A stretch of 64,000 nucleotides of DNA from IMG/VR virus record IMGVR_UViG_3300047548_001122, positions 124,001 through 188,000 of that record. One strand, written 5' to 3'. Under the pieces are notes generated by a model that saw nothing but the letters and a program-made list of their open reading frames with translations, did not search any database and was not told where the DNA came from. This document shows, one piece after another, positions 1 to 64,000 of this stretch. How positions within the stretch are numbered: the first letter of the stretch is position 1; each line of letters begins with the position of its first letter. Position numbers and translations under genes: made by a program. Source of the DNA: a virus.

Positions 1-672
1 TTATCATTAAGAAATACTTTTACATCTTCTTCTTTTGCTGTTATGGATTCAGGTTGGAAATACCAGTACGACAAATACAATGATGTCTATCGCTGGATTC
101 CATTAAATGGAGATATTGCTGGACTTTGTGCTAGAACAGATATTGAAAGAGATCCTTGGTTCTCACCAGCAGGATTCAACAGAGGTCAAATTAAGAACGT
201 TGTAAAATTATCTTGGAATCCTACAAAAGCGGAAAGAGATTCTTTATATAAAGCTGGAGTTAATCCTATCGTTACATTCCCTGGAGAAGGCACCGTATTA
301 TACGGTGATAAGACCTTGTTGTCAAGACCTTCCGCTTTCGATAGAATCAATGTTCGCCGTCTGTTTATTGTACTTGAAAAATCTATCGCAAGAGCAGCAC
401 GTTCATCATTGTTTGAGTTTAACGACGAATTTACAAGAGCTCAATTTGTAAATCTAGTTGAACCATTCTTGCGTGATGTACAAGGTCGCCGTGGTATCTA
501 CGACTATCGTGTAGTATGTGATACAACAAATAATACACCAGAAGTAATTGATCGTAACGAATTTGTTGGCGACATCTATATTAAACCAGCACGTTCGATC
601 AACTTTATTCAACTTAACTTCGTTGCAGTACGTACAGGCGTATCGTTCAATGAAGTGGTTGGATCATTCTAA
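1..672 (+). CDS. 18: Tail sheath protein gp18, C-terminal part (5' truncated)
   Basis: The reading frame is open from base 1, so the window begins inside this gene and only about 223 C-terminal residues are seen. Segments such as INVRRLFIVLEKSI, FEFNDEFTRAQF and DVQGRRGIYDYRVVCD are typical of the conserved C-terminal domain of T4 gp18 sheath subunits. In the virion the sheath surrounds the tail tube and contracts to drive the tube through the cell envelope. The C-terminal domain forms the inner, inter-subunit mesh of the sheath. The tube gene follows directly, as in T4. An internal ATG at 43 is not the real start. Confidence 0.95.
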   Translation, partial: LSLRNTFTSSSFAVMDSGWKYQYDKYNDVYRWIPLNGDIAGLCARTDIERDPWFSPAGFNRGQIKNVVKLSWNPTKAERDSLYKAGVNPIVTFPGEGTVLYGDKTLLSRPSAFDRINVRRLFIVLEKSIARAARSSLFEFNDEFTRAQFVNLVEPFLRDVQGRRGIYDYRVVCDTTNNTPEVIDRNEFVGDIYIKPARSINFIQLNFVAVRTGVSFNEVVGSF

Positions 673-678
673 TAAATA
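671..678 (+). promoter_or_regulatory. Candidate T4-type late promoter upstream of gp19
   Basis: AATAAATA matches seven of eight bases of the T4 late promoter TATAAATA, which is read by gp55-directed RNA polymerase. It overlaps the stop codon of the sheath gene and lies about 20 bases before the tube gene. In AT-rich DNA such matches arise by chance, so support is modest. Confidence 0.35.
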
Positions 679-698
679 GAGAGATAGGAGAAATTTAA

Positions 699-1244
699 AT
701 GGCATTTAACATTAACGAATTCCGCTCTCAGATGCAAGGAGATGGGGCAAGACCAAACCTCTTCGAGGTTACTATGCCCTTCCCTTCTTTTTCATCACCA
801 GGAAATGCACAAACAAAGCTTACATTTATGTGTAAAACGGCACAATTACCAGGATCAACTCTTGGTATTGTCCCTGTGCAATATTTTGGTCGTGAATTAA
901 AATTTGCGGGCAATAGAACTTTTGCTGATTGGACAATCACTGTTATTAATGACGAAGATTTTATCATTCGTAATGCATTTGAACGTTGGATGAATGGTAT
1001 TAACAGTCACAGTCTGAACGTTCGTACACCAACTGCACAAACACCATCATCGTATTCTGTAGATGGTGAAGTTAGACAGTTTGCAAAAAATGGTGATGTT
1101 TTGAAGAAGTATAAATTTATTGGTTTATTCCCATCAGATATTACTCCAATTGATGTTGATTGGGGTGCTAATGATACGATTGAAGAATTTTCAGTGACTC
1201 TTACCTATCAGTGGTGGGAATCAGCTGAAGATGCTGTGGTTTGA
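699..1244 (+). CDS. 19: Tail tube protein gp19
   Basis: This 181-residue protein is the expected size for the T4 gp19 family, whose hexameric rings stack to form the inner tube through which DNA passes. The N-terminal FRSQMQGDGARPNLFEVTMP and the motif TAQLPGSTLGIVPVQYFGRE are family hallmarks, followed by WTITVINDEDF and a C-terminal SVTLTYQWWE strand. It lies between sheath and portal genes as in other T4-like phages. The start is supported by AGGAG a few bases upstream. A strong hairpin terminator follows the stop codon at once, so this appears to end a late transcription unit. Confidence 0.95.
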   Translation: MAFNINEFRSQMQGDGARPNLFEVTMPFPSFSSPGNAQTKLTFMCKTAQLPGSTLGIVPVQYFGRELKFAGNRTFADWTITVINDEDFIIRNAFERWMNGINSHSLNVRTPTAQTPSSYSVDGEVRQFAKNGDVLKKYKFIGLFPSDITPIDVDWGANDTIEEFSVTLTYQWWESAEDAVV

Positions 1245-1246
1245 TA

Positions 1247-1275
1247 GAGAAAGAGCCTTTGCTCTTTCTCCTTTT
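1247..1275 (+). terminator. Rho-independent terminator after gp19
   Basis: A perfect 10-bp stem (GAGAAAGAGC with GCTCTTTCTC) closed by a CTTT loop is followed by CTTTT. It begins two bases after the tube gene stop codon and precedes the inserted endonuclease gene. Confidence 0.9.
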
Positions 1276-1290
1276 ATAGGATTATAAATT

Positions 1291-1935
1291 TTGGCTATAT
1301 ATCTTCTCGTTAAAGAACATGCTTACACAGGTTTAAAATATCTGTGTAAGCATGCTGCATCTTCTTTTTCTGAATGTGAGAAATATAAAGGTTCGGGTAA
1401 ATATTGGAAACGACATTTGAAACAGCATGGAAATCATGTAAATACTACTTGTTTGTTTGTTACTGAAAGTGAAAAAGAATTTCGTGAAGTTGCCAAAAAC
1501 TATTCTTTACAATTTAATGTGACAGAATCTAAAGAATGGGCAAATCTTTGTAATGAAGAAGGACAAGGAGGTAATACCGTTGTTGATAAAAATATTCACG
1601 GTAAAAAAACTAAACAAGGTTTACATAGACCTGAAGTTAGACAAAAACACCTTTGCCATTTAAAAACACATATAAAGAATATTCAACCTTTAGCAGCAAA
1701 AGCTGCAAAACAAAAATTGACTGGTGTTCTTAAAACGGAAGAACATAAAAATAATATGCGTGGAAAAAGACCGCATGTAAATCAAACAGGTTCAAAAAAT
1801 AATTTTGCTAAAAAAATAGAAACTCCATTTGGAATATTTGGTAGTATTCGTGAAGCTTCTCATCAAATTGAAGGACATACATATAAAATGATTTGGAATA
1901 GATTACAAAATGATAAAGAATGGAGATATATCTAA
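1291..1935 (+). CDS. Putative GIY-YIG-type homing endonuclease, possibly inactive
   Basis: The 214-residue product resembles the protein encoded at 8664: both have YxxxxxxxTGLKY, then YxGSGKYWxRHLKxHGN, then an ESxEWANL segment. These belong to a phage GIY-YIG-like homing endonuclease group (family knowledge). The C-terminus (TPFGIFGSIREASHQIEG) looks like the DNA-binding repeat found in intron-encoded nucleases. The gene sits between tube and portal genes, behind a terminator, as freestanding homing genes do. Only a TTG start fits the N-terminus. Where the paralogue reads KYFGKT, this protein reads KYLCKH, losing the glycine of the YIG-like motif, and that spot lies in a perfect inverted repeat. 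Activity is therefore doubtful. Confidence 0.7.
   Translation: MAIYLLVKEHAYTGLKYLCKHAASSFSECEKYKGSGKYWKRHLKQHGNHVNTTCLFVTESEKEFREVAKNYSLQFNVTESKEWANLCNEEGQGGNTVVDKNIHGKKTKQGLHRPEVRQKHLCHLKTHIKNIQPLAAKAAKQKLTGVLKTEEHKNNMRGKRPHVNQTGSKNNFAKKIETPFGIFGSIREASHQIEGHTYKMIWNRLQNDKEWRYI
1318..1354 (+). repeat. Perfect 13-bp inverted repeat inside the endonuclease gene
   Basis: CATGCTTACACAG (1318-1330) and its exact reverse complement (1342-1354) flank an 11-base spacer. It lies about 27 bases downstream of the TTG start and covers the codons where the GIY-YIG-like motif has diverged. It can form a stable hairpin in the mRNA. Confidence 0.9.
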
Positions 1936-3596
1936 TGGCAATCCGTTTGTTTGGTTTCACTTTAGGTAAAAAGGACATTGTTCAGGTTGAAAAACCTGAG
2001 CAAGCTTCCTTTACACTCCCAACTCAGGCTTTAGATGATGGTGCCGTTACTATTACTAGTAATGCTTACTATGGCACATATGTTGATCTAGAAGGTTCAA
2101 TACGAAACGAATTAGAACTTATAACTCGTTATCGTGAAATGTCTAATCATCCAGAATTAGAAAAAGCAATTGATGAAATTGTCAACGAAGCAATTACATA
2201 TTCATCTGATAAAAAAGTTGTTGATATTAATGTAGATAAATTAAAAACAACAGATTCAATCAAGAAAAAAATAATAGAAGAATTTGATAAGGTATTAAAC
2301 CTTCTAAACTTTTCTAATTTAGCTTCTGATCTATTCAAAAGATGGTACATCGATGGTAGGATGTACTATCACATTATAGTCAATGAAAAGAATCCTAAAG
2401 AAGGTATTCAAGAATTACGTTATATCGACCCAAGAAAAATTAGAAAAGTTCGTGAAGTAAAAACTGGTAGAGATCCAAAAACTGGAGCAACAATAATTTT
2501 ATCTACTGCCGAATATTATGTTTATAATGATAAAGGTACTACCACTCAAAACTACACTGCATCAACAAGTCCCGGTTTAAGAATATCTACAGATTCAATT
2601 ATCAACATCAATTCTGGTATAATGGATGCAAAAAATACTTTTGTAATTTCATTTTTACACAAAGTAATTAAACCATTAAATCAACTTCGAATGATTGAAG
2701 ATGCTGTAGTTATTTACCGCATTTCTAGAGCACCAGAACGTAGAATTTTTTACATCGACGTTGGCAATTTACCAAAAGGTAAAGCTGAACAATATCTACG
2801 TGATGTTATGGTTAAGTATCGTAATAAAATGGTTTATGATGCTTCGACAGGTGAATTGCGTGATGATCGTAAACACATGTCGATGTTAGAAGATTTCTGG
2901 TTACCTCGCCGTGAAGGTGGTAAAGGAACAGAAATTACTACATTGCCAGCAGGTCAAAATTTAGGTGAGTTGGAAGATGTTAAGTATTTCCAAAAGAAAC
3001 TTCTCAATTCTTTAAATGTACCTCTTTCAAGATTAGATGAACAATCTGGCGGCGGCTTTGCTGGTTTAGGAAGAAGTCAAGAAATTACCCGTGACGAATT
3101 AAAATTTGCAAAATTTATACACAGACTTCGCAATAAATTTTCACAAATATTCACTGATGCCTTAGGATTACAATTAGTATTAAAAGGCATTTGTACATCC
3201 GAGGAATGGAAAGAATTTAAAGAGTTAATTATCTACGACTTTAAGAAAGATAATAACTTTACTGAGTTAAGAGAAGCTGAACTCTTACAAAACAGATTAC
3301 AAATGGTTGGCATGATCGATCCTTATATTGGCAAATATTTTTCACATGAATTTGTGAAAAAGAAAATTCTGCAAATGACGGATGAAGAAATTGATGAGAT
3401 GCAAAAACAAATGGATCAAGAAGATGAACAAGGTTTAGGTGGACCAACAATGGGTCAAGAACAACAAGAACCACCGGTTTCGCCCGATGAATATCCTCCT
3501 GTAGATAATACTGTGGATGATAGAAACTCCGAATCACCAACTCCTGAGTTGGATGCTGAAACGGATAGGTATTCATCAATACTAAATAGACGATAA
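1935..3596 (+). CDS. 20: Portal vertex protein gp20
   Basis: The 553-residue product matches the T4 gp20 portal family in size and order. Recognisable segments are GTYVDLEGSIRNELELITRY near the N-terminus, ELRYIDPRKIRKVREV, a central VVIYRISRAPERRIFYIDVG and EDFWLPRREGGKGTEITTLP. Twelve copies form the ring through which DNA is packaged and to which the neck attaches. The C-terminal 60 residues are acidic and Q/P-rich. The ATG at 1935 overlaps the preceding stop by one base and gives MAIRLFGF; an in-frame ATG at 1920 would lie inside the endonuclease gene and is less likely. Confidence 0.95.
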   Translation: MAIRLFGFTLGKKDIVQVEKPEQASFTLPTQALDDGAVTITSNAYYGTYVDLEGSIRNELELITRYREMSNHPELEKAIDEIVNEAITYSSDKKVVDINVDKLKTTDSIKKKIIEEFDKVLNLLNFSNLASDLFKRWYIDGRMYYHIIVNEKNPKEGIQELRYIDPRKIRKVREVKTGRDPKTGATIILSTAEYYVYNDKGTTTQNYTASTSPGLRISTDSIININSGIMDAKNTFVISFLHKVIKPLNQLRMIEDAVVIYRISRAPERRIFYIDVGNLPKGKAEQYLRDVMVKYRNKMVYDASTGELRDDRKHMSMLEDFWLPRREGGKGTEITTLPAGQNLGELEDVKYFQKKLLNSLNVPLSRLDEQSGGGFAGLGRSQEITRDELKFAKFIHRLRNKFSQIFTDALGLQLVLKGICTSEEWKEFKELIIYDFKKDNNFTELREAELLQNRLQMVGMIDPYIGKYFSHEFVKKKILQMTDEEIDEMQKQMDQEDEQGLGGPTMGQEQQEPPVSPDEYPPVDNTVDDRNSESPTPELDAETDRYSSILNRR

Positions 3597-3607
3597 TGGA
3601 GAAAATT

Positions 3608-3805
3608 ATGAATATTTCACAATTTATAGATGACGTTGTAGCTGGCAATGCTTCTGCAGCAAAGGAAACCTTAAATGATATCCTTTCAGCAAAAGCTTTT
3701 GAGAATATTGACAATCAGAAAAAAGAACTTGCAAAGTCTCTTTTTGGTGGTAATCAAGAAGTAGAAGTTCAAGATACCGAAGATCAACTAGAAACAGAAG
3801 AATGA
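3608..3805 (+). CDS. 67: Prohead core protein gp67-like
   Basis: This 65-residue protein has a helical N-terminal half (ISQFIDDVVAGNASAAKETL) and a very acidic tail, the same plan as T4 gp67, a small scaffold component cut up by the prohead protease. It is in the gp67 position right after the portal gene. GGAG at 3598-3601 supports the ATG at 3608 over the upstream in-frame ATG at 3596. The stop overlaps the next start (ATGA), which suggests coupled translation. The assignment rests on position and composition more than on sequence identity. Confidence 0.7.
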   Translation: MNISQFIDDVVAGNASAAKETLNDILSAKAFENIDNQKKELAKSLFGGNQEVEVQDTEDQLETEE

Positions 3806-4617
3806 AATCTTTAAACGAGTTTAAAAACTTAGTAGAAGAAGAAAAATCAGACTATTCAAAGTTTGATATTTTAGTTCGAGCTGGATTAGCAAATAAAGCT
3901 CAACTACAAAGAATACATCGCATTTTAGATAAGATGCAGGATGATCGTCCTCAGTTTAATAATGCCGATAAAATGATTCTTCAAAATTTGTTTAATAAAA
4001 TGGTAGATTTAATTACCACCAATAAACAAATATTTCAAAGAACAAGGCAAGCTGTTCGTGAAGAAACTGAAGAAATTAATGAAAGTGTAATAGATACTTC
4101 TGATTATAAAATAGGTCCTTCTGGTAGAAAAATAAGAGCTCATCGTATTAAAGTTGGTGATACGGAAGAAAAAGAAGAAGTAAAAGAAGAAACTATTATT
4201 GAAGCAGATTCTAAATCTTCAACAGAGGATCCTCCTGTTGTGTTGATGTTGAAAAGAAAAGCAATTCGAATTTATCCAGATAAAACAAAAGTTGCACTTT
4301 ACTACAGTTCTAAATTAGATAAACACTTTACTGTACCTTATGGTGCAGGTGTTGAATCTGCAATACAGTCTGAAGAAGTTCAATTAGAAGAAGCTGTTAT
4401 GGATTCATTACATAAAATTGTTGCGGGTAAACAAGCACAGTCGGTTAAATTTGCCAATGGTCAAACAAGAAAAGTTGACCACTATACAGCGTCAGCTATT
4501 ACGCAAGTACACAAAGCTGTGAATGATGAAAATAAAAAGAAGTTAGCAGATATGGTACATAAATCACCTGCACACTTTGAAAAAGTTGCAGCATTTGCCT
4601 TCAGTAAAACAAAATGA
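3802..4617 (+). CDS. Modular prohead-associated protein with capsid-targeting-like leader
   Basis: The function of this 271-residue protein is unknown. It begins MKSLNEFKNLVEEE, resembling the capsid-targeting leader of T4 internal proteins. Sequences fitting the gp21 protease rule (L/I-x-E) follow at residues 10-12 (LVE), 92-94 (INE before S), 132-134 (IIE before A) and 195-197 (LEE before A), mostly in acidic linkers. They split the protein into a helical module (18-85), a short basic module, a beta-rich module (about 145-182, including KVALYYSSKL and FTVPYG) and a C-terminal helical module (200-271). It lies among scaffold and protease genes. I infer a processed inner-head protein. It overlaps both neighbours by four bases. 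Confidence 0.6.
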   Translation: MKSLNEFKNLVEEEKSDYSKFDILVRAGLANKAQLQRIHRILDKMQDDRPQFNNADKMILQNLFNKMVDLITTNKQIFQRTRQAVREETEEINESVIDTSDYKIGPSGRKIRAHRIKVGDTEEKEEVKEETIIEADSKSSTEDPPVVLMLKRKAIRIYPDKTKVALYYSSKLDKHFTVPYGAGVESAIQSEEVQLEEAVMDSLHKIVAGKQAQSVKFANGQTRKVDHYTASAITQVHKAVNDENKKKLADMVHKSPAHFEKVAAFAFSKTK

Positions 4618-5060
4618 AATTAATAAATTTAATTTTAGAAGGCAAAGTTATTGAAGCAAGAGAGTGTTTCGAAAACTTAATGCTTCAAAAAATAGAAGAA
4701 AAATTAAAAGAAGAAAAAGAAACAATTAAAGAATTGTTTTTTGAAGATGAAGATTTAGTCGAAGCTGTAAAAAGAAGAAACCCAAACATTATACGTATGG
4801 GTAGAGTACAAAAGATTCGCCGCAGAATACGCAGAAATGCTAAAGGTAAAATTGTTGTACAAAAAAATGTAAAACGTTCTGGTATCAAAGGTTACAGAAT
4901 GTCTGGCACTACTGTAAAAAGAATACCAGCTGTAGAAAGAATTAGAAAAGCACGTTTATTAAAACGTTCTTGGAAAACAACTAGAAGAGCTAAATTACGC
5001 CGTACGTTATTGAAAAGAAAAATGTCAATGCGTAGGCGTGCATCGATAGGATTAAGATAA
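4614..5060 (+). CDS. 68: Prohead core protein gp68-like
   Basis: The first 50 residues (MKLINLILEGKVIEARECFE, then a charged helix) match the pattern of T4-like gp67/gp68 scaffold proteins. The remaining 100 residues are extremely basic, with many R-R and K-R pairs, ending RMRR-like before IGLR. T4 gp68 shapes the prohead core and is removed or cut by gp21. ILE before G at residues 7-9 and LVE before A near residue 50 fit the protease rule; the latter would release the basic tail as a separate, possibly DNA-binding, peptide. That last step is inference. Confidence 0.65.
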   Translation: MKLINLILEGKVIEARECFENLMLQKIEEKLKEEKETIKELFFEDEDLVEAVKRRNPNIIRMGRVQKIRRRIRRNAKGKIVVQKNVKRSGIKGYRMSGTTVKRIPAVERIRKARLLKRSWKTTRRAKLRRTLLKRKMSMRRRASIGLR

Positions 5061-5061
5061 A

Positions 5062-5433
5062 ATGCCATACGAAATCGTAAACAACAAAAGAAGTAAATCA
5101 GTAATTCGTGTAGTAGGTAATACAGCTACTACAATTACTCTTGCAAGTTTGTCATCAGGAGCGGATGAAACTGTTACTAATGCTTCTATAACACATGTAA
5201 TGTCACAATCGGACGGCGCGTGGAAAGTTTATAGAGGAGATAATACTAGTGGTGAACTGGTATTGGATTTAACAGGTGCTGGTAATTGCGATTGGCCTTT
5301 GGCTCAATATGATATTGCCATTGCAAATAGTTCATCATCAAATATTCACGTAACAAATTCTGGTGCTGGCGGCACAATTATTTTAGTTGTAAATAAAATT
5401 GCCACTTATTCACCAGCTTTAACAGGAATGTAA
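5062..5433 (+). CDS. Conserved beta-rich structural protein, unknown role
   Basis: I do not recognise a named family for this 123-residue protein. It is rich in S, T, N, V and I with predicted short beta strands, has one Cys and no signal peptide. Its composition (SSSSNIHVTNSGAGGTIILV) is like small virion surface or head decoration proteins. It sits between the gp68-like and gp21 genes with only one or two bases between coding regions, so it is very probably made with the head proteins late in infection. A head-decoration role is a guess. Confidence 0.55.
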   Translation: MPYEIVNNKRSKSVIRVVGNTATTITLASLSSGADETVTNASITHVMSQSDGAWKVYRGDNTSGELVLDLTGAGNCDWPLAQYDIAIANSSSSNIHVTNSGAGGTIILVVNKIATYSPALTGM

Positions 5434-5434
5434 A

Positions 5435-6085
5435 ATGAAATTAATTAGAGAAGCCGTAGAAAATGTAAAGTACATCAGTGAAGCCACAGAAAATGGCAAG
5501 AAAAAACTTTACATTGAAGGTACATTTTTAGTTGGTAATGCTGTTAATAAAAATAACAGAATGTATATGATGGATACTCTCCGTAATGAAGTCGAAAGAT
5601 ATAATCAAGACTTTATATCTCAAAATAGAGCTCTAGGAGAATTAGGCCATCCAGATACACCAACAATAAACTTAGAGAGAGTTAGTCATAAGATCGTTTC
5701 TCTTGTAGAAGATGGCAATACTTTTTATGGTAAAGCTTTGATCTTAGATACTCCTTACGGACAAATAGTAAAAAACTTTATTGAAAACGATGTTACTTGT
5801 GGTGTTTCTTCGAGAGCTTTAGGTTCATTAGTTCAAACCAAAGAAGGTTACAATTTGGTTCAAGATGATCTTAGACTTGCAACGGCAGCTGATATTGTTG
5901 CAGACCCTTCTGCGCCAGGTGCTTTCGTCAACGGTATTATGGAAAATAAAGAGTGGATGTTTGTTGATGGAAAGTTCATGGAAAAACAATTTGATGAAGC
6001 CAAAAAACAGATAAAACAAGCCTCAAGAAAAGATATCGAAAAAGTTGCATTAAAACTATTTGAAAATTATATTAGAAAACTTTAA
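5435..6085 (+). CDS. 21: Prohead core protease gp21
   Basis: The 216-residue product matches the T4 gp21 serine protease family. GELGHPDTP places the catalytic histidine at residue 72 and CGVSSRALG the catalytic serine at 125 or 126; YIEGTFLVGNAVNKNNRMY is the conserved N-terminal strand region. The enzyme is assembled into the prohead core, activates itself and cleaves scaffold, capsid and internal proteins after (L/I)-x-E. Its own N-terminus contains ISE before A at residues 14-16, a fitting self-cleavage site. It precedes gp22 and gp23 as in T4. Its presence and the LTE site in gp23 are the basis for the polyprotein interpretation elsewhere in the window. Confidence 0.95.
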   Translation: MKLIREAVENVKYISEATENGKKKLYIEGTFLVGNAVNKNNRMYMMDTLRNEVERYNQDFISQNRALGELGHPDTPTINLERVSHKIVSLVEDGNTFYGKALILDTPYGQIVKNFIENDVTCGVSSRALGSLVQTKEGYNLVQDDLRLATAADIVADPSAPGAFVNGIMENKEWMFVDGKFMEKQFDEAKKQIKQASRKDIEKVALKLFENYIRKL

Positions 6086-6088
6086 ATT

Positions 6089-6096
6089 TATAAATA
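6089..6096 (+). promoter_or_regulatory. T4-type late promoter upstream of gp22
   Basis: A perfect TATAAATA lies between the gp21 stop and the gp22 start, 23 bases before the ATG and followed by a good AGGAG ribosome site. This agrees with strong late expression of scaffold and capsid genes through gp55. Confidence 0.75.
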
Positions 6097-6118
6097 AAGA
6101 ATCATAAGGAGAATCCAA

Positions 6119-7195
6119 ATGGCATCAAACAAACTTATGGAAGCGGCTGCTGAAATTCTTGCGAATAGCAAGAAATCTGCATCAGCTATGCCTCCACAAA
6201 AATTAGATGGTGAAGTGCAAGACCTTGGCGGTCCTACTCCACAGAACGCTAAACCAGATGATAATTCACATAAAATTCATGCTGGTGAAAAAGCGCCTGA
6301 CAATTCTGCAAAGAATAAGAGTACGATTTCTACTAAGCCTTCTGACGCTTCCCCAGATACTCAAAACAAAGCTGGTAAAGCTATGAAAGAGGAAGAAGAA
6401 GTTTCTCAAGATGAAGTTATTGTTGAAGATTCTGAAGAAGAAGTAGTAAGCCTCAAAGAAAAAGTAAAAGAAGATATCAACGCATTATTTGCTGACGATG
6501 AAACTATTTCCGAGGACTTCAAATCTAAAGCAACCACAATTTTTGAAGCTCGTGTCTTAGATCGCGTTTCACAAATTGAAGAAGAAATGGAAGTTAAGTA
6601 TGCAGGTATGTTAGAAGAAGCTGTTGATTCTATCAAAGCAGACTTAACAGAAAAGGTAGATGATTACCTTAACTACGTAGTTGAACAGTGGATGGAAGAA
6701 AATCAAATTGCTATCCAATCTGGCCTACGTTCAGAAATTACTGAAGAATTCATTGTTGGTTTACGTAACCTATTTGCTGAACATTATATTGATGTTCCAG
6801 AAGATAAGGTTGATTTGGTTGACGAACTTGCTGGTAAAGTTGAAGAACTTGAAGATCAGTTAGACGAAGAAATCAAAACTAACATTGAATACAGAAAAGC
6901 AATTCTTGAATCTGTAAAAAGAGAAACAGTTTATGAAGTTTGTAAGGGACTTACCGAAACTCAAGTTGAAAAAATGAAATCACTCGCAGAGAGTGTAGAT
7001 TTTTCCACAGAGGAAGAATTAGTAGAAAAACTTGAGACAATTCGTGAAAACTATTTCCCATCAAATTTCAAAAAAGCTGATGAGACTCAATTACACGAGC
7101 AAGTAACTGACGATGCAGATGAAAAGAAACAAAAGGCATCTTTTGATCCAATCATCAATGCTGTCGTTCAATCGATTTCTAAAACAAAAATTTAA
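6119..7195 (+). CDS. 22: Prohead core scaffold protein gp22
   Basis: The 358-residue protein is acidic, almost free of Cys and largely helical. It has a disordered P/D/K-rich N-terminus (residues 20-90) followed by long coiled-coil-like helices (100-300), as in T4 gp22, the main scaffold of the prohead. Several (L/I)-x-E sites occur (for example IVE, LHE), as expected because gp22 is degraded to peptides by gp21 at maturation. It lies just upstream of the major capsid gene and has its own perfect late promoter and AAGGAG ribosome site. Confidence 0.92.
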   Translation: MASNKLMEAAAEILANSKKSASAMPPQKLDGEVQDLGGPTPQNAKPDDNSHKIHAGEKAPDNSAKNKSTISTKPSDASPDTQNKAGKAMKEEEEVSQDEVIVEDSEEEVVSLKEKVKEDINALFADDETISEDFKSKATTIFEARVLDRVSQIEEEMEVKYAGMLEEAVDSIKADLTEKVDDYLNYVVEQWMEENQIAIQSGLRSEITEEFIVGLRNLFAEHYIDVPEDKVDLVDELAGKVEELEDQLDEEIKTNIEYRKAILESVKRETVYEVCKGLTETQVEKMKSLAESVDFSTEEELVEKLETIRENYFPSNFKKADETQLHEQVTDDADEKKQKASFDPIINAVVQSISKTKI

Positions 7196-7213
7196 TAAAA
7201 CAAGGAGTTAAAA

Positions 7214-8554
7214 ATGTATTTAACGGAAGACCTACAAAAGAAATGGGAAGCAGTGTTGGATCACCCAGCTCTACCTGCTATTAAAGACCCATATCGTAAA
7301 GCAGTTACCGCTCTTGTTCTTGAGAACCAAGCACAAGAAATGGTAAAAGCTGGCGGCAACGTACAGCAGCTTACAGAAGCAACACCAACTAACGCAGCTG
7401 GTACAGGTGGTTTCGGTGGCGCCGCTACTGCAACTGGTCCTGTTGCTGGTTTCGACCCAATCCTAATCAGTTTGGTTCGTCGTTCATTACCTAACCTTAT
7501 TGCTTATGATATCTGCGGCGTTCAGCCAATGACTGGTCCTACTGGACTTATCTTCGCAATGAGAACTATGTATGGTACTAACCGTGTTCCAGGTTCTGGC
7601 ACTGAAGCTTTCTACAACGAAGCAAACAGCGCATGGACTGGTACAGGTTCACACGATGCTATTTCTCTTGCTGCTAATACAGCATTAGGTAATGGTAACG
7701 TATTTACAAGCGGTATGGCAACTGGTTCTGCTCTTGCAACAGCTTCTGCTGAAGATTTAACTTTTAACGAAATGGGTTTCTCAATCGAGAAAGTATCTGT
7801 TACTGCTAAGACCCGTGCTCTAAAAGCAGAATACACAATGGAATTAGCACAAGACTTGAAAGCAGTTCATGGTCTTGACGCTGAAACCGAATTAGCAAAT
7901 ATTCTTTCAACAGAAATTCTTGCTGAAATCAACCGTGAAGTTGTTCGTACAGTTTACGCAACTGCTAAGGTTGGCGCTCAAGTTGGTACAACTACTGCTG
8001 GTACTTTTGACCTTGACACCGATTCTAACGGTCGTTGGATGGTTGAAAAGATCAAAGGTCTTGCTTTCCAAGTTGAACGTGAAGCTAACACCATTGCTAA
8101 GACAACTCGTCGTGGCAAAGGTAACATCATGATCTGCTCATCAGATGTTGCTTCAGCTCTTGCAATGGCTGGTATTCTTGACTACAACTCAGCTCTACAA
8201 GGTCAAGTTAATCTAACCGTTGACGATACTGGTAATACTTACGCAGGTACTATCTTCGGTCGTATCAAAGTTTACATCGATCCATATTTCCCAACCGGCG
8301 CAACTTCTGAGTTTGCAGTTGTTGGTTATAAGGGTGCTAACGCTTATGACGCAGGTCTATTCTACTGCCCATACGTTCCTCTACAAATGGTTCGTGCTGT
8401 TGACACTGGTAACTTCCAGCCAAAGATTGGCTTCAAGACTCGTTACGGTCTAGTTGCTAACCCATTCGCTGAAGGTGCTACACAAGGTTCTGGTGCTCTA
8501 ACTGCTAAGACTAACTTGTACTATCGTGCATTTAAGATAGCGAATCTAATGTGA
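7214..8554 (+). CDS. 23: Major capsid protein gp23
   Basis: This 446-residue protein is the HK97-fold major capsid protein of T4-like phages. Diagnostic segments include GFDPILISLVRRSLPNLIAY, DICGVQPMTGPTGLIFAMR, GMATGSALATASAEDLTFNE and AFKIANLM near the end. QQLTE before A56 is the probable gp21 cleavage site that removes the N-terminal delta domain during head maturation (T4 is cut at a similar place). The codon choice here is richer in C-ending and G-ending codons than in neighbouring genes, as expected for a very highly expressed gene. A strong terminator follows. Confidence 0.98.
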   Translation: MYLTEDLQKKWEAVLDHPALPAIKDPYRKAVTALVLENQAQEMVKAGGNVQQLTEATPTNAAGTGGFGGAATATGPVAGFDPILISLVRRSLPNLIAYDICGVQPMTGPTGLIFAMRTMYGTNRVPGSGTEAFYNEANSAWTGTGSHDAISLAANTALGNGNVFTSGMATGSALATASAEDLTFNEMGFSIEKVSVTAKTRALKAEYTMELAQDLKAVHGLDAETELANILSTEILAEINREVVRTVYATAKVGAQVGTTTAGTFDLDTDSNGRWMVEKIKGLAFQVEREANTIAKTTRRGKGNIMICSSDVASALAMAGILDYNSALQGQVNLTVDDTGNTYAGTIFGRIKVYIDPYFPTGATSEFAVVGYKGANAYDAGLFYCPYVPLQMVRAVDTGNFQPKIGFKTRYGLVANPFAEGATQGSGALTAKTNLYYRAFKIANLM

Positions 8555-8597
8555 TAAAAATTAACTAACTAATTATAATAAAAAAAGTTAGTGTTTT

Positions 8598-8626
8598 AAA
8601 CGGGAACTTCGGTTCCCGTTTTTTTT
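8598..8626 (+). terminator. Rho-independent terminator after gp23
   Basis: A 10-bp stem (AAACGGGAAC with GTTCCCGTTT) closed by the very stable TTCG tetraloop runs into an unbroken T tract. It ends the major capsid transcript. Confidence 0.93.
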
Positions 8627-8629
8627 CTT

Positions 8630-8637
8630 TATAAATA
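8630..8637 (+). promoter_or_regulatory. T4-type late promoter after the gp23 terminator
   Basis: A perfect TATAAATA immediately follows the terminator T tract and lies 27 bases before the endonuclease ATG. It would restart late transcription for the endonuclease gene and gp3. Confidence 0.7.
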
Positions 8638-8663
8638 CATATAATTAGCAATAACGATAACAA

Positions 8664-9251
8664 ATGATAACTCTATACATAAAAACTCACAAAAAGACAG
8701 GTCTTAAATATTTTGGAAAAACTACAAAAAAAGACCCACACAAATATACTGGATCAGGTAAATACTGGTTAAGACATTTAAAAACTCATGGTAATGATGT
8801 TTATACCGAAATAGTAGGAACATTTGAAAGTTTAAAAGAATGTACAGAATTTGCAATAAATTTTTCTAGACTACACAATATAGTCGAATCTACTGAATGG
8901 GCAAATCTTAGAATGGAAAATGGAACTGACGGTGCTCCTGTAGGAAATTGTTTTTCTACTGAAACAATTAAAAAAATGAGTGAATCTAAAAAAGGAAAAA
9001 GACCTAGAGAATATTATGTAGAGATTGCTAAGAAAAATGTTGGAAGAAAACAAACAGATTATCAAAAACAAAGAGCAAGAGAAACTATGGAGTCAGCGTG
9101 GGTTGTCACTTCACCAAATGGTGTATCGATGAACATTGTTAATTTAACTAAATTTTGTCGTGAAAATAATTTAGATCAAGGAAATATGGTCAAAGTATCT
9201 AAAGGAATAATAAAAAAACACAAAGGATGGACTTGTTATAAAGTCTCCTAA
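8664..9251 (+). CDS. Putative GIY-YIG-type homing endonuclease
   Basis: The 195-residue product has YIKTHKKTGLKYFGKTT, which fits the GIY-YIG-like core of phage freestanding homing endonucleases, then YTGSGKYWLRHLKTHGN and ESTEWANL. A NUMOD3-like stretch (SESKKGKRP, near residue 110) and a C-terminal repeat (SPNGVSMNIVNLTKFCREN, GNMVKVSKGIIKKHKGW) typical of intron-encoded nuclease DNA-binding modules follow. It is inserted between gp23 and gp3. It is a paralogue of the gene at 1291 but keeps the YFG motif, so it is more likely active. Such enzymes cut a cognate site in relatives lacking the gene, so their own gene is copied in. Confidence 0.75.
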   Translation: MITLYIKTHKKTGLKYFGKTTKKDPHKYTGSGKYWLRHLKTHGNDVYTEIVGTFESLKECTEFAINFSRLHNIVESTEWANLRMENGTDGAPVGNCFSTETIKKMSESKKGKRPREYYVEIAKKNVGRKQTDYQKQRARETMESAWVVTSPNGVSMNIVNLTKFCRENNLDQGNMVKVSKGIIKKHKGWTCYKVS

Positions 9252-9277
9252 ATAGTACATAACAGAGAGAATCTTTT

Positions 9278-9805
9278 ATGACAGCCATTACTAGAAATCC
9301 TACAAATCCAAATTTTTTACAACCTAATAAGTTTATTTTAACTTTCAGTAGGTTGCCTAATATTCAATATTTTTGTCAGTCAGTTACTTTACCTGGACTG
9401 TCAATGTCTGAGATACCTCAGTTTACACCTTTTGTTGACGTATATTTACCTGGAGAAAAAGTTATATACGACTTACTAAACGTAACTTTTTTGGTAGATG
9501 AAGAAATCACAGCATGGAAAGAAGTACATGATTGGATTAGGGCAATGACTTTTCCTGAAAATTTTGATGAATATAAAAACTTACGTAATTTGAATCCAAA
9601 TAGAGCTCAGTTAAAACCACAATATTCGGATGCCAAGATTGTTGTTTTATCTTCCTCAAATAACCCAACACATGAGTTTGTTTTTTATGATGTTTTCCCA
9701 ACAAGTATAAGTACCATAATTCTTTCTACACAAGAAGATCCCAACTCTATACCTACGGCAGATGCAACCTTTAGATATTCATATTATGATATAAAAACTG
9801 TTTGA
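9278..9805 (+). CDS. 3: Tail completion and sheath stabilizer protein gp3
   Basis: The 175-residue protein begins with segments (NFLQPNKFILTFSRLPNIQY, CQSVTLPGLSMSE) that I associate with gp3 of T4-like aquatic phages, and the length is close to T4 gp3 (176). In these phages gp3 follows gp23 and precedes uvsY, exactly as here. gp3 caps the tail tube end and stabilises the sheath. The N-terminal half also resembles tube-type proteins (LPG motif and WKEVHDWIRAMTFP), which fits because gp3 has a tube-like fold. Its stop codon overlaps the -35 element of the next promoter. Confidence 0.75.
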   Translation: MTAITRNPTNPNFLQPNKFILTFSRLPNIQYFCQSVTLPGLSMSEIPQFTPFVDVYLPGEKVIYDLLNVTFLVDEEITAWKEVHDWIRAMTFPENFDEYKNLRNLNPNRAQLKPQYSDAKIVVLSSSNNPTHEFVFYDVFPTSISTIILSTQEDPNSIPTADATFRYSYYDIKTV

Positions 9806-9830
9806 CATTATTTTTTAATTATTGTATAAT
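9802..9830 (+). promoter_or_regulatory. Consensus sigma70-type promoter for the uvsY operon
   Basis: TTGACA (9802-9807) and TATAAT (9825-9830) are both perfect and separated by 17 bases. AGGAGG and the uvsY ATG follow within 18 bases. It would be read by unmodified host RNA polymerase early in infection. Confidence 0.9.
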
Positions 9831-9847
9831 GTGACTAGGAGGATATA

Positions 9848-10282
9848 ATGAAACAAGTTGATGAATTATTGGAAATGTGGCGGCAAGATTGTGATATTGA
9901 TCGCACTGAACCAGACAAAGAAATATTAAACATTCCCAAATTACACAGTAAATATTTGAATGTTTTATCGAGACATAGATTGTTGTCAAAGGATGCTGAG
10001 TTCAAATATAATAAAATGAAGAAGTTGAAGTGGGAATATTACACGGGTAAATTGGATGATGACCAACTTGAAGAACATGGTTGGAAACCTTTTCCTTTCA
10101 TACTCAAATCCGACATAACTACATACTTAGACAGTGATGAGGATTTAAACAAATATTTAGCCAACAAAGCTTTACATGATGAAATCGTTGATCTCTGCAC
10201 CATAATACTCAAAGAATTAAACAGTAGAACTTTCCAATTAAGAGACTATATTAGTTGGCAAAAATTTATACAAGGTATTTAA
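9848..10282 (+). CDS. uvsY: Recombination mediator UvsY
   Basis: The 144-residue product matches UvsY (T4: 137 residues), with a helical, charged composition and the segments LHSKYLNVLSRHRLLSK and KKLKWEYYTGKLD typical of the family. UvsY helps the UvsX recombinase displace the single-strand binding protein and load on DNA. The start follows an excellent AGGAGG site and a consensus sigma70 promoter, and uvsW follows with no gap, as in T4-like phages. Confidence 0.92.
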   Translation: MKQVDELLEMWRQDCDIDRTEPDKEILNIPKLHSKYLNVLSRHRLLSKDAEFKYNKMKKLKWEYYTGKLDDDQLEEHGWKPFPFILKSDITTYLDSDEDLNKYLANKALHDEIVDLCTIILKELNSRTFQLRDYISWQKFIQGI

Positions 10283-11752
10283 TTGACTGATACTATCGTA
10301 CTTCATAAAAAGAATGAAGTTTATATACAATTTGAATGTGAACGCAGTGTAGCTCAAGAACTTTCAGAATATTTTACTTTCTTTGTTCCCGGATATCAAT
10401 TTACTCCCGCATATAAAAACAAATTGTGGGATGGAAAAATACGTCTTGCTGATCTTCGCAATCAATCTATCTACCACGGTCTTGTTCCTTACATAGAGAA
10501 GTTTTGTAAAGAGAGAGATTATAATCTAGAAGTAGATTCAGATGTGGTAAACACGGAAAATTTTTCCTTAGTTGAAGCAGTAGATTTTGTAAGAACATTG
10601 AACTTACCTTTTGAAATACGAGACTATCAATTACAGGCTTTCGTTCAAGCTATAAGAAACAAAAGAATACTTCTATTATCACCAACAGCATCAGGTAAAT
10701 CACTTATAATTTATACGATAGTAAGATACTTACAAAGTCAAGAATTCGAAAGAGGTCTATTGATTGTTCCAACAACTTCTTTAGTTGAACAAATGTATAA
10801 AGACTTTGAAAGTTATGGTTATGATTCTGATGAACATTGTCACCGCCAGTATTCAGGTAAAGAAAAACACACAAATAAATTTTTGACTATCACCACTTGG
10901 CAGTCAATCTATAAAAATGAACCTGAATACTTTGAACAGTTTGATTTTGTCATGGGTGATGAAGCACATCAGTTTAAAGCAAAATCTTTAACAACTATTT
11001 TATCTGGATGTGTCAACTCTAAATATAGAATAGGAACTACAGGTACGTTAGATGGTACTCAGACACATAGACTTGTATTAGAAGGACTATTTGGACCTGT
11101 ATATAAAGCAACTTCTACTTCAGAATTAATTAGTAGAAAAGAGTTAGCTGACTTTAGAATAAAATGTTTGATTTTAAAACACCCAGAAAATGTATGTCAA
11201 GCATCAAAGAAATGGGACTATCAAACTGAAATAGATTATATTGTATTGAATGAACAGAGAAATAAATTTATAAAAAACTTAACATTATCTTTAGAAGGAA
11301 ATACTTTACTATTGTTTCAATTTGTTGAAAAGCATGGTAAAAAACTATATGAAATTATTAAAGAGTCTGCAAAAAATAGACATGTGTTTTTCGTTTTTGG
11401 TGGCACAGATGTTGAAGTACGAGAATCAGTTAGATCAATTACTGAGAAAGAAAGAAATGCAATCATTGTTGCTTCTTACGGCACTTTCAGTACTGGCATT
11501 AATATCCGCAACCTTCATAATATTATATTCGCCTCACCTTCTAAGTCAAGGATTCGTAATTTACAATCGATAGGAAGAGGACTAAGAAAAGGAGAAAACA
11601 AAGAGGAAGCTGTGTTATTCGATATAGCAGATGATATGAGAATAGGTAAACATGCTAATTTTACCTTGAAACATTTCATAGAAAGGTGTAAAATATACGA
11701 TGACGAAAAGTTCAATTACAAATTTTACAATATAGAGTTAAAAGATGAATAA
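10283..11752 (+). CDS. uvsW: Recombination DNA-RNA helicase UvsW
   Basis: The 489-residue protein is a superfamily 2 helicase. Walker A is SPTASGKS (about residues 133-140), motif II is GDEAHQ, motif III is TTGTLDG, and the C-terminal helicase motif contains QSIGRGLRKG. The N-terminal region with FTPAYKNKLWDGKIRLAD is the small UvsW-specific DNA-binding domain. UvsW unwinds branched DNA and R-loops and switches replication from origin-dependent to recombination-dependent mode. The only start that fits is TTG, directly after the uvsY stop codon. Confidence 0.95.
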   Translation: MTDTIVLHKKNEVYIQFECERSVAQELSEYFTFFVPGYQFTPAYKNKLWDGKIRLADLRNQSIYHGLVPYIEKFCKERDYNLEVDSDVVNTENFSLVEAVDFVRTLNLPFEIRDYQLQAFVQAIRNKRILLLSPTASGKSLIIYTIVRYLQSQEFERGLLIVPTTSLVEQMYKDFESYGYDSDEHCHRQYSGKEKHTNKFLTITTWQSIYKNEPEYFEQFDFVMGDEAHQFKAKSLTTILSGCVNSKYRIGTTGTLDGTQTHRLVLEGLFGPVYKATSTSELISRKELADFRIKCLILKHPENVCQASKKWDYQTEIDYIVLNEQRNKFIKNLTLSLEGNTLLLFQFVEKHGKKLYEIIKESAKNRHVFFVFGGTDVEVRESVRSITEKERNAIIVASYGTFSTGINIRNLHNIIFASPSKSRIRNLQSIGRGLRKGENKEEAVLFDIADDMRIGKHANFTLKHFIERCKIYDDEKFNYKFYNIELKDE

Positions 11753-12155
11753 TCAACCAACAATAAAAATAGTAAGACTACAAACAGGTGAAGATATAAT
11801 TTCTTCTATTGTGGAAGATAATGATACTGATATGATTCTTTTGACTAATCCTATGAGAATGATATTGAAAAGGGTACCATCTGAAAAAGGAAGTCAATCT
11901 GTCTTTATGATGATGCCTTGGTTACCTATTGAAGTGATAAAAGAAGATTCTGCTATAATTTATAATTCGGATGTTATCACTATGTTTGATCCTAAGGATT
12001 CTTTGATTGAATATTATCAGAATATGGTAAATGAATCTGTTCTTACTATGTTACATGGTGAAGATGATACAGACTTTGAAGAAGAAGAGTACGAACTCAC
12101 TGAAGAAGAATTAGAAGAGATAGAACGGTATAAAGAAGGAAAGCTATTACATTAA
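11745..12155 (+). CDS. Conserved Sm-like small protein, unknown role
   Basis: This 136-residue protein begins KIVRLQTGEDIISSIVEDND, then LTNPMRMILKRV, a short beta-barrel-like pattern resembling Sm/Hfq-type proteins seen in T4-like aquatic phages. The last 35 residues are strongly acidic. A second protein with the same opening plan is encoded at 30597. It overlaps the uvsW stop by eight bases, so the two are probably translated together. RNA binding is only a structural guess; I cannot name a function. Confidence 0.6.
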   Translation: MNNQPTIKIVRLQTGEDIISSIVEDNDTDMILLTNPMRMILKRVPSEKGSQSVFMMMPWLPIEVIKEDSAIIYNSDVITMFDPKDSLIEYYQNMVNESVLTMLHGEDDTDFEEEEYELTEEELEEIERYKEGKLLH

Positions 12156-12223
12156 TCATCTAACGGAACACCGCCACTTTAACATGTGTCAAGCCGTTTG
12201 TCAACACTTTTACAGGCAATATT

Positions 12224-12754
12224 ATGACTAAATCGAATCATTACATCAACAACGCAGATTTCTTAGCATCATTGGTAAAATACCATGAAGAATGTGCGAT
12301 TGCTAAAAAACAAAAAACTGAAGAACCTCCTATTCCAAACTATATTGGAGAATGCTTTCTAAAAATTGCAGAACATCTTTCCAGGAAACCCAATTTTATA
12401 TCATATACTTTCCGTGATGAAATGATCTCAGATGGTGTAGAAAATTGCCTTATGTATTTCCGCAACTTTGATCCGGCAAAGAGTAATAATCCATTTGCTT
12501 ATTTTACTCAAATCATATATTATGCTTTCTTACGCCGAATCATGAAAGAGAAGAAACAGTTATATGTCAAATATAAGGCAACACAACAGTTCGGTATTCT
12601 GGATGAAGGCGAGATGTATGAAGATGAAAACGGCAACATGAAACAATTTGAACTCTACGATAATATTTCCGAATTCATACAAAACTTTGAAGAAAGTAAA
12701 CGAAAGAAAAAAGAAGGCAAAACAAAAGGAATTGATAATTTTGTGGAAGAATAA
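12224..12754 (+). CDS. 55: Late transcription sigma factor gp55
   Basis: The 176-residue product matches gp55 of T4-like phages in length and in the segments DEMISDGVENCLMYFRNFDP and NNPFAYFTQIIYYAFLRRIMKEKKQ, which correspond to a reduced sigma region 2. gp55 binds host core RNA polymerase and directs it to TATAAATA late promoters, working with the sliding clamp gp45 (encoded at 24190). Its place between uvsW and gp47 is standard. The 68-base gap upstream holds two TGTCAA direct repeats 12 bases apart. Confidence 0.93.
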   Translation: MTKSNHYINNADFLASLVKYHEECAIAKKQKTEEPPIPNYIGECFLKIAEHLSRKPNFISYTFRDEMISDGVENCLMYFRNFDPAKSNNPFAYFTQIIYYAFLRRIMKEKKQLYVKYKATQQFGILDEGEMYEDENGNMKQFELYDNISEFIQNFEESKRKKKEGKTKGIDNFVEE

Positions 12755-13356
12755 TGAACAGTCAACTACTACAAAATAATTACATTTTCATACCTAACTT
12801 TATAGAAAAAGAAAGAGCTCAAATTTTAGCTAAAAGGTTTGATACTTTTTGCCAAAAAAATAAATTGGCTGGAGATCCGCAGGCTCCGAACTCTAGTTCT
12901 TTTTATAACTATATTGAATTTGTAGAATTGTTGTGTGAAAAAACCAATCAAGTTAGTGAAATTCTAGGACAAAAAGTTTTACCTACGTATACCTATTCTA
13001 GAGTTTACAAACGAGGTGATGATTTAAAACGGCATAGAGATAGACCTGCTTGCGAAATTAGTTTGACGTTGAATCTGTTTAAACAAAAAGATTGGCCTAT
13101 TTACATACAGAAACCTAATGGTGAAGAAGTTTCAGTTGAAATGGAACAAGGTGATGCTATGATGTATTTGGGTTGCGTATCAGATCATTGGAGACATGAA
13201 ATAGATCAAGATAAGTACATACAAGTATTTCTTCATTATGTCAGAAGTAATGGACCGTATGCTTCTGCTTTTTTTGATAAACACAAACCACAACCTGTAA
13301 AATTAGAATACGAAACAGAACCAGTTAAAAGAAATAACGGATTTTTTATATTGTGA
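12754..13356 (+). CDS. 2-oxoglutarate/Fe(II)-dependent oxygenase
   Basis: The 200-residue protein fits the 2OG-Fe(II) oxygenase (prolyl-4-hydroxylase-like) superfamily. The metal ligands are visible as H94-x-D96 in LKRHRDRPACEIS and H148 in SDHWRHEI, with a double-stranded beta-helix pattern between them (SLTLNL, WPIYIQ, GDAMMYLG). Such genes are common in T4-like aquatic phages; substrates, which could be proteins or modified bases, are unknown. It begins one base into the gp55 stop codon, so it belongs to the same operon. Confidence 0.85.
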   Translation: MNSQLLQNNYIFIPNFIEKERAQILAKRFDTFCQKNKLAGDPQAPNSSSFYNYIEFVELLCEKTNQVSEILGQKVLPTYTYSRVYKRGDDLKRHRDRPACEISLTLNLFKQKDWPIYIQKPNGEEVSVEMEQGDAMMYLGCVSDHWRHEIDQDKYIQVFLHYVRSNGPYASAFFDKHKPQPVKLEYETEPVKRNNGFFIL

Positions 13357-13363
13357 TTTAAAC

Positions 13364-14434
13364 ATGAAATTATGTATACTAGGTGATACTCACTTCGGTG
13401 CTCGAGGTGATTCTTTAGACTTCCACAAATATTTCCAAAAATTTTACGACCAAATATTTTTTCCTTATTTGTTAGAGAATAATATTAAAGTCGTTGTTCA
13501 AATGGGCGATTTGTTTGATCGCCGAAAGTTTATCAATTTCAATTCACTTTACCTTTGCAGAAAATACTTTTTCGATAAACTAAGAGATCACGATATACAA
13601 CTATACGCTTTAGTTGGTAATCATGATGTTGCATTTAAAAACACACTTGAGGTAAATTCACCAAACTTATTATTAAAAGAATATGACAATGTATTTTTAA
13701 TTGAAAATTTTTCGACAGAAAAATTCGATGGTGTCGATATTGATATAGTGCCTTGGTTGTGTGCCGACAATGAAGAAGAAATCTTCCAAAAAATAAAAAA
13801 CAGTAAATCACAGATATGTTTTGGGCATTTTGAAATAGATGGTTTCGAAATGGATAGAGGCAATGTTCATCAAGGTGGGCTTGACAGAAAGACATTATTC
13901 AAGTATGATGTAGTATTAAGTGGTCATTTTCACCATAAATCGTCATCAGACAATGTTACCTATGTTGGCACTCCTTATGAAATGACCTGGTCTGATTTTG
14001 ATGACCCAAAAGGGTTTCACATTTTCGATACCGACAATCGTGAATTACAGTTCGTCAAAAACACATTTGTCATGTTCAACAAGATTGTTTATGATGATGC
14101 ACAGACAGATTTTGAATTTTGGAAAAAATACGATTACGATAAATTAAAAGATTCTTATGTAAAAGTAATCGTGTTAAACAAACAGAATCCTTTTTTATTT
14201 GAACATGTTTTAGATAATTTATATAAAGTTGGACTTAGTGATCTTTCTATAGTTGAAGATTTTAGTGAAAACATAATGGGTGATGATAGTGATATTATTG
14301 ACCAAGCTGAAGATACTATGACCATACTTTCTAAGTATATTGATAATTTAGAAATCGATATTGAATCTGATAAATTGAAAACGCTTATGAGAGAACTTTA
14401 CATTGAGGCTTTGAATACTGAGGTGTCTGACTAG
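13364..14434 (+). CDS. 47: Recombination nuclease subunit gp47 (Mre11-like)
   Basis: The 356-residue protein has the calcineurin-like phosphoesterase motifs in order: GDTHFGARG near the N-terminus, GDLFDRR, GNHD, GHFEIDGFE and SGHFHHKS. It is the nuclease partner of gp46, equivalent to Mre11/SbcD, and resects DNA ends for recombination-dependent replication. Its length is close to T4 gp47 (339). The stop codon overlaps the gp46 start by one base. Confidence 0.95.
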   Translation: MKLCILGDTHFGARGDSLDFHKYFQKFYDQIFFPYLLENNIKVVVQMGDLFDRRKFINFNSLYLCRKYFFDKLRDHDIQLYALVGNHDVAFKNTLEVNSPNLLLKEYDNVFLIENFSTEKFDGVDIDIVPWLCADNEEEIFQKIKNSKSQICFGHFEIDGFEMDRGNVHQGGLDRKTLFKYDVVLSGHFHHKSSSDNVTYVGTPYEMTWSDFDDPKGFHIFDTDNRELQFVKNTFVMFNKIVYDDAQTDFEFWKKYDYDKLKDSYVKVIVLNKQNPFLFEHVLDNLYKVGLSDLSIVEDFSENIMGDDSDIIDQAEDTMTILSKYIDNLEIDIESDKLKTLMRELYIEALNTEVSD

Positions 14435-16146
14435 TGTTACTCTTTAGAAATATAAAGTGGAAAAACCTGTTAAGCACAGGTAACAACTTCACAGAAATAA
14501 AACTAGACAATCAAAGTAATACACTTATTGTTGGTGAGAACGGTTCAGGTAAATCTACTTTACTTGATGCCTTATGCTTCGCACTTTTCGGAAAAGCATT
14601 TAGAAACATAAACAAACCAAACCTTATCAATTCAATTAACGGTAAAGATTGTGTAGTTGAAGTTACATTTGATACAAATAATAAGTCTTATAAAATTATA
14701 AGAGGTATTAAACCCAACCTTTTTGAAATTTATTGTAATAACGAGTTATTAAATCAAGAGGCTGCGTCTAGAGATTACCAAGATTATCTGGAAAGATTTA
14801 TTCTGAAGATGAATTATAAATCTTTCACGCAGATTGTGATTCTAGGTTCAGCATCATTCACACCCTTCATGCAATTGTCTGCATCTGATCGCAGATCAAT
14901 CATCGAAGATTTGTTAGACATACAGATTTTTTCTACGATGAATAATATCGTAAAAGAAAAAATTTCAAAGAACAAAGAAAACTCTACGATAAAAAAGAAT
15001 GATATTGAATTATATTCACAAGAATATAAATTAAAGAAAGAACACTTAGACAAATTAAATTTAGATACTGATGCTAAGGTGACCGAGTATGAGAATGAAA
15101 TACAAACTAATAATGATGCCTTGGAAACCTTACATGCGGAAGTTACAGGACACACAGCTAGTATTGAGGAATTACAAACTGCCGTTTCGAACAAGTTGGA
15201 CATTGAAACAAAAGTCAAAAAGATATCCAAACTTGAATCGCAGATTGAAAGCAATATCACCAAATTCAACAAAGATATCGATTTTTTCCGACATCATGAT
15301 GATTGTCCAACGTGCAGACAAACCATTGCCGTGGAGATTAAAGAAAAAGAAATCGAGTCACTTACTGGAAGAGTCGAAGAATCTAAGCAAGGCCTTACTG
15401 AACTTGAAACTAAACTCAATGAAGAACAGCAAAAACTTAATGAAATAGTGGAGAAACAAAAAGAAATACAAAGAATTCAGGTTGAAATTGCTACTAAAAA
15501 TGCTTCGATTACGGGCATAAACAAGTATATTAGTAAGTTGCAGTCTTTAATACTTGAACTTAAAAACAATAAAACCAATACACAGAAAGAAGAAGATACT
15601 TTAAAGGAGTTGAAGTCTGCACTAAACAAAATGCAGGAAGAGTTGAAAGAACTTATTGAAGAAAAAACTTATTATGAATTCGCTTCTAATCTTTTAAAAG
15701 ATACTGGTATTAAAACCAAAATTGTAAAACAGTATTTACCAATCATAAACAAATTAGTAAATAAGTATTTGGCTTCTTTAGATTTCTTTGTCAATTTTAA
15801 TTTAGATGAATCGTTTAAAGAAACAATCAAGTCAAGACACCGAGATGAATTTAGTTATCATAATTTTTCTGAAGGTGAAAAACAAAGAATTGATATGGCA
15901 CTAATGTTGACATGGAGAGCGATTGCAAAGTTGAAGAACTCTTCAAACACAAACTTGTTGATATTGGATGAAACGTTTGATTCTTCGTTAGATTCTACTG
16001 GTACAGATGAATTGATGAAACTGTTACACATGTTAGAAGGTGTAAATTTATTTGTTATCTCACATAAAGGCGATATACTACAAGATAAGTTTATAAATGT
16101 AATACGATTTGTGAAAGAGAAGAATTTTTCTAGGATGGTAAAATGA
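14434..16146 (+). CDS. 46: Recombination nuclease subunit gp46 (Rad50-like)
   Basis: The 570-residue protein is a Rad50/SbcC-type ATPase. Walker A is GENGSGKST (about residues 34-42), two coiled-coil arms flank a zinc-hook-like DDCPTCRQT, the ABC signature is NFSEGEKQRIDMALM, and Walker B is NLLILDETFDSSLD. With gp47 it forms the end-processing nuclease. The start is GTG overlapping the gp47 stop. T4 gp46 is 560 residues, so the length is normal. Confidence 0.95.
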   Translation: MLLFRNIKWKNLLSTGNNFTEIKLDNQSNTLIVGENGSGKSTLLDALCFALFGKAFRNINKPNLINSINGKDCVVEVTFDTNNKSYKIIRGIKPNLFEIYCNNELLNQEAASRDYQDYLERFILKMNYKSFTQIVILGSASFTPFMQLSASDRRSIIEDLLDIQIFSTMNNIVKEKISKNKENSTIKKNDIELYSQEYKLKKEHLDKLNLDTDAKVTEYENEIQTNNDALETLHAEVTGHTASIEELQTAVSNKLDIETKVKKISKLESQIESNITKFNKDIDFFRHHDDCPTCRQTIAVEIKEKEIESLTGRVEESKQGLTELETKLNEEQQKLNEIVEKQKEIQRIQVEIATKNASITGINKYISKLQSLILELKNNKTNTQKEEDTLKELKSALNKMQEELKELIEEKTYYEFASNLLKDTGIKTKIVKQYLPIINKLVNKYLASLDFFVNFNLDESFKETIKSRHRDEFSYHNFSEGEKQRIDMALMLTWRAIAKLKNSSNTNLLILDETFDSSLDSTGTDELMKLLHMLEGVNLFVISHKGDILQDKFINVIRFVKEKNFSRMVK

Positions 16147-16916
16147 ATTTTCAAGAATATCTAACGTGGTATAGAGATGTCGTGGATAAAGAAGTTGAGG
16201 GATGGTTTTATCCAATCGACATAATTGTTATGTATGGTATATTGAAAGAGATTCAAAGAAATATTTCAGGTGATATTTGTGAGATTGGTGTAGCTTATGG
16301 TAAAAGTGCTATTGCTATTTCCAATTTTAAAAGATCAGAAGATAATTTATATCTCTATGATATTTTTCCCGAAGAAGTTTTTTCCAAATGTTTACTTAAC
16401 ATTAAAAAGTTTGGTACAGATGATAATTTAGTTTGGAGAATAGAAGATACTACCAATCTAGAACACAGTCAAAAACTTTTTGATAAACGTTTAAGATTCC
16501 TACACATAGATGGATGCCATGAACACTCTGCCGTATTAAGTGATTTACAGTTTTTTAGTCACTACATGGTAGATCAAGGAATAATAGTGCTTGACGATTT
16601 CAATGATTACGAGTATCCTGGTGTCAACAGTGCTGCCATAGAATTTAGTTTGGCAAAATATAATGTTAAAAACTGGAGAGTGTTTGCTATTGGTGATAAT
16701 AAGGCTTACATGTGTCAAAAAAAATATGTAACTACTTATCAATCTCTGTTAGCAATGTTTATGAAAAATGCATTACAAACAATGAACGTTCCTTTTCCTT
16801 TACCTTTAGCACTTCGAGAGATGCTTGATGTAAATGTTTTAATGTGTGATTCCCGTGAAGATTGGGAATATAAAAGGATTATAGAAAATATAAATGATAA
16901 ACCTAGAATAGGATAA
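16143..16916 (+). CDS. Class I SAM-dependent methyltransferase (Methyltransf_24-like)
   Basis: The 257-residue protein contains a SAM-binding motif CEIGVAYGKSAI and a downstream RFLHIDGCHEHSAVLSDLQF plus GIIVLDDFNDYEYPGV, the pattern of Methyltransf_24/TylF-like enzymes that often methylate sugars or small molecules. The target is not evident. The C-terminal 70 residues are less typical. It overlaps gp46 by four bases and precedes the deformylase gene, so it is transcribed with recombination genes rather than with the glycan cluster. Confidence 0.75.
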   Translation: MNFQEYLTWYRDVVDKEVEGWFYPIDIIVMYGILKEIQRNISGDICEIGVAYGKSAIAISNFKRSEDNLYLYDIFPEEVFSKCLLNIKKFGTDDNLVWRIEDTTNLEHSQKLFDKRLRFLHIDGCHEHSAVLSDLQFFSHYMVDQGIIVLDDFNDYEYPGVNSAAIEFSLAKYNVKNWRVFAIGDNKAYMCQKKYVTTYQSLLAMFMKNALQTMNVPFPLPLALREMLDVNVLMCDSREDWEYKRIIENINDKPRIG

Positions 16917-16920
16917 AGTT

Positions 16921-17505
16921 ATGAGTGAAATTTTAACACTTGATACTTCCGAAGGCATAACCAAATTTAAGGAAGAAAAACCTCAACTATTAGTTGTATA
17001 TTCTGATAAGCATCCAATGTTGAATGAAGTGATGCCTGAATATACTGAACCTCTACCAAATAAAGATATGTATGATTTGGTAAAGAATATGAAAGAAACC
17101 ATGAAGATTTATGGTGGTGTAGGACTTTCAGCTAATCAGTGTGGCATAAGAAAAAGAGTTTTTGTTATGGGTACAGATCAATTTCAAATTGCATGTATCA
17201 ATCCTAAAGTCTTAGAGGTGTCTGAAGAAAAAGAAAAACAAATAGAAGGATGTTTGTCTTTCCCTGCAATGTTTATGAAAGTCGAAAGACCAAAATCAGT
17301 TTTTGCTGAATATACTGATGAGAATGGAGAAGTTCATAGAGAATGGTTTCAAGGATTAACTGCACGTTGTTTTTTACATGAAACCGATCACATGAATGGA
17401 ATAAAATATACAAAATATGTTGGTCCAGTGGCCATTCGTATGGCTCAACAAAAACAGTTGAAAAAAATTAAAACTGTTAAAAGAAGAATGAAAAATGGCG
17501 TATAG
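16921..17505 (+). CDS. def: Peptide deformylase
   Basis: All three deformylase motifs are present: GGVGLSANQ (65-73), EGCLSFP (109-115, Cys ligand) and HETDH (153-157, the metal-binding HExxH). The enzyme removes the formyl group from the N-terminal methionine of new proteins. Virus-encoded deformylases are common in T4-like aquatic phages, where they are thought to keep host or phage protein turnover going. At 194 residues it is slightly longer than bacterial enzymes, with a K/R-rich tail. It overlaps the next gene by 11 bases. Confidence 0.93.
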   Translation: MSEILTLDTSEGITKFKEEKPQLLVVYSDKHPMLNEVMPEYTEPLPNKDMYDLVKNMKETMKIYGGVGLSANQCGIRKRVFVMGTDQFQIACINPKVLEVSEEKEKQIEGCLSFPAMFMKVERPKSVFAEYTDENGEVHREWFQGLTARCFLHETDHMNGIKYTKYVGPVAIRMAQQKQLKKIKTVKRRMKNGV

Positions 17506-18772
17506 TTTTGATCCTAAAGATGATGTTGAAACTCAGTGGCAAAAGTGGCAAGACTCGGGTATTGAATATCAAAATATAGATGTCGATCAGTTACGTGAGA
17601 AAACCATAAAAGAACTTACGTATGTGTCTGGCATGGATGTTAAAGAATACACACTGTTTCAAAAGTGGTGTGAGGTTCAAGAAAAATATCCTACGATGTT
17701 GGTCAACGACCTATGGGAAGGCGAAAAGAAAGTTCTCATAGATGATGAACAAAGAAGGTCGATTGAAGAGATTAAAAATAATTTTTGGGTACCTAGTACA
17801 CCTGAAGATTATCTAAACTTACAACCAGAATTAATTTACACAAATAAAGAAGATAATCTACCAGAGTTATGGAACACTATACGAACATTTTCTTCCACAA
17901 TGAAGAACAACTCGAATATTGGACGTAATTTAAACTTTATTGTTCGTGACAAAGTAACTAAAAAATATCTTGGTGTTATCTGCATTAGTTCCGACTTCTT
18001 AGATTTGACACCAAGAGATAACTTTATTGGCTGGTCCAGAGAATTAAAAACTCAAGGTGGTATGATTAATCATACAGCTATAGGATCAACAATCGTTCCT
18101 TTACAACCTTTGGGTTATAATTATGTGGGTGGCAAATTACTTGCTCTATTGTGTTTGTCTGATCCTGTACAACAGTTATGGGAAAAACTTTACGGAGATA
18201 AATTAGTATCTGTAACTACTACATCATTATATGGTAAAACAAAAGCCGGTGGATTATCACAATACGATAATTTGGATCATTGGTTGCCGATGGGTTTTAC
18301 TTCTGGCTCTGTTTCATTTGAACCTTTGACCGATACTAGATACATGATACGTGAATGGTTGAAAACAAATCATACCAGAAAATATTTTGAGTGGTATGTT
18401 GCAAAGAAACCTTCTGGACAACCACATAAAAGAGATCATAAAAATCGATCTTTAAATTTTACATACACACAGTTAAGCATACCAAAAGAATTGATTCGTT
18501 CTGAACATGCAAGAGGAATTTATTTTTCACCGTTATATGATAAGTCTTGTGAATTTTTACGTGGTGACCATGACGGTAAAAATATGAATAAGTTATTTGA
18601 CACCAGTGTTGAATCGTTGGTTGATATCTGGAAAACTAAACACGCTAAACCGAGAATCAAACAATTGGTAAAAAAAGATAAAGTATCTTATGATACCTTG
18701 TTCTATGATGATTTGTGCTACTTAACTTGGGAAGAAACAAAAGAAAAATACCTTCCACAAGTTGGTCGGTAA
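17495..18772 (+). CDS. DUF4338-like (DruA-related) protein, copy A
   Basis: This 425-residue protein has a central region (about 140-285) with LGVICISSDFLDLTPRDNFI, then AIGSTIVPLQPLGYNYVGGK, TTTSLYGKTKAGGLSQYDN and HWLPMGFTSG. A second copy of the same core is encoded at 36978. The order of elements resembles DUF4338, the domain of DruA from the Druantia defence system, but I could not align them by computation. The N-terminal 120 residues are helical and charged. Function is unknown. It ends the recombination operon and is followed by a long regulatory gap. Confidence 0.5.
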   Translation: MAYSFDPKDDVETQWQKWQDSGIEYQNIDVDQLREKTIKELTYVSGMDVKEYTLFQKWCEVQEKYPTMLVNDLWEGEKKVLIDDEQRRSIEEIKNNFWVPSTPEDYLNLQPELIYTNKEDNLPELWNTIRTFSSTMKNNSNIGRNLNFIVRDKVTKKYLGVICISSDFLDLTPRDNFIGWSRELKTQGGMINHTAIGSTIVPLQPLGYNYVGGKLLALLCLSDPVQQLWEKLYGDKLVSVTTTSLYGKTKAGGLSQYDNLDHWLPMGFTSGSVSFEPLTDTRYMIREWLKTNHTRKYFEWYVAKKPSGQPHKRDHKNRSLNFTYTQLSIPKELIRSEHARGIYFSPLYDKSCEFLRGDHDGKNMNKLFDTSVESLVDIWKTKHAKPRIKQLVKKDKVSYDTLFYDDLCYLTWEETKEKYLPQVGR

Positions 18773-18787
18773 TAATAAAAAAGATGC

Positions 18788-18816
18788 TTGACAATTGAAG
18801 AAAGTTCCTATATAAT
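18788..18816 (+). promoter_or_regulatory. Consensus sigma70-type promoter for the tRNA-like RNA
   Basis: TTGACA (18788-18793), a 17-base spacer and TATAAT (18811-18816). The expected transcription start (about 18823-18829) coincides with the 5' end of the folded RNA described next, so this promoter seems to serve that RNA directly. Confidence 0.85.
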
Positions 18817-18828
18817 TGTATCTGAAAT

Positions 18829-18891
18829 GCGGAGAGTCCGAGACAACCTGCCCCCGCAGGTAGAGAGGTTTAACTCCTCTTATCCGCTCCA
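18829..18891 (+). ncRNA. Structured tRNA-like small RNA with encoded CCA
   Basis: The 63 bases fold by eye into a compact cloverleaf. The acceptor-like stem is GCGGA (18829-18833) with TCCGC (18883-18887), followed by T and CCA. A 5-bp T-arm-like hairpin (AGAGG / CCTCT, 18864-18880) has the 7-base loop TTTAACT, close to the tRNA T-loop consensus, with the usual spacing to the acceptor. A 6-bp hairpin ACCTGC-CCCC-GCAGGT (18846-18861) replaces the anticodon arm, and a 3-bp hairpin (GTC/GAC) stands for the D arm. There is no 7-base anticodon loop, so it cannot decode. It is about 13 bases shorter than a normal tRNA. Function is unknown; a decayed tRNA is the main alternative. Confidence 0.6.
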
Positions 18892-18934
18892 CCCACGTTA
18901 TCAAATTAGCAACAGTTGTTAAAAAGACAACGGC

Positions 18935-18963
18935 TTGACTTTTCCTTTTTCCTGTGTTATAAT
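18935..18963 (+). promoter_or_regulatory. Sigma70-type promoter for the cobT-like gene
   Basis: TTGACT, 17 bases, TATAAT. It is preceded by GTTGT-N7-ACAAC (18915-18931) and shares GGCTTGACTTTT and TGTGTTATAAT with the promoter before the cobS-like gene, pointing to common control of the pair. Confidence 0.85.
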
Positions 18964-18991
18964 ATACCTATACGATAGAAAAGGTATCTAA

Positions 18992-21256
18992 ATGACAACT
19001 TTTACCGCAGAGACTAAATCGCAATTGGCAAAACTCCTTGCCACCGAAAACTTGCGAATTGAACACCAAAAGATTCGTACAGCCCGATTCGATCCAAAGA
19101 ATCGGGTTTTATATTGTCCTATTTGGAAAAATATGTCAGGAGCTCTTTATGATCTTTTGATGGGTCATGAAGTAGGTCACGCTTTGTACACTCCTGCTCA
19201 AGGTTGGCATGATGCGGTTTGCGAAAAGGGTAAAAACTATAAAGCATTTTTGAATGTTATTGAAGATGCTCGAATCGAAAAGAAAATCAAACGGAAATAT
19301 CCTGGTATTCGCAGGTCTTTTGTTACTGCCTATAATGAATTGATGGAAAGAAATTTCTTTGAGATTAAAGGTAAAGACATCAATAAAATGTCCTTCATTA
19401 ATCGATTGAACCTTTTCACAAAATCTTCTGGAACTATTGATATTTCTTTTACTGGTTTTGAAGAAAAACTTGTAGAAGAAGTTATGCGTTGTGAAACTTG
19501 GGATGATGTAATTCGTGTCACTGGTCTTGTTTGGGATTATTCCAAAGATGAACAGTTCGAAATGATGCAAGATTTTGATTTCGATAATTTGGAATTCGAT
19601 GAGGATGGTGAATACGAATTCGAATATGAATTGGAAGAATCTGAAGAAGGTTTCGATTCTGATGATTCGAAGAAAAATGGAAAATCATCTACTCAATCTG
19701 AAGAAAATGGTGAAGAAGGTGAGGGTTCGGGAAATTCTAATAAATTCGACACCGAATCAAATGAAGAGAGTGAAGGAGAAAGTGAATCTTTTTCGATAGT
19801 TCGTAATAAAGAATCTGCTTTAACTAACAAAGATATGTTTCAACCATTCTGTGAAACTGATGATGCGTTTCGTATGAATGAAAATACTCTGCTTGATGAA
19901 AAATGTAAAGAGTATATCTATCTTACTTTGCCTACTCCTGTTTTGAAAAATATTATTACGCCAGCTTCTCGCGTACAAAAACTTTTGGCCGATCATTACT
20001 CTAATCATTTTAACAGAAATGAATTGTTCAATAATTTCAAACGAAAAAATGAACGATACATTTCTTTGCTTGCCAAAGAATTCGAAATGAAGAAGGCGGC
20101 TTCTTGTTACGCAAAAGCTAAAACTTCAAATACAGGAGATATTGACGTATCGAAATTGTACAAATACAAAATTGATGATTCTATTTTCAAAAAGATGATG
20201 AGAATACCAAAAGGTAAATCTCACGGTTTGATTTTGCTTTTGGATAAATCAGGTTCAATGTCAAACAATATGAAAGGTTCTATTGAACAAATTCTAGTTT
20301 TGGCTATGTTCTGTAGAAAAGTAAATATTCCTTTTTCAGTTTACGGATTTGGGAATAATTCTACCGGTTATTGTATCGATAAGGAAGTTGATAACCTCGG
20401 TCGTGATGAAGAGTTTTTCAAACACAAAATTGGTGATGTTTATATGAATGCTGTATTCCTTAGAGAGTACATTAATTCTAGAATGAGTAATGTTGAATTC
20501 AACAATGCTTTGAAAAATATGGTTTGTTTGATGAATGGATTCTCACATAGGTATGGTAGAGATTATCCTCCTGTCGAATGTTTGTCGAATACACCTTTGA
20601 CTGAAGCTATTGTTGCTACCGAAGCAATCACTCAAGAATTTAGAAAAGTAAATAATCTTGATATTGTAAATCTGGTGATTGTACACGATGGTGATGCAGA
20701 TAGCATTTCTCATTATAATACTGGTCGAGATGAAGAAGGATATTCTTTGACTGGAAGATTTTCAACAAGTTATTTTAATGTTCTACTTCGTGACAATAAG
20801 ATTCATTTTGAAGATAAGTTGGAACACGATAGTTTAAATTCTGCTGTTTTGAAATGGTATAAACAAAAAACTGGTGCAAATGTTTTTGGTTTTTTTGTAA
20901 CCGATGATAATGCCAGTAGCATGAACGGTGCTATTTGTAAAAATTTCTACACTGAAAATGAAACTAAAAACTTCTATGATAGAATTGAAAATTATCATGA
21001 AAGAAAAGAAGCTGCAACAGTTCTAGTCAAAAAACTTAAAAAAGAAAAGTTTCTATTGTCGAAAAAACCAGGGTTTAAAAGCTTTTTCATTGTACCTGGG
21101 GGTAGCAATTTGCAGATTGATGATGGCGAACTTGAAATTGATGATACCAAAAAAATTACGGCAACAAAATTGACTAATGCCTTTTTGAAGTATAATAAAA
21201 AACGGCAAGTTAACCGTATTTTGGTTTCCAAATTTATTGACGGTATTGCAGTTTGA
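18992..21256 (+). CDS. cobT: CobT-like protein: HExxH metallopeptidase-like region plus vWFA domain
   Basis: The 754-residue protein has a zinc-binding motif H59-E-V-G-H63 (in MGHEVGHALYTP), an acidic D/E/S-rich middle (about 190-265), and a C-terminal von Willebrand A domain with the MIDAS motif DKSGSMSNN. This acidic-linker-plus-vWFA layout is that of CobT-type partners of MoxR/CobS AAA+ ATPases, and the ATPase gene is next. Despite the name, phage copies need not act in cobalamin synthesis; a metal-dependent chaperone or remodelling role is equally possible. It has its own strong promoter. Confidence 0.75.
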   Translation: MTTFTAETKSQLAKLLATENLRIEHQKIRTARFDPKNRVLYCPIWKNMSGALYDLLMGHEVGHALYTPAQGWHDAVCEKGKNYKAFLNVIEDARIEKKIKRKYPGIRRSFVTAYNELMERNFFEIKGKDINKMSFINRLNLFTKSSGTIDISFTGFEEKLVEEVMRCETWDDVIRVTGLVWDYSKDEQFEMMQDFDFDNLEFDEDGEYEFEYELEESEEGFDSDDSKKNGKSSTQSEENGEEGEGSGNSNKFDTESNEESEGESESFSIVRNKESALTNKDMFQPFCETDDAFRMNENTLLDEKCKEYIYLTLPTPVLKNIITPASRVQKLLADHYSNHFNRNELFNNFKRKNERYISLLAKEFEMKKAASCYAKAKTSNTGDIDVSKLYKYKIDDSIFKKMMRIPKGKSHGLILLLDKSGSMSNNMKGSIEQILVLAMFCRKVNIPFSVYGFGNNSTGYCIDKEVDNLGRDEEFFKHKIGDVYMNAVFLREYINSRMSNVEFNNALKNMVCLMNGFSHRYGRDYPPVECLSNTPLTEAIVATEAITQEFRKVNNLDIVNLVIVHDGDADSISHYNTGRDEEGYSLTGRFSTSYFNVLLRDNKIHFEDKLEHDSLNSAVLKWYKQKTGANVFGFFVTDDNASSMNGAICKNFYTENETKNFYDRIENYHERKEAATVLVKKLKKEKFLLSKKPGFKSFFIVPGGSNLQIDDGELEIDDTKKITATKLTNAFLKYNKKRQVNRILVSKFIDGIAV

Positions 21257-21280
21257 TGTTGTGCCGAAACAACACTGGGC

Positions 21281-21308
21281 TTGACTTTTTAGTTCAGTGT
21301 GTTATAAT
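21281..21308 (+). promoter_or_regulatory. Sigma70-type promoter for the cobS-like gene
   Basis: TTGACT (21281-21286), a 16-base spacer and TATAAT (21303-21308). A GTTGT-N6-ACAAC inverted repeat lies just upstream, as at the cobT-like promoter. Confidence 0.8.
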
Positions 21309-21346
21309 GTTTGTATAAATTGATTGATCCTAACGGAGATTATATT

Positions 21347-22537
21347 ATGAGTGGTCGTAACGAAAAACGTCAAAAGTTTCTAAATGCTTTGGTATCAACA
21401 GGTGCCAAAACCGTAACGCTTGATGAAATTAAATCGATTGCAGAAGATTTGAATATTGGTGTTCCCTATTGGTATATCAATGAAGAAGAAAATCGTGTAA
21501 AGCGTGGTGTGTACAAAGTACCATCAATCAAAAATACTACTACAGTTGAAACTGTAGATATGCAAGCTCAAGTTATTCCTATGACAAAAACTGAAAATAA
21601 ATCTGCAAATAGGATTTCTTCTATTGTAACTGATCTTGAAATTGAAAACCTTGTACCCACAAAATACAAGAACTATGTTCCTTTCGGAAATTTTGAAGAT
21701 ATTGTTTCAATCATTCAATCAGAAAGTTTCTATCCAATCTTTATCACAGGTCAATCAGGTAATGGTAAAACAATGTCTGTTGAACAGGCTTGTGCCAAAC
21801 TTGGTCGAAAGTTTGTGTGTGTTTCGATGACACCTGAAACTGATGAAAGTGATTTGTTTGGTAACTTTATTCTTATCAATGGTCAAATGGAATGGCGTGA
21901 TGGTCCTGTAACTGTTGCGGCTCGTCAAGGTGCAGTTCTGTGTATCGATGAAGTTGACTATGGTGCTCAGAATCTTTCCTCTTTGCAGCGTGTACTTGAG
22001 GGTAAACCGTTTCTTCTAAAAAAGAAAAATGAACTAATTGTTCCTGCAAAAGGTTTTACCGTTGTTGCTACTGCTAATACAAAAGGTAAAGGTTCGGAAG
22101 ATGGTCGTTATATGTTTACTAACGTATTGAATGAAGCTTTCCTTGAACGTTTCTTGAATACTATGGAACAAGATTGGCCTCCAGTTAAAGTCGAACGTAA
22201 GATCATCGAAAAAGAATTGGAATCTTCGGGTCGTGCAGACAAAGAGTTTGCTGAAAAACTTGTAACGTGGGCTGATATCATTCGTAAAACCTTCATTGAA
22301 GGTGGTTGTGATGAAGTGATTTCAACTCGCCGCCTTGTGCATATCGCAAAAACTTATGGTGTTTTTGGTGATAAGATGAAGGCAATCAATTTGTGTTTGA
22401 ATCGTTTTGATGAAGATACCAAAATTTCTTTTGGTGATCTTTATACGAAAGTTGATGCGGGTGCTAATACCCAAACTATTATGGCACAAACAATTGAAGA
22501 TGTTGCACCTACGGTAAATGATGAAATTCCTTTCTAA
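21347..22537 (+). CDS. cobS: CobS-like MoxR-family AAA+ ATPase
   Basis: The 396-residue protein has Walker A GQSGNGKT, Walker B AVLCIDEVD and an AAA+ sensor region FTVVATANTKGKG, in the arrangement of MoxR/CobS ATPases. The N-terminal 90 residues form a small helical domain (KRQKFLNALVSTGAKTVTLD). CobS ATPases work with CobT vWFA proteins, here encoded directly upstream, to insert metal or remodel a client. Both are frequent in T4-like aquatic phages. GGAG nine bases upstream fixes the start at 21347; an earlier in-frame TTG at 21311 lies within the promoter region. Confidence 0.88.
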   Translation: MSGRNEKRQKFLNALVSTGAKTVTLDEIKSIAEDLNIGVPYWYINEEENRVKRGVYKVPSIKNTTTVETVDMQAQVIPMTKTENKSANRISSIVTDLEIENLVPTKYKNYVPFGNFEDIVSIIQSESFYPIFITGQSGNGKTMSVEQACAKLGRKFVCVSMTPETDESDLFGNFILINGQMEWRDGPVTVAARQGAVLCIDEVDYGAQNLSSLQRVLEGKPFLLKKKNELIVPAKGFTVVATANTKGKGSEDGRYMFTNVLNEAFLERFLNTMEQDWPPVKVERKIIEKELESSGRADKEFAEKLVTWADIIRKTFIEGGCDEVISTRRLVHIAKTYGVFGDKMKAINLCLNRFDEDTKISFGDLYTKVDAGANTQTIMAQTIEDVAPTVNDEIPF

Positions 22538-22553
22538 TTTGCCTGTAAAACAC

Positions 22554-22582
22554 TTGACACTACACACAGAGTATAGTATAAT
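22554..22582 (+). promoter_or_regulatory. Consensus sigma70-type promoter for the winged-helix gene
   Basis: TTGACA (22554-22559), 17 bases, TATAAT (22577-22582). Transcription would start near 22589 and run straight into the hairpin leader. Confidence 0.88.
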
Positions 22583-22591
22583 ATCAACATA

Positions 22592-22636
22592 ATTTGAGAG
22601 AACGGTTGCCTCTCAAATGATTTTTTAAAAGCAACC
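22592..22636 (+). promoter_or_regulatory. 5' leader RNA: terminator-like hairpin with loop-downstream pairing
   Basis: ATTTGAGAG (22592-22600) pairs with CTCTCAAAT (22610-22618), followed by GATTTTTT, which looks like a rho-independent terminator. The loop holds GGTTGC (22604-22609), exactly complementary to GCAACC (22631-22636) downstream. The two pairings give either an H-type pseudoknot or a switch. It lies between a strong promoter and the winged-helix gene and so probably controls its expression. Confidence 0.6.
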
Positions 22637-22662
22637 TGTATTAAAATATGGAGTATTTTGTT

Positions 22663-22935
22663 ATGTCAGTTAAATCTAAAATCCTTGCTTACCTTTCTAA
22701 AGAAGATGGTTACAACACTTTGACGCCTGCTAAGATGCAGTCAATGTTTGGTGTTTCCAATCCTTCCGCAACAATCAATGATCTCCGCAATGAAGGTCAT
22801 GCTATTTACTTGAATAGCCGTTACAACAGCAACGGAGAAAAAGTTTTCTTCTACCGTCTTGGTACTCCTACCAAGCGTATGGTCGCTGAAGGTATTGCAG
22901 CAATTCGTGCTCAAGGAGAGCGCGCATTTGCCTGA
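22663..22935 (+). CDS. Small winged-helix DNA-binding protein
   Basis: The 90-residue protein has a helix-turn-helix pattern (KILAYLSKEDGYNTLTPAKM, then MFGVSNPSATINDLRNEGHA) and a wing-like beta pair (IYLNSRYNSNGEKVFFYRLG). Proteins of this type recur in T4-like aquatic phages. A role as a transcription regulator is likely but its targets are unknown. GGAG at 22650-22653 decides for the ATG at 22663 rather than the one at 22648. The transcript has a structured leader that could be bound by a regulator, perhaps this protein itself (speculation). Confidence 0.72.
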   Translation: MSVKSKILAYLSKEDGYNTLTPAKMQSMFGVSNPSATINDLRNEGHAIYLNSRYNSNGEKVFFYRLGTPTKRMVAEGIAAIRAQGERAFA

Positions 22936-22967
22936 TATTTCTAAATAAAGTTTAGAAATCTCACATA

Positions 22968-22999
22968 GAGAGGATATATATTTGTATCCTCTCTTTTTT
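22968..22999 (+). terminator. Rho-independent terminator
   Basis: A 9-bp stem (GAGAGGATA with TATCCTCTC), an 8-base loop and six T residues. It separates the winged-helix gene from the glycosyltransferase gene. Confidence 0.9.
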
Positions 23000-23018
23000 A
23001 TTATACAATGGGTAAACT

Positions 23019-23834
23019 ATGGAAATACAAATCAAACTTGAAGAATTGAAAAAGAATAAATTATTTGTTGCTACACCAATGTATGGTGGTATGAATCATG
23101 GCCTTTATGCAAAATCTTGCCTTGATTTGCAAACATTGATGATTCGATATGGCATTGACATTAAATTTTCCTTTCTCTTCAACGAATCTTTAATCACCAG
23201 AGCTCGAAATTATTTGACGGATGAATTCCTCCGTTCAGATTGTACACACATGTTGTTTTTGGATTCGGACATTCACTTCAACCCACAAGATGTTTTAGCA
23301 CTAATGGCTCTCGACAAAGATGTTATCGGAGGTCCTTATCCTAAAAAATCTATTAACTGGGGTAATATCGCTCATGCAGCACGTAAACACACTGAACTTG
23401 ATCCTAGAGAATTAGAAAATGTTGTTGGTGAATATGTGTTTAATGTTGTAAAAGGAACTCAACACTTCCAAGTTACTGAACCACTACAGGTTTTGGAAAT
23501 TGGAACTGGCTTCATGATGATTAAACGTCATGTGTTTGAAAAACTTGAGAAGGCATATCCACAACTTCGTTATAAACCAGATCATATTGGCCAAGCACAC
23601 TTTGATGGTTCACGATACATTCATGCATACTTTGATACTATCATTGACACTGTAGATTCAGCAACAGGTGGCGGATCAGATCGTTATCTAAGTGAAGATT
23701 ATATGTTCTGTCAATTGTGGCGTAAAATTGGCGGAGAAATTTATCTATGTCCTTGGATGAAAACACAACACATCGGCACATATGCATTTACAGGAAATAT
23801 GCCTAAGGTTGCTGAACTAACTGGAAAATTGTGA
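23019..23834 (+). CDS. GT-A fold glycosyltransferase
   Basis: The 271-residue protein has a glycosyltransferase-like N-terminus (LFVATPMYGGM, then SLITRARNYLTDEFLRSDCT) and the metal/nucleotide-sugar motif MLFLDSDIHF (D-x-D). Later elements GGPYPKK, EIGTGFMMIKR and SEDYMFCQLWRKIGG match the Anp1/Mnn9-like and family-2-like group often seen in phages. It probably transfers a sugar to a cell-surface glycan or to DNA; the acceptor is unknown. It lies far from the main glycan cluster (41504-47126), just ahead of replication genes. Confidence 0.78.
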   Translation: MEIQIKLEELKKNKLFVATPMYGGMNHGLYAKSCLDLQTLMIRYGIDIKFSFLFNESLITRARNYLTDEFLRSDCTHMLFLDSDIHFNPQDVLALMALDKDVIGGPYPKKSINWGNIAHAARKHTELDPRELENVVGEYVFNVVKGTQHFQVTEPLQVLEIGTGFMMIKRHVFEKLEKAYPQLRYKPDHIGQAHFDGSRYIHAYFDTIIDTVDSATGGGSDRYLSEDYMFCQLWRKIGGEIYLCPWMKTQHIGTYAFTGNMPKVAELTGKL

Positions 23835-24169
23835 TGGCAATAACAAAGGAAGTGGCAAAAAGCCAAACTGCAACGACCGGTGGCCGCAAGTTTGATGGTG
23901 GTAAACTACAATATGGTTTACTACCACCACTTGCACTAAAGGCCACGGTTGACGTATTAACCTTTGGTGCGGAAAAATACGAACCTGATAATTGGAAATA
24001 TGTGCCAGATTCCAAGCGCAGGTATTTCGATGCATTACAAAGGCATATTTGGGCATGGAAAGAAGGTGAGAAAGATGATCCTGAATCTGGTAAACACCAC
24101 TTAGCACATGCGCTTTGTTGCCTCATGTTTCTATATGAACATGATATAATGTATTCTGTTGATGAATAA
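23834..24169 (+). CDS. dATP/dGTP diphosphohydrolase-like protein (MazZ/PF18909-type)
   Basis: The 111-residue protein carries GRKFDGGKLQYGLLPPLAL, LTFGAEKYEPDNW and HHLAHALCCLMFLYEHD, the signature of the dATP/dGTP pyrophosphohydrolase N-terminal family. In phages with Z (2-aminoadenine) genomes the homologue MazZ removes dATP or provides dGMP. No PurZ gene is seen in this window, so a general nucleotide-pool role is more likely. The conserved E/D/H residues of the helical metal site are present. The ATG overlaps the upstream stop (TGATG). Confidence 0.75.
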   Translation: MAITKEVAKSQTATTGGRKFDGGKLQYGLLPPLALKATVDVLTFGAEKYEPDNWKYVPDSKRRYFDALQRHIWAWKEGEKDDPESGKHHLAHALCCLMFLYEHDIMYSVDE

Positions 24170-24189
24170 ACTTAATTATGGAGTAGACA

Positions 24190-24873
24190 ATGAAACTTTC
24201 AAATGATACAATCAGTGTACTAAAAAACTTTGCAACAATCAATCAAGGTATTTATTTTAAACAAGGTAAAACAATTAAAACTGTTTCACCCCAAAAGAAT
24301 ATTATGGCTGAAGTTACGGTCGATGAGGAATTTCCAATCGACTTCGGTGTATATGATCTGAATAATTTTCTTTCAGTTATTTCACTACACAAAGATGATA
24401 CAACTCTTTCCTTTAAAGACAAGAACATTTTGATCTCTGGTCTAAAAGGCAGAAGTGAAATCAAATATCGTTTTTGTGAACCGCATATGATTGTTGTTCC
24501 ACCAGAAAAGAATGTTGTTGTTCCCGATCCTGAAATCAAGTTCACATTGAACTCTGATGATTTCGATTGGATTATGCGAACAGCTGCTGTACTTTCTTCA
24601 CCACATGTTGCTGTTGAATCTGACGGTGAGAAAGTGTGTGTTACAACTTTTGATTTGCAAAATGATTCTGCACACACAAATTCTATTGAAATTGCAGAAG
24701 GCACTGGCAATAAGTATAGAATGATCTTTAGAACAGAGAATCTTAAAATTATTTCTGGTTCTTATGACGTTTCTATTTCTTCAAAGGGAATCTCACATTT
24801 CAAAAACAAGAATAGAAATATTCAATATTGGATTACAACCGAAACTGGTTCCAAATTTGAAAAAGTAAACTAA
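24190..24873 (+). CDS. 45: Sliding clamp gp45
   Basis: The 227-residue protein matches the T4 gp45 clamp (228 residues) with LSNDTISVLKNFATINQGIY at the N-terminus and NIMAEVTVDEEFP, INDLNNFLS-like and SSKGISHF elements. It forms a trimeric ring that tethers DNA polymerase and also activates late transcription with gp55. It leads the 45-44-62-regA replisome block. TGATATAAT at 24142-24150 inside the previous gene could be an extended -10 promoter for it. Confidence 0.94.
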   Translation: MKLSNDTISVLKNFATINQGIYFKQGKTIKTVSPQKNIMAEVTVDEEFPIDFGVYDLNNFLSVISLHKDDTTLSFKDKNILISGLKGRSEIKYRFCEPHMIVVPPEKNVVVPDPEIKFTLNSDDFDWIMRTAAVLSSPHVAVESDGEKVCVTTFDLQNDSAHTNSIEIAEGTGNKYRMIFRTENLKIISGSYDVSISSKGISHFKNKNRNIQYWITTETGSKFEKVN

Positions 24874-24916
24874 TTAATACTTGCTTTTTTTATTATGATT
24901 TATGTGAAAGGTAGTT

Positions 24917-25849
24917 ATGGAACAAGTATTGTGGACGGAACGGTATCGCCCAAACACGGTCGAGGATTGTATTCTCCCCGACCGTTTAAAAAAACCATTT
25001 CAAGAATACGTCAATCAGAAAACTATTCCGAACCTACTATTGAGTGGTGGAGCAGGAGTAGGCAAAACGACCGTAGCCAAAGCAATGTGCAAAGAGATCG
25101 GTTGCGACTACATGATAATCAATGGTTCTGATGAATCGGGTATTGATACATTTAGAACGAAGATAAAACATTATGCCTCAGCAATGTCTTTTGCTGGCGG
25201 CAGAAAAGTTATTATCATTGATGAAGCCGATTATCTAAACCCAAACTCAACCCAACCAGCATTGCGAAATGCTATCGAAGAGTTTGCTGGTAATTGTTCG
25301 TTCATTTTTACATGTAATTACAAAACTCGCATTATAGAACCACTACACAGTCGTTGTGCTGTGATTGATTTTGGTTTGAAGAATGGTGAGAAGGTAAAAC
25401 TCGCTTCTCTTTTTCATAAGAGAATTGAGTCGATTTTGCAAAGTGAAAAAGTTGAGTTTGATAAGTCAGTTGTTGCCGAATTAATCAAAAAACACTTTCC
25501 AGATTTTCGTCGTGTTATAAATGAACTGCAACGTTATTCACAGTTTGGTAAAATCGATACTGGTATTCTTGCACAGATCGGTGATGTTTCAACTAAAGAG
25601 TTGGTGAAACATATATCCTCCAAAGATTTCGGCGCGATTCGTAAATGGGTTGCGACCACAGAAATTGATGGTAATACATTGTTCAGAAAAATCTATGATG
25701 CAATGTATGATGTTTTGAAACCTACGTCGATACCTAAAGCAGTTCTAATTTTGGCTGACTATCAATACAAACAAGCATTCGTTGCAGATCAGGAAATTAA
25801 TATGGTCGCTTGTTTAACTGAATTGATGGTCGAATGTGAGTTTGCATGA
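24917..25849 (+). CDS. 44: Clamp loader large subunit gp44
   Basis: The 310-residue AAA+ ATPase has WTERYRPNTVEDCILPD, Walker A SGGAGVGKTT, Walker B VIIIDEAD and the SRC motif (PLHSRCAVI), all conserved in T4 gp44 and RFC subunits. Four copies with one gp62 load the gp45 clamp. Its length is normal (T4: 319). The stop overlaps the start of a small membrane protein gene, so gp62 is not adjacent as it is in T4. Confidence 0.95.
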   Translation: MEQVLWTERYRPNTVEDCILPDRLKKPFQEYVNQKTIPNLLLSGGAGVGKTTVAKAMCKEIGCDYMIINGSDESGIDTFRTKIKHYASAMSFAGGRKVIIIDEADYLNPNSTQPALRNAIEEFAGNCSFIFTCNYKTRIIEPLHSRCAVIDFGLKNGEKVKLASLFHKRIESILQSEKVEFDKSVVAELIKKHFPDFRRVINELQRYSQFGKIDTGILAQIGDVSTKELVKHISSKDFGAIRKWVATTEIDGNTLFRKIYDAMYDVLKPTSIPKAVLILADYQYKQAFVADQEINMVACLTELMVECEFA

Positions 25850-26130
25850 ATGGAGAAACAAATGCTGTTTTCAAATGGATACGTGATGACTTTAATTCCT
25901 ATCCTTCTCGCTTTGCTGCCGAGTTTATTGCTTGGGTTATTAGCATCGGGTGTAGTCTTACTATGGCACTTACCGTACCGAATCCTCCCCTTCTGGTTTT
26001 ATATCCTTTTTGGATTACTGGTTGTGTTATCTATGCTTGGGCTGCTTATAGCAGGAGATCGTTTGGTATGCTTGCGAACTATTTGTTGATTGTTACAATC
26101 GATACTATTGGTTTGATAAGGATGTTATAA
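25846..26130 (+). CDS. Small membrane protein, unknown role
   Basis: The 94-residue protein has a hydrophilic N-terminus (NAVFKWIRDDFNSYPS) and about three hydrophobic segments (residues 23-43, 47-66 and 72-92), so it should sit in the inner membrane. It begins within the gp44 stop (ATGA). Another frame at 25850 also encodes a hydrophobic peptide; I prefer this one because it keeps polar termini, overlaps the upstream stop in the usual way and resembles proteins I know from T4-like aquatic phages. Function is not known. Confidence 0.6.
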   Translation: MNGETNAVFKWIRDDFNSYPSRFAAEFIAWVISIGCSLTMALTVPNPPLLVLYPFWITGCVIYAWAAYSRRSFGMLANYLLIVTIDTIGLIRML

Positions 26131-26131
26131 T

Positions 26132-27298
26132 ATGGAAGATACTGATTTTAATTCTTTTTCCAATAAACTTAGAAGAATTGGAAGAAAGTTTAAGTATAAA
26201 CGAAAACACAATCAAAGAAAACAAGGTGAAAGAAAACATATGGACAGAAATTTTAGTGATGGTCTAAATTGTAATGATGATGATATTGTCACACTTGCAG
26301 GTGTAGAAGATCGTTCTGAATTCTTTTTGAGTGGTGTATCGTTAAACGACCATTACATTTCTAAAATTGTGAATGAGAGAACTCGTCTAAAGAAAAGTAC
26401 AATTACATTCAGAGAATCGTTTATTTCCGATCATAAATCTTGGACAAAATTTTCAAGAGAAACGTATAAAGATTTACAAATCATTGAATTTAGTTCCGAT
26501 GCTGGAATGATTATTGACAATTTGAGTGTATGTTTTATTGATTATTCGGTTAATTCAAACGCTGTAGATGTTAAAGTTTATGGTGATAAAGAATTTGTGG
26601 AGTTTCATCATAAACTTTTACATAAGAATTTTAATACTTCTAAATCTAACATAGAATGGATGTATTCTGGTGATGGAAGTTCAGTGAGTATTCCACTATC
26701 ATCGGAAAAATTACCAGTAACAGAAATGTATCCTTTTCTAAAAGATGAAACTGTAGAAGAATATTATGATAGATATATGAACTCTTCTGCTTCGATTTTG
26801 CTTTTGATTGGACCACCAGGTACCGGTAAAACAACTTTCATTAGAGGTCTGTTGCACTATACTGGTAAAAACGCACTTGTTACTTATGATGAAAAACTTC
26901 TAGAAAAAGATTATGTGTTTGCTAGATTTCTGGAAGATGATGCCAACTTTATGATTATTGAAGATGCTGATAATTTTATCATCTCAAGAAAAGAAGGTAA
27001 TACGATGATGCATCGATTCTTGAATGTTGGTGACGGTCTTGTTGGTGTAAAAGGTAAAAAATTAATTTTCTCTACGAATCTACCTTCTATTGATGATATT
27101 GATTCTGCTTTGATTCGTCCTGGCCGTTGCTTTGATATTCTTCATTTCGATAACTATACTGAAGAACAGGCTAAGAACATTTCTAAAAAACTCAATATTG
27201 AATTGGTTAAGAAAGATAATGGAACTTATTCTTTGGCGGAAGTATTTCATAATGAAATTAAAGCACCAAAAAATACGAAAAAAATGGGTTTTTATTGA
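26132..27298 (+). CDS. AAA+ ATPase inserted between gp44 and gp62
   Basis: The 388-residue protein has a basic N-terminus (residues 10-35), an uncharacterised beta-rich middle, and a C-terminal AAA+ domain with Walker A GPPGTGKTT (about 229-237), Walker B FMIIEDADNF, sensor 1 IFSTNLPS and IRPGRCFDIL. The layout is like BCS1-type ATPases, though no membrane segment is seen. It overlaps the gp62 start by four bases. Its place within the clamp-loader operon suggests a link to replication, but its client is unknown. Confidence 0.75.
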   Translation: MEDTDFNSFSNKLRRIGRKFKYKRKHNQRKQGERKHMDRNFSDGLNCNDDDIVTLAGVEDRSEFFLSGVSLNDHYISKIVNERTRLKKSTITFRESFISDHKSWTKFSRETYKDLQIIEFSSDAGMIIDNLSVCFIDYSVNSNAVDVKVYGDKEFVEFHHKLLHKNFNTSKSNIEWMYSGDGSSVSIPLSSEKLPVTEMYPFLKDETVEEYYDRYMNSSASILLLIGPPGTGKTTFIRGLLHYTGKNALVTYDEKLLEKDYVFARFLEDDANFMIIEDADNFIISRKEGNTMMHRFLNVGDGLVGVKGKKLIFSTNLPSIDDIDSALIRPGRCFDILHFDNYTEEQAKNISKKLNIELVKKDNGTYSLAEVFHNEIKAPKNTKKMGFY

Positions 27299-27681
27299 TG
27301 AGTCCCTTTGATTATGTTAATCAGATTCTACAGGGTAAGAAGAATCTGATTGTGGATGAAATTACTGAGAAAGACTATTCTCCGTTTCTGACAAACCGCA
27401 GTCTATCCTACCATATGGACTGTCTTATGTTTGCGAATGAGATGAACACCCGCCATTTTGTTGACAAAAAACTTCAGAATGATTTTTTACTAAATACCAT
27501 ACGGTCAAGAAAAAGACCGTTTGCGAAGTGGGCTAAGTCTGAAAAAAGCGAAGATATAGAATGTATTAAACATTACTTCAATGTATCAGATTCTAAGGCT
27601 TTAGAAATCTCCCGTCTACTAAGCAAAGAACAAATCCAAGCCCTAAAACAAAAAATAGAAACCGGTGGATTGAGGAAATAA
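27295..27681 (+). CDS. 62: Clamp loader small subunit gp62
   Basis: The 128-residue protein has FLTNRSLSYHMDCLMFANEM and KRPFAKWAKSEKSEDI, characteristic of gp62 in T4-like aquatic phages. It is shorter than T4 gp62 (187), as is usual for these phages. It is the single non-ATPase subunit of the loader. regA follows with one base between stop and start. Confidence 0.85.
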   Translation: MMSPFDYVNQILQGKKNLIVDEITEKDYSPFLTNRSLSYHMDCLMFANEMNTRHFVDKKLQNDFLLNTIRSRKRPFAKWAKSEKSEDIECIKHYFNVSDSKALEISRLLSKEQIQALKQKIETGGLRK

Positions 27682-27682
27682 A

Positions 27683-28084
27683 ATGGTAGATATTAATAAA
27701 TTCGTAGAAGTTCAATTGGTAGAACAAGATGATTTTCTAAAGGTCAGAGAAACCTTAACCAGAATTGGTGTATCGTCAAGAAAAGAGAGAATTCTTTATC
27801 AGTCATGTCATATCTTGCACAAGCAAGGTAAATATTATATTGTACATTTTAAAGAATTGTTTGCTCTTGATGGTAAACCTTCAAATATTACAGAGAATGA
27901 TATACAAAGACGTAATGCTATCGCCAACCTTTTAGAAGAATGGGGATTAGTAAAAATCATGAACAAGAAAGTTATGGAAGATAACTTAGCACCAATACAT
28001 CAAATTAAAATTATTTCCTTCAAGGAAAAAGATGATTGGGAATTAATACCAAAATACAATATAGGTAAAAAAGAAAAGATTTAA
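27683..28084 (+). CDS. regA: Translational repressor RegA
   Basis: The 133-residue protein fits RegA (T4: 122) by the segments TLTRIGVSSRKERILYQSCH, GKYYIVHFKELFALDGKPS and RRNAIANLLEEWGLV. RegA binds AU-rich translation start regions of early mRNAs and shuts down their translation, including clamp loader and clamp messages. It ends the replisome operon and is followed by a consensus promoter. Confidence 0.93.
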   Translation: MVDINKFVEVQLVEQDDFLKVRETLTRIGVSSRKERILYQSCHILHKQGKYYIVHFKELFALDGKPSNITENDIQRRNAIANLLEEWGLVKIMNKKVMEDNLAPIHQIKIISFKEKDDWELIPKYNIGKKEKI

Positions 28085-28093
28085 GAAAAAGTC

Positions 28094-28122
28094 TTGACAT
28101 AATATAAATATTGTTGTATAAT
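28094..28122 (+). promoter_or_regulatory. Consensus sigma70-type promoter with a late-promoter match in its spacer
   Basis: TTGACA (28094-28099), 17-base spacer, TATAAT (28117-28122). The spacer contains a perfect TATAAATA (28103-28110), the late promoter element, so early and late polymerases might both use this site. It drives the small gene at 28147 and hsp20. Confidence 0.8.
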
Positions 28123-28146
28123 TGTGAAAAACGTTATGGTGTTATC

Positions 28147-28329
28147 ATGAAAGAAAAAAAGATTCGACTGATAAATAAATATACAAAAGAGATTGTATAT
28201 ACAAGGGATTACGATAATGTAGTTAAAGAGGGTGTGAATGAATTCATACAAGTCTTTAATGAAAGTAATCCCCAAAGAACTTATCTTGTCAATAGAGAAG
28301 CCTTTACTATTGACAAGAATAAGTCGTGA
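28147..28329 (+). CDS. Small protein of unknown function
   Basis: This 60-residue protein (MKEKKIRLINKYTKEIVYTR...) is basic at the start with a probable beta-alpha-beta pattern. I do not recognise it. It lies directly behind a consensus promoter, so strong early expression is expected. The ATG at 28147 is chosen because the longer frame from TTG 28111 begins inside the promoter. Its stop codon lies within the downstream terminator hairpin. Confidence 0.6.
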   Translation: MKEKKIRLINKYTKEIVYTRDYDNVVKEGVNEFIQVFNESNPQRTYLVNREAFTIDKNKS

Positions 28330-28352
28330 TGCCTTCGGGGTCACGAAATTTT
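28324..28352 (+). terminator. Probable rho-independent terminator before hsp20
   Basis: TCGTGA (28324-28329) pairs with TCACGA (28341-28346), with an inner CC-TTCG-GG, followed by AATTTT. The T run is short, so it may act as a partial terminator that lets some transcription reach hsp20. Confidence 0.65.
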
Positions 28353-28377
28353 AACTTGCTTAATTAAGGAGAAAAAT

Positions 28378-28869
28378 ATGACACGTATTTCATTTGGACC
28401 TTTGTTCCATCAAACTCTTGGCTTTGAAAATTTCATTCGTGATGTTGAAAAACTTCTAGACACAGAAGTTAAGCCAACAACCTTTCCACCACATAACATT
28501 ATCAAAGTAGATGAGAATCGTTATATCGTGGAACTTGCTGTTGCTGGTTTTTCAAAAGATGAAATTGAAATTACAAGGCAAGATGGTTCGTTGAAGATTG
28601 TTGGTAATAAAAATCATGAAGATATGGGACAAGCACAATATCTATATCATGGAATTGCTGCACGTTCATTCACAAAAACAATTACGATTGCTGATACTGT
28701 AGAAGTTCACAGTTCAGAATTCAAAGATGGTGTTCTGCGTATTGGTCTTATTAATGTTATTCCAGAAAGTAAGAAACCAAAACGTATTGAAATTGGTAGT
28801 GAGTTGAAATTCTTTGAGCCACAATTGTTGCAAGAAGAAGTTTCCACTAAAACTAAAAAAGCAGCTTAA
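28378..28869 (+). CDS. hsp20: Hsp20-family small heat shock protein
   Basis: The 163-residue protein contains an alpha-crystallin domain (about residues 40-135) with YIVELAVAGFSKDEIEI, GSLKIVGNKN and FKDGVLRIGL, plus a K/T-rich tail. Phage Hsp20 proteins are typical of T4-like aquatic phages and are thought to protect or help fold proteins during infection. It has a good AAGGAG ribosome site. Confidence 0.95.
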   Translation: MTRISFGPLFHQTLGFENFIRDVEKLLDTEVKPTTFPPHNIIKVDENRYIVELAVAGFSKDEIEITRQDGSLKIVGNKNHEDMGQAQYLYHGIAARSFTKTITIADTVEVHSSEFKDGVLRIGLINVIPESKKPKRIEIGSELKFFEPQLLQEEVSTKTKKAA

Positions 28870-28872
28870 ATT

Positions 28873-28891
28873 ATGGGGGCTCTGCCCCCAT
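28873..28891 (+). terminator. GC-rich hairpin after hsp20
   Basis: ATGGGGG and CCCCCAT form a 7-bp stem with a 5-base loop just after the hsp20 stop. Only three T residues follow, so it may be a weak terminator, a 3' stabiliser or a processing site. Confidence 0.5.
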
Positions 28892-28909
28892 TTATGGAGA
28901 AAATAATAT

Positions 28910-29098
28910 ATGATGAGAAAAGATCATAGCTTTCGTTTACCGAAAGAAGTCAAACGCTTGTTGTCTACTATGCCAAGTGCAGATTCGCACAAATACAAAA
29001 ACCTAATGATTGAAGCAATCATCACAGGATCAAAAGAAGTTCCCAGAGAAAAGAAAAAAAATAGGAATAAATCAGTAGTTGAAATAGAATCTGAATAA
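28910..29098 (+). CDS. Small basic protein, conserved type
   Basis: The 62-residue protein (RKDHSFRLPKEVKRLLSTMP...) is rich in Lys and Arg with one central helix and a charged tail. Similar short proteins accompany T4-like aquatic phage genomes, but no function is known to me. ATG codons at 28910 and 28913 are both possible. Its last base overlaps the ATG of the dCMP deaminase gene, which indicates coupled translation. Confidence 0.6.
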   Translation: MMRKDHSFRLPKEVKRLLSTMPSADSHKYKNLMIEAIITGSKEVPREKKKNRNKSVVEIESE

Positions 29099-29529
29099 TG
29101 AAACCAAAATTCCTTTCAGCTCACATGAAAGTTGCTGAAGTGTATTCGGAGCTTTCTTCAGCTAAGAGATTAAAGGTTGGTGCTGTAATTGTAAAAAACG
29201 ATACAATTATAGGTATTGGTTATAACGGAACACCTTCAGGTTGGAATAACAATTGTGAATCACATATAATAAATGATGCCGGTGATTACGATTTGAAAAC
29301 TAAACCAGAAGTGATTCACGCCGAATCAAATGCTATTTCCAAAGTTGCAAAATCTACAAACTCAACTGAAGGTTCATATATGTTTGTAACTCATGCACCT
29401 TGTTTGGAATGTGCAAAACTAATACACCAATCTGGAATTACTAGAGTATATTATAAAAATACTTATAGAAATGATGATGGTGTAAAATTTTTAGAAAAAT
29501 GCGGTGTTAAGATATTGAATATACAATGA
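29098..29529 (+). CDS. cd: dCMP deaminase
   Basis: The 143-residue protein has the zinc-binding motifs HAESNAI (H-A-E, with the catalytic Glu) and PCLECAKLI (P-C-x-x-C) of the cytidine/dCMP deaminase family, along with VGAVIVKNDTIIGIGYNG. It converts dCMP to dUMP, supplying thymidylate synthesis for phage DNA. Its size is below T4 cd (193) because the extra zinc-binding insert is missing. It sits in a run of nucleotide-metabolism genes. Confidence 0.92.
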   Translation: MKPKFLSAHMKVAEVYSELSSAKRLKVGAVIVKNDTIIGIGYNGTPSGWNNNCESHIINDAGDYDLKTKPEVIHAESNAISKVAKSTNSTEGSYMFVTHAPCLECAKLIHQSGITRVYYKNTYRNDDGVKFLEKCGVKILNIQ

Positions 29530-29543
29530 AAGAATAAAAAAAA

Positions 29544-29993
29544 ATGTTATGCTTACCTGATGATATGATAGGTAAACCAGTAGGATTTACCTGTTCAACC
29601 TTTGATCTACTTCATGCGGGACATATATTGATGCTTGCTGAATGTAAACAAATCTGCGATTATTTGATTGTTGGTTTACAAACTGACCCAACAATTGACC
29701 GACCAACAGTAAAAAATAAACCAATACAATCTGTAGTTGAGAGATACGTACAACTCTCTGCCGTCAAATTTGTTGATGAAATTATAGTTTATGAAACTGA
29801 AAAAGATTTAGAAGATTTGTTGATGTTTCTACCTATAACGATTCGAATTTGTGGTGTAGAATATAAAGATAAACCTTTAACTGGTCTAGATATTTGTGAA
29901 AGTAGAGGAATAAAAACATACTATAATTCCAGAAGCCATAGGTTTAGTTCAACTGAATTACGTAAGAGAGTTTATGAAAAGGAAAAATCATGA
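29544..29993 (+). CDS. Glycerol-3-phosphate cytidylyltransferase-like nucleotidyltransferase
   Basis: The 149-residue protein has the HxGH-type motif STFDLLHAGHILML, the central LIVGLQTDPT and the C-terminal RFSSTELRKR (ISSTxxR-like) of the cytidylyltransferase family. TagD-like enzymes make CDP-glycerol or other activated head groups, so it may feed glycan or envelope modification. The substrate cannot be told from sequence. The upstream ribosome site is weak (A-rich). It overlaps the MazG-like gene by four bases. Confidence 0.82.
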   Translation: MLCLPDDMIGKPVGFTCSTFDLLHAGHILMLAECKQICDYLIVGLQTDPTIDRPTVKNKPIQSVVERYVQLSAVKFVDEIIVYETEKDLEDLLMFLPITIRICGVEYKDKPLTGLDICESRGIKTYYNSRSHRFSSTELRKRVYEKEKS

Positions 29994-30361
29994 GTAAAGT
30001 GTTTACGGATGTGGCAACATTCATGTCTGCTGCTGGGCAATCTATCAATCAAGATAATTCACAACAGGCAGAATTGTATTTGAAACTTATTGAGGAAGAA
30101 TACGAAAAGGAATTTAAAGAAGCAAGGCAATTAAATGATGATGTATTGACAATCGATGCATGTTTTGATACAATATGGGTTATCGTTGGTTATATGCTGT
30201 CGAGAGGTTGGGATTGTGAAAGAATATGGGACGAAGGTGCTCTAAGTAATCTCAAAAAGATTGATAGGGCAACACAAAAAGTTTTGAAGCGAGAAGATGG
30301 TAAAGTTTTGAAACCTGAAGGATGGCAACCTCCTGATTTTAGTAAATTTGTTAAAAAATGA
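29990..30361 (+). CDS. mazG: MazG-like nucleotide pyrophosphohydrolase
   Basis: The 123-residue protein is all-helical with the acidic metal-binding motif LIEEEYEKEFKE (ExxE) and a second DACFDTIWVIVGYM (ExxD-like) as in MazG/HisE-type enzymes. Such enzymes hydrolyse (d)NTPs or lower ppGpp. MazG homologues are common in T4-like aquatic phages. The C-terminal segment GKVLKPEGWQPPDF is typical for this subgroup. Confidence 0.82.
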   Translation: MSKVFTDVATFMSAAGQSINQDNSQQAELYLKLIEEEYEKEFKEARQLNDDVLTIDACFDTIWVIVGYMLSRGWDCERIWDEGALSNLKKIDRATQKVLKREDGKVLKPEGWQPPDFSKFVKK

Positions 30362-30597
30362 AAGGCATCAATATAATGAATGAAGTAATTAAAAAACTCG
30401 TAGAAACAAATAAAAACATTACTAAAGCTTACAAGTATGATTTGTTTTACCGCGACTATGATGACATGGTAGAACTAATTGGTCTTGTTGATGACCCAAC
30501 TTATGACATGAAAGATTTTGAAGGTAGGGAAATGTTATTCCCTAAACGTTGGTTAACTCTAGAAGTATATGATTCGAAAATGGAGATTTCAGTATAA
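30358..30597 (+). CDS. Small acidic protein, unknown
   Basis: This 79-residue protein has no motif I recognise; the middle is acidic and aromatic (FYRDYDDMVELIGLVDDPTYD). It overlaps the MazG-like gene (ATGA), and the next gene begins on its last base. A second ATG at 30376 has AAGG upstream and would give 73 residues; I cannot decide between them. Confidence 0.55.
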   Translation: MKGINIMNEVIKKLVETNKNITKAYKYDLFYRDYDDMVELIGLVDDPTYDMKDFEGREMLFPKRWLTLEVYDSKMEISV

Positions 30598-30902
30598 TGG
30601 CTATTAAACTAATTACATTTAAAACCAATCAAACACTTATCGGTTCAGTAACCGATAATGATGACTTTGAAACAGTCACCATTCGTGAACCAGTACAAGT
30701 AGTTGTTGTACCTCCACGGTCACAAACCGACCAAGGTGGAATTGCTTTTTCTCCTTATCTGGAATACAGTAGTGAATTTAAAACGGGAATCAAACTCAAT
30801 AAGTCTGATATTTTGTGTATCAATACTCCACTGGTTGAATTGGAAAATCAATACAATCAAATTTTCGGTTCAGGAATTCAAATCGCATCAACACTCGTTT
30901 AA
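30597..30902 (+). CDS. Sm-like small protein upstream of DNA polymerase
   Basis: The 101-residue protein opens IKLITFKTNQTLIGSVTDND and continues VTIREPVQVVVVPP, the same beta-strand pattern as the protein at 11745. This short-barrel pattern is reminiscent of Sm/Hfq proteins. The C-terminal half (LEYSSEFKTGIKLNKSDILC) continues the beta pattern and there is no acidic tail. It abuts the polymerase gene (stop TAA, then ATG at once). An RNA-related control of the polymerase message is speculation. Confidence 0.6.
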   Translation: MAIKLITFKTNQTLIGSVTDNDDFETVTIREPVQVVVVPPRSQTDQGGIAFSPYLEYSSEFKTGIKLNKSDILCINTPLVELENQYNQIFGSGIQIASTLV

Positions 30903-33458
30903 ATGAAAAAATATTACACCAACGTTTCGACATACGGAAATAATATTCTATTTCGAGGTGTAAAAGACGGTCGGAGAGTTAAGATGAAAATCCAATACTC
31001 TCCGACTTTGTTTTTACCGACAAATAAAACTACTGAATGGAAAAATCTATTTGGTGAGAGTCTTGAACCAAAAAGGTTTGAGACTATTCGTGATACTAGA
31101 GATTTTATCAAACGTTATGATGAGGTGTCAAATTTTAAAATTTATGGTAATTCAAGTTTTGAATATGCTTTTATTGCTGACACACAACCAGGAATGATCG
31201 ACTGGAATATTAATGACTTAAAAGTTTCTATTATTGATATTGAGGTCGGATCAGAAAATGGTTTTCCTGACCCATACAAAGCAACAGAGCCAATTACAGC
31301 TATTGCTATTCGTGATTTGAATGGTGACATGGTGGTTTATGGTTGTGGTGACTATGATAAAGAAAAAGATGAAACGAACAAAGATAAGAATGTTAAGTAT
31401 GTGAAGTGTCGTGATGAATATACTCTTTGTAAAACTTTTCTTGATGATTGGGAGAAAGATTATCCTGATGTAATTTCTGGTTGGAATATTAAGTTCTTTG
31501 ATATTCCATATTTGGTCAATCGTTTCAATCGTATTCTTGGTGAAGAAGTTACTAAAAAACTTTCACCTTGGAATAATGTTTACGGCCGAGAAAAAATCAT
31601 ACGTGGTAAAAATATGACTTCGTATGATTTAACTGGTGTAGCTACACTAGATTATATTGAATTGTATAAGTGGTATGCGCCTGGCGGTAAATCGCAAGAG
31701 TCTTATCGATTGGATAATATTGCTCACGTAGAACTAGGTAAGAAAAAGATTGATTACTCAGAATATGATAATCTACACCAACTATATCGTTTAAACTATC
31801 AAAAGTTTATTGAGTATAACATCGTTGACGTTGAACTTGTTTTTGAACTAGAGAGTAAATTAAAACTCATTGAACTTGGTTTGACTCTTGCTTACGATAC
31901 GAAAACTAATTACGAAGATATTTTTGCTCAAACTAGAATGTGGGATTCAATGATATATTCTTATTTGTTTGAGAAAAATATTATCGTACCACCCAAGATT
32001 ATAAAAAATAAAACAGAGGCTTTTGAAGGTGCTTATGTTAAAGAACCTCAAGTTGGTATGCATAATTATGTGGCAAGTTTCGACTTGAATAGTCTATATC
32101 CTCATTTGATGATGCAATATAATATTTCACCAGAAACACTGATTAATCATGAAGATTACACAGATGACATGCGTGAAATTCTAGGTCAAGTTATTAATGT
32201 TGATCGAATGATTGACAGAAAGATCGACACTAGAAAACTAAAAGATGTTACGATAACACCTAATGGCCAATTCTTCAGAACAGACATTCAAGGTTTTCTT
32301 CCTAAAATGTTGGAAGAAATGTACGAAGATCGGAAGAAGTTTAAGAAATTAATGTTGAAGTCTAAACAAGATTATGAAAATGAAACTGATGAATTTAAGA
32401 AATACGAAATTAAAAAACTTATTGCCAGATACGACAACCTACAGTTGGCTAAAAAGGTATCACTTAATAGTGCTTACGGTGCTTTGGGTTCTCAATATTT
32501 TAGGTTTTATGATTTGCGTATGGCCTTGGGTGTCACCACTGCTGGTCAACTAAGTATTCGTTGGATCGAAAAAGCATTAAATGAATACTTAAATAAATTA
32601 TTAAAATCAGAAAATGAAGATTATGTTATCGCCTCTGATACAGACTCGATTTATCTCCGTCTTGGTGAGCTTGTTGATTCGGTCTTTAAAGACAAATCGA
32701 ATTCTAATGCAATCATCGCCTTCATGGATAAAGTCTGTGAACAGAAAATACAACCTTTTATTGATAAGAGTTATCAAGAACTTGCTTCGTATGTTAACGC
32801 ATACTCACAAAAAATGCAAATGAAACGTGAAGGTCTTTCTGATAAAGGTATTTGGACAGCAAAGAAAAGATATATTCTAAACGTGTACAACAATGAGGGT
32901 GTTCAATACAAAGAACCTCAAATCAAAGTTATGGGTTTGGAAATGGTAAAGTCATCGACTCCTGCTGCTATACGAGAAAAGATGAAAGAAGTAATTCAGT
33001 TAATGATGAAGGGTAGTGAAAGTGATGTTCAAGAATTTATTTTGAACTTCCGGGAAGAGTTTAAGAAACTGCCTCCTGAAGATATATCTTTTCCCCGCGG
33101 ATTAAATGGGTTGACAGATTACGCTGATTCTGTTATGATGTATAAGAAAGGCACACCTATACATGTACGTGGTGCAATTCTTTATAACCATTATTTGAAA
33201 AAGTATGAACTTCTGAAAAAGTATCCTTTAATTCAAGAAGGTGAAAAACTAAAGTTTACTTATTTGAAAGTACCTAATCATTTTAAAGAGGATGTCATTT
33301 CGTATCCAGGTAGATTACCTAAAGAGTTTAACTTGAGTGAATATATTGATTATGAAACTCAGTTTAGTAAGGCTTTCGTTGAACCTGTTAAAGTTATACT
33401 TGATTGTATGGGATGGCAAGTTGAGAAACAAAATTCTATAGAGAGTTTTTTTGGATAG
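30903..33458 (+). CDS. 43: Family B DNA polymerase gp43
   Basis: The 851-residue protein (T4: 898) contains the 3'-5' exonuclease motif SIIDIEVGSENG, then VISGWNIKFFDIPYL, and the polymerase motifs A (SFDLNSLYPHLMMQYN), B (KVSLNSAYGALGSQYF) and C (ASDTDSIYL). It is the replicative polymerase that works with gp45/44/62, gp41 and UvsX. No intron or inserted endonuclease is present. The C-terminus (SIESFFG) resembles a clamp-binding tail. Confidence 0.98.
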   Translation: MKKYYTNVSTYGNNILFRGVKDGRRVKMKIQYSPTLFLPTNKTTEWKNLFGESLEPKRFETIRDTRDFIKRYDEVSNFKIYGNSSFEYAFIADTQPGMIDWNINDLKVSIIDIEVGSENGFPDPYKATEPITAIAIRDLNGDMVVYGCGDYDKEKDETNKDKNVKYVKCRDEYTLCKTFLDDWEKDYPDVISGWNIKFFDIPYLVNRFNRILGEEVTKKLSPWNNVYGREKIIRGKNMTSYDLTGVATLDYIELYKWYAPGGKSQESYRLDNIAHVELGKKKIDYSEYDNLHQLYRLNYQKFIEYNIVDVELVFELESKLKLIELGLTLAYDTKTNYEDIFAQTRMWDSMIYSYLFEKNIIVPPKIIKNKTEAFEGAYVKEPQVGMHNYVASFDLNSLYPHLMMQYNISPETLINHEDYTDDMREILGQVINVDRMIDRKIDTRKLKDVTITPNGQFFRTDIQGFLPKMLEEMYEDRKKFKKLMLKSKQDYENETDEFKKYEIKKLIARYDNLQLAKKVSLNSAYGALGSQYFRFYDLRMALGVTTAGQLSIRWIEKALNEYLNKLLKSENEDYVIASDTDSIYLRLGELVDSVFKDKSNSNAIIAFMDKVCEQKIQPFIDKSYQELASYVNAYSQKMQMKREGLSDKGIWTAKKRYILNVYNNEGVQYKEPQIKVMGLEMVKSSTPAAIREKMKEVIQLMMKGSESDVQEFILNFREEFKKLPPEDISFPRGLNGLTDYADSVMMYKKGTPIHVRGAILYNHYLKKYELLKKYPLIQEGEKLKFTYLKVPNHFKEDVISYPGRLPKEFNLSEYIDYETQFSKAFVEPVKVILDCMGWQVEKQNSIESFFG

Positions 33459-33461
33459 ATT

Positions 33462-34277
33462 ATGTTACAAGTGATATTTCCTTTTGTTACTGCGGTGGCT
33501 TTATCGGCCATCGCAGCTTATTATTCCGTTATAGGTTTAGCACAAATATTTCCTGGTTCTTTTTGGCCAATCATTATCATGGGGTCTGTATTAGAACTGT
33601 CCAAGTTAGTGACAGTTTCATGGTTATACAACAATTGGACAGATACAATTGGAGTTATGAAATACTATTTTTTGGTATCTATAATTCTTTTAATGACTAT
33701 TACCTCAATGGGTATTTTTGGTTACCTTTCAAAGGCTCATTTGGAAACAAATATAATTGTAGGTGCTAATAGTGTTCAAATCAAAACATTAGAACAACAA
33801 GAAAAGATAGTAAAAGAAAGACTCGATTACCTATTAAAAAGAGCTGGCGATCCTGCAACTGCATCTAAAAAGATAGATAAACAAATACAAGAAACGCAAC
33901 AAGAATTAAAAGAAATAAATGAAAAGAAGTTGCCTCTATTAACTGAAGAGAATAAACTAACGGCAGAAATAGGCCCAATTAAATATATTGCCGAGGCTTT
34001 ATACACAAAAGATGATCCAAACTTTATAGATAAAGCTGTACGTTTCGTAATACTAATCATCATAGTTGTTTTTGATCCACTGGCAGTTCTTCTTTTGATC
34101 GCTTCAAATCAATCGTATAGAAAATACAAAGTGAAAAATGAACCAGAGGAAAATAAAAAAACACCCAAGAAGAAAAAGGTTGACAACTCTACAGCACCTA
34201 GTGTAGAATTGTTTGCGAAAGAAGATTCAGAATTAATACCTAAATCAAAGATTGCTAATATTGGAGAAATACAATGA
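33462..34277 (+). CDS. Membrane protein with coiled coil, conserved in aquatic T4-like phages
   Basis: The 271-residue protein has three hydrophobic segments near the N-terminus (about 5-27, 34-55, 66-90), a long charged helix likely to form a coiled coil (about 100-170), another membrane segment (about 190-215), and a K/E-rich tail. I recognise the plan from T4-like aquatic phages but no function has been assigned. It lies between gp43 and uvsX, so a role in tethering replication or in superinfection exclusion can only be guessed. Confidence 0.65.
   Translation: MLQVIFPFVTAVALSAIAAYYSVIGLAQIFPGSFWPIIIMGSVLELSKLVTVSWLYNNWTDTIGVMKYYFLVSIILLMTITSMGIFGYLSKAHLETNIIVGANSVQIKTLEQQEKIVKERLDYLLKRAGDPATASKKIDKQIQETQQELKEINEKKLPLLTEENKLTAEIGPIKYIAEALYTKDDPNFIDKAVRFVILIIIVVFDPLAVLLLIASNQSYRKYKVKNEPEENKKTPKKKKVDNSTAPSVELFAKEDSELIPKSKIANIGEIQ
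34180..34209 (+). promoter_or_regulatory. Probable sigma70-type promoter for uvsX, inside the upstream gene
   Basis: TTGACA (34180-34185), 18-base spacer, TAGAAT (34204-34209). It lies in the 3' end of the membrane protein gene, 65 bases before the uvsX ATG. Confidence 0.5.
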
Positions 34278-35329
34278 GTTTAATGGAAAAGTTAAAAAAA
34301 GGTTCGACTATCAAGGAAACATCAATACTTGCTAAGTCCGAATTCTTTACAGAAAAAGATATGATTCGAACCGATGTGCCTATGGTAAACGTTGCATTAT
34401 CAGGTTCACTAGATGGTGGCCTAACACCAGGTTTAACTATGTTTGCTGGACCATCAAAACACTTTAAGACAGCGTTTGCTCTTTTAATGGCTTCGGCTTA
34501 CTTGAAGAAATATAGTGATGCTGTCGTTTTGTTCTACGATTCAGAATTTGGTACTCCTCAAAAATACTTTGAAACTTTTGGTATCGATACTGATAGAGTT
34601 CTACATACACCAATTACAGATGTTGAAGAATTAAAGCACGACATTATGAATCAAATGCAAAACATCTCAAAAGGTGAACGTGTAATTATTATTCTAGATT
34701 CCATTGGTAACTTAGCATCGAAGAAAGAGATTGAAGATTCTCTTGAGGGCAAATCTGTTGCTGATATGACTAGAGCTAAACAGATGAAATCTTTGTTTAG
34801 AATGATTACTCCACACCTAACAATTAAAGACATACCAATGATTGTTGTCAACCACACTTATAAAGAAATTGGTATGTTTCCGAAAGATATTGTTGGTGGT
34901 GGTACAGGTTCTTATTACTCAGCAGATACAATTTGGATTCTTGGTCGTCAACAAGAAAAAACCGGAACAGAAATTACCGGTTATAACTTTATCATCAACA
35001 TTGAAAAGTCGAGATATGTTCGTGAGAAGTCCAAGATTCCAATTACAGTAGCTTTCGACGGTGGTATTCAAAAGTATTCTGGTCTACTAGACATTGCATT
35101 AGAAGGAAGTTTTGTTGTTAAACCTGCAAATGGCTGGTATGCAAAAGTAGATCAAGAAACTGGTGAAGTATTAAACAAAGTTCGATTTGATGATACACAA
35201 ACAAAAGAATTTTGGAGTGATATTTTAACTAATGAAAAATTTAAAGAATATGTAAGGAAACGTTATGAAATTGCTTATGGAAATATTATGCAAGATATTC
35301 CCATGGATGAAGAAACAACAGAGTCCTAA
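34274..35329 (+). CDS. uvsX: UvsX recombinase (RecA-like)
   Basis: The 351-residue protein has Walker A AGPSKHFKTA, typical of T4 UvsX (not the usual GxxxxGKT), Walker B VIIILDSIGNL and the DNA-binding-loop region around VGGGTGSYYSADTIW. It forms filaments on single-stranded DNA for recombination-dependent replication together with UvsY (9848). Its length is near T4 UvsX (391). It overlaps the preceding gene by four bases and has a probable internal promoter. Confidence 0.95.
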   Translation: MSLMEKLKKGSTIKETSILAKSEFFTEKDMIRTDVPMVNVALSGSLDGGLTPGLTMFAGPSKHFKTAFALLMASAYLKKYSDAVVLFYDSEFGTPQKYFETFGIDTDRVLHTPITDVEELKHDIMNQMQNISKGERVIIILDSIGNLASKKEIEDSLEGKSVADMTRAKQMKSLFRMITPHLTIKDIPMIVVNHTYKEIGMFPKDIVGGGTGSYYSADTIWILGRQQEKTGTEITGYNFIINIEKSRYVREKSKIPITVAFDGGIQKYSGLLDIALEGSFVVKPANGWYAKVDQETGEVLNKVRFDDTQTKEFWSDILTNEKFKEYVRKRYEIAYGNIMQDIPMDEETTES

Positions 35330-35621
35330 GTATTCCATAGATTATAGGGATGAAAATACCTATTTTACCATACTTGATGGTAAATATCAAAACGTCACCG
35401 TAACTTACTCGCAAACCCAATTCTTTGAAGATGAGGGTTTTGCGAGGTTAAAATTCAATTATAATGTCATAGATTCTTCAACATTTGCCTTAGAACAGTT
35501 GACAGACGATCAAGAATTTGTTATAATGTTAGGTGATATCTTACAAGACTACATTCTAGTGAAGGCAAAAAATCTTGAAACAGTTAGAGACAGTAATTCT
35601 GAAGAACTTGATTTTCAATGA
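35307..35621 (+). CDS. Small protein between uvsX and gp41, unknown
   Basis: This 104-residue protein (MKKQQSPKYSIDYRDE...) is beta-rich and acidic, without a motif I recognise. The ATG at 35307 lies in the end of uvsX; an upstream in-frame start at 35265 would add 14 hydrophobic residues encoded entirely within uvsX. It overlaps gp41 by 47 bases. A consensus promoter lies inside its coding sequence. Confidence 0.6.
   Translation: MKKQQSPKYSIDYRDENTYFTILDGKYQNVTVTYSQTQFFEDEGFARLKFNYNVIDSSTFALEQLTDDQEFVIMLGDILQDYILVKAKNLETVRDSNSEELDFQ
35499..35527 (+). promoter_or_regulatory. Consensus sigma70-type promoter for gp41 inside a coding region
   Basis: TTGACA (35499-35504), exactly 17 bases, TATAAT (35522-35527). 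Both boxes are perfect although the DNA also encodes protein, and the gp41 start follows 48 bases later. Confidence 0.8.
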
Positions 35622-36981
35622 AGAGTATACCCGTAAAGTATTTCCTTTCATAAAACACGAATATTTTTCAGATAACGTACACAAAAAATTCTTCAATGAA
35701 GTAAAACGTTTTATTGAAGAATATAAAACTCCTCCTACCTACGAATCACTACTCATCGATTTTACCGAATCTAAAAGATTAACACAAACCGAAGTGAACG
35801 GTTGTGTTGATTTGTTGCGTGAACTAAATTCAAATAAGAATGAAAGTTCCGAAATGGAATGGCTGATTGACCAAACAGAAAAGTTTTGTCAAGATAAAGC
35901 AATCTATAATGCAATCATGAATTCGGTCAGTATTCTTGACCAAAGTGGTGAAGATAAGAAATCTAAAGGTGAGATACCTAAACTTCTCAGTGATGCATTG
36001 GCCGTATCTTTTGATAATCATATTGGTCATGATTATGTAAATGATTTTGATGCACGGTATGATTTCTATCACAAACAAGAAACGCGGATTCAATTTGACC
36101 TTGATATCTTTAATAGGATTACCAAAGGTGGTCTTCCAATTAAAACTCTGAATATCGCACTTGCTGGCACAGGCGTTGGTAAATCTTTGTTCATGTGTCA
36201 CGTTGCCGCATCTTGTATATCACAAGGTAAAAATGTTTTGTATATTACACTTGAGATGGCCGAAGAAAAGATTGCAGAACGTATAGATGCTAATCTTTTG
36301 AATGTAGACTTGAATGAGTTATATACTTTGACTAAAGATGATTATGGTCGAAAGTTTAATCACCTGAAAACCAAACTCAATGGTAAATTAATCATCAAAG
36401 AATATCCGACTGCATCGGCATCAACACTTCATTTCAGAGCTTTGTTGAATGAATTGCAATTGAAGAAGAATTTTAAACCTGATATTGTGTTTATCGATTA
36501 TCTGAATATTTGTTCATCATCTCGTATTAAACCTGGTGCGAACGTGAATAGTTATTCTTATATCAAAGCAATTGCAGAAGAACTTCGTGGTCTTGCAGTT
36601 GAATTTGCTGTGCCTGTTGTTTCTGCTACACAGACAACTAGAAGTGGTTTTACAAATACTGATCCTGGTCTAGAAGATACTTCAGAATCTTTTGGTCTGC
36701 CAGCAACAGCAGACTTTATGTTTGCTTTGATTAGTACTGAAGAACTTGAACAGTTGAATCAGATTATGGTGAAACAGTTGAAGAATCGTTACGGTGATCC
36801 AAATCATTTCAAACGATTCGTTGTAGGTATTGATAGAGCTAAGATGAAATTGTATGATGCTGAACCTGATGCACAGAATGATATTTCAGATTCAGGTCAA
36901 CCAAATGATACACCTCCATTAAATACATTTGGTAATCGTGAGAGTAAATTTAACAAAAACTTTGGCGGAATTAAAGTATGA
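35575..36981 (+). CDS. 41: Replicative DNA helicase gp41 (DnaB-like)
   Basis: The 468-residue protein matches gp41 (T4: 475) with an N-terminal helical domain and a RecA-like ATPase: Walker A LAGTGVGKSLF, LYITLEMAEEKIAER, Walker B PDIVFIDYLNI, and VPVVSATQTTRSGF. It unwinds DNA at the fork and activates the primase. The start is TTG, with the N-terminus MKQLETVILKNLIFNEEY; the next gene overlaps by four bases. The Walker A lacks the second G/T pattern of bacterial DnaB, as in T4. Confidence 0.93.
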   Translation: MKQLETVILKNLIFNEEYTRKVFPFIKHEYFSDNVHKKFFNEVKRFIEEYKTPPTYESLLIDFTESKRLTQTEVNGCVDLLRELNSNKNESSEMEWLIDQTEKFCQDKAIYNAIMNSVSILDQSGEDKKSKGEIPKLLSDALAVSFDNHIGHDYVNDFDARYDFYHKQETRIQFDLDIFNRITKGGLPIKTLNIALAGTGVGKSLFMCHVAASCISQGKNVLYITLEMAEEKIAERIDANLLNVDLNELYTLTKDDYGRKFNHLKTKLNGKLIIKEYPTASASTLHFRALLNELQLKKNFKPDIVFIDYLNICSSSRIKPGANVNSYSYIKAIAEELRGLAVEFAVPVVSATQTTRSGFTNTDPGLEDTSESFGLPATADFMFALISTEELEQLNQIMVKQLKNRYGDPNHFKRFVVGIDRAKMKLYDAEPDAQNDISDSGQPNDTPPLNTFGNRESKFNKNFGGIKV

Positions 36982-38093
36982 GTTTGAATAAAGATCAAGC
37001 AATTTATTGTGCGAATGTATTCTCAAACTATTTCGATAGATTCGAAAGAATAGATGAATACATGCGTGAACAAAAGTTGTCATCTATGTCAGAGAGGTCA
37101 CCAACACTTTTTGGTATGGGACCTGAAGATGATTTGTTTTCAGACTTCACGGTTTCACCAGAAAAAATGAACTTTGAAGTTGTCGAACTTTCGCAAGAAA
37201 AGTGGGACATTTATTTGAATATGATTTCTTCTCATTCAAACATGACAAGTATTCCTGGTCGCTGCTTGAGATTGGCTGTACTAGAAACTACAACCAATAA
37301 ATGGTGTGGTTTTATTAGACTAGGTTCGCCAGTAATTAATTGTAAACCTAGAAATGAAATGTTGGGTCAAGTGTTCACTCAAACTGAAGGTGGCGCACAG
37401 TTATTTAATCGATGCGCTATCATGGGTTTTGTTATTGTACCTGCACAGCCATTTGGTTATAATTACCTTGGTGGTAAATTGATGGCTGCGATTTGTACTA
37501 CACATGAAGTACGTGAAATGTTGAACAAGAAATATAACATGACAACTTGTTTGTTTGAAACAACCAGTTTATACGGTTCAACTAAGGCTGTATCACAATA
37601 TGATGGCATGAAACCTTATATTCGATACAAAGGTTTGACAGATAGTGATTTTCTTCCTATGTTACATGGTAAAACATACACCGATCTAAAAGAATATATG
37701 GAAGAAATTATTGGTGAACCACTCGCACCAGAAGGTGCTTCTAGTCGTAAACTAAAGATATCAAATGCCATGGTGTCACATATCAATACTGCTTTGAAGG
37801 GTACACCAGAAGGTGCCAAGTTTAAAAAGACCATAGAAAATGCAAAGAATCTGAACGAACAAAAGCGTTACTATGTTTCAGATTATGGGTTTAGTAACAT
37901 GGTTGACTTTGTTAATGGAAAAACAACTAAACTGATTGCTGGTGAAAACTATGAAAAGTTTCATTTGAAAAACATAATTGAGTGGTGGAGAAAGAAAGCC
38001 ATTAACAGATTTGAAACGTTAAAGACTGAGAATAGACTTAGGACAGAGATCGAAGTCTGGACAGGCGAAAAAGAGATTGACATTATTCGGTAG
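36978..38093 (+). CDS. DUF4338-like (DruA-related) protein, copy B
   Basis: The 371-residue protein shares its core with the protein at 17495: GFIRLGSPVINCKPRNEMLG, then GFVIVPAQPFGYNYLGGKLM, TTSLYGSTKAVSQYDGMK and a following LPML segment. The two copies are clearly homologous but diverged, especially in N- and C-terminal parts. Both lie at the ends of replication/recombination operons. The order of elements recalls DUF4338/DruA. No catalytic residue can be assigned with confidence, and the function is unknown. Confidence 0.5.
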   Translation: MSLNKDQAIYCANVFSNYFDRFERIDEYMREQKLSSMSERSPTLFGMGPEDDLFSDFTVSPEKMNFEVVELSQEKWDIYLNMISSHSNMTSIPGRCLRLAVLETTTNKWCGFIRLGSPVINCKPRNEMLGQVFTQTEGGAQLFNRCAIMGFVIVPAQPFGYNYLGGKLMAAICTTHEVREMLNKKYNMTTCLFETTSLYGSTKAVSQYDGMKPYIRYKGLTDSDFLPMLHGKTYTDLKEYMEEIIGEPLAPEGASSRKLKISNAMVSHINTALKGTPEGAKFKKTIENAKNLNEQKRYYVSDYGFSNMVDFVNGKTTKLIAGENYEKFHLKNIIEWWRKKAINRFETLKTENRLRTEIEVWTGEKEIDIIR

Positions 38094-38102
38094 TCCTGAT
38101 AG

Positions 38103-38110
38103 GATAAATA
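38103..38110 (+). promoter_or_regulatory. Candidate late promoter before the packaged-protein genes
   Basis: GATAAATA matches seven of eight bases of the late promoter and lies 24 bases before the next ATG, between the replication block and genes whose products look virion-associated. Confidence 0.5.
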
Positions 38111-38133
38111 CTCCATTATAAGTGGAGATTTAA

Positions 38134-39318
38134 ATGGCAGGCAATGCAATAGAAACCGCGAAACAAGAAAACGGATCAAAAGTTTATTTCGAATTAGTAA
38201 TAGAAAACGGAAAAGACCCGGACAAAGATTTTGCTGTTTTAGCGACAGCTGTAAAAAAAGTATATTCTAATGTAAATAATGAGTGGATGGAATCTTATGC
38301 GAAACAGGCACGAGCCTTGAAAGAATATATTGGTAGAAATAAGGGTTATGAGTACTCCCGTGATGATGGGTTTATGCCATTTATTGAAAACATTGCGAAA
38401 CAAAAATGTGGTGTTTCAGTTAAAGATCGTTGGGACCCTGCTGACATTTACATGGTAAAAAAATCCAAAAGAAAAGAAATTGAAGCCAAAATAAAACAGA
38501 TAACATCCACTCCAGATAAAGATACAAACCTATTGGCATTAAATGATTACATGAGAGAACTGATGCAATCTCTTGATATGTTACCAGTTTCATTAAAAGC
38601 TATTAAAAAATCCACAACAAAGGCTAAAGCTGAACCTGCGAACATAGGAGCTAAAGGTAAAAAAGTTTCTTTTGAAGTTGTTCCAGGTTCAGTAAAATGT
38701 TTATTAGATTTTGGACATAAAACTCCAAACGAATTCGATACGGGTGAATTTGCATTTGATTTTAAAGTTGGTGATGAAGAGATTCACGGACAAGCTCGTA
38801 ACTTTCAGTATTCAAAAGCAAGAAACTTAGTTCAAACGGATTTGACACCAAAAGGTCGGTCTGGTGGTGCAAAACTTGGTAAAGTATCTTCTGAAGCATT
38901 AGATACTTTTTTAAAAAAAATTAATTTGCCAAGACCAGCATCTGCTGCCAAAGATCCAAATATTGATTTGCCTGGTGAATGGAAAAAAGAAAATATTGAT
39001 TATTGGATAAAGTATATAGAAAATCTAAAGAGTGAAAAGATTGCTGGCCGACCTATTGATTTAGGTGGACTGAAAGTAAAAAATGGTAATAAAGAAACTG
39101 TGGGTGCAGAAGAAGTAATCAAAAATGCTATTATATCTGAAAATAAAACAAGAAGTTCTGCTGGTCGTTTTTCATCCAAGTTGATTGGATTAAGATGGGC
39201 TTATACATGGGCTTTAATAGAAAAAAAAGGAAAGATGGATGAATGGTTACAAACTTTATATTATGGTGCTAAAAAAGAATTTGGTGGTAAAAACGGACCA
39301 TTTTTAAAAATATACTAA
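38134..39318 (+). CDS. Conserved protein of unknown function
   Basis: The 394-residue protein is known to me only as a hypothetical protein of aquatic T4-like phages. The N-terminal part is helical and contains WDPADIYMVK, a short motif that also appears in some nuclease-like proteins, though I see no complete catalytic set. The C-terminal half is Lys-rich with SAGRFSSKLIGLRWAYTWAL. It comes right after a candidate late promoter and one base before the ligase-like gene, so the two may act together. Confidence 0.55.
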   Translation: MAGNAIETAKQENGSKVYFELVIENGKDPDKDFAVLATAVKKVYSNVNNEWMESYAKQARALKEYIGRNKGYEYSRDDGFMPFIENIAKQKCGVSVKDRWDPADIYMVKKSKRKEIEAKIKQITSTPDKDTNLLALNDYMRELMQSLDMLPVSLKAIKKSTTKAKAEPANIGAKGKKVSFEVVPGSVKCLLDFGHKTPNEFDTGEFAFDFKVGDEEIHGQARNFQYSKARNLVQTDLTPKGRSGGAKLGKVSSEALDTFLKKINLPRPASAAKDPNIDLPGEWKKENIDYWIKYIENLKSEKIAGRPIDLGGLKVKNGNKETVGAEEVIKNAIISENKTRSSAGRFSSKLIGLRWAYTWALIEKKGKMDEWLQTLYYGAKKEFGGKNGPFLKIY

Positions 39319-39319
39319 T

Positions 39320-40549
39320 ATGAAATTTTTAGACTTTTTAGTAGAAGCCAAAAATGAAGGCGCAAATCTACACCTAGAACATCTAGAAGATAATATATTT
39401 AATTTTGGTGTAAATGGTACTCGACAATCAATTGATTTTTTAAGATCATTAAGAGATATGTTAGCAGGTCATTCACAATCAAAAGTAAATATTACAACAA
39501 AATGGGATGGAGCTCCAGCTGTTATATGTGGAATAAATCCTGAAAACGGAAAGTTTTTTGTTGGAACAAAATCTGTTTTCAACAAAGATGGTAAATTAAA
39601 TTACACCGATGATGATATTGATAAGAATCATCCTGGTGGGGGATTAAATGAGAAATTAAAAATAGCATTGGCCTTTTTACCAAAACTTGGCATCAAAGGT
39701 ATATTACAAGGTGATTTGTTATTTACCAAAGGTGATATACAATCAGAAACAATTGACGGACAAAAATATATAAAGTTTCAACCAAATACTATTGTGTATG
39801 CGGTGCCAACCGATTCAGTTATGGCTAAAAAAATGTTAGCCTCTCAAATGGGAATAGTTTTTCATACTTCTTATTCAGGAAGAACGATAGATACATTGAA
39901 AGCCTCCTTCAATATTGACATTGGAAATTTAACACAAACTAAAGACGTTTGGTTCCGAGATGCTTCTTTTGTTGATGCGTCTGGTACTGCAACATTCACC
40001 GATAAAGAAACTCAAGCAATAACCTCTCTATTATCTCAAGCAGGTAGAGTTTTTCAAACCATAAATCCTGTCGTGTTAAATAGAATATCCTCTGGAATAT
40101 TTAAAGAACAAATTAAGACATTCAATAATACAAAGATTAGATCAGGACAAAAAATAACAAATACTGGCCAACATGTTTCAGAATTAATTAAATATATTGA
40201 AGATAAACTAAACAAAGAAATACTTGTTGCAAAAAAAGAAGATACAAAGAAGAAAAGAATTGCCGAAAAGAATGAAGTGATGAGGTTCTATAGAGGAAGT
40301 GCCAATCAATTAAAATCTGTTTTTGATTTGATGAACTTAATAGTTGATGCTAAGTTAATGATAATAAGAAAATTGGAATCAATCAAATCTTCAGTAGATA
40401 CCTTTGTTAGAACAGAAGATGGTTATAGAGTTACTGGTCCAGAAGGGTTTGTGGCAGTAGATAGAATAAGTGGTGGTGCATTGAAGTTAGTTGATCGACT
40501 AGAATTTAGTCAGACCAACTTTAATGCCGCAAAAAATTGGAGCAAATAA
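39320..40549 (+). CDS. Ligase-type nucleotidyltransferase (DUF6267-like) with capsid-targeting-like leader
   Basis: The 409-residue protein begins MKFLDFLVEA, which fits the T4 internal-protein leader with a gp21 site (LVE before A10). Residues 61-64 (KWDG, in TTKWDGAPAV) match motif I of the covalent nucleotidyltransferase superfamily (DNA/RNA ligases, capping enzymes); FFVGTKS, LQGDLLF (129-135) and YIKFQPNTIVY fit later motifs. The C-terminal 150 residues are Lys-rich and helical. It could seal or modify nucleic acid after being injected with the DNA; that is inference. Its substrate is unknown. Confidence 0.65.
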   Translation: MKFLDFLVEAKNEGANLHLEHLEDNIFNFGVNGTRQSIDFLRSLRDMLAGHSQSKVNITTKWDGAPAVICGINPENGKFFVGTKSVFNKDGKLNYTDDDIDKNHPGGGLNEKLKIALAFLPKLGIKGILQGDLLFTKGDIQSETIDGQKYIKFQPNTIVYAVPTDSVMAKKMLASQMGIVFHTSYSGRTIDTLKASFNIDIGNLTQTKDVWFRDASFVDASGTATFTDKETQAITSLLSQAGRVFQTINPVVLNRISSGIFKEQIKTFNNTKIRSGQKITNTGQHVSELIKYIEDKLNKEILVAKKEDTKKKRIAEKNEVMRFYRGSANQLKSVFDLMNLIVDAKLMIIRKLESIKSSVDTFVRTEDGYRVTGPEGFVAVDRISGGALKLVDRLEFSQTNFNAAKNWSK

Positions 40550-40821
40550 TGGCATACGACTTAAATAAAATATTACAAGAATATGGAGATGATGATTTCG
40601 GTTTCTCCGCTGTTTCTGAAGAAGAGTATAATGCTGTAATCAATGAGAAAGCTGATACAGCGGAAGAGTTTCAAGCAAGATTACAACAAGTTGAGAAATT
40701 AGTTTTACCATTCTTCACAAAACTTTTACAAACATCCGATAAAGAATACATATATTGGCCAAACAGAAAAAAATTAGTTGAAGATCAGATACAAAAGATA
40801 CTTAAATTAACAAGAGGTTAA
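40549..40821 (+). CDS. Small conserved acidic protein
   Basis: The 90-residue protein (MAYDLNKILQEYGDDDFGFS...) ends with YIYWPNRKKLVEDQIQKILK, a pattern I know from hypothetical proteins in aquatic T4-like phages. It is acidic at the start and helical at the end, and its function is not known. GGAG upstream fixes the start at 40549, which overlaps the previous stop by one base. The longer frame from 40537 is less likely. Confidence 0.6.
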   Translation: MAYDLNKILQEYGDDDFGFSAVSEEEYNAVINEKADTAEEFQARLQQVEKLVLPFFTKLLQTSDKEYIYWPNRKKLVEDQIQKILKLTRG

Positions 40822-40822
40822 T

Positions 40823-41212
40823 ATGGCATATTCAACTCAAGTATTAGATCATTACGAAAATCCTAGAAACGTAGGTAAATTTGATATAGGTGATGAAAGT
40901 GTTGGCACAGGATTAGTAGGTGCTCCAGCTTGTGGTGACGTTTTGAAATTGCAGATAAAAGTAGAAGATAATATTATCACTGATGCGAAATTTAAAACAT
41001 ATGGTTGCGGTAGTGCTATTGCTTCGTCATCATTAGTAACTGAATGGGTCAAAGGAAAAACACTTGAAGAAGCGGGTGCAATTAAGAACACTGAAATTGC
41101 AGAAGAGTTAGCTCTACCACCAGTAAAGATACATTGTTCAATCTTAGCTGAAGATGCTATTAAAGCAGCAATCAAAGACTATCAAGATAAAAACTTAACA
41201 AAGGCTGCATAA
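40823..41212 (+). CDS. iscU: Iron-sulfur cluster scaffold protein IscU
   Basis: The 129-residue protein is a full-length IscU/NifU-N protein. The three cluster-ligand cysteines are C37 (APACGDV), C62 (YGCGSAIASS) and C105 (KIHCSILAEDA), with D39 and H104 beside them. LPPVK at residues 98-102 is the HscA chaperone recognition site of bacterial IscU. The protein should accept Fe-S clusters made by the host cysteine desulfurase and pass them on. No other Fe-S genes are in the window. This is a likely auxiliary metabolic gene taken from a bacterium. Confidence 0.95.
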   Translation: MAYSTQVLDHYENPRNVGKFDIGDESVGTGLVGAPACGDVLKLQIKVEDNIITDAKFKTYGCGSAIASSSLVTEWVKGKTLEEAGAIKNTEIAEELALPPVKIHCSILAEDAIKAAIKDYQDKNLTKAA

Positions 41213-41484
41213 TGTTAAAACAAATAAATGGTCGTTGGGCTTTAGTTTCGAAAAAAACTCAAAGACCTCTTGCCTATTATAAAGGCGAAGGTAAACCATC
41301 GGATGAGTGGGTAAAGAAGCAAGAAGCAAGAATTCAGATGTTCAAATCTATGAATGAACAACAAGAATTTGTTTCAAAGGCAGGCGCAGGAGAATGGGGT
41401 AGACCCGAAACCACAAGAAAATATATAGAAGATACACCAGGACAAAAAGTTCAAAGATTTAAGAAATATATAAAGAATATATAA
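41212..41484 (+). CDS. Small conserved protein following iscU
   Basis: The 90-residue protein contains WALVSKKTQRPLAYYKGEGK and PSDEWVKKQEARIQMFK, a pattern common in aquatic T4-like phage genomes, where it has no known function. It is basic and probably helical in the second half. It begins on the last base of iscU, so it is made from the same transcript. Confidence 0.6.
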   Translation: MLKQINGRWALVSKKTQRPLAYYKGEGKPSDEWVKKQEARIQMFKSMNEQQEFVSKAGAGEWGRPETTRKYIEDTPGQKVQRFKKYIKNI

Positions 41485-41503
41485 TTATTTTATGGAGTAG
41501 AGA

Positions 41504-42337
41504 ATGAAAGATTTGATTATAGGATGTTCCACCAACTACGATTGGTCTAAGTTAAAATATTGGATCAATTCTATCAATGCATCAGGATTTGAAGGTGATA
41601 AAATCCTGATTCTAATGAACTGTGATGCTGAAACAGTTAAAAAAATTACAGAAGCAGGTTTCGGTGTAATTGGATTCAATCAAGATGAACAAGGTAATTT
41701 GAGTTATAGTTCTTCAATGCCTGTCCACACCGAAAGATTTTTACACATCTACAATTATTTAAAAGACAGAGACTATCGTTATGTAATCACAACCGATGTT
41801 AAAGATGTTGTCTTTCAAAAAAATCCTATCGAATATCTTGAAGCGGAATGTATTTCTAAAAATCTAATTTTTGCTTCCGAAAGTATCAAGTATAAAGACG
41901 AACCTTGGGGTGACCAAAACCTAAAAGAAACTTTTGGTCCATACATCTACGAACAGTTTAAGAACAATGAAATCTTCAACGTTGGTGTTTTGGCTGGTCA
42001 CGGCTACGCTATTCGTGATTTAGCTTTGAACATTTTTGTCGCTAGTTTAAATCGTCCTATTCCAATTTGTGACCAATCTACGTTTAATTTCCTCATTAGT
42101 CAAAACCCTTACACCTCATTGAGTAAGTATTGTTTCTCTGAAGATGGTTGGGCTGCACAACTAGGAACAACAGGTGATCCATCAAAATCTGCACAATTCG
42201 ATCCTTTGTTACTCGAAGAGAAACCAAAATTTGATGGTAATATTGTAACTACATCAAAAGGTAAAGAATTCTATATTGTACACCAATATGATAGAGTTCC
42301 AGAAATGAAAAAGGTCATTGAGGAAAAATTTGCATGA
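41504..42337 (+). CDS. Putative glycosyltransferase
   Basis: The 277-residue protein starts with a Rossmann-like strand (LIIGCSTNYDW), has YVITTDVKDVVFQKNP, a D-x-x-D motif in the position of a GT-A metal site, and FNVGVLAGHGYAIRDLA and PICDQSTFNFLI, which resemble nucleotide-diphospho-sugar transferases. It opens a cluster of glycan genes that runs to 47126 with four-base overlaps. The exact sugar and acceptor are unknown. Confidence 0.65.
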   Translation: MKDLIIGCSTNYDWSKLKYWINSINASGFEGDKILILMNCDAETVKKITEAGFGVIGFNQDEQGNLSYSSSMPVHTERFLHIYNYLKDRDYRYVITTDVKDVVFQKNPIEYLEAECISKNLIFASESIKYKDEPWGDQNLKETFGPYIYEQFKNNEIFNVGVLAGHGYAIRDLALNIFVASLNRPIPICDQSTFNFLISQNPYTSLSKYCFSEDGWAAQLGTTGDPSKSAQFDPLLLEEKPKFDGNIVTTSKGKEFYIVHQYDRVPEMKKVIEEKFA

Positions 42338-43290
42338 AACGTCTATTGTTTGTAGTTCATCGTTATGCTCCTTATCCTGGCGGTTCTGAAAATTATGTCA
42401 GAGATATGGCCGAAGAATGTGTTCGGAGAGGACATGATGTTTCTGTTTTCACTGGCGAACACAAAGGCGATTTGAATGGAGTAAAAGTTACATCAGACGT
42501 AAATATTCTAGGTCAAAAGTTTGATCTCATTATCGTTCATGGCGGCGACGTTGGCTTACAAAATTTAGTATTGATGAACGCAGAAAGAATACCTTCACCA
42601 ATACTATTCATGATTATAAAACCATCCGAAAGTCCTGTTTATATTCATGCGATGAACACCGTAAAATACCTAGGATGTTCTGCACCAGAGGATTATGAAT
42701 TATTGAAAAAACATAATCACATGAATAAGTGTGTTAGAGTTATTCATGGTATAGATGAAAAGATATCAGTTGGTATGACAGGTTTTAGAGAGAAGTATGG
42801 TATAGAAACAAAATATATGTTTTTATCGTGTGGAGGTTTCTGGCCAAATAAAGCAATGAATGAACTCGCACAAATATTCAATGATATTGGAAGAGATGAT
42901 GCTACGCTAGTATTAACAGGTTATGATAACAGACATAACATTCGTCCAATTGATACGAAATATGTTAAGACATTTATGATAGAAGATAGAGAAGATGTTT
43001 TGTCGGCCATTCGTGATGCAGATTTATACATTATGCATTCCTTCAGTGAAGGGTTTGGTTTAGTTCTTCTAGAGTCTATGTTAAATAAAACTCCTTGGGC
43101 TTCTAGAAAAATTGCTGGTGCTAATTTAATGAGTGAGTTTGGATTTACATACGAAAATGACCATCAACTTAGAGAATATATTTTAGATTTTGATGGTAAT
43201 AAAGATGCACAAATAGAAAATGCATATGAGTATGTAACATTAAATCATATGATAAAAAATACAGTTGATGATATTATGAGGTTAGTATGA
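42334..43290 (+). CDS. GT-B fold glycosyltransferase, family 4-like
   Basis: The 318-residue protein has the N-terminal HRYAPYPGGSENYVRDMAEE of GT4 enzymes and a C-terminal SFSEGFGLVLLESMLNKTPW, the nucleotide-sugar site (E-x-x-x-x-x-x-x-E). The middle contains LSCGGFWPNKAMNEL and TLVLTGYDN. It probably adds a sugar to a glycan chain in the cytoplasm. It overlaps both neighbours by four bases. Confidence 0.85.
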   Translation: MKRLLFVVHRYAPYPGGSENYVRDMAEECVRRGHDVSVFTGEHKGDLNGVKVTSDVNILGQKFDLIIVHGGDVGLQNLVLMNAERIPSPILFMIIKPSESPVYIHAMNTVKYLGCSAPEDYELLKKHNHMNKCVRVIHGIDEKISVGMTGFREKYGIETKYMFLSCGGFWPNKAMNELAQIFNDIGRDDATLVLTGYDNRHNIRPIDTKYVKTFMIEDREDVLSAIRDADLYIMHSFSEGFGLVLLESMLNKTPWASRKIAGANLMSEFGFTYENDHQLREYILDFDGNKDAQIENAYEYVTLNHMIKNTVDDIMRLV

Positions 43291-43922
43291 ATTTTACTTT
43301 TGGTATTCTTACAAAATACGATGATGAAGAAAAACTAAAAGAAGTTATAGACTCGATACACAATCTAAACATTCCGGAAAATGGTGGTGATTATCAAGTT
43401 TTGGTAATAGGCGAAAAGAAAGTAGAAGGATCAAAATATGAGAGGTACATTTATTTTGATGAAACTGCCAAACCAGCCTGGATAACCAAAAAGAAAAATT
43501 TATTGGCTCGTGCCGCAAATTTTCAAAACATTGTTTTAATGCACGATTACTTTGTTTTTGATAAAGATTGGTATAAAAACTTTTTAGAGTTTGGAAATGA
43601 TTGGGACATTTGTTCTTGTCCACAATATCTAATAAACGGTAAACGACATTTTACCGATTGGGTTTGTTGGGATTCACCTTTATTTCCGAGATATACTTCA
43701 TTACATTATGATGATTGGTCACATGTGAATTACATGTATCAATCTGGCGGTTTCGTTGTTGCAAAAACACAGTTGATTATTGATAATCCATTCAATGAAC
43801 AATTAGGTTGGGGTCAAGCTGACGATGTTGAATGGTCTCTCCGAGTGAGACATAGATACAAGTATGTTTGTAATGGAAAAAGTATAGTGAGACATAATAA
43901 GGTACATCGTGATGCGAAATAA
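43287..43922 (+). CDS. GT-A glycosyltransferase, family 2-like
   Basis: The 211-residue protein has a family-2-like N-terminus (FTFGILTKYDDEEKLKEVID), NIVLMHDYFVFDKDWYKNF (acidic motif) and the C-terminal GWGQADDVEWSLRVRHRYKY, which matches the ED-W region of GT-A enzymes (catalytic Asp, then W-S-x-R). It is shorter than most family 2 enzymes. It is part of the glycan operon and overlaps the HAD-nucleotidyltransferase gene. Confidence 0.75.
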   Translation: MNFTFGILTKYDDEEKLKEVIDSIHNLNIPENGGDYQVLVIGEKKVEGSKYERYIYFDETAKPAWITKKKNLLARAANFQNIVLMHDYFVFDKDWYKNFLEFGNDWDICSCPQYLINGKRHFTDWVCWDSPLFPRYTSLHYDDWSHVNYMYQSGGFVVAKTQLIIDNPFNEQLGWGQADDVEWSLRVRHRYKYVCNGKSIVRHNKVHRDAK

Positions 43923-45282
43923 ATTAATTATATTTGACTTAGATGGTGTTTTGATTGAATCTAGAGAATTGCATTATCACGCTCTTAATGATGCATTAAG
44001 AAAAGTCGATGAACGTTATGTAATTGACCGAGAAGAACACCTCAGTGTTTATGATGGTTTAAACACCACTAGAAAACTTGAAATGTTGACCGAAAGAAAA
44101 GGTCTGCCTACGAGTTTCTACGATCAAGTATGGCAAGATAAACAGTCAGCAACTTTTGAATTAATCAAACAGTTTCCAAAAAATCCAACCTTAATAGAAT
44201 TTTTCAGTAGTCTAAAATCGCAAGGTATAAAAGTTGCCGTTGCAAGTAACTCTATACGTGAAACGGTAAAGCTTGCTTTAATATCTATAGGTGTGTTAGA
44301 ATATGTAGATTACTTTGTAAGTAATGAGGATGTTAGGAGACCCAAGCCATATCCAGAGATGTATTGGCAATGCATGACCGTTTTAAATGCATTGCCAAAA
44401 ACTACAGTTATCTTTGAAGATAGTCACATTGGTAGAGAGGGTGCTTTAAATTCTGGAGCTCACTTAATTCCATTAAAAGATTCTTTTGATTTGACCAAAG
44501 ACAAAATAGACGATGCGCTTGATATATTAAATGGAATTAAAAAAACAAATATACCATGGAGAAATAAAAAAATGAATGTATTGATACCAATGGCAGGCGC
44601 AGGTAGTAGATTTGCTGCAGCAGGTTATACTTTTCCAAAACCTCTAATCGAAGTTCGTGGAAAACCAATGATTCAGGTTGTTGTGGAAAATCTTAATGTT
44701 GAAGCGCACTTCATTTTCATTGTACAAAAAGAACACTACGAAAAGTATAATCTAAAACAATTGTTGAATCTTATTGCTCCAGGTTGCGACATAATCCAGG
44801 TTGACGGTATAACAGAAGGTGCTGCGTGTACAACATTACTCGCAAAAGAACTTATTAATAACGGTGAACCTCTATTGATGGCAAACTCGGATCAATTTGT
44901 TGAGTGGAATTCCAATGAGTGTTTATATGCATTTACTGCTGATACTATCGATGGTGGTATAGTTACTTTTGAAGCCACGCATCCAAAGTGGTCTTTTGCT
45001 AAATTGGATGAAAATGGTTTTGTTTCAGAAGTTGCGGAGAAAAAACCAATCTCGAATATTGCAACGGTAGGAATATATTATTGGAAACAAGGTAGCGATT
45101 ATGTTAAGTATGCTGAACAGATGATACAGAAAAACATTCGTGTCAATAATGAATTCTATGTTTGTCCAGTATTTAATGAAGCAATTGCCGATGGTAAAAA
45201 GATAAGAACCAAACATATCGAAAGAATGTGGGGAATAGGAACACCAGAAGATTTAAATTACTTTTTGGAGAACCATAAATGA
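43912..45282 (+). CDS. Fusion of HAD phosphatase and sugar-phosphate nucleotidyltransferase
   Basis: The first 210 residues form a HAD hydrolase with IIFDLDGVLIES (nucleophile D9 and D11), VAVASNS and VIFEDSHIGREGA. From about residue 221 a nucleotidyltransferase begins, with NVLIPMAGAGSRFAAAGY, TFPKPLIEV, LLMANSDQF and a C-terminal RMWGIGTPEDL. Together they could dephosphorylate a sugar intermediate and activate a sugar as an NDP-sugar for nearby transferases. A GGAG and ATG (44558-44574) at the junction look like the start of a once separate gene and might still allow internal initiation. Confidence 0.85.
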   Translation: MRNKLIIFDLDGVLIESRELHYHALNDALRKVDERYVIDREEHLSVYDGLNTTRKLEMLTERKGLPTSFYDQVWQDKQSATFELIKQFPKNPTLIEFFSSLKSQGIKVAVASNSIRETVKLALISIGVLEYVDYFVSNEDVRRPKPYPEMYWQCMTVLNALPKTTVIFEDSHIGREGALNSGAHLIPLKDSFDLTKDKIDDALDILNGIKKTNIPWRNKKMNVLIPMAGAGSRFAAAGYTFPKPLIEVRGKPMIQVVVENLNVEAHFIFIVQKEHYEKYNLKQLLNLIAPGCDIIQVDGITEGAACTTLLAKELINNGEPLLMANSDQFVEWNSNECLYAFTADTIDGGIVTFEATHPKWSFAKLDENGFVSEVAEKKPISNIATVGIYYWKQGSDYVKYAEQMIQKNIRVNNEFYVCPVFNEAIADGKKIRTKHIERMWGIGTPEDLNYFLENHK

Positions 45283-46007
45283 GAGTTGCTGTCGTATTGA
45301 CCGGACACCTAAGGTGCTGGAAACAAGTGTTTCCGAATTTTAAAGAAAAAGTAATTGATCGATATAACCCAGATATATTCATTCATACTTGGGATGAAGA
45401 AGGCTGGTGGATACCTGGTGATAAACAAAATGAAAAAGGTTTCTTTGAGGGTACACCTGAGATTGTAGATCAAGAAGTGATTGATGCTTACAAACCTTTA
45501 TACTTTGTAAAAGAATATTGGGACGATTTTAATCAACACTTCGAACAGTGTGGAACTTATTTTAAAAACTTCGCACACAGACCAAAAAATATACTTTCGA
45601 TGTATTATAAAATGCATCAAGGATTTTCTTTGGTTGAAAAACATCTGGCACAACTACAGGGAAATTATGATCTAGTCATTCGTATGCGACCAGACATGGT
45701 TTTTCATGAGGATCTTCCTGATTTTAATATGGGAACTTTCTATACTATTGCTCACAGAAATCATCTAGGTCAAGGAACTGGAGATTTGATGCAAGTTGGT
45801 AGTGTGGGACAAATGTTATTCTTTACAAAAATTATTTGTTTTATTTCTGAATTATATAAACAAACAGACTTATTATGTCCTCATGTTATAACTGAACAAC
45901 ATATAACAAATTTAAGATTGAACTGGAAAGAATTTAATATCAACAAAACTTTAATGCATACGCCGAAGGGTGCTTATGTAGAAATGGATAAAATAAATGC
46001 TGAATGA
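45279..46007 (+). CDS. Putative glycosyltransferase-like protein
   Basis: The 242-residue protein starts RVAVVLTGHLRCWKQVFPNF and contains PDIFIHTWDEEGWW, YYKMHQGFSLVEKHLAQLQ and YDLVIRMRPDMVF (R-x-R-x-D). This pattern belongs to a group of phage and giant-virus proteins thought to be glycosyltransferases. The D-containing motif could bind metal. It is translated with the neighbouring glycan genes (four-base overlap upstream, 11-base overlap downstream). Activity is not proven by sequence. Confidence 0.6.
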   Translation: MRVAVVLTGHLRCWKQVFPNFKEKVIDRYNPDIFIHTWDEEGWWIPGDKQNEKGFFEGTPEIVDQEVIDAYKPLYFVKEYWDDFNQHFEQCGTYFKNFAHRPKNILSMYYKMHQGFSLVEKHLAQLQGNYDLVIRMRPDMVFHEDLPDFNMGTFYTIAHRNHLGQGTGDLMQVGSVGQMLFFTKIICFISELYKQTDLLCPHVITEQHITNLRLNWKEFNINKTLMHTPKGAYVEMDKINAE

Positions 46008-46671
46008 AATTTTAAAATTAGATGATGGTCCAATTAAGTATGAGCCAAGTGGCCGTGGACATATTAAGATGGTGGGACATTCTGTGCCATACAGTATTAT
46101 GCAAAAAGAATTTGATTTTTTACATAATATCATTGTAGAAAATAATTTACAAAGAGGTTTCGAATTAGCCACAGCATTCGGTATTTCCGGTACAGCAATA
46201 GGCACAGCTTTCAAAAAAACAGGTGGAAAGTTTGTAACCATGGATGCGTATATTGAAGAGAAGTATGATAACGCAGGAACGTATGAACATTTCCAAAAAG
46301 AAGTTTATGAAAAGTCTGATGGATATAAAAGTGTAAATTATCTCATAGATAAATTTGAATTAAGAGATACGATGTTTGCTGAAATTGGTTGGTCTCCAGA
46401 CGATGTTGACAGTATAGTTGGAAAACATTTCACGGAAAAATTAGATTTTGTATTTTTGGATGCTGGACATTTTGGCGACCAGATGATTAAAGATATTAAA
46501 GAAATAAATAAACACTTAGATGAAAAATTTGTTTTTGTGTTCCACGATATTTACCCTTGGAGTTGCACACAAGAAGTTCATAATCTGTGTATAGAATTGT
46601 TTGGAAAAGATATTGATATTAAACTTCCTTATCCGGAAGGAGAAAATTTAGGCATAATTTCATGTTTATAA
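45997..46671 (+). CDS. Class I SAM methyltransferase (Methyltransf_24-like)
   Basis: The 224-residue protein contains RGFELATAFGISGTAIGTAF (SAM-binding loop), FVTMDAYIEEKY and LDFVFLDAGHFGDQMIKDI, the order seen in Methyltransf_24 enzymes; FVFVFHDIYPW replaces the usual ...DD... near the end. It probably methylates a sugar made in this cluster. It is related in type, but not closely, to the methyltransferase at 16143. Confidence 0.7.
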   Translation: MLNEILKLDDGPIKYEPSGRGHIKMVGHSVPYSIMQKEFDFLHNIIVENNLQRGFELATAFGISGTAIGTAFKKTGGKFVTMDAYIEEKYDNAGTYEHFQKEVYEKSDGYKSVNYLIDKFELRDTMFAEIGWSPDDVDSIVGKHFTEKLDFVFLDAGHFGDQMIKDIKEINKHLDEKFVFVFHDIYPWSCTQEVHNLCIELFGKDIDIKLPYPEGENLGIISCL

Positions 46672-47126
46672 TTTCACATAGAGCTAATTTAAACGGTCCA
46701 GACCCATCAATCGAAAATAAACCTGAATCAATTGTTCACGCTATCGATCAGGGATTTTCGGTTGAGGTTGATCTTCGAATGAAAGATCAAAAACTATATT
46801 TTGGACATGATGAAGCTCAATATGAAACTGATATTAATTTTTTAAAGAAGTACAAACAATATCTATGGATTCATTGTAAAGAAATGGAAACCATGGAGTT
46901 TTGTCTTGAACAGGCTCTACACTGTTTCTGGCATAACGATGATGATTATACACTGACAAATTACAGATATGTCTGGGCATACCCCGGAAAAGAACCTGTC
47001 GGCAAACTAACGATAATGGTGATGCCAGAAAGGCACTGGAGTCCAGAAGAAACCCTATCAAAAAAACCATTTGGAGTATGCACAGACTACCCTTATGCGT
47101 ATCAAGATATTATAAATAAGAGATAA
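46662..47126 (+). CDS. Glycerophosphodiester phosphodiesterase-like protein
   Basis: The 154-residue protein begins FIISHRANLNGPDPSIENKP and continues VEVDLRMKDQKLYFGHDEAQ, matching the GDPD catalytic pattern H6-R, E18-N, E35-x-D37 and H49. It is shorter than bacterial GDPD (about 240), so it may be a minimal TIM-barrel version. It could act on glycerophospho-linked surface groups or lipids. It ends the glycan operon and overlaps the methyltransferase by ten bases. Confidence 0.65.
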   Translation: MFIISHRANLNGPDPSIENKPESIVHAIDQGFSVEVDLRMKDQKLYFGHDEAQYETDINFLKKYKQYLWIHCKEMETMEFCLEQALHCFWHNDDDYTLTNYRYVWAYPGKEPVGKLTIMVMPERHWSPEETLSKKPFGVCTDYPYAYQDIINKR

Positions 47127-47151
47127 AATAACACTGCTGTAGAGGCGGAGA

Positions 47152-49896
47152 ATGAAATTTAAAGACTTTCTAACAGAAAAGAAAGAAGTACATGCCGTAA
47201 TGGCCTTTGGGAGAATGAATCCCATAACTTCTGGCCACGAAAAATTAGTCAACGCTGTCAAAAAAGTTGCTGCCAAAGTTGGCGGTTCACATATTATCGC
47301 ACTATCACATTCTCAAGACCCAAAGAAAAATCCTCTCACAGCCGCACAAAAAGTCAAATACGCCAAAGGTGCATTTCCTGGCACAAATTTTGTTGCTGCA
47401 TCTAAAGACGCACCTACATTCTTTGAACACGCCGAAAAACTATACAAACAAGGTGTAACACATTTACATATGATTGGTGGTTCTGATCGCGTAGAAGAAT
47501 ATAACAAATTACTTCACAAATATAATGGCACACATAAAGGTGCTCGTTTCAATTTTAAAACCATCGAAGTACATTCTGCTGGTGAACGTGATCCTGATGC
47601 AGATGGCGTCGAAGGAATTTCTGCAAGTAAGATGCGTGAGGCAGCAAGTAAAGGAGACTTTAATACTTTTAAGAAAGGTGCTCCGTCAACAATGTCAGTC
47701 GATCTAATGAAACAAATGTATAAAGATGTACGCAAAGGTATGAACCTTAAAGAAAGTATTAATGAAGAATTTGAAGAACTTTTGATTGAAGGTGTTCACG
47801 ACAAAGGTATTTTTAAAGCTGTATTTTTAGCAGGTGGTCCAGGTTCAGGTAAAGATTATGTATTGAGTAATACACTTGATGGTCATGGTTTAACTGAAAT
47901 CAATTCTGATAAGGCTTTAGAATTTTTAATGGACAAAAAAGGTCTCGATAAAAGAATGCCTGCAAGTGAAACGGAAGCTAGAGATAAAGTTAGAGCTAAA
48001 GCAAAAAATGTTACAGAGCTTCGTCAAAGACTTGCATTACAAGGAAGAAATGGACTAATCATTAATGGTACTGGTGATGATGTTGAAAAAGTAACAAGAA
48101 TCAAATCTAAGTTGGAAGAATTAGGTTACGACACTTCAATGATTTTAGTGAATACGAATGATGAAGTATCTGCTCAAAGAAATATTGAACGTGGTCAAAG
48201 AGGTGGTCGCACAGTACCAGAAACCATTCGTAAAGAAAAATGGGACAATGTTCAAAATGCTCGTACTGAATATGCAAAACTTTTTTCTAATAATTATATG
48301 GAGTTTGATAACTCCGAAGATTTGAGACAAGCTCCTCCTGATGTTGTTAAAAGTAAAAAAATGGAGATGATGCAACTGTTTAAAAACGTACAACAGTTTG
48401 TTGCACAACCTCCTCAATCACCTGCTGCACAAGAGTGGGTAGCAAATGAATTAGAACAAAAAGATACTCTTAAACCACCAAAAAATGGTGTTGAACAAGT
48501 TGTACCACATGGTTCGAGTGCAGCAGAAGAAGCCAGAAAATTAGGATTACAATATTATGGTTTCGGTAGATATGGTAAAAACGGAAAAACTACACACCGT
48601 TCCATTCATGATAAACTTGTACAAGTTACTGATAAAAAACCAGAACAACCTAAACTACCTACACCTGGTTCTTCACCAATTTCAAACAAAAAAAATGTTT
48701 CAGAAGAAATTAATATTGATGAAGAATTTAACGAAATGCTTGATTCTTTAGATGAAGATTTACGTAAATGGTTTGACCCAAAACATCCAGAAGGTGGTTG
48801 GAAAAGAATTAACTCTAAAGGTGAAGCTATAGGTCCTTGCGCTCGTGAACCAGGTGAACCAAAACCAAAATGCATGTCAAACGAAAAGAGAGCTAAGTTG
48901 AGTAAACAAGAAAGAGCTTCTGCTGTTGCTGCAAAACGCAAACATGATCCTATTGCAGATAGATCGGGTAAAGGTGGTAAACCAGTAAACGTTTCCAATT
49001 TTGGAAAAGGTAAATTGTCTGAATCTGTAACAGTTTCAATTACTGGTGATACTGTTGATGAAGTTAAAGATTTCTTCAACACAATGGGATCAAATTTAAA
49101 TACAACTACAGAACAATATGCATTATCAGATTCCAAAAAAGAATTGATAACTCTGGGTAAATTTACTCAACCATTTGGTGAGAAAATGGAAAATACCACC
49201 ATTACAAATGATATGGTTGAAAATATGCTTGAACAGAAAGAACCTAATTTACTCAAAGACAAGAGTGGTAAAGTTAGGGTATTCATGTTAAGATCGGTAG
49301 CGGCTAAAGAAGCTCATACAAGTCAAGGTACAGTTTTAAAGTATAAAAACGGTTATGTCGTTAAACTAAAAGAGGAGATTGAAGATGTTGAAGTTTATAA
49401 AGGAACTATTCGGAATTGGATTGAAGAATCCAGAAAAACATGGATTGGAGGGAGCAACCAGAGCACCCAACGAGGACTTCTCACAGAGAGTGGAACAATA
49501 TCAAACGGAAGTTCCGAAGGTAGAGGAACCGAAAGTAGAAGAATTGAAAGTGGAGAAACCAAAGAAGAAACAACCATCCAAGAAGCCTGCGAAAATAACT
49601 CCACAACCGCAACCAAAAAAATCACCCTCGCAGAAATCAAACAGAGGCAGAAAGCCAAACACCAAAAACAAATCGACGAAATAGATCGAGGTATTGAACC
49701 TGGCATATCAATGGCTGGTGCTGGCGAAGGCATCGGCCGTGATATGGGTGAAAAAATTAAAAAAAGGTCACATAAAGTTACTGTTGTTGAATTAACTGGT
49801 GATGAAACAACAGCATCTATTGGTGACCAAAAAGAAGATGAGTTAAAGAAAAAAGGTATCTCACTAACTACATTTAAAAAGAGAAACTACATATGA
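47152..49896 (+). CDS. Modular packaged-type precursor: NMNAT-like domain, P-loop kinase, DUF-type modules
   Basis: The 914-residue protein begins MKFKDFLTEKKE, a capsid-targeting-like leader with LTE at 7-9. Residues 13-195 form an NMNAT/cytidylyltransferase-like domain (GRMNPITSGHEKL, MIGGSDR, ISASKMR). After LIE before G214, a P-loop kinase domain (AGGPGSGKD, 227-235) covers about 215-420. IDE and LDE at 522-535 precede a small KWFDPKHPEGGWK module with three Cys; LSE before S625 precedes another module. The end (LAEIKQRQKAKHQKQIDEID onward) is a separate conserved tail. The domain order recalls NadR. Residues 745-844 overlap a second gene in another frame and are low-complexity S/T/E-rich. 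Confidence 0.7.
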   Translation: MKFKDFLTEKKEVHAVMAFGRMNPITSGHEKLVNAVKKVAAKVGGSHIIALSHSQDPKKNPLTAAQKVKYAKGAFPGTNFVAASKDAPTFFEHAEKLYKQGVTHLHMIGGSDRVEEYNKLLHKYNGTHKGARFNFKTIEVHSAGERDPDADGVEGISASKMREAASKGDFNTFKKGAPSTMSVDLMKQMYKDVRKGMNLKESINEEFEELLIEGVHDKGIFKAVFLAGGPGSGKDYVLSNTLDGHGLTEINSDKALEFLMDKKGLDKRMPASETEARDKVRAKAKNVTELRQRLALQGRNGLIINGTGDDVEKVTRIKSKLEELGYDTSMILVNTNDEVSAQRNIERGQRGGRTVPETIRKEKWDNVQNARTEYAKLFSNNYMEFDNSEDLRQAPPDVVKSKKMEMMQLFKNVQQFVAQPPQSPAAQEWVANELEQKDTLKPPKNGVEQVVPHGSSAAEEARKLGLQYYGFGRYGKNGKTTHRSIHDKLVQVTDKKPEQPKLPTPGSSPISNKKNVSEEINIDEEFNEMLDSLDEDLRKWFDPKHPEGGWKRINSKGEAIGPCAREPGEPKPKCMSNEKRAKLSKQERASAVAAKRKHDPIADRSGKGGKPVNVSNFGKGKLSESVTVSITGDTVDEVKDFFNTMGSNLNTTTEQYALSDSKKELITLGKFTQPFGEKMENTTITNDMVENMLEQKEPNLLKDKSGKVRVFMLRSVAAKEAHTSQGTVLKYKNGYVVKLKEEIEDVEVYKGTIRNWIEESRKTWIGGSNQSTQRGLLTESGTISNGSSEGRGTESRRIESGETKEETTIQEACENNSTTATKKITLAEIKQRQKAKHQKQIDEIDRGIEPGISMAGAGEGIGRDMGEKIKKRSHKVTVVELTGDETTASIGDQKEDELKKKGISLTTFKKRNYI
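49385..49684 (+). CDS. Nested out-of-frame gene: 99-residue Lys/Glu/Pro-rich protein
   Basis: This frame lies wholly inside the 914-residue gene. It has its own GAGGAG (49372-49377) seven bases before the ATG. The product has an amphipathic N-terminus (MLKFIKELFGIGLKNPEKHG) and repeats of the type P-K-V-E-E (VPKVEEPKVEELKVEKPKKK), then a basic K/P/Q/S-rich tail. Internal repeats of this kind are unlikely to arise by chance in a wrong frame, and the host-frame sequence here is featureless. I think both frames are translated. Function is unknown; the basic tail suggests nucleic acid binding. Confidence 0.65.
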   Translation: MLKFIKELFGIGLKNPEKHGLEGATRAPNEDFSQRVEQYQTEVPKVEEPKVEELKVEKPKKKQPSKKPAKITPQPQPKKSPSQKSNRGRKPNTKNKSTK

Positions 49897-50420
49897 AGTC
49901 ATTTACTCAATTCATAAACGAAGAAGTTGAAATTCTGGATGAAATGCCTGGTGCCAATATGGACACCAGAGCGGTTCATCAACATCTGAAAAAACAAGGA
50001 TGGAAATTAACCAGAAGTTCTGGCAATCATGATGTGTTTACTCATCCAGATGCTAAACATCACATTCCCGTTCCTCGTCACAAACAATTGAAAGCTCCTT
50101 TAGTTCGTGGTATCTTAAAACAAGCTAAAGTAAATGAAGAAGTTGAATTGGATGAAACTGCTGCATGGCAACGTAAAGAAGGTAAAAATCCTGAAGGTGG
50201 ATTAAACCGTAAAGGTATCGAATCGTATCGCCGTGAAAATCCTGGTTCTAAACTATCGATGGCTGTAACTACTCCTCCATCAAAACTAAAACCAGGTTCA
50301 AAGGCTGCAAAGAGAAGAAAATCCTTTTGTGCAAGAATGGGTGGTATGCCTGGTCCAATGAAGGATGAAAAAGGTCGTCCAACAAGAAAAGCATTATCTT
50401 TGCGTAAATGGAACTGCTAA
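49893..50420 (+). CDS. Packaged-type precursor: leader, HicA-like toxin domain, DUF6321-like module
   Basis: The 175-residue protein starts MKSFTQFINEEVE, very like the T4 internal protein leader MKTYQEFIAEA. gp21-type sites are INE at 8-10 and LDE at 15-17. Residues 24-80 match HicA mRNA interferases: LKKQGWKLTRSSGNHDVFTH with the catalytic-position H46, then HIPVPRHK and LVRGILKQA. After VELDE before T89 comes AWQRKEGKNPEGGLNRKG and a C-rich basic end (RRKSFCARMGGM, SLRKWNC), the DUF6321-like module. No HicB antitoxin is nearby. I infer that the toxin domain is freed in the prohead and injected. Confidence 0.7.
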   Translation: MKSFTQFINEEVEILDEMPGANMDTRAVHQHLKKQGWKLTRSSGNHDVFTHPDAKHHIPVPRHKQLKAPLVRGILKQAKVNEEVELDETAAWQRKEGKNPEGGLNRKGIESYRRENPGSKLSMAVTTPPSKLKPGSKAAKRRKSFCARMGGMPGPMKDEKGRPTRKALSLRKWNC

Positions 50421-51719
50421 ATGGCACAGTTTAGAACCGACAAAAACATTATCGATTCGGGTCAAGTATTTACTCGATATGAGATAATGATGTTATCTGA
50501 TAGGCTGACACCATCTGGTACAGCCACAGATGCGTTCGGTCGTTTACGTGTTGCTGAACCACATACTCTTTTTGATTCACAACATCAAGACGTTGAAAAT
50601 GATAAATGGGATACACTCATTACAGGTTCGGGCACCAAAACACATTTACCAAATGAATCTGTAATTGCTTTAGAAATTGGTACTGCAAATAACGATGGTA
50701 TTATTCGTGAAACACTAAGAACAATGCCATACCAACCAGGCAAATCATTGTTGATTATGAGCACATTTGCTATGGGACAACCAAAAGCGAACGTTGTTCA
50801 GAGAGTAGGATATTATGGAGCAAATAACGGAATTTATTTTGAAAACGATTCTGGAAATAACTATGTTGTATTAAGAAGTTCTGTTACAGGAAATGTTGTA
50901 GAAACTAGAGTTGCACAAACAAATTGGAATGTGGATAAATTTGATGGTACGGGATATTCGAGTCAGGGAACAGGACCAGAACACGTTGATGGAATAAATG
51001 TAAACAAATCAAATCTTTTTTGGATTGATATTGAATGGCTAGGCGTTGGTGATGTTCGATGTGGTTTTTTGAATGACGGCCTATTAAAAACTGCACACAT
51101 ATTTCATAACGACAATAAAAACAATACAACTTATATGCGTAGTGCAATTCAACCATTGCGATATGAAATATTTAACAAAGGTGTTACAACATCAAATACG
51201 CTGATGCGTCAAATTTGTTCTACAGTCATATCCGAAGGTGGTTATACACAAATTAATCAATCAAGGTCAGCATCAAATCCTTTGGCTGGTAAAAACTTAA
51301 CTGTTAGTATTAATAACCCAATGGTAAGCCTTCGGTTAAAAAATGGTAGAACAAATGCTGTCGTTGTACCTGTTGCAATTGATATGTATGGATTACAAGC
51401 AACAGCATTTAAATATAGAGTGTATGAGAATGTCACAAGTTTAACCGGTCCATCATGGGTTACAACCGACGCCGCAAGTGCAGTTGAGTATGATATATCG
51501 GCAACGGCAATGACTGGTGGAACTTTACTTAAAGAAGGTATTTTCAAAGGATTAGAAGTTGCAAAAGAAGTTAATTTGTTACAACTATTAGATGGTGTTA
51601 TACAACTAACAAGAAAAATAAATGCAAACACTGGCGACATATTCACGGTTGCAATAGAACCAACAACAAACAACGATGATGCTATCGTAGCATTATCATG
51701 GCAAGAACACATTAATTAA
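50421..51719 (+). CDS. Virion structural protein, conserved in aquatic phages
   Basis: The 432-residue protein contains DAFGRLRVAEPHTLFDSQHQ, MPYQPGKSLLIMSTFAMGQ, VQRVGYYGANNGIYFEND and IEWLGVGDVRCGFLNDG, a signature I recognise from virion structural proteins of unknown location in many aquatic phages. It is beta-rich, has only a few Cys, and shows no signal peptide or membrane segment. Unlike its neighbours it lacks acidic L-x-E linkers, so it is likely a mature structural subunit (tail or head surface). It starts one base after the preceding stop. Confidence 0.7.
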   Translation: MAQFRTDKNIIDSGQVFTRYEIMMLSDRLTPSGTATDAFGRLRVAEPHTLFDSQHQDVENDKWDTLITGSGTKTHLPNESVIALEIGTANNDGIIRETLRTMPYQPGKSLLIMSTFAMGQPKANVVQRVGYYGANNGIYFENDSGNNYVVLRSSVTGNVVETRVAQTNWNVDKFDGTGYSSQGTGPEHVDGINVNKSNLFWIDIEWLGVGDVRCGFLNDGLLKTAHIFHNDNKNNTTYMRSAIQPLRYEIFNKGVTTSNTLMRQICSTVISEGGYTQINQSRSASNPLAGKNLTVSINNPMVSLRLKNGRTNAVVVPVAIDMYGLQATAFKYRVYENVTSLTGPSWVTTDAASAVEYDISATAMTGGTLLKEGIFKGLEVAKEVNLLQLLDGVIQLTRKINANTGDIFTVAIEPTTNNDDAIVALSWQEHIN

Positions 51720-51734
51720 AAATAGGAGACTCAA

Positions 51735-53141
51735 ATGTTTCAAGACAAACTAACAAGAGAAATTGCTGCAGCTGCTGCACAAATCAAAACAGAACCACCA
51801 AAGAATGAAGTTAATTCTGAGTCTGTTGAGGGTGCAGTCGTTTCTGTTATGACGAATGAAGAACTAAAAGGCAATCAACACAAGATTGATGCTAACAAAA
51901 ACGGCAAAGTTGATGCACATGACTTTAAACTTCTTCGTGCCAAGAAAGGTAAAACGGTAGAAGAAGGCATTAAAGGTGCTGGTATAGGTGCTGCTGTAGG
52001 TTCTGTTGCTGGTGGACCGATTGGTGCAGCAGTTGGTGGTGCTTTGGGGCATGTAGCAGGTGAAGTTCTATCAAGTGCTAAGAATAAAACAAAAGCTATG
52101 TATCGTATTGCAAAAGGTCCTTCGATGGCCGACAGCAAAATAAAGAAAGAAGAAGTTGAAGAACTCGATGAATTGTTTGGAAAAGGTAAATTACCAGCAA
52201 TTGCAGCATATCACAAAGAAAAAGGTGCTGAAGCTAAAGGTAAGATGGAAACAATTAGAAGTGGTAACACTAAACTTCCTGTTCCAAAATCTACATCTGC
52301 TAAAATCTTTTCTAAAGATGCTGAAGCTAAATATCATTCAACTCAGGAGAAAAGAGCAAAATCTTTGATGAAAAAAGAAGAAGTTGAATCCGTTGAAGAG
52401 GGATTTGGTGATCTAGTTAAAGGTATTAAACGTGTCGTTGCCGGTAAAAAGAGTCCTAGTGCCGTAAGAGATGCACACTTAGCAAAATCTGCTTTTAGTA
52501 CAGATCCGAAAGTTAAAGAGCGTGAAGGTCGCCGTTACGATAAAGTGGATAACTTCATGATGAAAAAAGAAGAAACGGAATTGGATGAAGCCTTTCCAAC
52601 TGTAGCTGATGCTAGAAAACGTATGGCTGCAAAAGAAAGTGGTTTCGAGAAAAAGAAAATTTCTACTGGTACAGTTTACTCACGTAAGTATAAGGCAGAA
52701 CCAGAAGAGAATGATGAAGCGCCAAAGAAAAAGGCCAAGACCATGAAAGAAATGTTGAGTATCTATTCAGCAGGTGGCGCCGAAGCTTTGGTAGAAAATC
52801 TCATGATCGAAGAACCATCACAAGATGAATATAAAAAGGAAGTTGAAACTGCTCAGGCAAAAGCTGACGGTAAAATTCGTAACGATAAAGGTATAGCTAA
52901 AGCAGCATCACAGGGTGTAAAGATGGAAGAAGTTGAAATTGAAGTTCTTGATGCAGATGAAATCAATGGAGTTCAGATTGACAATATTGAAGAGCGCCAC
53001 ATGACTGATGCTGAAATGGATAAACGTGAAGAAATCGTTAAGTCAATGAAAAAAGGTATTCAAGGTTTCAAAGATCGTTATGGCGATAAAGCAAAAAATG
53101 TAATGTATGCTACTGCAACCAAATTGTCCAAAAAGGATTAA
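51735..53141 (+). CDS. Modular precursor with EF-hand and glycine zipper
   Basis: The 468-residue protein contains an EF-hand-like loop at 52-63 (DANKNGKVDAHD) and then a glycine zipper at about 78-110 (GIKGAGIGAAVGSVAGG...), a membrane-inserting type of helix. Acidic linkers KKEEVEELDE before L147 and KKEETELDE before A286 fit gp21 cleavage; a related KKEEVESVEE at 213-222 lacks L/I. Modules between are small, basic and helical. The end (GFKDRYGDKAKNVMYATATK) is a tail module that recurs in aquatic T4-like phages. I infer an injected inner-virion protein, perhaps helping DNA cross the inner membrane. Confidence 0.6.
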   Translation: MFQDKLTREIAAAAAQIKTEPPKNEVNSESVEGAVVSVMTNEELKGNQHKIDANKNGKVDAHDFKLLRAKKGKTVEEGIKGAGIGAAVGSVAGGPIGAAVGGALGHVAGEVLSSAKNKTKAMYRIAKGPSMADSKIKKEEVEELDELFGKGKLPAIAAYHKEKGAEAKGKMETIRSGNTKLPVPKSTSAKIFSKDAEAKYHSTQEKRAKSLMKKEEVESVEEGFGDLVKGIKRVVAGKKSPSAVRDAHLAKSAFSTDPKVKEREGRRYDKVDNFMMKKEETELDEAFPTVADARKRMAAKESGFEKKKISTGTVYSRKYKAEPEENDEAPKKKAKTMKEMLSIYSAGGAEALVENLMIEEPSQDEYKKEVETAQAKADGKIRNDKGIAKAASQGVKMEEVEIEVLDADEINGVQIDNIEERHMTDAEMDKREEIVKSMKKGIQGFKDRYGDKAKNVMYATATKLSKKD

Positions 53142-53143
53142 AC

Positions 53144-54571
53144 ATGAAGAAGATGTCTGACGTTTTCAAATCCATTCGTTTTGCCAAAATGGACCCAAAA
53201 CACGATAAGCCCGAAATTGGTGGTTCGAAAGATGACGAGGAACATTATACTGTTGGTGAAAAGGAATATGAACAACAGGTAAAACATGTAAAAAAGCGTG
53301 CTATGCAAGAAGAAAAGAAAGACAAATATGATGAAGGTGAATATGACCGAGAAGGCGATATGGCTAAATCTGATCTTCGTTCTATCATTGCAAATGCAAA
53401 AAGATTGCATGATATGATCGAAGATTCGGCTAACCTTCCTGAATGGGTGCAGTCTAAAATTACTGTTGCTGAAGATTATATTTCTACAGTTGCTAATTAT
53501 ATGACATCAGAAATGAGTGAAGGGGTATCTGATAAGTTGTACAAATCTCATCAAGATTTGCGTAAGAAGAGTGGGTTACCTCATCCCGATTACTACAAAG
53601 CATTAGGTAAATCTTATGACATTGAAGATGATAAAGAACGCCTTACACATCAATCTGAATTAAAGAAAAAATATGGTGTGAAAGAAGAGGTTGAACTTGA
53701 AGAGTCCTCTAAATTTGCAAAAATTTTTGATAAGAGAGTCAAACAAAGAGAACTCAATAAATTACCTAAAGAACCAAAAGGTGAATATGAACGTAAAGTG
53801 GACAAGTATTTGAAGAAGAAATATAACAAAGAAGAAGTTGAACTTCAAGAAGGTCGTCCATCACAACGCCATCCATTAGAGGGTCATGAGTATCACAAAA
53901 AGTCTAATGAAGAATTGATTGGTATTGCTAAAGATGCACATGCGGCTGCTGAAGCAATGAAGGGTCACAGTACCAGAGCAGAAAACAAATATCGTGACCA
54001 AGCAAATGATTCTGCAACAGTACGTTATTTCCGACAAAAGAGTGGTATGCCTGACTGGTACAAAAAGAAGTATGGTCATGTCAAAGAAGGAGTAGAACTT
54101 GAAGAGGGTTTACAACAAACTCTTAGAAAAGTTGTTCCTGGTTATGCAAAGAAACAAATAAACGATAAAATGGACCGTGAAAAGTTTGGTAGAAGAGATG
54201 TGGATAAAGACGAGAATTATTATCGTTATAAAAAAGTCCTCGACAAATTAAAAAAAGAAGATGTTGAACAATTAGAAGAAAAGAATGTTCCAACTTCTCC
54301 AGAAAAATGGGCTCAAGCCAAAGCACAAGCAAAGGCCAAGTTTGACGTTTATCCTTCTGCCTATGCAAATGGTTGGGCTGCAAAGAAATATAAAGCAATG
54401 GGTGGTGGTTGGAAATCAGTCAGTGAAGAATCTATTTTAGAGTCTCGTAAGGCTGAAATTGTCAAAAAGATAGTTAAGAGTAAAAAAACTAATAGTGATG
54501 ATAAATTTGAACCTAACCCTATCATGTCGAAAGATGAAGATAGGGGCAGAGATAACATAAATAACAAGTAA
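53144..54571 (+). CDS. Modular precursor with four or five protease-type linkers
   Basis: The 475-residue protein is built of small basic modules joined by near-identical linkers: KEEVELEE before S188, KEEVELQE before G237, KEGVELEE before G322, KEDVEQLEE before K380 and ILE before S434. Modules include LPEWVQSKITVAEDYIST (about 98-115) and a C-terminal VYPSAYANGWAAKKYKAMGG (about 402-421), both of which recur in proteins of aquatic T4-like phages. The linkers fit (L/I)-x-E. The protein begins MKKMSDVFKSIRFAKM and lacks the clear leader of its neighbours. It probably yields several small peptides in the head. Confidence 0.6.
   Translation: MKKMSDVFKSIRFAKMDPKHDKPEIGGSKDDEEHYTVGEKEYEQQVKHVKKRAMQEEKKDKYDEGEYDREGDMAKSDLRSIIANAKRLHDMIEDSANLPEWVQSKITVAEDYISTVANYMTSEMSEGVSDKLYKSHQDLRKKSGLPHPDYYKALGKSYDIEDDKERLTHQSELKKKYGVKEEVELEESSKFAKIFDKRVKQRELNKLPKEPKGEYERKVDKYLKKKYNKEEVELQEGRPSQRHPLEGHEYHKKSNEELIGIAKDAHAAAEAMKGHSTRAENKYRDQANDSATVRYFRQKSGMPDWYKKKYGHVKEGVELEEGLQQTLRKVVPGYAKKQINDKMDREKFGRRDVDKDENYYRYKKVLDKLKKEDVEQLEEKNVPTSPEKWAQAKAQAKAKFDVYPSAYANGWAAKKYKAMGGGWKSVSEESILESRKAEIVKKIVKSKKTNSDDKFEPNPIMSKDEDRGRDNINNK
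54556..54563 (+). promoter_or_regulatory. Candidate late promoter before the small structural genes
   Basis: CATAAATA (seven of eight matches to TATAAATA) lies 33 bases before the ATG at 54596, with TAGGAG in between. It overlaps the end of the preceding gene. Confidence 0.45.
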
Positions 54572-54595
54572 AAACAATTTTTAGGAGAAATAAAA

Positions 54596-54934
54596 ATGCC
54601 TTTATTTTCAGCAACAGATGCAAACACCGGTGCCCCAAAATGGGCAGTAGCTAGTGGTCTTGGTGTGTCTGCAAATGGATTTACATTATATGCAAACACC
54701 ACTTCTGGTGCATACGTAAGTGGCGCAGCAGTTGGTGTTTTTGGTGTTAACGCAACAGAAATCGGTCTAGCAAATAATGCCTTAAATAAACCAGCACATA
54801 CTGGTTGGGTATTAAGAACGCAAGGTACTGGTGGTCGTGCAGGTCGTATTCAAACTGAAGTTCTTGTAGCCGGCGGTATGAGTGCTGACACTTCAGCAAC
54901 AGCTAACGACAACGTTGTTTACGCCAATACCTAA
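54596..54934 (+). CDS. Small virion structural protein, conserved type
   Basis: The 112-residue protein (PKWAVASGLGVSANGFTLYA, VGVFGVNATE, HTGWVLRTQGTGGRAGRIQ) resembles an abundant small structural protein of T4-like aquatic phages whose location is uncertain. It is rich in A, G, N and T, has no Cys, and uses C-ending codons more than its neighbours, in keeping with high expression. It has a good AGGAG ribosome site and a candidate late promoter. Confidence 0.7.
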   Translation: MPLFSATDANTGAPKWAVASGLGVSANGFTLYANTTSGAYVSGAAVGVFGVNATEIGLANNALNKPAHTGWVLRTQGTGGRAGRIQTEVLVAGGMSADTSATANDNVVYANT

Positions 54935-55353
54935 TGAGATACGAGGACGATAGCATCGAATCTGCTTCGACACCTAAAACCATTCAGGCAGGTCAAGCAA
55001 TCGATGCACATGAACCATCAGGTGAGGATTCAATCTCAGCATTGAATCCGAACGTGATTACTGAAATCAATTTCAGACTCAGAAATGAACTGAATGAAAT
55101 ATTACTCAATGCCGATCAAGGTATTCAAAAAATAAGAAAGACCTTGCATCGGTATGGGTTTGATTTACCTGCTATTTACGAGGCAGATAGAGAAGGTGAT
55201 GAACTAGTCATTGAATTAAATCAATTTGGATTCGATGATATAGAGAGTAATATATACATTTTGTATTATATGACTGATAAAGGAGTTTATGAGTTTTATG
55301 CTGAAATTGGTGATGACGAACGTATGGATGAACTATTGTCCGACGGTATTTAA
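54934..55353 (+). CDS. Acidic protein, unknown
   Basis: The 139-residue protein has a disordered acidic N-terminus (about 1-45) and a mixed alpha/beta domain (NEILLNADQGIQKIRKTLHR, then DELVIELNQFGFDDIE). I do not recognise the family. The start overlaps the previous stop by one base, so it is expressed with the structural genes. A neck or head-completion role is possible but unsupported. Confidence 0.55.
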   Translation: MRYEDDSIESASTPKTIQAGQAIDAHEPSGEDSISALNPNVITEINFRLRNELNEILLNADQGIQKIRKTLHRYGFDLPAIYEADREGDELVIELNQFGFDDIESNIYILYYMTDKGVYEFYAEIGDDERMDELLSDGI

Positions 55354-55364
55354 AAAGAAAAATA

Positions 55365-55757
55365 ATGGTTTTTGATAATTTGACTAGTGAAAATATAATG
55401 CTTTATGCAATGAAGATTTATGATAGACCAGATTGCATCATGAGTGAGTTTAAAGAAGATATGAAACGATTCAACTATTTAAAAAGGTTGTTTCGTAGGT
55501 ATAGAAAAATAGGTGAAATAAAAGAACGTTTAGTTCTGAATCACTTGGTTGTTCTTTATAACGTTTTTGGTGCTGAAGCAATGACCAGAATGTTATTTTT
55601 TAAAATGTCAAAAGATGACCTACCAATAGTAAAAACATATCTTTTATTTTTAAGTTGTATGCCAGAAATTGTAAAGGGTATAAAAGGACAAGATATACTT
55701 TCTTCCGATATACCTGTTGATTTAAAGATAGCTGAAGTTTTAAGAGAAATAAAATGA
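55365..55757 (+). CDS. Conserved basic helical protein, unknown
   Basis: The 130-residue protein includes KRFNYLKRLFRRYRKIGEIK and ERLVLNHLVVLYNVFGAEAM, a pattern shared by many T4-like phages as a protein of unknown function. It is helical and basic, with no motif pointing to an enzyme. It overlaps the next gene by four bases. Confidence 0.65.
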   Translation: MVFDNLTSENIMLYAMKIYDRPDCIMSEFKEDMKRFNYLKRLFRRYRKIGEIKERLVLNHLVVLYNVFGAEAMTRMLFFKMSKDDLPIVKTYLLFLSCMPEIVKGIKGQDILSSDIPVDLKIAEVLREIK

Positions 55758-55981
55758 CCAACGAATTTAAAAAACAATGTGGTGAAGGAATGTATTGGTG
55801 CAACACTGATAAAAAGTGTAAACCAATACAGGAAGATATGCCCACAAATAATGCTGGAGGTGGTGCTGTTGCAGGCATTGGTGTTGGTCCACAAGGTGAA
55901 CCTGGTATAAACAAAAAGAAAAAAAGAAATTTAATCCCTTTAATGGCCTTTATGAGAAGAAAAGCAAATGTGGCTTCTTAG
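55754..55981 (+). CDS. Small Cys-motif protein
   Basis: The 75-residue protein starts with a compact cysteine module, CGEGMYWCNTDKKCKPI (three Cys), then a G/P-rich linker and a basic tail ending AFMRRKANVAS. The module is frequent in small proteins of aquatic phages; it could bind zinc or form a disulfide. The tail overlaps the spanin gene that follows. Function is unknown. Confidence 0.6.
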   Translation: MTNEFKKQCGEGMYWCNTDKKCKPIQEDMPTNNAGGGAVAGIGVGPQGEPGINKKKKRNLIPLMAFMRRKANVAS

Positions 55982-56483
55982 TTTTTTATCGACAGAGTTT
56001 TTGGAGTATGTTGTTAATTCAGTATTGATTTTGGGTATTGTTGGTACTATCGTAGGATTTTTTGGCGGCAAAATACCTTTTGTCGGGTCTTATTTAAATA
56101 TTATTAAATATGTTTCTATTGTTCTATTCTGCATTGGTTTATATTGGAAAGGTGGAATGAGTGTAGAAAAAGAATGGCGTCAAAGAGTTGAAGAGATGGA
56201 AGCAAAAGTAAGAGCTGCCGAAGAAAAGTCAAAAGAAGTAAACACTGAAATAGAAACGAAAGTAGTTCAAAAAACTAAAGTAATCAGAGAAAAGGGTAAG
56301 ATACAGATTGAATATATCAATCGTTTAGTTGAAGGTAAAACGGTTGAAATCGTAAAAGATATGAGTGCAGAAGAAAGAGCAGTTTTTGAAGCAAAACAAA
56401 AAGAATTATTAGATTCAATCAAAAATTGTCCAATACCTAGAATTATTATAGAAGAACATAATAAAGCGACAGAATCAAAATGA
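55968..56483 (+). CDS. Probable inner-membrane spanin (Rz-like)
   Basis: The 171-residue protein has two N-terminal membrane segments (about 10-32 and 45-62) and then a long charged helix with coiled-coil pattern (KEWRQRVEEMEAKVRAAEEK... to about residue 150). The next gene encodes a small lipoprotein and overlaps it by four bases, the classical arrangement of i-spanin and o-spanin. Most i-spanins have one membrane segment, so the extra one is unusual. Spanins fuse inner and outer membranes at lysis. Confidence 0.65.
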   Translation: MWLLSFLSTEFLEYVVNSVLILGIVGTIVGFFGGKIPFVGSYLNIIKYVSIVLFCIGLYWKGGMSVEKEWRQRVEEMEAKVRAAEEKSKEVNTEIETKVVQKTKVIREKGKIQIEYINRLVEGKTVEIVKDMSAEERAVFEAKQKELLDSIKNCPIPRIIIEEHNKATESK

Positions 56484-56746
56484 AATCATACACTATTTTA
56501 TTAAGTTTATTACTTGTTGGTTGTTCGACAACTGTACCTGTCGTAGCAAAGTTTCCAGAAGCACCAAAATCTTTAACAGAAAATTGTTCACCGTTGAAAA
56601 AAATAGACGGTGAAACTGTTTCTATTGTAGATTTGCACAAAGTTGTGGTTGAAAATTACACCACACATCATGAATGTGCCATAAAGGTAGAATCTTGGAA
56701 TGAATGGTATATTAAACAGAAACAAATATTTGAGGAAATAAAATGA
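56480..56746 (+). CDS. Probable outer-membrane spanin (Rz1-like lipoprotein)
   Basis: The 88-residue protein has a lipoprotein signal peptide with lipobox LLVGC (acylated Cys near residue 15), then a P-rich segment (VPVVAKFPEAPKSL) and WNEWYIKQKQIFEEI at the end. The C-terminal region with CAIKVESWNEWY resembles Rz1-type proteins of many phages. It overlaps the i-spanin candidate and the next lipoprotein gene by four bases each. A Gram-negative host is implied. Confidence 0.78.
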   Translation: MKSYTILLSLLLVGCSTTVPVVAKFPEAPKSLTENCSPLKKIDGETVSIVDLHKVVVENYTTHHECAIKVESWNEWYIKQKQIFEEIK

Positions 56747-57096
56747 AATATTTAATGATTGCAGTATTATCAATTTCTTTAATGGGTTGTACTACTATTA
56801 AAAAATATTGGCCAAGAGATCATGACCCCGTTATGTTTAGTCAGTTAGTTGAAATTGATAGAATGGTTGAAATGGTAGATTGTGAAAATCCTGATTGGCG
56901 TATGGCTGAAAATTTAAGTTCACATTTATCCAGATATACTGAATGGCGTCAAGACCCACAAGCGGAAAATATTAAAGGTTTACATTCTCATACTGTTCGT
57001 ATGAGTAAAGGTGGCAGTAAAACGTTTTGTGAACTCGGTAAAAAAACTGCTGCACAAAGAATACAAGCAGCTAAAAGTGCATGGGAGGGAAGATAA
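56743..57096 (+). CDS. Lipoprotein of unknown function in the lysis cassette
   Basis: The 117-residue protein has a signal peptide with lipobox LMGC at residues 13-16, followed by a soluble domain with two further Cys (DCENPDW and KTFCELG) that may pair in the periplasm. It lies between spanin and endolysin genes with overlaps on both sides. Superinfection exclusion or a lysis-timing role can be imagined; nothing in the sequence decides. Confidence 0.6.
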   Translation: MKYLMIAVLSISLMGCTTIKKYWPRDHDPVMFSQLVEIDRMVEMVDCENPDWRMAENLSSHLSRYTEWRQDPQAENIKGLHSHTVRMSKGGSKTFCELGKKTAAQRIQAAKSAWEGR

Positions 57097-57284
57097 TGCA
57101 TCCATTAGAACAAGAAATACAAGCTCTTAATGAAGCTTATGAAAACGGTGATATAGACCGAAATGAAAGAGATTATTTGTTGCTCGAAATCAGAGATATT
57201 AGAGCAGCACAAGAATGTGCAGGTGACGAACAATTAGCAAGACAAATATTTCAAGCCTGCAATATAGCAATGGCAGTACTTTAA
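57096..57284 (+). CDS. Small acidic helical protein
   Basis: The 62-residue protein (MHPLEQEIQALNEAYENGDI...) is helical, acidic and has two Cys. DIDRNERDYLLLEIRDIRAA suggests a helix-loop-helix. GGGAGGGA upstream supports the ATG at 57096, which overlaps the previous stop. No function is known. Confidence 0.55.
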   Translation: MHPLEQEIQALNEAYENGDIDRNERDYLLLEIRDIRAAQECAGDEQLARQIFQACNIAMAVL

Positions 57285-57288
57285 AATT

Positions 57289-57336
57289 ATGCAACAGGAA
57301 TCTTGTCCTATTTGTGGTGGCAAACATAAAAAATAA
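57289..57336 (+). CDS. Possible 15-residue zinc-knuckle miniprotein
   Basis: ATG to TAA encodes MQQESCPICGGKHKK, a C-x-x-C-G-G-x-H zinc-knuckle motif. There is no clear ribosome site, but it fills the gap before the endolysin gene and could be translated by re-initiation after the previous stop, five bases away. Chance is possible for so short a frame. Confidence 0.3.
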   Translation: MQQESCPICGGKHKK

Positions 57337-57350
57337 AGGATGAATTATCT

Positions 57351-57968
57351 ATGGAATTAACTAAAGAACAATTAAAACAATTATTACCAAAAAACCCATA
57401 CATTAATCAATGGCACCATGCACTAAGTCAGTTATTACCTGACTATGAAATCAATACTCCACAAAGAATTGCATCATTCATTGCACAATGCGCTCATGAA
57501 TCTGGTAATTTTATTTTTCTTACAGAAAATCTAAACTATAAAGCAGAAAGTCTAATGAAGGTATTTCCAAAATACTTCAAAGATATAACTACTGCAAAAG
57601 CTTATGAAAAGAAACCGGAAAAGATTGCAAACAAAATTTATGCCAATCGCATGGGTAACGGCGACGAAACTAGTGGCGATGGTTGGCGTTATCGTGGACG
57701 TGGACTAATTCAATTGACTGGTAAAACAAATTATCAGTGGTTTGCTGCATCACTTGAAATTTCACCAGAAGAAGCCGCAGAATATACACAAACATTTGAA
57801 GGTGCTGCACAGTCAGCATGTTGGTTCTGGGAAACTAATAAGTTAAACAATGAAGCTGACAAAGGTGATATTAAAGTAATGACTCGTAAAATCAATGGTG
57901 GTTTCATTGGACTAGAAGATCGTATTAAACACTATAATCACGCTCTTCATGTTTTAGGAGTGCATTAA
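57351..57968 (+). CDS. GH19-type endolysin (chitinase/lysozyme-like)
   Basis: The 205-residue protein matches glycoside hydrolase 19 endolysins: IASFIAQCAHESGNFIFLTE (catalytic Glu in H-E-S), ANRMGNGDETSGDGWRYRGR with the second Glu, GRGLIQLTGKTNYQ, and VMTRKINGGFIGLEDR. It cleaves peptidoglycan for lysis. There is no signal peptide, so it needs a holin; candidates lie at 58207 and 58686. Good AAAGGA ribosome site. Confidence 0.95.
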   Translation: MELTKEQLKQLLPKNPYINQWHHALSQLLPDYEINTPQRIASFIAQCAHESGNFIFLTENLNYKAESLMKVFPKYFKDITTAKAYEKKPEKIANKIYANRMGNGDETSGDGWRYRGRGLIQLTGKTNYQWFAASLEISPEEAAEYTQTFEGAAQSACWFWETNKLNNEADKGDIKVMTRKINGGFIGLEDRIKHYNHALHVLGVH

Positions 57969-58210
57969 TGAAATATCTAGCAATTTTATTTTTACCACTA
58001 TTGGTGGCATGTCAAGAAAATTATCGTTATCCTTGCCAGGACCCCGATAATTGGGAAAAGAAAGAATGTCAAAAACCTTATTGTAGCGCAAACGGAACTT
58101 GTCCTGAAGATTTAACTCCATATGAAAAAGATAAAGTTGGAGGATTACCAGGAAATACAAATATAACACAGCCTGCACAACAGATGCCAAAAAAAGGAGA
58201 ATGTAAATGA
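57968..58210 (+). CDS. Cys-rich lipoprotein in the lysis cassette
   Basis: The 80-residue protein has a lipoprotein signal (LLVAC, Cys 15) and a short mature part with five more Cys (YPCQDPDNW, KECQKPYCSANGTC, and the end GECK), probably disulfide-bonded in the periplasm. It starts on the last base of the endolysin gene. Its role is unknown; it might be a second o-spanin-like or exclusion protein. Confidence 0.6.
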   Translation: MKYLAILFLPLLVACQENYRYPCQDPDNWEKKECQKPYCSANGTCPEDLTPYEKDKVGGLPGNTNITQPAQQMPKKGECK

Positions 58211-58686
58211 TTAACGAATTATGGTCAGGAGAAAGATACACAACTGAAGAATTAAATGCTCGTTTGAAATTTTTTATTGGTATTGTTTTGGGCTTGACTT
58301 TATTTGGTATTGTTTTCGTTGTTCTCTACAGTCTTATTTTCGTAACTCAGCCAATGAATGGTATGAGTCCTGTTGATAACAAGTTCTTTGAATTGATTAT
58401 TCCAATTGCTACATTTTTAACAGGTACACTGTCAGGCATCATGTTGGCGGGTGACGATAAAGAATTAAGAGCAAAGGCTATTGATGCTGCAAACAAACCT
58501 TATACACCACCTCCATCACCACCATCAGTAACACCAAAAGTTGGTTCATCGTTTACACCAAGCGCTGCACCAGTTTCAAGTTCTTTTGATACTGTGATGA
58601 ACAGTGTACCTTCATTTGTCGCAAGTGAAGTTTCAGGATTTGGTGGTAAACCAGCACCATCACAACCAGAACATCCGGAGAAATAA
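58207..58686 (+). CDS. Membrane protein with proline-rich tail, holin candidate
   Basis: The 159-residue protein has two membrane segments (about 22-47 and 62-82) and a long P/S-rich cytoplasmic or periplasmic tail (YTPPPSPPSVTPKVGSSF). Two-segment proteins next to endolysins often act as holins or antiholins. The long tail is atypical. It overlaps the upstream lipoprotein gene by four bases and abuts the next membrane protein gene. Confidence 0.5.
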   Translation: MINELWSGERYTTEELNARLKFFIGIVLGLTLFGIVFVVLYSLIFVTQPMNGMSPVDNKFFELIIPIATFLTGTLSGIMLAGDDKELRAKAIDAANKPYTPPPSPPSVTPKVGSSFTPSAAPVSSSFDTVMNSVPSFVASEVSGFGGKPAPSQPEHPEK

Positions 58687-58910
58687 TGAACTTTTTCACC
58701 AAAATGCTCTCAGGAGAAGGTGAAAATAATCCAAGTAGTAAGAGAGTAATTACGTTTTTAGCTTTCTTATTACTTGCTGTTGGATTTATTGCAGAAATGT
58801 TTTTTGAAAAAAAAGTAAACCCTACTACATATGAATACATGATGTATATTGTCATAGGTGGTTTAGGGTTTACTGCATCTGAAAAATTTACTAAAAAGGA
58901 TACAAAATGA
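58686..58910 (+). CDS. Small two-segment membrane protein, likely holin
   Basis: The 74-residue protein has two hydrophobic helices (VITFLAFLLLAVGFIAEMFF and about residues 49-66) joined by a short charged turn, with a polar N-terminus and a K-rich C-terminus. This size, topology and charge pattern are typical of phage holins, and the endolysin gene is close by. It would form the inner-membrane pores that trigger lysis. Confidence 0.65.
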   Translation: MNFFTKMLSGEGENNPSSKRVITFLAFLLLAVGFIAEMFFEKKVNPTTYEYMMYIVIGGLGFTASEKFTKKDTK

Positions 58911-59095
58911 AAAGATTACTAACTATTGCTTTACTAGCATTGATGCCTTTAGCCTATGCGGATTGTCATGCTGCCGAAGAAAAAAAAGTTTGCGTTAAAG
59001 AGTTCGATAACAAAACTAAAAAAGAAAAAGAAGTTTGCAAAACTATCAAAGTTCATAAGAAACTTGAAGGCACAAAGATTCCTGATAAAAAATAA
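58907..59095 (+). CDS. Small secreted basic protein
   Basis: The 62-residue protein has a signal peptide (KRLLTIALLALMPLAYADCH, cleavage probably after AYA or AHAA-like CHAA) and a Lys-rich mature part with paired Cys (KVCVKEFDN, KEVCKTIKV), likely one disulfide. It closes the lysis cassette. Function is unknown. Confidence 0.55.
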   Translation: MKRLLTIALLALMPLAYADCHAAEEKKVCVKEFDNKTKKEKEVCKTIKVHKKLEGTKIPDKK

Positions 59096-59105
59096 AGGTT
59101 AAGTA

Positions 59106-59846
59106 ATGCCACTCACTAGAATAACTACCGAAAATATCTCCAATACTGCTATTGGGATACAGGATTTAAATGCGGATACAGTAAATTCGTTAATGTCTAC
59201 TTCCAATTCTGCGTTAAGTATTGCCACTAGTGCTAATTCCAATACTGGCGTTGTATCTGGAACATATGGAGGTATAGCTATAAATCCAATAATAGTGACA
59301 GATTCTAGAGGAAAAATAACTTCCGCTACAAATGGTGTTGGTTTTTTACTTTATAGGTTAAATGATAATATTGTTGGTAGTAATGCTACAGGAAATCAAA
59401 AAGTTTTTGATAAGGCTGTAACATTAGAGGGTAGTACACAATATGAAATAGAAGCTCAATACGCATTTTCCAAAACATCTGGCACCACTAGTCATAACTT
59501 TCAAATAGGATTTGGTGGAACAGCAACACTTAATAACATAGCATATCATACTTCCTTTAAATATAATACTGGTAGTTTTACTTCAGCTCCAACAACAGAC
59601 AGTTTGCACTCATTTATACAAGTTCCAACTCAAACTACAATTTTATCAGGATTAACTTCTGCTGCTGCATACATAGTAATCTCAATTAGAGGAACAGTTT
59701 CAATAAATGAAGCGGGAACTTTTCAACCAAATTATAGTTTGACTACTGCTCCAGGCGGAGCTTACACTGTTGCTTTAGGAAGTTATATTAAACTCACTAA
59801 AATAGGATCCGCTGGTTCTGATGTTGTTATTGGAACTTGGGCATAA
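59106..59846 (+). CDS. Putative tail fibre or base-plate-associated structural protein
   Basis: The 246-residue protein begins LTRITTENISNTAIGIQDLN, has a repeat-like S/N/T-rich stretch and GVVSGTYGGIAINPIIVTDS, a pattern common in tail fibre proteins of T4-like phages, then a beta-sandwich-like C-terminal domain (STQYEIEAQYAFSKTSGTTS). It is the first of the fibre/adhesin genes running to the right edge. Receptor contact is likely but not shown. Confidence 0.65.
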   Translation: MPLTRITTENISNTAIGIQDLNADTVNSLMSTSNSALSIATSANSNTGVVSGTYGGIAINPIIVTDSRGKITSATNGVGFLLYRLNDNIVGSNATGNQKVFDKAVTLEGSTQYEIEAQYAFSKTSGTTSHNFQIGFGGTATLNNIAYHTSFKYNTGSFTSAPTTDSLHSFIQVPTQTTILSGLTSAAAYIVISIRGTVSINEAGTFQPNYSLTTAPGGAYTVALGSYIKLTKIGSAGSDVVIGTWA

Positions 59847-59860
59847 TTAATAGGGAAAAA

Positions 59861-60226
59861 ATGGCACATTTTGCACAATTGAATGAAGAAAATAAAGTTA
59901 TTCAAGTTATCGTAGTTCACAATAATGAACTAATGCTTGATGGTGAAGAAAACGAAACAAAAGGAATTTTGTTTTGTAAATCTCTATTTGGTGAAGAAAC
60001 TAAATGGAAACAAACGAGTTATAATGGAACTTTTAGAAAAAATTATGCTGGAATAGATTACACATATGATGCGGTCAAAGATGCTTTTATCCCACCAAAA
60101 CCATATAATTCTTGGTCACTAAACGAAACAACATGTTTGTGGGAAGCACCTACACCATATCCTACTGATGGCCAACCTTATATTTGGAATGAAGAAACAA
60201 CCAGCTGGGTACTAGTTGCAGAATGA
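59861..60226 (+). CDS. Fibre-associated conserved phage protein
   Basis: The 121-residue protein (HFAQLNEENKVIQVIVVHNN, YAGIDYTYDAVKDAFIPPKP, YIWNEETTSWV) belongs to a widespread phage group of unknown function usually encoded beside tail fibres; it may be a fibre chaperone or a small fibre part. ATG 59861 is chosen because 'GGGAAAA' lies just upstream; the longer frame from 59837 overlaps the previous gene. Confidence 0.6.
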   Translation: MAHFAQLNEENKVIQVIVVHNNELMLDGEENETKGILFCKSLFGEETKWKQTSYNGTFRKNYAGIDYTYDAVKDAFIPPKPYNSWSLNETTCLWEAPTPYPTDGQPYIWNEETTSWVLVAE

Positions 60227-60591
60227 CAACATACATAAACAGCGGTAACATAGAACAAACAGCAGTCGATGAATTTGTTAAACCAAAAATAACATCGATC
60301 ACTGTTACAAATAGTAGCTATGTTGCCACTGGAGCTAACACCGTATCAACAAGTGGTGGATACGTACAAATAGTCGGATCAAGTTTTAGTAGTCCGATGC
60401 AAGTGTTTTTGGACCCAATAGGAACAAATAGAGTAGAAACTACAACATCAGCAACAGCAGTAACGTATGTAAGTTCCACAACAATTAATGTGCAACTACC
60501 AGCAAAAGCAGCAGGAAATTATACATGTTTTATTGTGAGAACATCAGATGGTCAATTCGCAACAAAAATTAACGGCATAAGATACGCATAA
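60223..60591 (+). CDS. Small TIG/IPT-like fibre protein
   Basis: The 122-residue protein has one immunoglobulin-like TIG domain (about 25-118): GGYVQIVGSSFSSPMQVFLD, STTINVQLPAKAAGNYTCFI and a closing INGIRYA. The same domain opens the giant protein that follows, so the two are paralogous. It may be a minor fibre part or a remnant of a split adhesin. Overlaps the previous gene by four bases. Confidence 0.65.
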   Translation: MTTYINSGNIEQTAVDEFVKPKITSITVTNSSYVATGANTVSTSGGYVQIVGSSFSSPMQVFLDPIGTNRVETTTSATAVTYVSSTTINVQLPAKAAGNYTCFIVRTSDGQFATKINGIRYA

Positions 60592-60594
60592 AAA

Positions 60595-63500
60595 ATGACA
60601 CAAAAAATATCCTCAGTAAACATTGAAGCTGCGACACTGGCATCTTTTTCTGGACCAACAATTGCAAATGTTTCTATTGCGAATTCAACATATACAATAT
60701 TAGATGATACAGCAGTTTCAAATGCTGGAGGTTATGTCGTCATCACTGGTAGTAACTTTCAATCAGGCGCTCAAGTTTTATTTGGAAGCACTTCAGCATG
60801 TACGGTTACTTTTGTAGATTCGACTCAACTGAATGTTCAAGTTCCCGCATTAACATCTGGTAGTTATGTGGTGTATGTACAAAATGGTGATGGTTCAACA
60901 GCAATTAAATTAAATGGTATTACATCAAGTCCAATACCAGTTTGGTCAACAGATAGTACTTTAACACAACAAGATTCTGGCGCAGTAATTAGTATTTCTT
61001 TGGCAGCACCATCCGATTCAAATGTTACATATTCTCTTGCACAAGGAAGTTCTTTACCAAGTGGAACCACACTAGCAGCAAATGGATTGTTTAGTGGTAC
61101 AGTTACAATAGAAAATGAAACGACTTACAATTTTACGGTTAATGCAATCGATGATGAAAATCAAGATGCTTCGAGGTCGTTTAGTATCACAATTGCAACT
61201 GGAGACCCATACTACTATCTCACAACTCTACATTTATCCGGCGAAACACCCGCAAATAATTGGTTAACTGATGTAAGTACAAATAATTTTGCATTAACTG
61301 TAAATGGTGATGCAAAGCCAACATCATTTAGTCCATATGAAACCAATTGGGGCGTTTACTTCGATGGATCGGATGATTATGTTTATGCAGCAGCAAACGC
61401 TGCCTTTGATTTACCTGGAGATTTCACAATCGAATGTTGGGCTAATTTTAGCAATTTAGGAGGAAACAGATTACTAATTGATACTTATATTGCTGGAGAT
61501 AATGCATCTTATCAGTTATACTGGAGAACCACAGGAAGTTCAATCGTATTTTATACTCCTGGTGATGGCGTCATTTTACAGGATCCATCATCCTCAACAG
61601 TTGTGATAAACAAGTGGTATCATATTGCTGTTGTAAGAAGTGGTACAACAGCAAAACTTTATATTGATGGTCAAGAAAAAGCGTCAGCAACACTGACTAG
61701 AGATTTAACACATGGAAATGATCTTGCGTTAGGTATTCAGAAAACTTCACTTACTAATGATTTAACTGGATATATTTCTAACGTTCGTATTGTAAAAGGT
61801 ACGGCGGTCTATACCTCAAACTTCACACCATCAACATCACCATTAACAGCAATATCAGGTACAACTTTCTTGGCATGTCAATCCAATAGATTTGTTGACA
61901 ATAGCACTAATAACCTTCCTCTTATTGTTAGTGGCACAGTAAATACAACTAGTTATGGTCCATTTACAGAAACAGATTTAGTAACTGGTAGTGCATATTT
62001 TGATGGTTCTGGAGATTATTTAACTGCTTCTGCTAACTCCAGTTTAGCTATGGGAACAGGAGATTTTACAGTAGAATTTTGGATCAATCTTAATGTATCT
62101 CAATCATCAGATGTTATTACTTTATCCCCCGGCGGTTGGTCGATTATTCTGTTCTCGGGAGATTTGTATTTTCAAACAGGTCGCGGCGGCGGAAGTTTAA
62201 ATAATTATTTCACTGTAGGAACATATATTCCATATAAATCTTGGGGACACGTTGCATATGTTAGGTCTGGTGGTACTGGAAGATTTTATGCGAATGGTGT
62301 AGCGGTGGGAACGCCTGTTGCCGACTCTACGAATTATTCTTCAACACAAACTTCTGTTTTAATAGGCGGAGGTGCAAGTCCTGCTTACGGAGCATTAGCA
62401 GGTTATATTTCAAACATTCGCATAGTAAAAGGTGTTGCTTTATATACCGGCAACTTTACACCTCCTGTAAACACTTTAGTTCTAACTGGATCATCACCTT
62501 ACTCCAATACAACAAACGTAAACACTACATTTAGTTCATCTAACACCAGTCTGCTAACACTACAAAACAGATTTGGTGAAAACAATAATCGTTTTGTTGA
62601 TACATCTGGAACCAATAATATTATTACAAGAGTTGGCAATTCAACACAAGGTACATTTAGTCCGTTCAGTAAAACTGGTTGGAGTAATTATTTTGATGGT
62701 ACAGGAGATTATGTTACATTTTCTAACTCATCACAATTTGCATTTGGCACAGGACCATTTACCATTGAATTTTGGATTAATGCTCCTTTAAATAATGATA
62801 AGTTTATTTTAGGAGGAAGAACCGCAATCGGAACGATGCATATTACTACTGGAGGTTTTAGTAGTACCGCTGGAGTTTTAAGATATGTTGGTTCGTCAAC
62901 GATTGTAAGCTCGAATGTTATCACTGACAATACATGGCACCATTGTGCAATAGTTCGAGATGGAAGTAATAACATTACATTATACGTGGATGGCGTATCT
63001 GTTGGAACTGGAACTGATACTACAAACTATACTACTACTAGTGGAGAATGGAAAATTGGATCAAATGATAATTTTGCCGGTAGTAATTTACTAACAGGTT
63101 ATTTGTCCAATATGCGTATCATAAAAGGTACCGCACTTTATACATCCACATTCACACCATCAACAACTTCACTAACAGCAATTGCAAACACTAGTCTATT
63201 AACGTGTCAATCAAATCAATTTGCTGATAGTAGCAACAACAATTTAACTTTAACTGTCAATGGTAATCCTAGCGTTCAACCATTCAGTGCATTTAAACCA
63301 ACTTCTGAATGGTCATTAAGTACAGTTGGTGGTAGTATGTATTTTGATGGGTCTGGAGATTATTTGTCGTGTCCAAACAATGCAAATTTAAATCCAAACA
63401 CTAATGATTTTATTATGGAAGCTTGGGTTTACATTACTGGAACAACAGGGTCGAATCAAGGATTTAATGGAAAAGGAACAGCGGGTACCGATGGATACAG

Positions 63501-64000
63501 TTTTTACATAACAAATTCTCTTGTTCTGTCTTTCATATGGAATGGAACAGGAGGAGCAACAATCACAGCTGGAACATTAAAATTGAACAATTGGCATCAT
63601 GTAGCTGTAGTTAGAAACAGTGATGTCATTCGACTATATTTGGATGGCGTTGGTGCAGGTAGTTCTACTAGTTGCACCACAGATATAACCACCACCGGTA
63701 TAAAATATATTGGACAAGCAAGAGGTGCCAATGTAATGAAAGGATACATGTCGGGTTATCGAATGATAAAAGGTAATTTGCCAGCTGGTTATGATGCAAC
63801 ATCTAGCACCATCACTGTTCCGCCAGCGCCACCAGAAGTAGTTAAATCATCTTCTCTAATACTTGGTGGAACTAATGGTGGCATTATAGATTATACAACA
63901 AAAAATAATTATGAAACTGTAGGTAATGTACAGCTGAGAAATAACATTGTAAAGTATGGAAATAGTTCAATGTATTTTGATGGAAATGGAGATTTTCTTT
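60595..64000 (+). CDS. Giant adhesin: TIG domain, He_PIG-like domain and LamG repeats (3' truncated)
   Basis: An open frame of more than 1,135 codons runs from ATG 60595 to the window edge without a stop. Residues about 18-105 form a TIG domain (GGYVVITGSNFQSGAQVLFG). About 120-200 fit an Ig-like He_PIG domain (YSLAQGSSLPSGTTLAANG). Then come LamG/concanavalin-like repeats, each with YFDGSGDYL-type opening, FTIEFWIN-like core, WHHVAVVR-like strand and SNVRIVKGTALYT-like end. Four are complete and a fifth begins at the edge. Such proteins are probably distal tail fibres or head fibres binding host surface sugars. No chaperone or peptidase domain is visible in the part seen. Confidence 0.85.
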   Translation, partial: MTQKISSVNIEAATLASFSGPTIANVSIANSTYTILDDTAVSNAGGYVVITGSNFQSGAQVLFGSTSACTVTFVDSTQLNVQVPALTSGSYVVYVQNGDGSTAIKLNGITSSPIPVWSTDSTLTQQDSGAVISISLAAPSDSNVTYSLAQGSSLPSGTTLAANGLFSGTVTIENETTYNFTVNAIDDENQDASRSFSITIATGDPYYYLTTLHLSGETPANNWLTDVSTNNFALTVNGDAKPTSFSPYETNWGVYFDGSDDYVYAAANAAFDLPGDFTIECWANFSNLGGNRLLIDTYIAGDNASYQLYWRTTGSSIVFYTPGDGVILQDPSSSTVVINKWYHIAVVRSGTTAKLYIDGQEKASATLTRDLTHGNDLALGIQKTSLTNDLTGYISNVRIVKGTAVYTSNFTPSTSPLTAISGTTFLACQSNRFVDNSTNNLPLIVSGTVNTTSYGPFTETDLVTGSAYFDGSGDYLTASANSSLAMGTGDFTVEFWINLNVSQSSDVITLSPGGWSIILFSGDLYFQTGRGGGSLNNYFTVGTYIPYKSWGHVAYVRSGGTGRFYANGVAVGTPVADSTNYSSTQTSVLIGGGASPAYGALAGYISNIRIVKGVALYTGNFTPPVNTLVLTGSSPYSNTTNVNTTFSSSNTSLLTLQNRFGENNNRFVDTSGTNNIITRVGNSTQGTFSPFSKTGWSNYFDGTGDYVTFSNSSQFAFGTGPFTIEFWINAPLNNDKFILGGRTAIGTMHITTGGFSSTAGVLRYVGSSTIVSSNVITDNTWHHCAIVRDGSNNITLYVDGVSVGTGTDTTNYTTTSGEWKIGSNDNFAGSNLLTGYLSNMRIIKGTALYTSTFTPSTTSLTAIANTSLLTCQSNQFADSSNNNLTLTVNGNPSVQPFSAFKPTSEWSLSTVGGSMYFDGSGDYLSCPNNANLNPNTNDFIMEAWVYITGTTGSNQGFNGKGTAGTDGYSFYITNSLVLSFIWNGTGGATITAGTLKLNNWHHVAVVRNSDVIRLYLDGVGAGSSTSCTTDITTTGIKYIGQARGANVMKGYMSGYRMIKGNLPAGYDATSSTITVPPAPPEVVKSSSLILGGTNGGIIDYTTKNNYETVGNVQLRNNIVKYGNSSMYFDGNGDFL
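61366..64000 (+). repeat. Tandem LamG-like coding repeats
   Basis: The FDG(S/T/N)(D/G)D(Y/F) element occurs at about 61366, 61999, 62692, 63346 and 63979, giving periods of 633, 693, 654 and 633 bases (211-231 residues). The copies are diverged in DNA but keep the same strand order, so they are old duplications shaped by selection. Confidence 0.85.

Follow-up and report, generated by a model that had tools for sequence, protein, structure and literature searches.

tRNA-Gly-like small RNAs that accompany a DruA-family gene in T4-like phages suggest a private glycine supply for chemical modification

The closest described counterparts of the phage RNA reported here are the non-proteinogenic tRNA-Gly species of Staphylococcus aureus, which keep the full cloverleaf and the anticodon loop; the Fem enzymes have a GNAT fold. 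Mom of phage Mu (PF25680), whose product is an adenine bearing a glycine-derived group, is a second point of comparison. The staphylococcal tRNAs are glycine acceptors outside translation: they lack G18G19, contain the T-stem pairs A49-U65 and A51-U63, avoid EF-Tu and are used by the transferases FemXAB (PMC4052509). The third comparison is with DruA (PF14236, DUF4338) of the Druantia defence system. DUF4338 has been termed a GNAT domain (PMC10853773), and according to a 2026 review Druantia marks DNA by modification (PMC12904381). The literature searched yielded no RNA partner for DruA and, with few preprints and subscription papers covered, no tRNA-dependent phage DNA modification, DruA-tRNA link or non-canonical phage tRNA-Gly.

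We analysed a window of 64,000 nucleotides (positions 124,001 to 188,000) of the 214 kb virus record IMGVR_UViG_3300047548_001122, which is related to the T4-like Pelagibacter phages HTVC008M and Mosig. All features of the window described below lie on the plus strand. Between a DruA/DUF4338 gene (17495-18772) and a cobT-like peptidase gene (18992-21256) a tRNA-Gly-like RNA of 63 nt including CCA was identified by its fold, its relatives and covariation. This RNA differs from the S. aureus tRNA-Gly in its length, in its 4-nt loop, in being encoded by a phage and in standing beside a DruA-family gene. The phage locus also differs from Druantia, since its gene is flanked by peptide deformylase and cobT-like peptidase genes and is not part of a Druantia operon; a Druantia defence system was considered and rejected, the other Dru genes being absent from the neighbourhood.

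A sigma70-type promoter of the small RNA (TTGACA-17-TATAAT, 18788-18816) matches the consensus in 12 of 12 positions, as an earlier, sequence-only reading of this stretch had stated, and a -10-like box directly 5' of the RNA is found in most relatives. Four promoter-like sites were observed in the 400-nt region, compared with 0.7 expected. The promoter scan also placed a promoter of the downstream peptidase gene at 18935-18963, and the small RNA is a separate unit with one promoter on either side. The earlier reading had described 18788-18931 as a promoter-driven tRNA-like RNA with an acceptor-like stem formed by the first bases of the transcript. The RNA is real, but it occupies 18829-18891. 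The stem and the CCA do exist, but the stem does not begin the transcript, because the -10 box ends at 18816 and transcription would therefore start approx. 5-7 nt before G1.

The window RNA folds as a shortened tRNA and cannot read codons. The 5' strand of the acceptor stem (GCGGAGA, 18829-18835) provides identity pairs of the G1-C72, C2-G71 and G3-C70 type; its GCGGA (18829-18833) pairs with TCCGC (18883-18887). The 3' strand UAUCCGC, the discriminator U (18888) and the encoded CCA (18889-18891) together cover 18881-18891. The stem has seven positions; position 6 is a G-A mismatch in the window RNA, whereas some relatives form 7 bp. Folding and alignment both gave a mini D-hairpin (GUC-CGA-GAC, 18836-18844) of 3 bp with a CGA loop and no G18G19, which is invariant across the relatives and hence without covarying changes. 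It is followed by a shortened 'anticodon' hairpin (18846-18861) of 6 bp, supported by alignment and covariation, with CCCC (18852-18855) as loop. The T arm (18864-18880) consists of a 5-bp stem with pairs of the A49-U65 and A51-U63 type and the loop UUUAACU (18869-18875), and it abuts the acceptor stem with no spacer, as in tRNA. The folding energy corresponds to z = -3.3, and none of 200 shuffles folded equally well.

ARAGORN reported 0 genes for this RNA; Rfam gave no family either at the gathering threshold or at E<=10, and no match to tRNA (RF00005) even at E 10. Canonical phage tRNA-Gly(UCC), in contrast, is a full cloverleaf capable of decoding. The window RNA shares with elongator tRNAs the 7-position acceptor stem stacked on a 5-bp T stem, the 7-nt T loop and the CCA, and lacks a 7-nt anticodon loop with U33. 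The T arm, its TTTAACT loop and its tRNA spacing, as well as the inability to read codons, had been recognized correctly from the letters. The GC hairpin with its CCCC loop had been recognized too, but taken for an arbitrary replacement of the anticodon arm, while its loop keeps the CC of the glycine anticodon. Overlooked were the D-type hairpin, the tRNA-Gly identity of the acceptor and the DruA-family gene directly upstream.

A related RNA was present at the same site in most of the best 80 IMG/VR relatives of the upstream gene. In 42 distinct 63-mers of this kind (type 1), 92% of the cells were paired, compared with 34-53% when the structure was slid, 11 of the 21 pairs showed double changes, and the covariation score was reached by none of 500 shuffles. 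Unprompted, RNAalifold produced this structure too, except for one pair of the hairpin and the two innermost positions of the acceptor. The T stem was paired in all of 49 type-1 RNAs, while in the acceptor six positions were paired in 28 and all seven in 5. The hairpin loop varied from 4 to 7 nt (CCCC, CCCA, CACCA, CACCCA, CUUCCCA; the 7-nt form among these relatives only in L068), and CC was kept. Since the covariation is strong in 42 distinct relatives, the window RNA is a real, conserved functional RNA and not a decaying tRNA. Simple decay had been doubted already on account of the promoter; relatives with an intact tRNA gene differing by a deletion, together with stems that do not covary, had been named as the opposite outcome. 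The intact tRNA-Gly(UCC) in the slot of L067 does not differ from the window RNA by a simple deletion, and the stems do covary. The proposal that CTCCTCT could pair with ribosome-binding sites was abandoned, because this strand belongs to the conserved, covarying T stem.

At least four structurally distinct types of unusual tRNA-Gly-like RNA occur in T4-like phages, and the window RNA represents one of them. The same slot holds type 2, with a reduced D arm and the loop UGUCCAA, in L069, L070 and L072-L074, and type 3, with a loop like UACCC, in L054, L056, L062 and L082; a true tRNA-Gly(UCC) occupies it in L067 and G040. The slot contains no RNA in Mosig and HTVC008M, which have one 74-nt RNA elsewhere (the HTVC type); its anticodon loop, UUACCAA, is that of glycine, and its D and T loops are non-canonical. 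RNAs of the HTVC type still score as weak tRNAs (35.8 bits). Every type is abundant in IMG/VR; within its own consensus each reached 98.7-99.2% paired cells and 9-13 doubly changed pairs, the structures having been derived from the same alignments. In L512 a type-3 RNA adjoins an ordinary tRNA-Gly, which fits a division of labour between the two. An unusual tRNA-Gly with anticodon ACC was noted at 8998-9071 in HTVC008M (L002) and at 7779-7852 on the minus strand of the Mosig record, where it is unannotated; the T loops of these tRNAs are AGCGTTA and GGCAGTA. A further 67-nt tRNA-Gly-like type, with the loop UGCCC, lies near canonical tRNA-Gly genes in G043 (25747-25813) and G047 (5672-5738).

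The types have in common G1-C72, C2-G71, G3-C70, U73, the CCA and a CC in the 'anticodon' loop. In E. coli the determinants for glycyl-tRNA synthetase (GlyRS) are U73, acceptor pairs 1-3, C35 and C36, the effect being 105- to 1500-fold for C35 and 21- to 41-fold for C36, and the enzyme also charges acceptor-T minihelices (PMC9908026). Judged by sequence, these elements are all found in the phage RNAs, with C35 and C36 placed by position in the shortened loop. Across the four types, 194 of 197 distinct RNAs had CC in the loop, the search pattern for type 2 having demanded it. Parts of the acceptor end were prescribed in the patterns used to find types 2, 3 and HTVC, so that conservation of identity there is partly built in. 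The unbiased support thus comes from the set found by synteny, in which GCG...CGC-U-CCA and a loop containing CC are retained without exception in the RNAs behind the gene, and from types 1, 3 and HTVC, whose loop CC the patterns had not asked for. A49-U65 was present in 37 and A51-U63 in 43 of the 49 type-1 RNAs, and the D loop is without GG; the window RNA itself carries, in its primary sequence, the features of weak EF-Tu binding (A49-U65, A51-U63, no G18G19) known from S. aureus.

The protein encoded directly upstream (paralog 1, 425 aa) scored above the Pfam cut-off for PF14236 (E 2.6e-19, 69.9 bits vs. 27) and matched the DruA of PADLOC. Its AlphaFold2 model had a pLDDT of 84.5, and the top Foldseek matches in the PDB were nearly all GNAT proteins, weak ones (best E 0.023), including the tRNA-acetylating toxins TacT, AtaT2 and GmvT; the predicted GNAT fold draws on this weak signal and on the published naming of the domain (PMC10853773). 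A PDB sequence search with the DruA-family protein gave nothing useful and an NCBIfam search gave no match. A second DruA/DUF4338 gene of the window (paralog 2, 36978-38093; 38.9 bits, over the same Pfam cut-off) lies in the replication module directly behind a gp41-type helicase gene, and no RNA was seen beside it in this window. Paralog 1 is located downstream of gp46/47-type genes; the gp46/47 and gp41 names were given from the sequences by eye and by synteny with annotated relatives. Many related large records carry two DUF4338 paralogs, and in cyanophages the DUF4338 homologues are located between gp44 and gp62.

The phage protein resembles Mu Mom in being a phage enzyme of predicted GNAT type. 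Homology to Mom was rejected: the hhalign probability was 0.2%, and Pfam gave no Mom match for either paralog. The Mu record has no RNA feature annotated beside mom. A cyanophage DUF4338 homologue is annotated 'methylcarbamoylase mom', and since homology with Mu Mom was rejected, this annotation was not used as evidence.

In order to assess the linkage, the type-1 RNAs were located by a scan blind to proteins. The DruA-family gene was directly upstream in 78 of the 78 loci where the contig reaches, the two remaining loci being contig edges; gene and RNA were within 300 nt of each other in 71 loci and were separated by insertions of 500-800 nt in 7. Opposite-strand ORFs are inserted between gene and RNA in L009 (4264-4728) and L036 (4262-4708), and that of L009 resembles, by eye, a GIY-YIG homing endonuclease with NUMOD-like repeats. 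Much of the 78/78 count is shared synteny among related phages, and therefore the relocations weigh more. Where RNAs of types 2, 3 and HTVC lie away from the gene, the gene was still encoded in 16 of 17 and 15 of 15 records, mostly as two paralogs, and the sole exception is an 18-kb fragment. HTVC-type RNAs are found 61-77 nt behind paralog 2 in L304, L338, L368 and L389, at a distance from cobT/cobS in those that were checked, and in some relatives a tRNA-Gly or a tRNA-Gly-like RNA stands beside paralog 2. In a sample selected solely by gp43, the DNA polymerase, a non-canonical RNA or a slot tRNA-Gly was present in 3 of the 4 records that encode paralog 1 and in 0 of the 9 that lack it, which are small numbers; the exception, G051, is a 29-kb fragment having paralog 1 and no such RNA.

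In approx. 690 loci, Gly(UCC) was the only canonical tRNA seen at a distance of up to 600 nt from a DUF4338 gene, against a background in which Gly makes up 139 of about 890 tRNAs. Such a tRNA-Gly(UCC) precedes a DUF4338 gene by 14 nt in L688. The gene tree of 120 rows requires no fewer than 15 switches of RNA type in the slot, one of them to a genuine tRNA-Gly. On this tree L067 was scored as 'none', the pattern for canonical tRNA-Gly having been too strict, although a tRNA-Gly(UCC) sits 27 nt past its gene. L048 and L582 encode almost the same protein but differ in RNA type. The repeated exchange of types and the relocations thus indicate that selection appears to act on a glycine-acceptor RNA and not on one particular sequence. 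Distant cyanophage DUF4338 homologues had no adjoining tRNA-Gly-like RNA and were mostly in records without such an RNA, one of which has a canonical tRNA-Gly elsewhere. Among the homologues in bacterial bins L688 alone showed a tRNA-Gly (locus L688:3635-4840), and this contig is itself from a T4-like phage; it was assigned to an archaeal (thaumarchaeon) bin, possibly a binning artefact.

Such RNAs accompany one enzyme gene in hundreds of related phages, which suggests a private supply of glycine for chemical modification. We consider it probable that the RNA is a dedicated non-ribosomal glycyl donor that is charged by GlyRS and serves the DruA-family enzyme, the most likely target being phage DNA. 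The small RNA would be made from its own promoter, and its 5' end would be trimmed. The host glycyl-tRNA synthetase would charge it by way of the acceptor pairs, U73 and the CC of the hairpin loop, while the weak T stem and the missing elbow motifs would keep the non-decoding RNA from EF-Tu. The DruA/DUF4338 enzyme, with its predicted GNAT fold, would take the glycyl-RNA as donor in a manner comparable to transferases of the FemXAB type and would move the glycyl group to its target. The bases of phage DNA are the favoured target because the DruA-family genes sit in replication and repair modules. Speaking against this reading are the weakness of the GNAT signal, the lack of homology to Mu Mom, the cyanophages whose distant DUF4338 homologues mostly have no such RNA, the fragment G051, the share of synteny in the linkage, and the acceptor ends prescribed in part by the search patterns. 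A stricter version, that glycyl-tRNA mimics only feed DNA glycylation by the DruA family (approx. +57 Da per modified base expected) and that the DruA of bacterial Druantia may work alike, is offered tentatively and as somewhat doubtful.

The mimicry of tRNA proposed from the letters is partly borne out, and its purely sequestering form is possible. Many phages carry tRNAs against tRNA-cleaving defences, and the RNA could be a decoy that ties up GlyRS, RNase P, EF-Tu or a tRNA-attacking defence enzyme, such as an anticodon nuclease or a Gly-tRNA-acetylating toxin, with no glycine donated. The preservation of recognition features after loss of decoding would suit a decoy, as would the frequent exchange of RNA types, reminiscent of an arms race. 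The gene linkage is explained less well: the RNA accompanies DUF4338 genes in three different positions, and all tested records with such RNAs, except the 18-kb fragment, encode the gene. We therefore regard the decoy as unlikely.

The tight linkage, along with the weak fold matches to TacT, AtaT2 and GmvT, would also agree with a GNAT enzyme that acetylates or otherwise modifies the glycyl-RNA itself, the RNA being a regulator or a protective substrate as in a toxin-antidote pair. No toxin-like features were seen, however, the RNA has its own promoter and the genes are placed in modules of DNA replication and repair, so this is quite improbable. An RNA unrelated to charging (a regulatory sRNA, a replication primer or a packaging signal) that borrows a tRNA body for stability or processing would be in accord with the separate promoter and the lack of an Rfam family, but four divergent structures have only the glycine identity elements and the CCA in common, and we give it little chance. 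A decaying tRNA-Gly gene, or a quirky elongator kept for codon usage, is hardly credible in spite of the intact tRNA-Gly(UCC) that L067 and G040 have at this site and of the weak tRNA score of the HTVC type, since a 4-nt-loop hairpin unable to decode covaries strongly, the RNA is conserved in more than 100 loci, L512 has a canonical tRNA-Gly besides type 3, and the types are repeatedly replaced by equally odd ones.

If the glycyl-donor reading is right, these RNAs form a large class of phage small RNAs that has not been listed until now and whose biochemical role can be tested, and tRNA-dependent chemistry beyond translation reaches phage biology, plausibly as DNA modification. They would also provide a lead on the substrate of the DruA/DUF4338 family, a part of the Druantia defence system. 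Since the RNAs are present in isolated phages of a cultured host (the Pelagibacter phages HTVC008M and Mosig), the idea is directly testable. The BFVD contains two giant-virus proteins structurally like the DUF4338 protein, A0A3G4ZXG3 of Faunusvirus (E 1.7e-17) and A0A5K0UAJ3 of Yasminevirus (E 8e-14).

Follow-up and report, generated by a model that had tools for sequence, protein, structure and literature searches.

The question raised by this locus is why a phage would string unrelated small domains into long chains and place the same short motif where they meet. The window, a 64,000-nt stretch covering positions 124,001 to 188,000 of the 214-kb IMG/VR record IMGVR_UViG_3300047548_001122, comes from a T4-like, aquatic phage. 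Four long proteins, starting at positions 47152, 49893, 51735, and 53144 of the window (47152 to 54571), consist of unrelated small domains with (L/I)xE at most joints; one chain combines an NMNAT-like domain, a P-loop kinase, and a DLRKWF module, and another a HicA-like domain and DUF6321. An earlier sequence-only reading took them for polyproteins packaged in the head, cut by the prohead protease gp21, and injected with the DNA, an interpretation that is partly supported as a whole. The four proteins are very probably precursors akin to the T4 internal head proteins: polyproteins that are targeted to the head and cut by gp21 into cassettes. They look like head-loaded precursors cut into cargo because related phages carry such proteins in their particles.

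Acidic (L/I)xE sites occur at 5.4 per 1,000 aa in the four proteins versus 0.99 in the record's other proteins, with up to ∼14 in one chain. When each protein was shuffled individually, the P values for these sites were 0.0005 for 49893, 0.001 for 53144, 0.022 for 47152, and 0.085 for 51735. The raw (L/I)xE density of the four proteins is ordinary, making plain site counting a weak test; given this and the shuffle result for 51735, it is the position of the sites relative to the module boundaries that carries the evidence.

The first protein (914 aa) begins with a capsid-targeting-like N terminus, MKFKDFLTE↓K (47152 to 47178; all features described here are on the plus strand, and arrows mark predicted cleavage positions), for which homologues have MKFLDFLLE, MKFSDFLLE, or MKFSEFLRE. 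It is followed by an NMNAT-like/cytidylyltransferase module (residues 10 to 213; 47179 to 47790; phrog_3041, E = 4.4e-64), whose profile had no match in the PDB, and, beyond the boundary LLIE213↓G, by a zeta/NMP-kinase-like P-loop kinase module with the stretch that follows it (residues 214 to 524; 47791 to 48723). The kinase module matches PF06414 over residues 222 to 370 (E = 3.1e-12), and its profile gave weak PDB matches to NMP kinases, zeta toxin, and a polynucleotide kinase. A basic DLRKWF module (residues 536 to 624; 48757 to 49023; phrog_12753) follows SLDE535↓, and the C-terminal part (residues 625 to 914; 49024 to 49893) is conserved in relatives, with uncertain module boundaries. 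The joints thus lie at E213, E524, E535, and E624, and all residue numbers given previously for this protein and for the 475-aa protein described below were confirmed. The KEEVELxE linkers once ascribed to all four proteins are present in 53144 and others, but the 914-aa protein has (L/I)xE without the KEEVEL form.

The second protein opens with the targeting peptide MKSFTQFINE↓, which fits M-x-x-F-x-x-F-(L/I)-x-E, and a second site, EVEILDE↓ (49893 to 49943). Its HicA-like module (residues 18 to 88; 49944 to 50156; PF07927, E = 3.9e-13) is preceded by (L/I)xE in 21/21 relatives, and a DUF6321 module with a pI of 11.1 follows (residues 89 to 175; 50157 to 50417; PF19846, E = 3.3e-23). The same gene block includes a virion structural protein (50421 to 51719; phrog_1645, head and packaging, E = 1.9e-102). 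Polyprotein 51735 (51735 to 53141) comprises an EF-hand-like/Gly-zipper module, two small basic modules, an FPTVAD module, and a MYATATK module, with joints at E146, E222, E285, and E420. Most joints in the locus end in (L/I)xE as claimed earlier, but one in this protein reads SVEE, and the EF-hand-like module had a site at its own boundary in 0/31 cases. In the 475-aa polyprotein 53144 (53144 to 54571), the joints E187, E236, E321, and E379 read KEEVELEE↓S, KEEVELQE↓G, KEGVELEE↓G, and KEDVEQLEE↓K, respectively; the predicted product of residues 1 to 187 is acidic and the other four are basic. A fold search with the AlphaFold model of 53144, which has low overall confidence (pLDDT 55), yielded nothing beyond other phage polyproteins and some small unnamed proteins that matched the module at residues 380 to 420.

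The presumed cutting enzyme is encoded in the same window, as the sequence-only reading had stated: gp21, the prohead core protein serine protease (S77), lies at 5435 to 6085 (PF03420, E = 2.8e-34; phrog_207, E = 1.4e-72) and shares the GELGHP and GVSSR blocks with the gp21 of S-SM1. Profile matches also identified gp20, the gp22 scaffold (6119 to 7195; PF25623, E = 3.7e-64), which contains 16 (L/I)xE sites, and the major capsid protein gp23 (7214 to 8554; PF07068). The previously noted LTE before A56 of gp23 was found as the predicted maturation site QLTE55↓A56, and 13/13 gp23s from related contigs likewise had LxE in the maturation region at the N terminus. Between gp20 and gp21 lies a 271-aa protein (3802 to 4617) with joints at E94, E134, and E197 (EEVQLEE↓AVMD); it and the N-terminal targeting peptides MKFKDFLTE and MKSFTQFINE had escaped the sequence-only reading. 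In the whole record, linkers of the EE[VT]E..LxE type occur only in this protein and in 49893, 51735, and 53144, with looser matches in gp22. The adjacent gene (4614 to 5060) encodes a small basic prohead core protein with a gp68-like N terminus (phrog_1064, E = 6.5e-5). A match to the T4-type late promoter, TATAAATA, is located at 47111 to 47118, ∼34 bp upstream of the first polyprotein, and another is at 6089, just upstream of gp22; the window contains only four such matches, all on the plus strand, a number below the chance expectation of 7.7; their placement alone is suggestive.

Packaging in the head is supported, experimentally so in relatives. The T4 targeting pattern (aromatic/aliphatic residues at positions 4 and 7, L/I at 8, and E at 10) is complete in 49893 and shorter by one residue in 47152 and in a DUF6267 protein at 39320 to 40549 (PF19782, E = 1.6e-113), which begins MKFLDFLVE↓A. 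In the DUF6267 family, 54/84 N termini match the T4 capsid-targeting form as a 10-mer or 9-mer, and 9 further members have it within 22 residues, versus 7.3% of other ORFs. The KxDG motif of DUF6267 resembles that of covalent nucleotidyltransferases; an RNA-ligase role stays an idea, since the sequence search found no solved relative. Proteins 51735 and 53144 are without a classical targeting N terminus, which we count against the best explanation. In published virion mass spectrometry, homologues of the NMNAT-like module of 47152 were detected in virions of S-SM1, S-CREM2, and S-SCSM1 (PMC3037559, PMC9602691, PMC10665884). Detection was at the protein level, comprising T4-GC190 in S-SM1; gp154, gp155, gp156, and gp160 in S-CREM2; and the products of genes 89 to 93, 95, and 97, but not 94, in S-SCSM1, although the authors note that proteins may be carried over in CsCl preparations. 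The detected S-SCSM1 proteins include gene product 92, with NKEEVELDE↓, and an NMNAT starting MKSFLQFLKE↓A, and gp160 of S-CREM2 has a module similar to the DLRKWF module of 47152. These homologous loci, together with the T4-type N termini, support the head packaging proposed for the four proteins.

The polyproteins might instead be sacrificial core or scaffold proteins like T4 gp22, gp67, and gp68, cut by gp21 so that most pieces would vacate the head for the DNA rather than serve as cargo. The cleavage rule is the same, gp22 itself has 16 sites, the protein at 3802 is located where T4 has core genes, and most T4 core fragments leave the head (PMC9026906). We nevertheless regard this explanation as unlikely, as several members of the locus are found in purified mature virions of relatives, enzymes and a HicA-like domain would be odd in a scaffold, and the module content is shuffled and variable among relatives. 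Proteins 47152, 49893, 51735, and 53144 had no match to the core-protein families gp22, gp67, and gp68.

The case for cutting at the joints is comparative. Module families were collected by their bodies alone, without regard to linkers. Among kinase modules from other viral contigs, 75/76 distinct loci carry (L/I)xE↓G precisely at the module boundary. This holds both for kinases fused to an upstream NMNAT-like domain (39/39) and for those encoded by a gene of their own that starts with a T4-type capsid-targeting peptide (36/37). In the 67 full-length kinase flanks, P1 is E in 67/67 and P3 is L/I in 66/67, while the commonest P2 residue accounts for only 12/67; the P3 Leu/Ile is written with nine different codons and the P1 Glu with two, and the remaining linker is not conserved. 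The constraint therefore acts on the protein. For modules of the 53144 type, (L/I)xE was found at offset −1 in 191/260 instances from relatives and at any other offset in at most 13, leaving 69/260 boundaries with no strict site at −1. For 15 families in linker contigs, with the selected octamer excluded, the counts were 66/152 at −1, 20/152 at 0, and 10 at −2, the counts at other offsets being mostly 0 to 7. P1′ is often Lys or Arg, which counts against the best explanation. The description of the proteins as unrelated modules joined by gp21-type sites is thus strongly supported by comparison (75/76 and 191/260), from which cutting at these joints is inferred.

The same data bear on a reading in which the joints are flexible acidic spacers that link domains and neutralize basic modules, the proteins working uncut. 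The linkers are acidic and, in 53144, overlap low-confidence segments of the AlphaFold model (residues 182 to 187, 226 to 248, 311 to 324, and 369 to 379). However, a spacer would have no need of Glu and Leu/Ile at two fixed positions directly abutting the next module with an unconstrained P2 between them. The targeting peptides of stand-alone copies also end in this site, so that a module may follow either a targeting peptide or a linker, as in MKSFKSYITE↓GRPSQRH and KEEVELQE↓GRPSQRH for one module and MKTFAELQE↓GVYD and LLIE↓GVHD for another. The polyprotein of Cr30 has a different spacer with mostly the same (L/I)xE, and we consider uncut function quite improbable. The linker DNA might instead serve mainly as a recombination handle that spreads modules, with cutting incidental; linkers that are almost identical within a gene and the evident shuffling of modules between proteins, including a reversed order in one relative (L027), are in line with this. 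Yet in the kinase set the nine P3 codons, the two P1 codons, and the unconserved rest of the linker point to selection on amino acids, and such protein-level conservation despite diverged DNA makes a main role of this kind very improbable, though homologous recombination at the linkers may help shuffling.

The linker is widespread, and many relatives make such chains. Cultured relatives with both gp21 and a cassette polyprotein include Caulobacter phage Cr30 (AGS80949.1, 682 aa), which grows on laboratory strain CB15, and the Synechococcus/Prochlorococcus phages S-SCSM1 (QFG06349.2), S-CREM2 (WNL51079.1), and P-TIM68 (AIR93496.1). A DNA pattern for KEEVELDE was found in at least 120 stretches of viral contigs, and two residue-scrambled controls were found in 23 and 20 stretches of the whole collection; among the matches listed, 47/123 linker-bearing ORFs had two or more linkers versus 0/20 control ORFs. 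All nine complete named relatives checked (9/9) encode gp21, as do 5/5 linker contigs (among the matches listed) and 9/10 module-selected contigs of at least 100 kb. At a length of at least 25 kb, gp21 was found in 18/37 linker contigs (among the matches listed) versus 2/14 scrambled-motif controls; it was absent from one 124.6-kb and one 83.8-kb contig, both possibly fragments. The proposed check of gp21 co-occurrence thus agrees with the linkers but is confounded by fragmentary contigs and by ancestry, and it cannot separate cause from common descent because the contigs with linkers collectively belong to T4-like phages. Another candidate is the injected polyvalent protein in which a built-in peptidase acts in cis. 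Such proteins are likewise multidomain, virion associated, and enzymatic (PMC5512222), but Pfam scans of the four proteins and seven relatives found no peptidase domain and the sites match the rule of the trans-acting gp21, so that this explanation is extremely improbable.

For precursors cut by gp21, the following course is envisaged. The polyproteins would be made late and taken up into the prohead core (two of the four through an N-terminal capsid-targeting sequence of the T4 type), where gp21 would cleave them after (L/I)xE at the places where modules meet. A single gene would thereby give rise to a number of small and mostly basic proteins and enzymes (NMNAT-like, P-loop kinase, HicA-like, DUF6321, and others), which would probably be retained inside the head together with the DNA. 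A cassette could be its own gene behind a targeting peptide or form part of a longer precursor; either way its mature N terminus would be the same, which would explain the free shuffling of cassettes. By analogy with the T4 internal proteins and Alt, injection with the DNA and effector action are plausible, and the cassettes may have host takeover or antidefense roles.

We tentatively extend this model to T4-superfamily phages from aquatic and other sources: any cassette flanked by (L/I)xE might be insertable, cut free by the head protease, and delivered with the DNA as a premade effector, for example, in NAD/RNA metabolism or of the HicA-like type. If so, hundreds of orphan proteins could be read as cassettes from their joints alone. 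T4-like phages rank among the most abundant aquatic viruses, with no known function for the majority of their proteins; the rule of cutting after (L/I)xE at joints would recast many large hypothetical proteins as sets of head-packaged small proteins, account for the NMNAT-like enzymes of cyanophage virions, and allow mature N termini to be predicted to the residue. Were the pieces injected, this would be natural multicargo protein delivery, each cassette being a candidate for antidefense or host takeover.

Each ingredient is already known: capsid-targeting sequences with gp21 cutting, an NMNAT associated with virions, and polyvalent proteins that have multiple domains and are injected. The sequence-only reading knew of no description of the linker system, and none of linker peptides or prohead-protease polyproteins was found in the literature searched. 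The cyanophage NMNAT/cytidylyltransferase of purified virions is homologous to the first module of 47152, but the available excerpts of those papers draw no link to a targeting peptide, gp21, or adjoining polyproteins (PMC3037559, PMC9602691, PMC10665884). Polyvalent proteins are likewise multidomain and thought to be delivered with DNA, and proteolytic release and an analogy to viral polyproteins have been proposed for them; however, they mostly have cis-acting zincin peptidases and no gp21-site linkers (PMC5512222), whereas Pfam scans of the four proteins and their relatives found no zincin peptidase, ArdC-N, or other typical polyvalent domain. The excerpts available of that paper do not mention cyanophages. 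In phiKZ, 201phi2-1, and SPN3US, a gp21 relative cuts many head proteins after a Glu-ending motif, and large protein sets are ejected (PMC9026906, PMC10052503), but 13/14 mapped cuts in SPN3US remove N-terminal propeptides, and no chains of distinct cassettes are reported for these phages (PMC10052503, PMC9026906). T4 gp22, gp67, and gp68 are cut by gp21 into several fragments, and the gene at 3802 has a similar position; those proteins are scaffold, whereas the modules here are exchangeable cassettes with enzyme folds, some virion associated. T4 IPI, IPII, IPIII, and Alt share the ∼10-residue N-terminal targeting peptide ending in (L/I)xE and the presence of gp21, known in T4 to cut after this motif (PMC9026906). 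In IPIII, residues 4 and 7 are reported to act in targeting and residues 8 and 10 in cutting (PMC9026906), and these positions are found again in the DUF6267 family. The T4 internal proteins are single small proteins cut once at the N terminus, or at both ends in Alt (PMC9026906), whereas here up to ∼14 acidic (L/I)xE sites in one chain lie between unrelated domains.

The full virus record is 214,237 bp long; the window covers its positions 124001 to 188000 and encodes the T4-like phage proteins gp20, gp21 (the prohead protease), gp22, and gp23. The four polyprotein-like proteins picked out by the sequence-only reading, named here by start coordinate, are present as described, and their site residue numbers were correct. 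According to Pfam and PHROGs, 47152 (914 aa) combines NMNAT/cytidylyltransferase-like and zeta/NMP-kinase-like P-loop domains, 49893 carries a HicA-like domain and DUF6321, and 51735 and 53144 (475 aa) consist of small modules, mostly without a family name. A fifth similarly built protein, absent from the original list, lies between gp20 and gp21 (3802 to 4617). No peptidase domain of their own was recognizable in Pfam scans of the four proteins and seven relatives. Two related-looking ORFs (1291 to 1935, beginning MAIYLLVKEHAYTGLKYLCKH, and 8664 to 9251, beginning MITLYIKTHKKTGLKYFGKT) directly adjoin gp20 and gp23 and resemble GIY-YIG homing endonucleases by eye. A plus-strand 101-aa ORF (49379 to 49684, beginning KMLKFIKELFGIGLKNPEKHGLEGATRAP) lies, in another frame, within the 3′ portion of the gene for the 914-aa protein; its identity is 65 to 87% in contigs L245, L246, L073, L244, and L164 and weak in L177 and L067. 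The main frame is conserved as well, and the 101-aa ORF is likely an overlapping dual-coding gene.

If the joints, the (L/I)xE sites between modules, are protease sites, the site should be flush with the next module regardless of the preceding sequence. At 80 loci gathered by the kinase body alone (76 distinct), (L/I)xE ended exactly one residue before the kinase in 75/76: in 39/39 kinases fused behind other domains and in 36/37 opening their own gene, which are preceded by 9 to 31 residues (e.g., MKTFRELKE/ and MKTYQDLQE/, with the predicted cut at the slash). Among 67 clean kinase flanks, P1 was Glu in all 67 and P3 was Leu or Ile, encoded by nine codons, in 66; P2 was free, and conservation was much lower further upstream. 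Therefore, LLIE213/G in 47152 is the fused form of the site that ends a targeting peptide (a capsid-targeting N terminus) elsewhere. For other modules, in relatives of 53144, the site was at −1 in 191/260 cases and at any other offset in at most 13, with 38/38 for KNVPTSP, 21/21 for the HicA-like module, 43/48 for MYATATK, and 46/55 for GRPSQRH; an EF-hand-like module had a site at its own boundary in 0/31. A wider set of 15 families, drawn from contigs selected by their linkers and scored without the octamer used for selection, agreed with this pattern. The joint-site pattern is a real, widespread feature, and this boundary conservation across module families upholds the proposal of precursors with gp21-type sites at their joints.

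Merely counting (L/I)xE would not settle the matter. Acidic (L/I)xE density in the four proteins is ∼5 times that of the remaining record, and shuffling rejected chance for three of the four and only weakly for the other, 51735. The DNA pattern of the linker KEEVELDE matched at least 120 stretches in the viral contig collection, and two control peptides with its residues scrambled matched 23 and 20 in total. At least two linkers were present in 47/123 linker-holding ORFs, versus 0/20 ORFs of the first scrambled control.

The modules are also shuffled. GRPSQRH precedes KNVPTSP in 53144, and the order is opposite in contig L027, at 83 to 88% identity. GRPSQRH stands behind a targeting peptide in one phage (MKSFKSYITE/GRPSQRH) and behind an acidic linker in another (KEEVELQE/GRPSQRH), and DUF6267 and NMNAT, separate genes in the window, are fused in L345, L349, and L359. 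Caulobacter phage Cr30 has many cassettes with a different linker, SE(E/N)(M/L)(I/L)NE/, mostly retaining (L/I)xE. In a 1431-aa polyprotein (L049:1939-6231, minus strand), the KFDVYP module is interrupted near residues 873 to 1027 and then resumes; the insertion is likely an intein, with a PF14890 match below its cutoff (E 6e-4).

T4 gp21 cleaves after (L/I)xE, and in the 10-residue targeting peptide of IPIII, residues 4 and 7 serve targeting and residues 8 and 10 serve cutting (PMC9026906). A gp21 was found in 9/9 complete named relatives tested and, among contigs of at least 100 kb, in 5/5 linker-selected and 9/10 module-selected ones; in 13/13 contigs of this kind, LxE is present in the N-terminal region of gp23. 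In the family of gene 39320 (DUF6267; 39320 to 40549), collected on homology alone, 54/84 N termini match the 10-mer or 9-mer form and 9 more match within the first 22 residues, compared to 7.3% of other ORFs. The start of 49893, MKSFTQFINE, matches the targeting form exactly, 47152 and 39320 have a targeting-type start one residue shorter, and no classical targeting-type start was found at the N termini of 51735 and 53144. Many 51735-type proteins (L078, L088, L117, and the window) begin with MF-x-K-x-x-(I/V)-S-x-S-M-I-D-A-V or a related sequence, which may be a second signal for head targeting. A DUF6267 subgroup (L216, L219, L222, L230, L232, and L239) starts MFSFKGFxTQ or MFSFKGFITK, with the P1 Glu lost and targeting-type residues retained, a natural case for separating targeting from cutting. 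A KxDG motif in DUF6267, TKWDGAPAV, is unchanged across four divergent members and is reminiscent of covalent nucleotidyltransferases/ligases; given the targeting peptide, DUF6267 may be an enzyme that is packaged into the head.

Related cyanophages supply virion data. In the S-SCSM1 record, genes 89 to 93, 95, and 97 are flagged as virion proteins and 94 is not; gene 91 is an NMNAT starting MKSFLQFLKE/A, 92 contains NKEEVELDE/RTRY, and 89 starts MDSKTFNSLSE/A. The NMNAT (MKNFSSFLTE/A), gp155, gp156, and gp160 were detected in S-CREM2 virions, as was cytidylyltransferase T4-GC190, which begins MKKFSAFLNE/A, in S-SM1 virions. The text of the three published virion proteome papers gives detection at the protein level, and the authors of two of them caution about carry-over. 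S-CREM2 gp160 reads as a cassette chain in which, on visual comparison, the DLRKWF and KFDVYPSAYANG modules of the window have relatives. Virion-detected gp156 (L409:8013-8726), encoded close to the NMNAT gene, has a nucleotidyltransferase domain (PF01909). The syntenic locus runs from the gp41 side through DUF6267, NMNAT, polyproteins, a structural protein, and gp61 primase to nrdA. With locus members detected in virions of all three phages, the head packaging suggested initially is probably correct.

AlphaFold predicts 53144 with low overall confidence (mean pLDDT of 55); the low-confidence segments of the model include 182 to 187, 226 to 248, 311 to 324, and 369 to 379, covering all four joints, and the module at 380 to 420 is confident. 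The first of the five predicted products of 53144 is acidic and the other four are basic. The T4-type late promoter core TATAAATA has four matches in the window, all on the plus strand, including one immediately 5′ of gp22 and another ∼34 bp ahead of 47152; this total is below chance expectation, and therefore only the placement is suggestive. In the mechanism we propose, the precursors would be expressed late and enter the prohead core, two of the four by a targeting peptide and the others by another route; judging from the sites, gp21 would cut the joints during maturation. The mature cassettes would stay with the DNA, and at least some would likely enter the next host, by analogy to the T4 internal head proteins (IPs and Alt). 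We hypothesize that the NMNAT-like enzyme and kinase of one precursor serve NAD or RNA metabolism in the first moments of infection, and that the HicA-like domain acts on host RNA.

In the open-access journal literature searched, we found no mention of the linker peptides or of a comparable prohead-protease polyprotein, in line with the sequence-only reading, to which no description as a system was known. The nearest concept is that of polyvalent proteins (PMC5512222), but these use embedded peptidases. In its proposed working, the system is like the T4 internal-protein pathway, and parts of it show the testable features of that family; the polyprotein form with shuffled cassettes is a step beyond that pathway.
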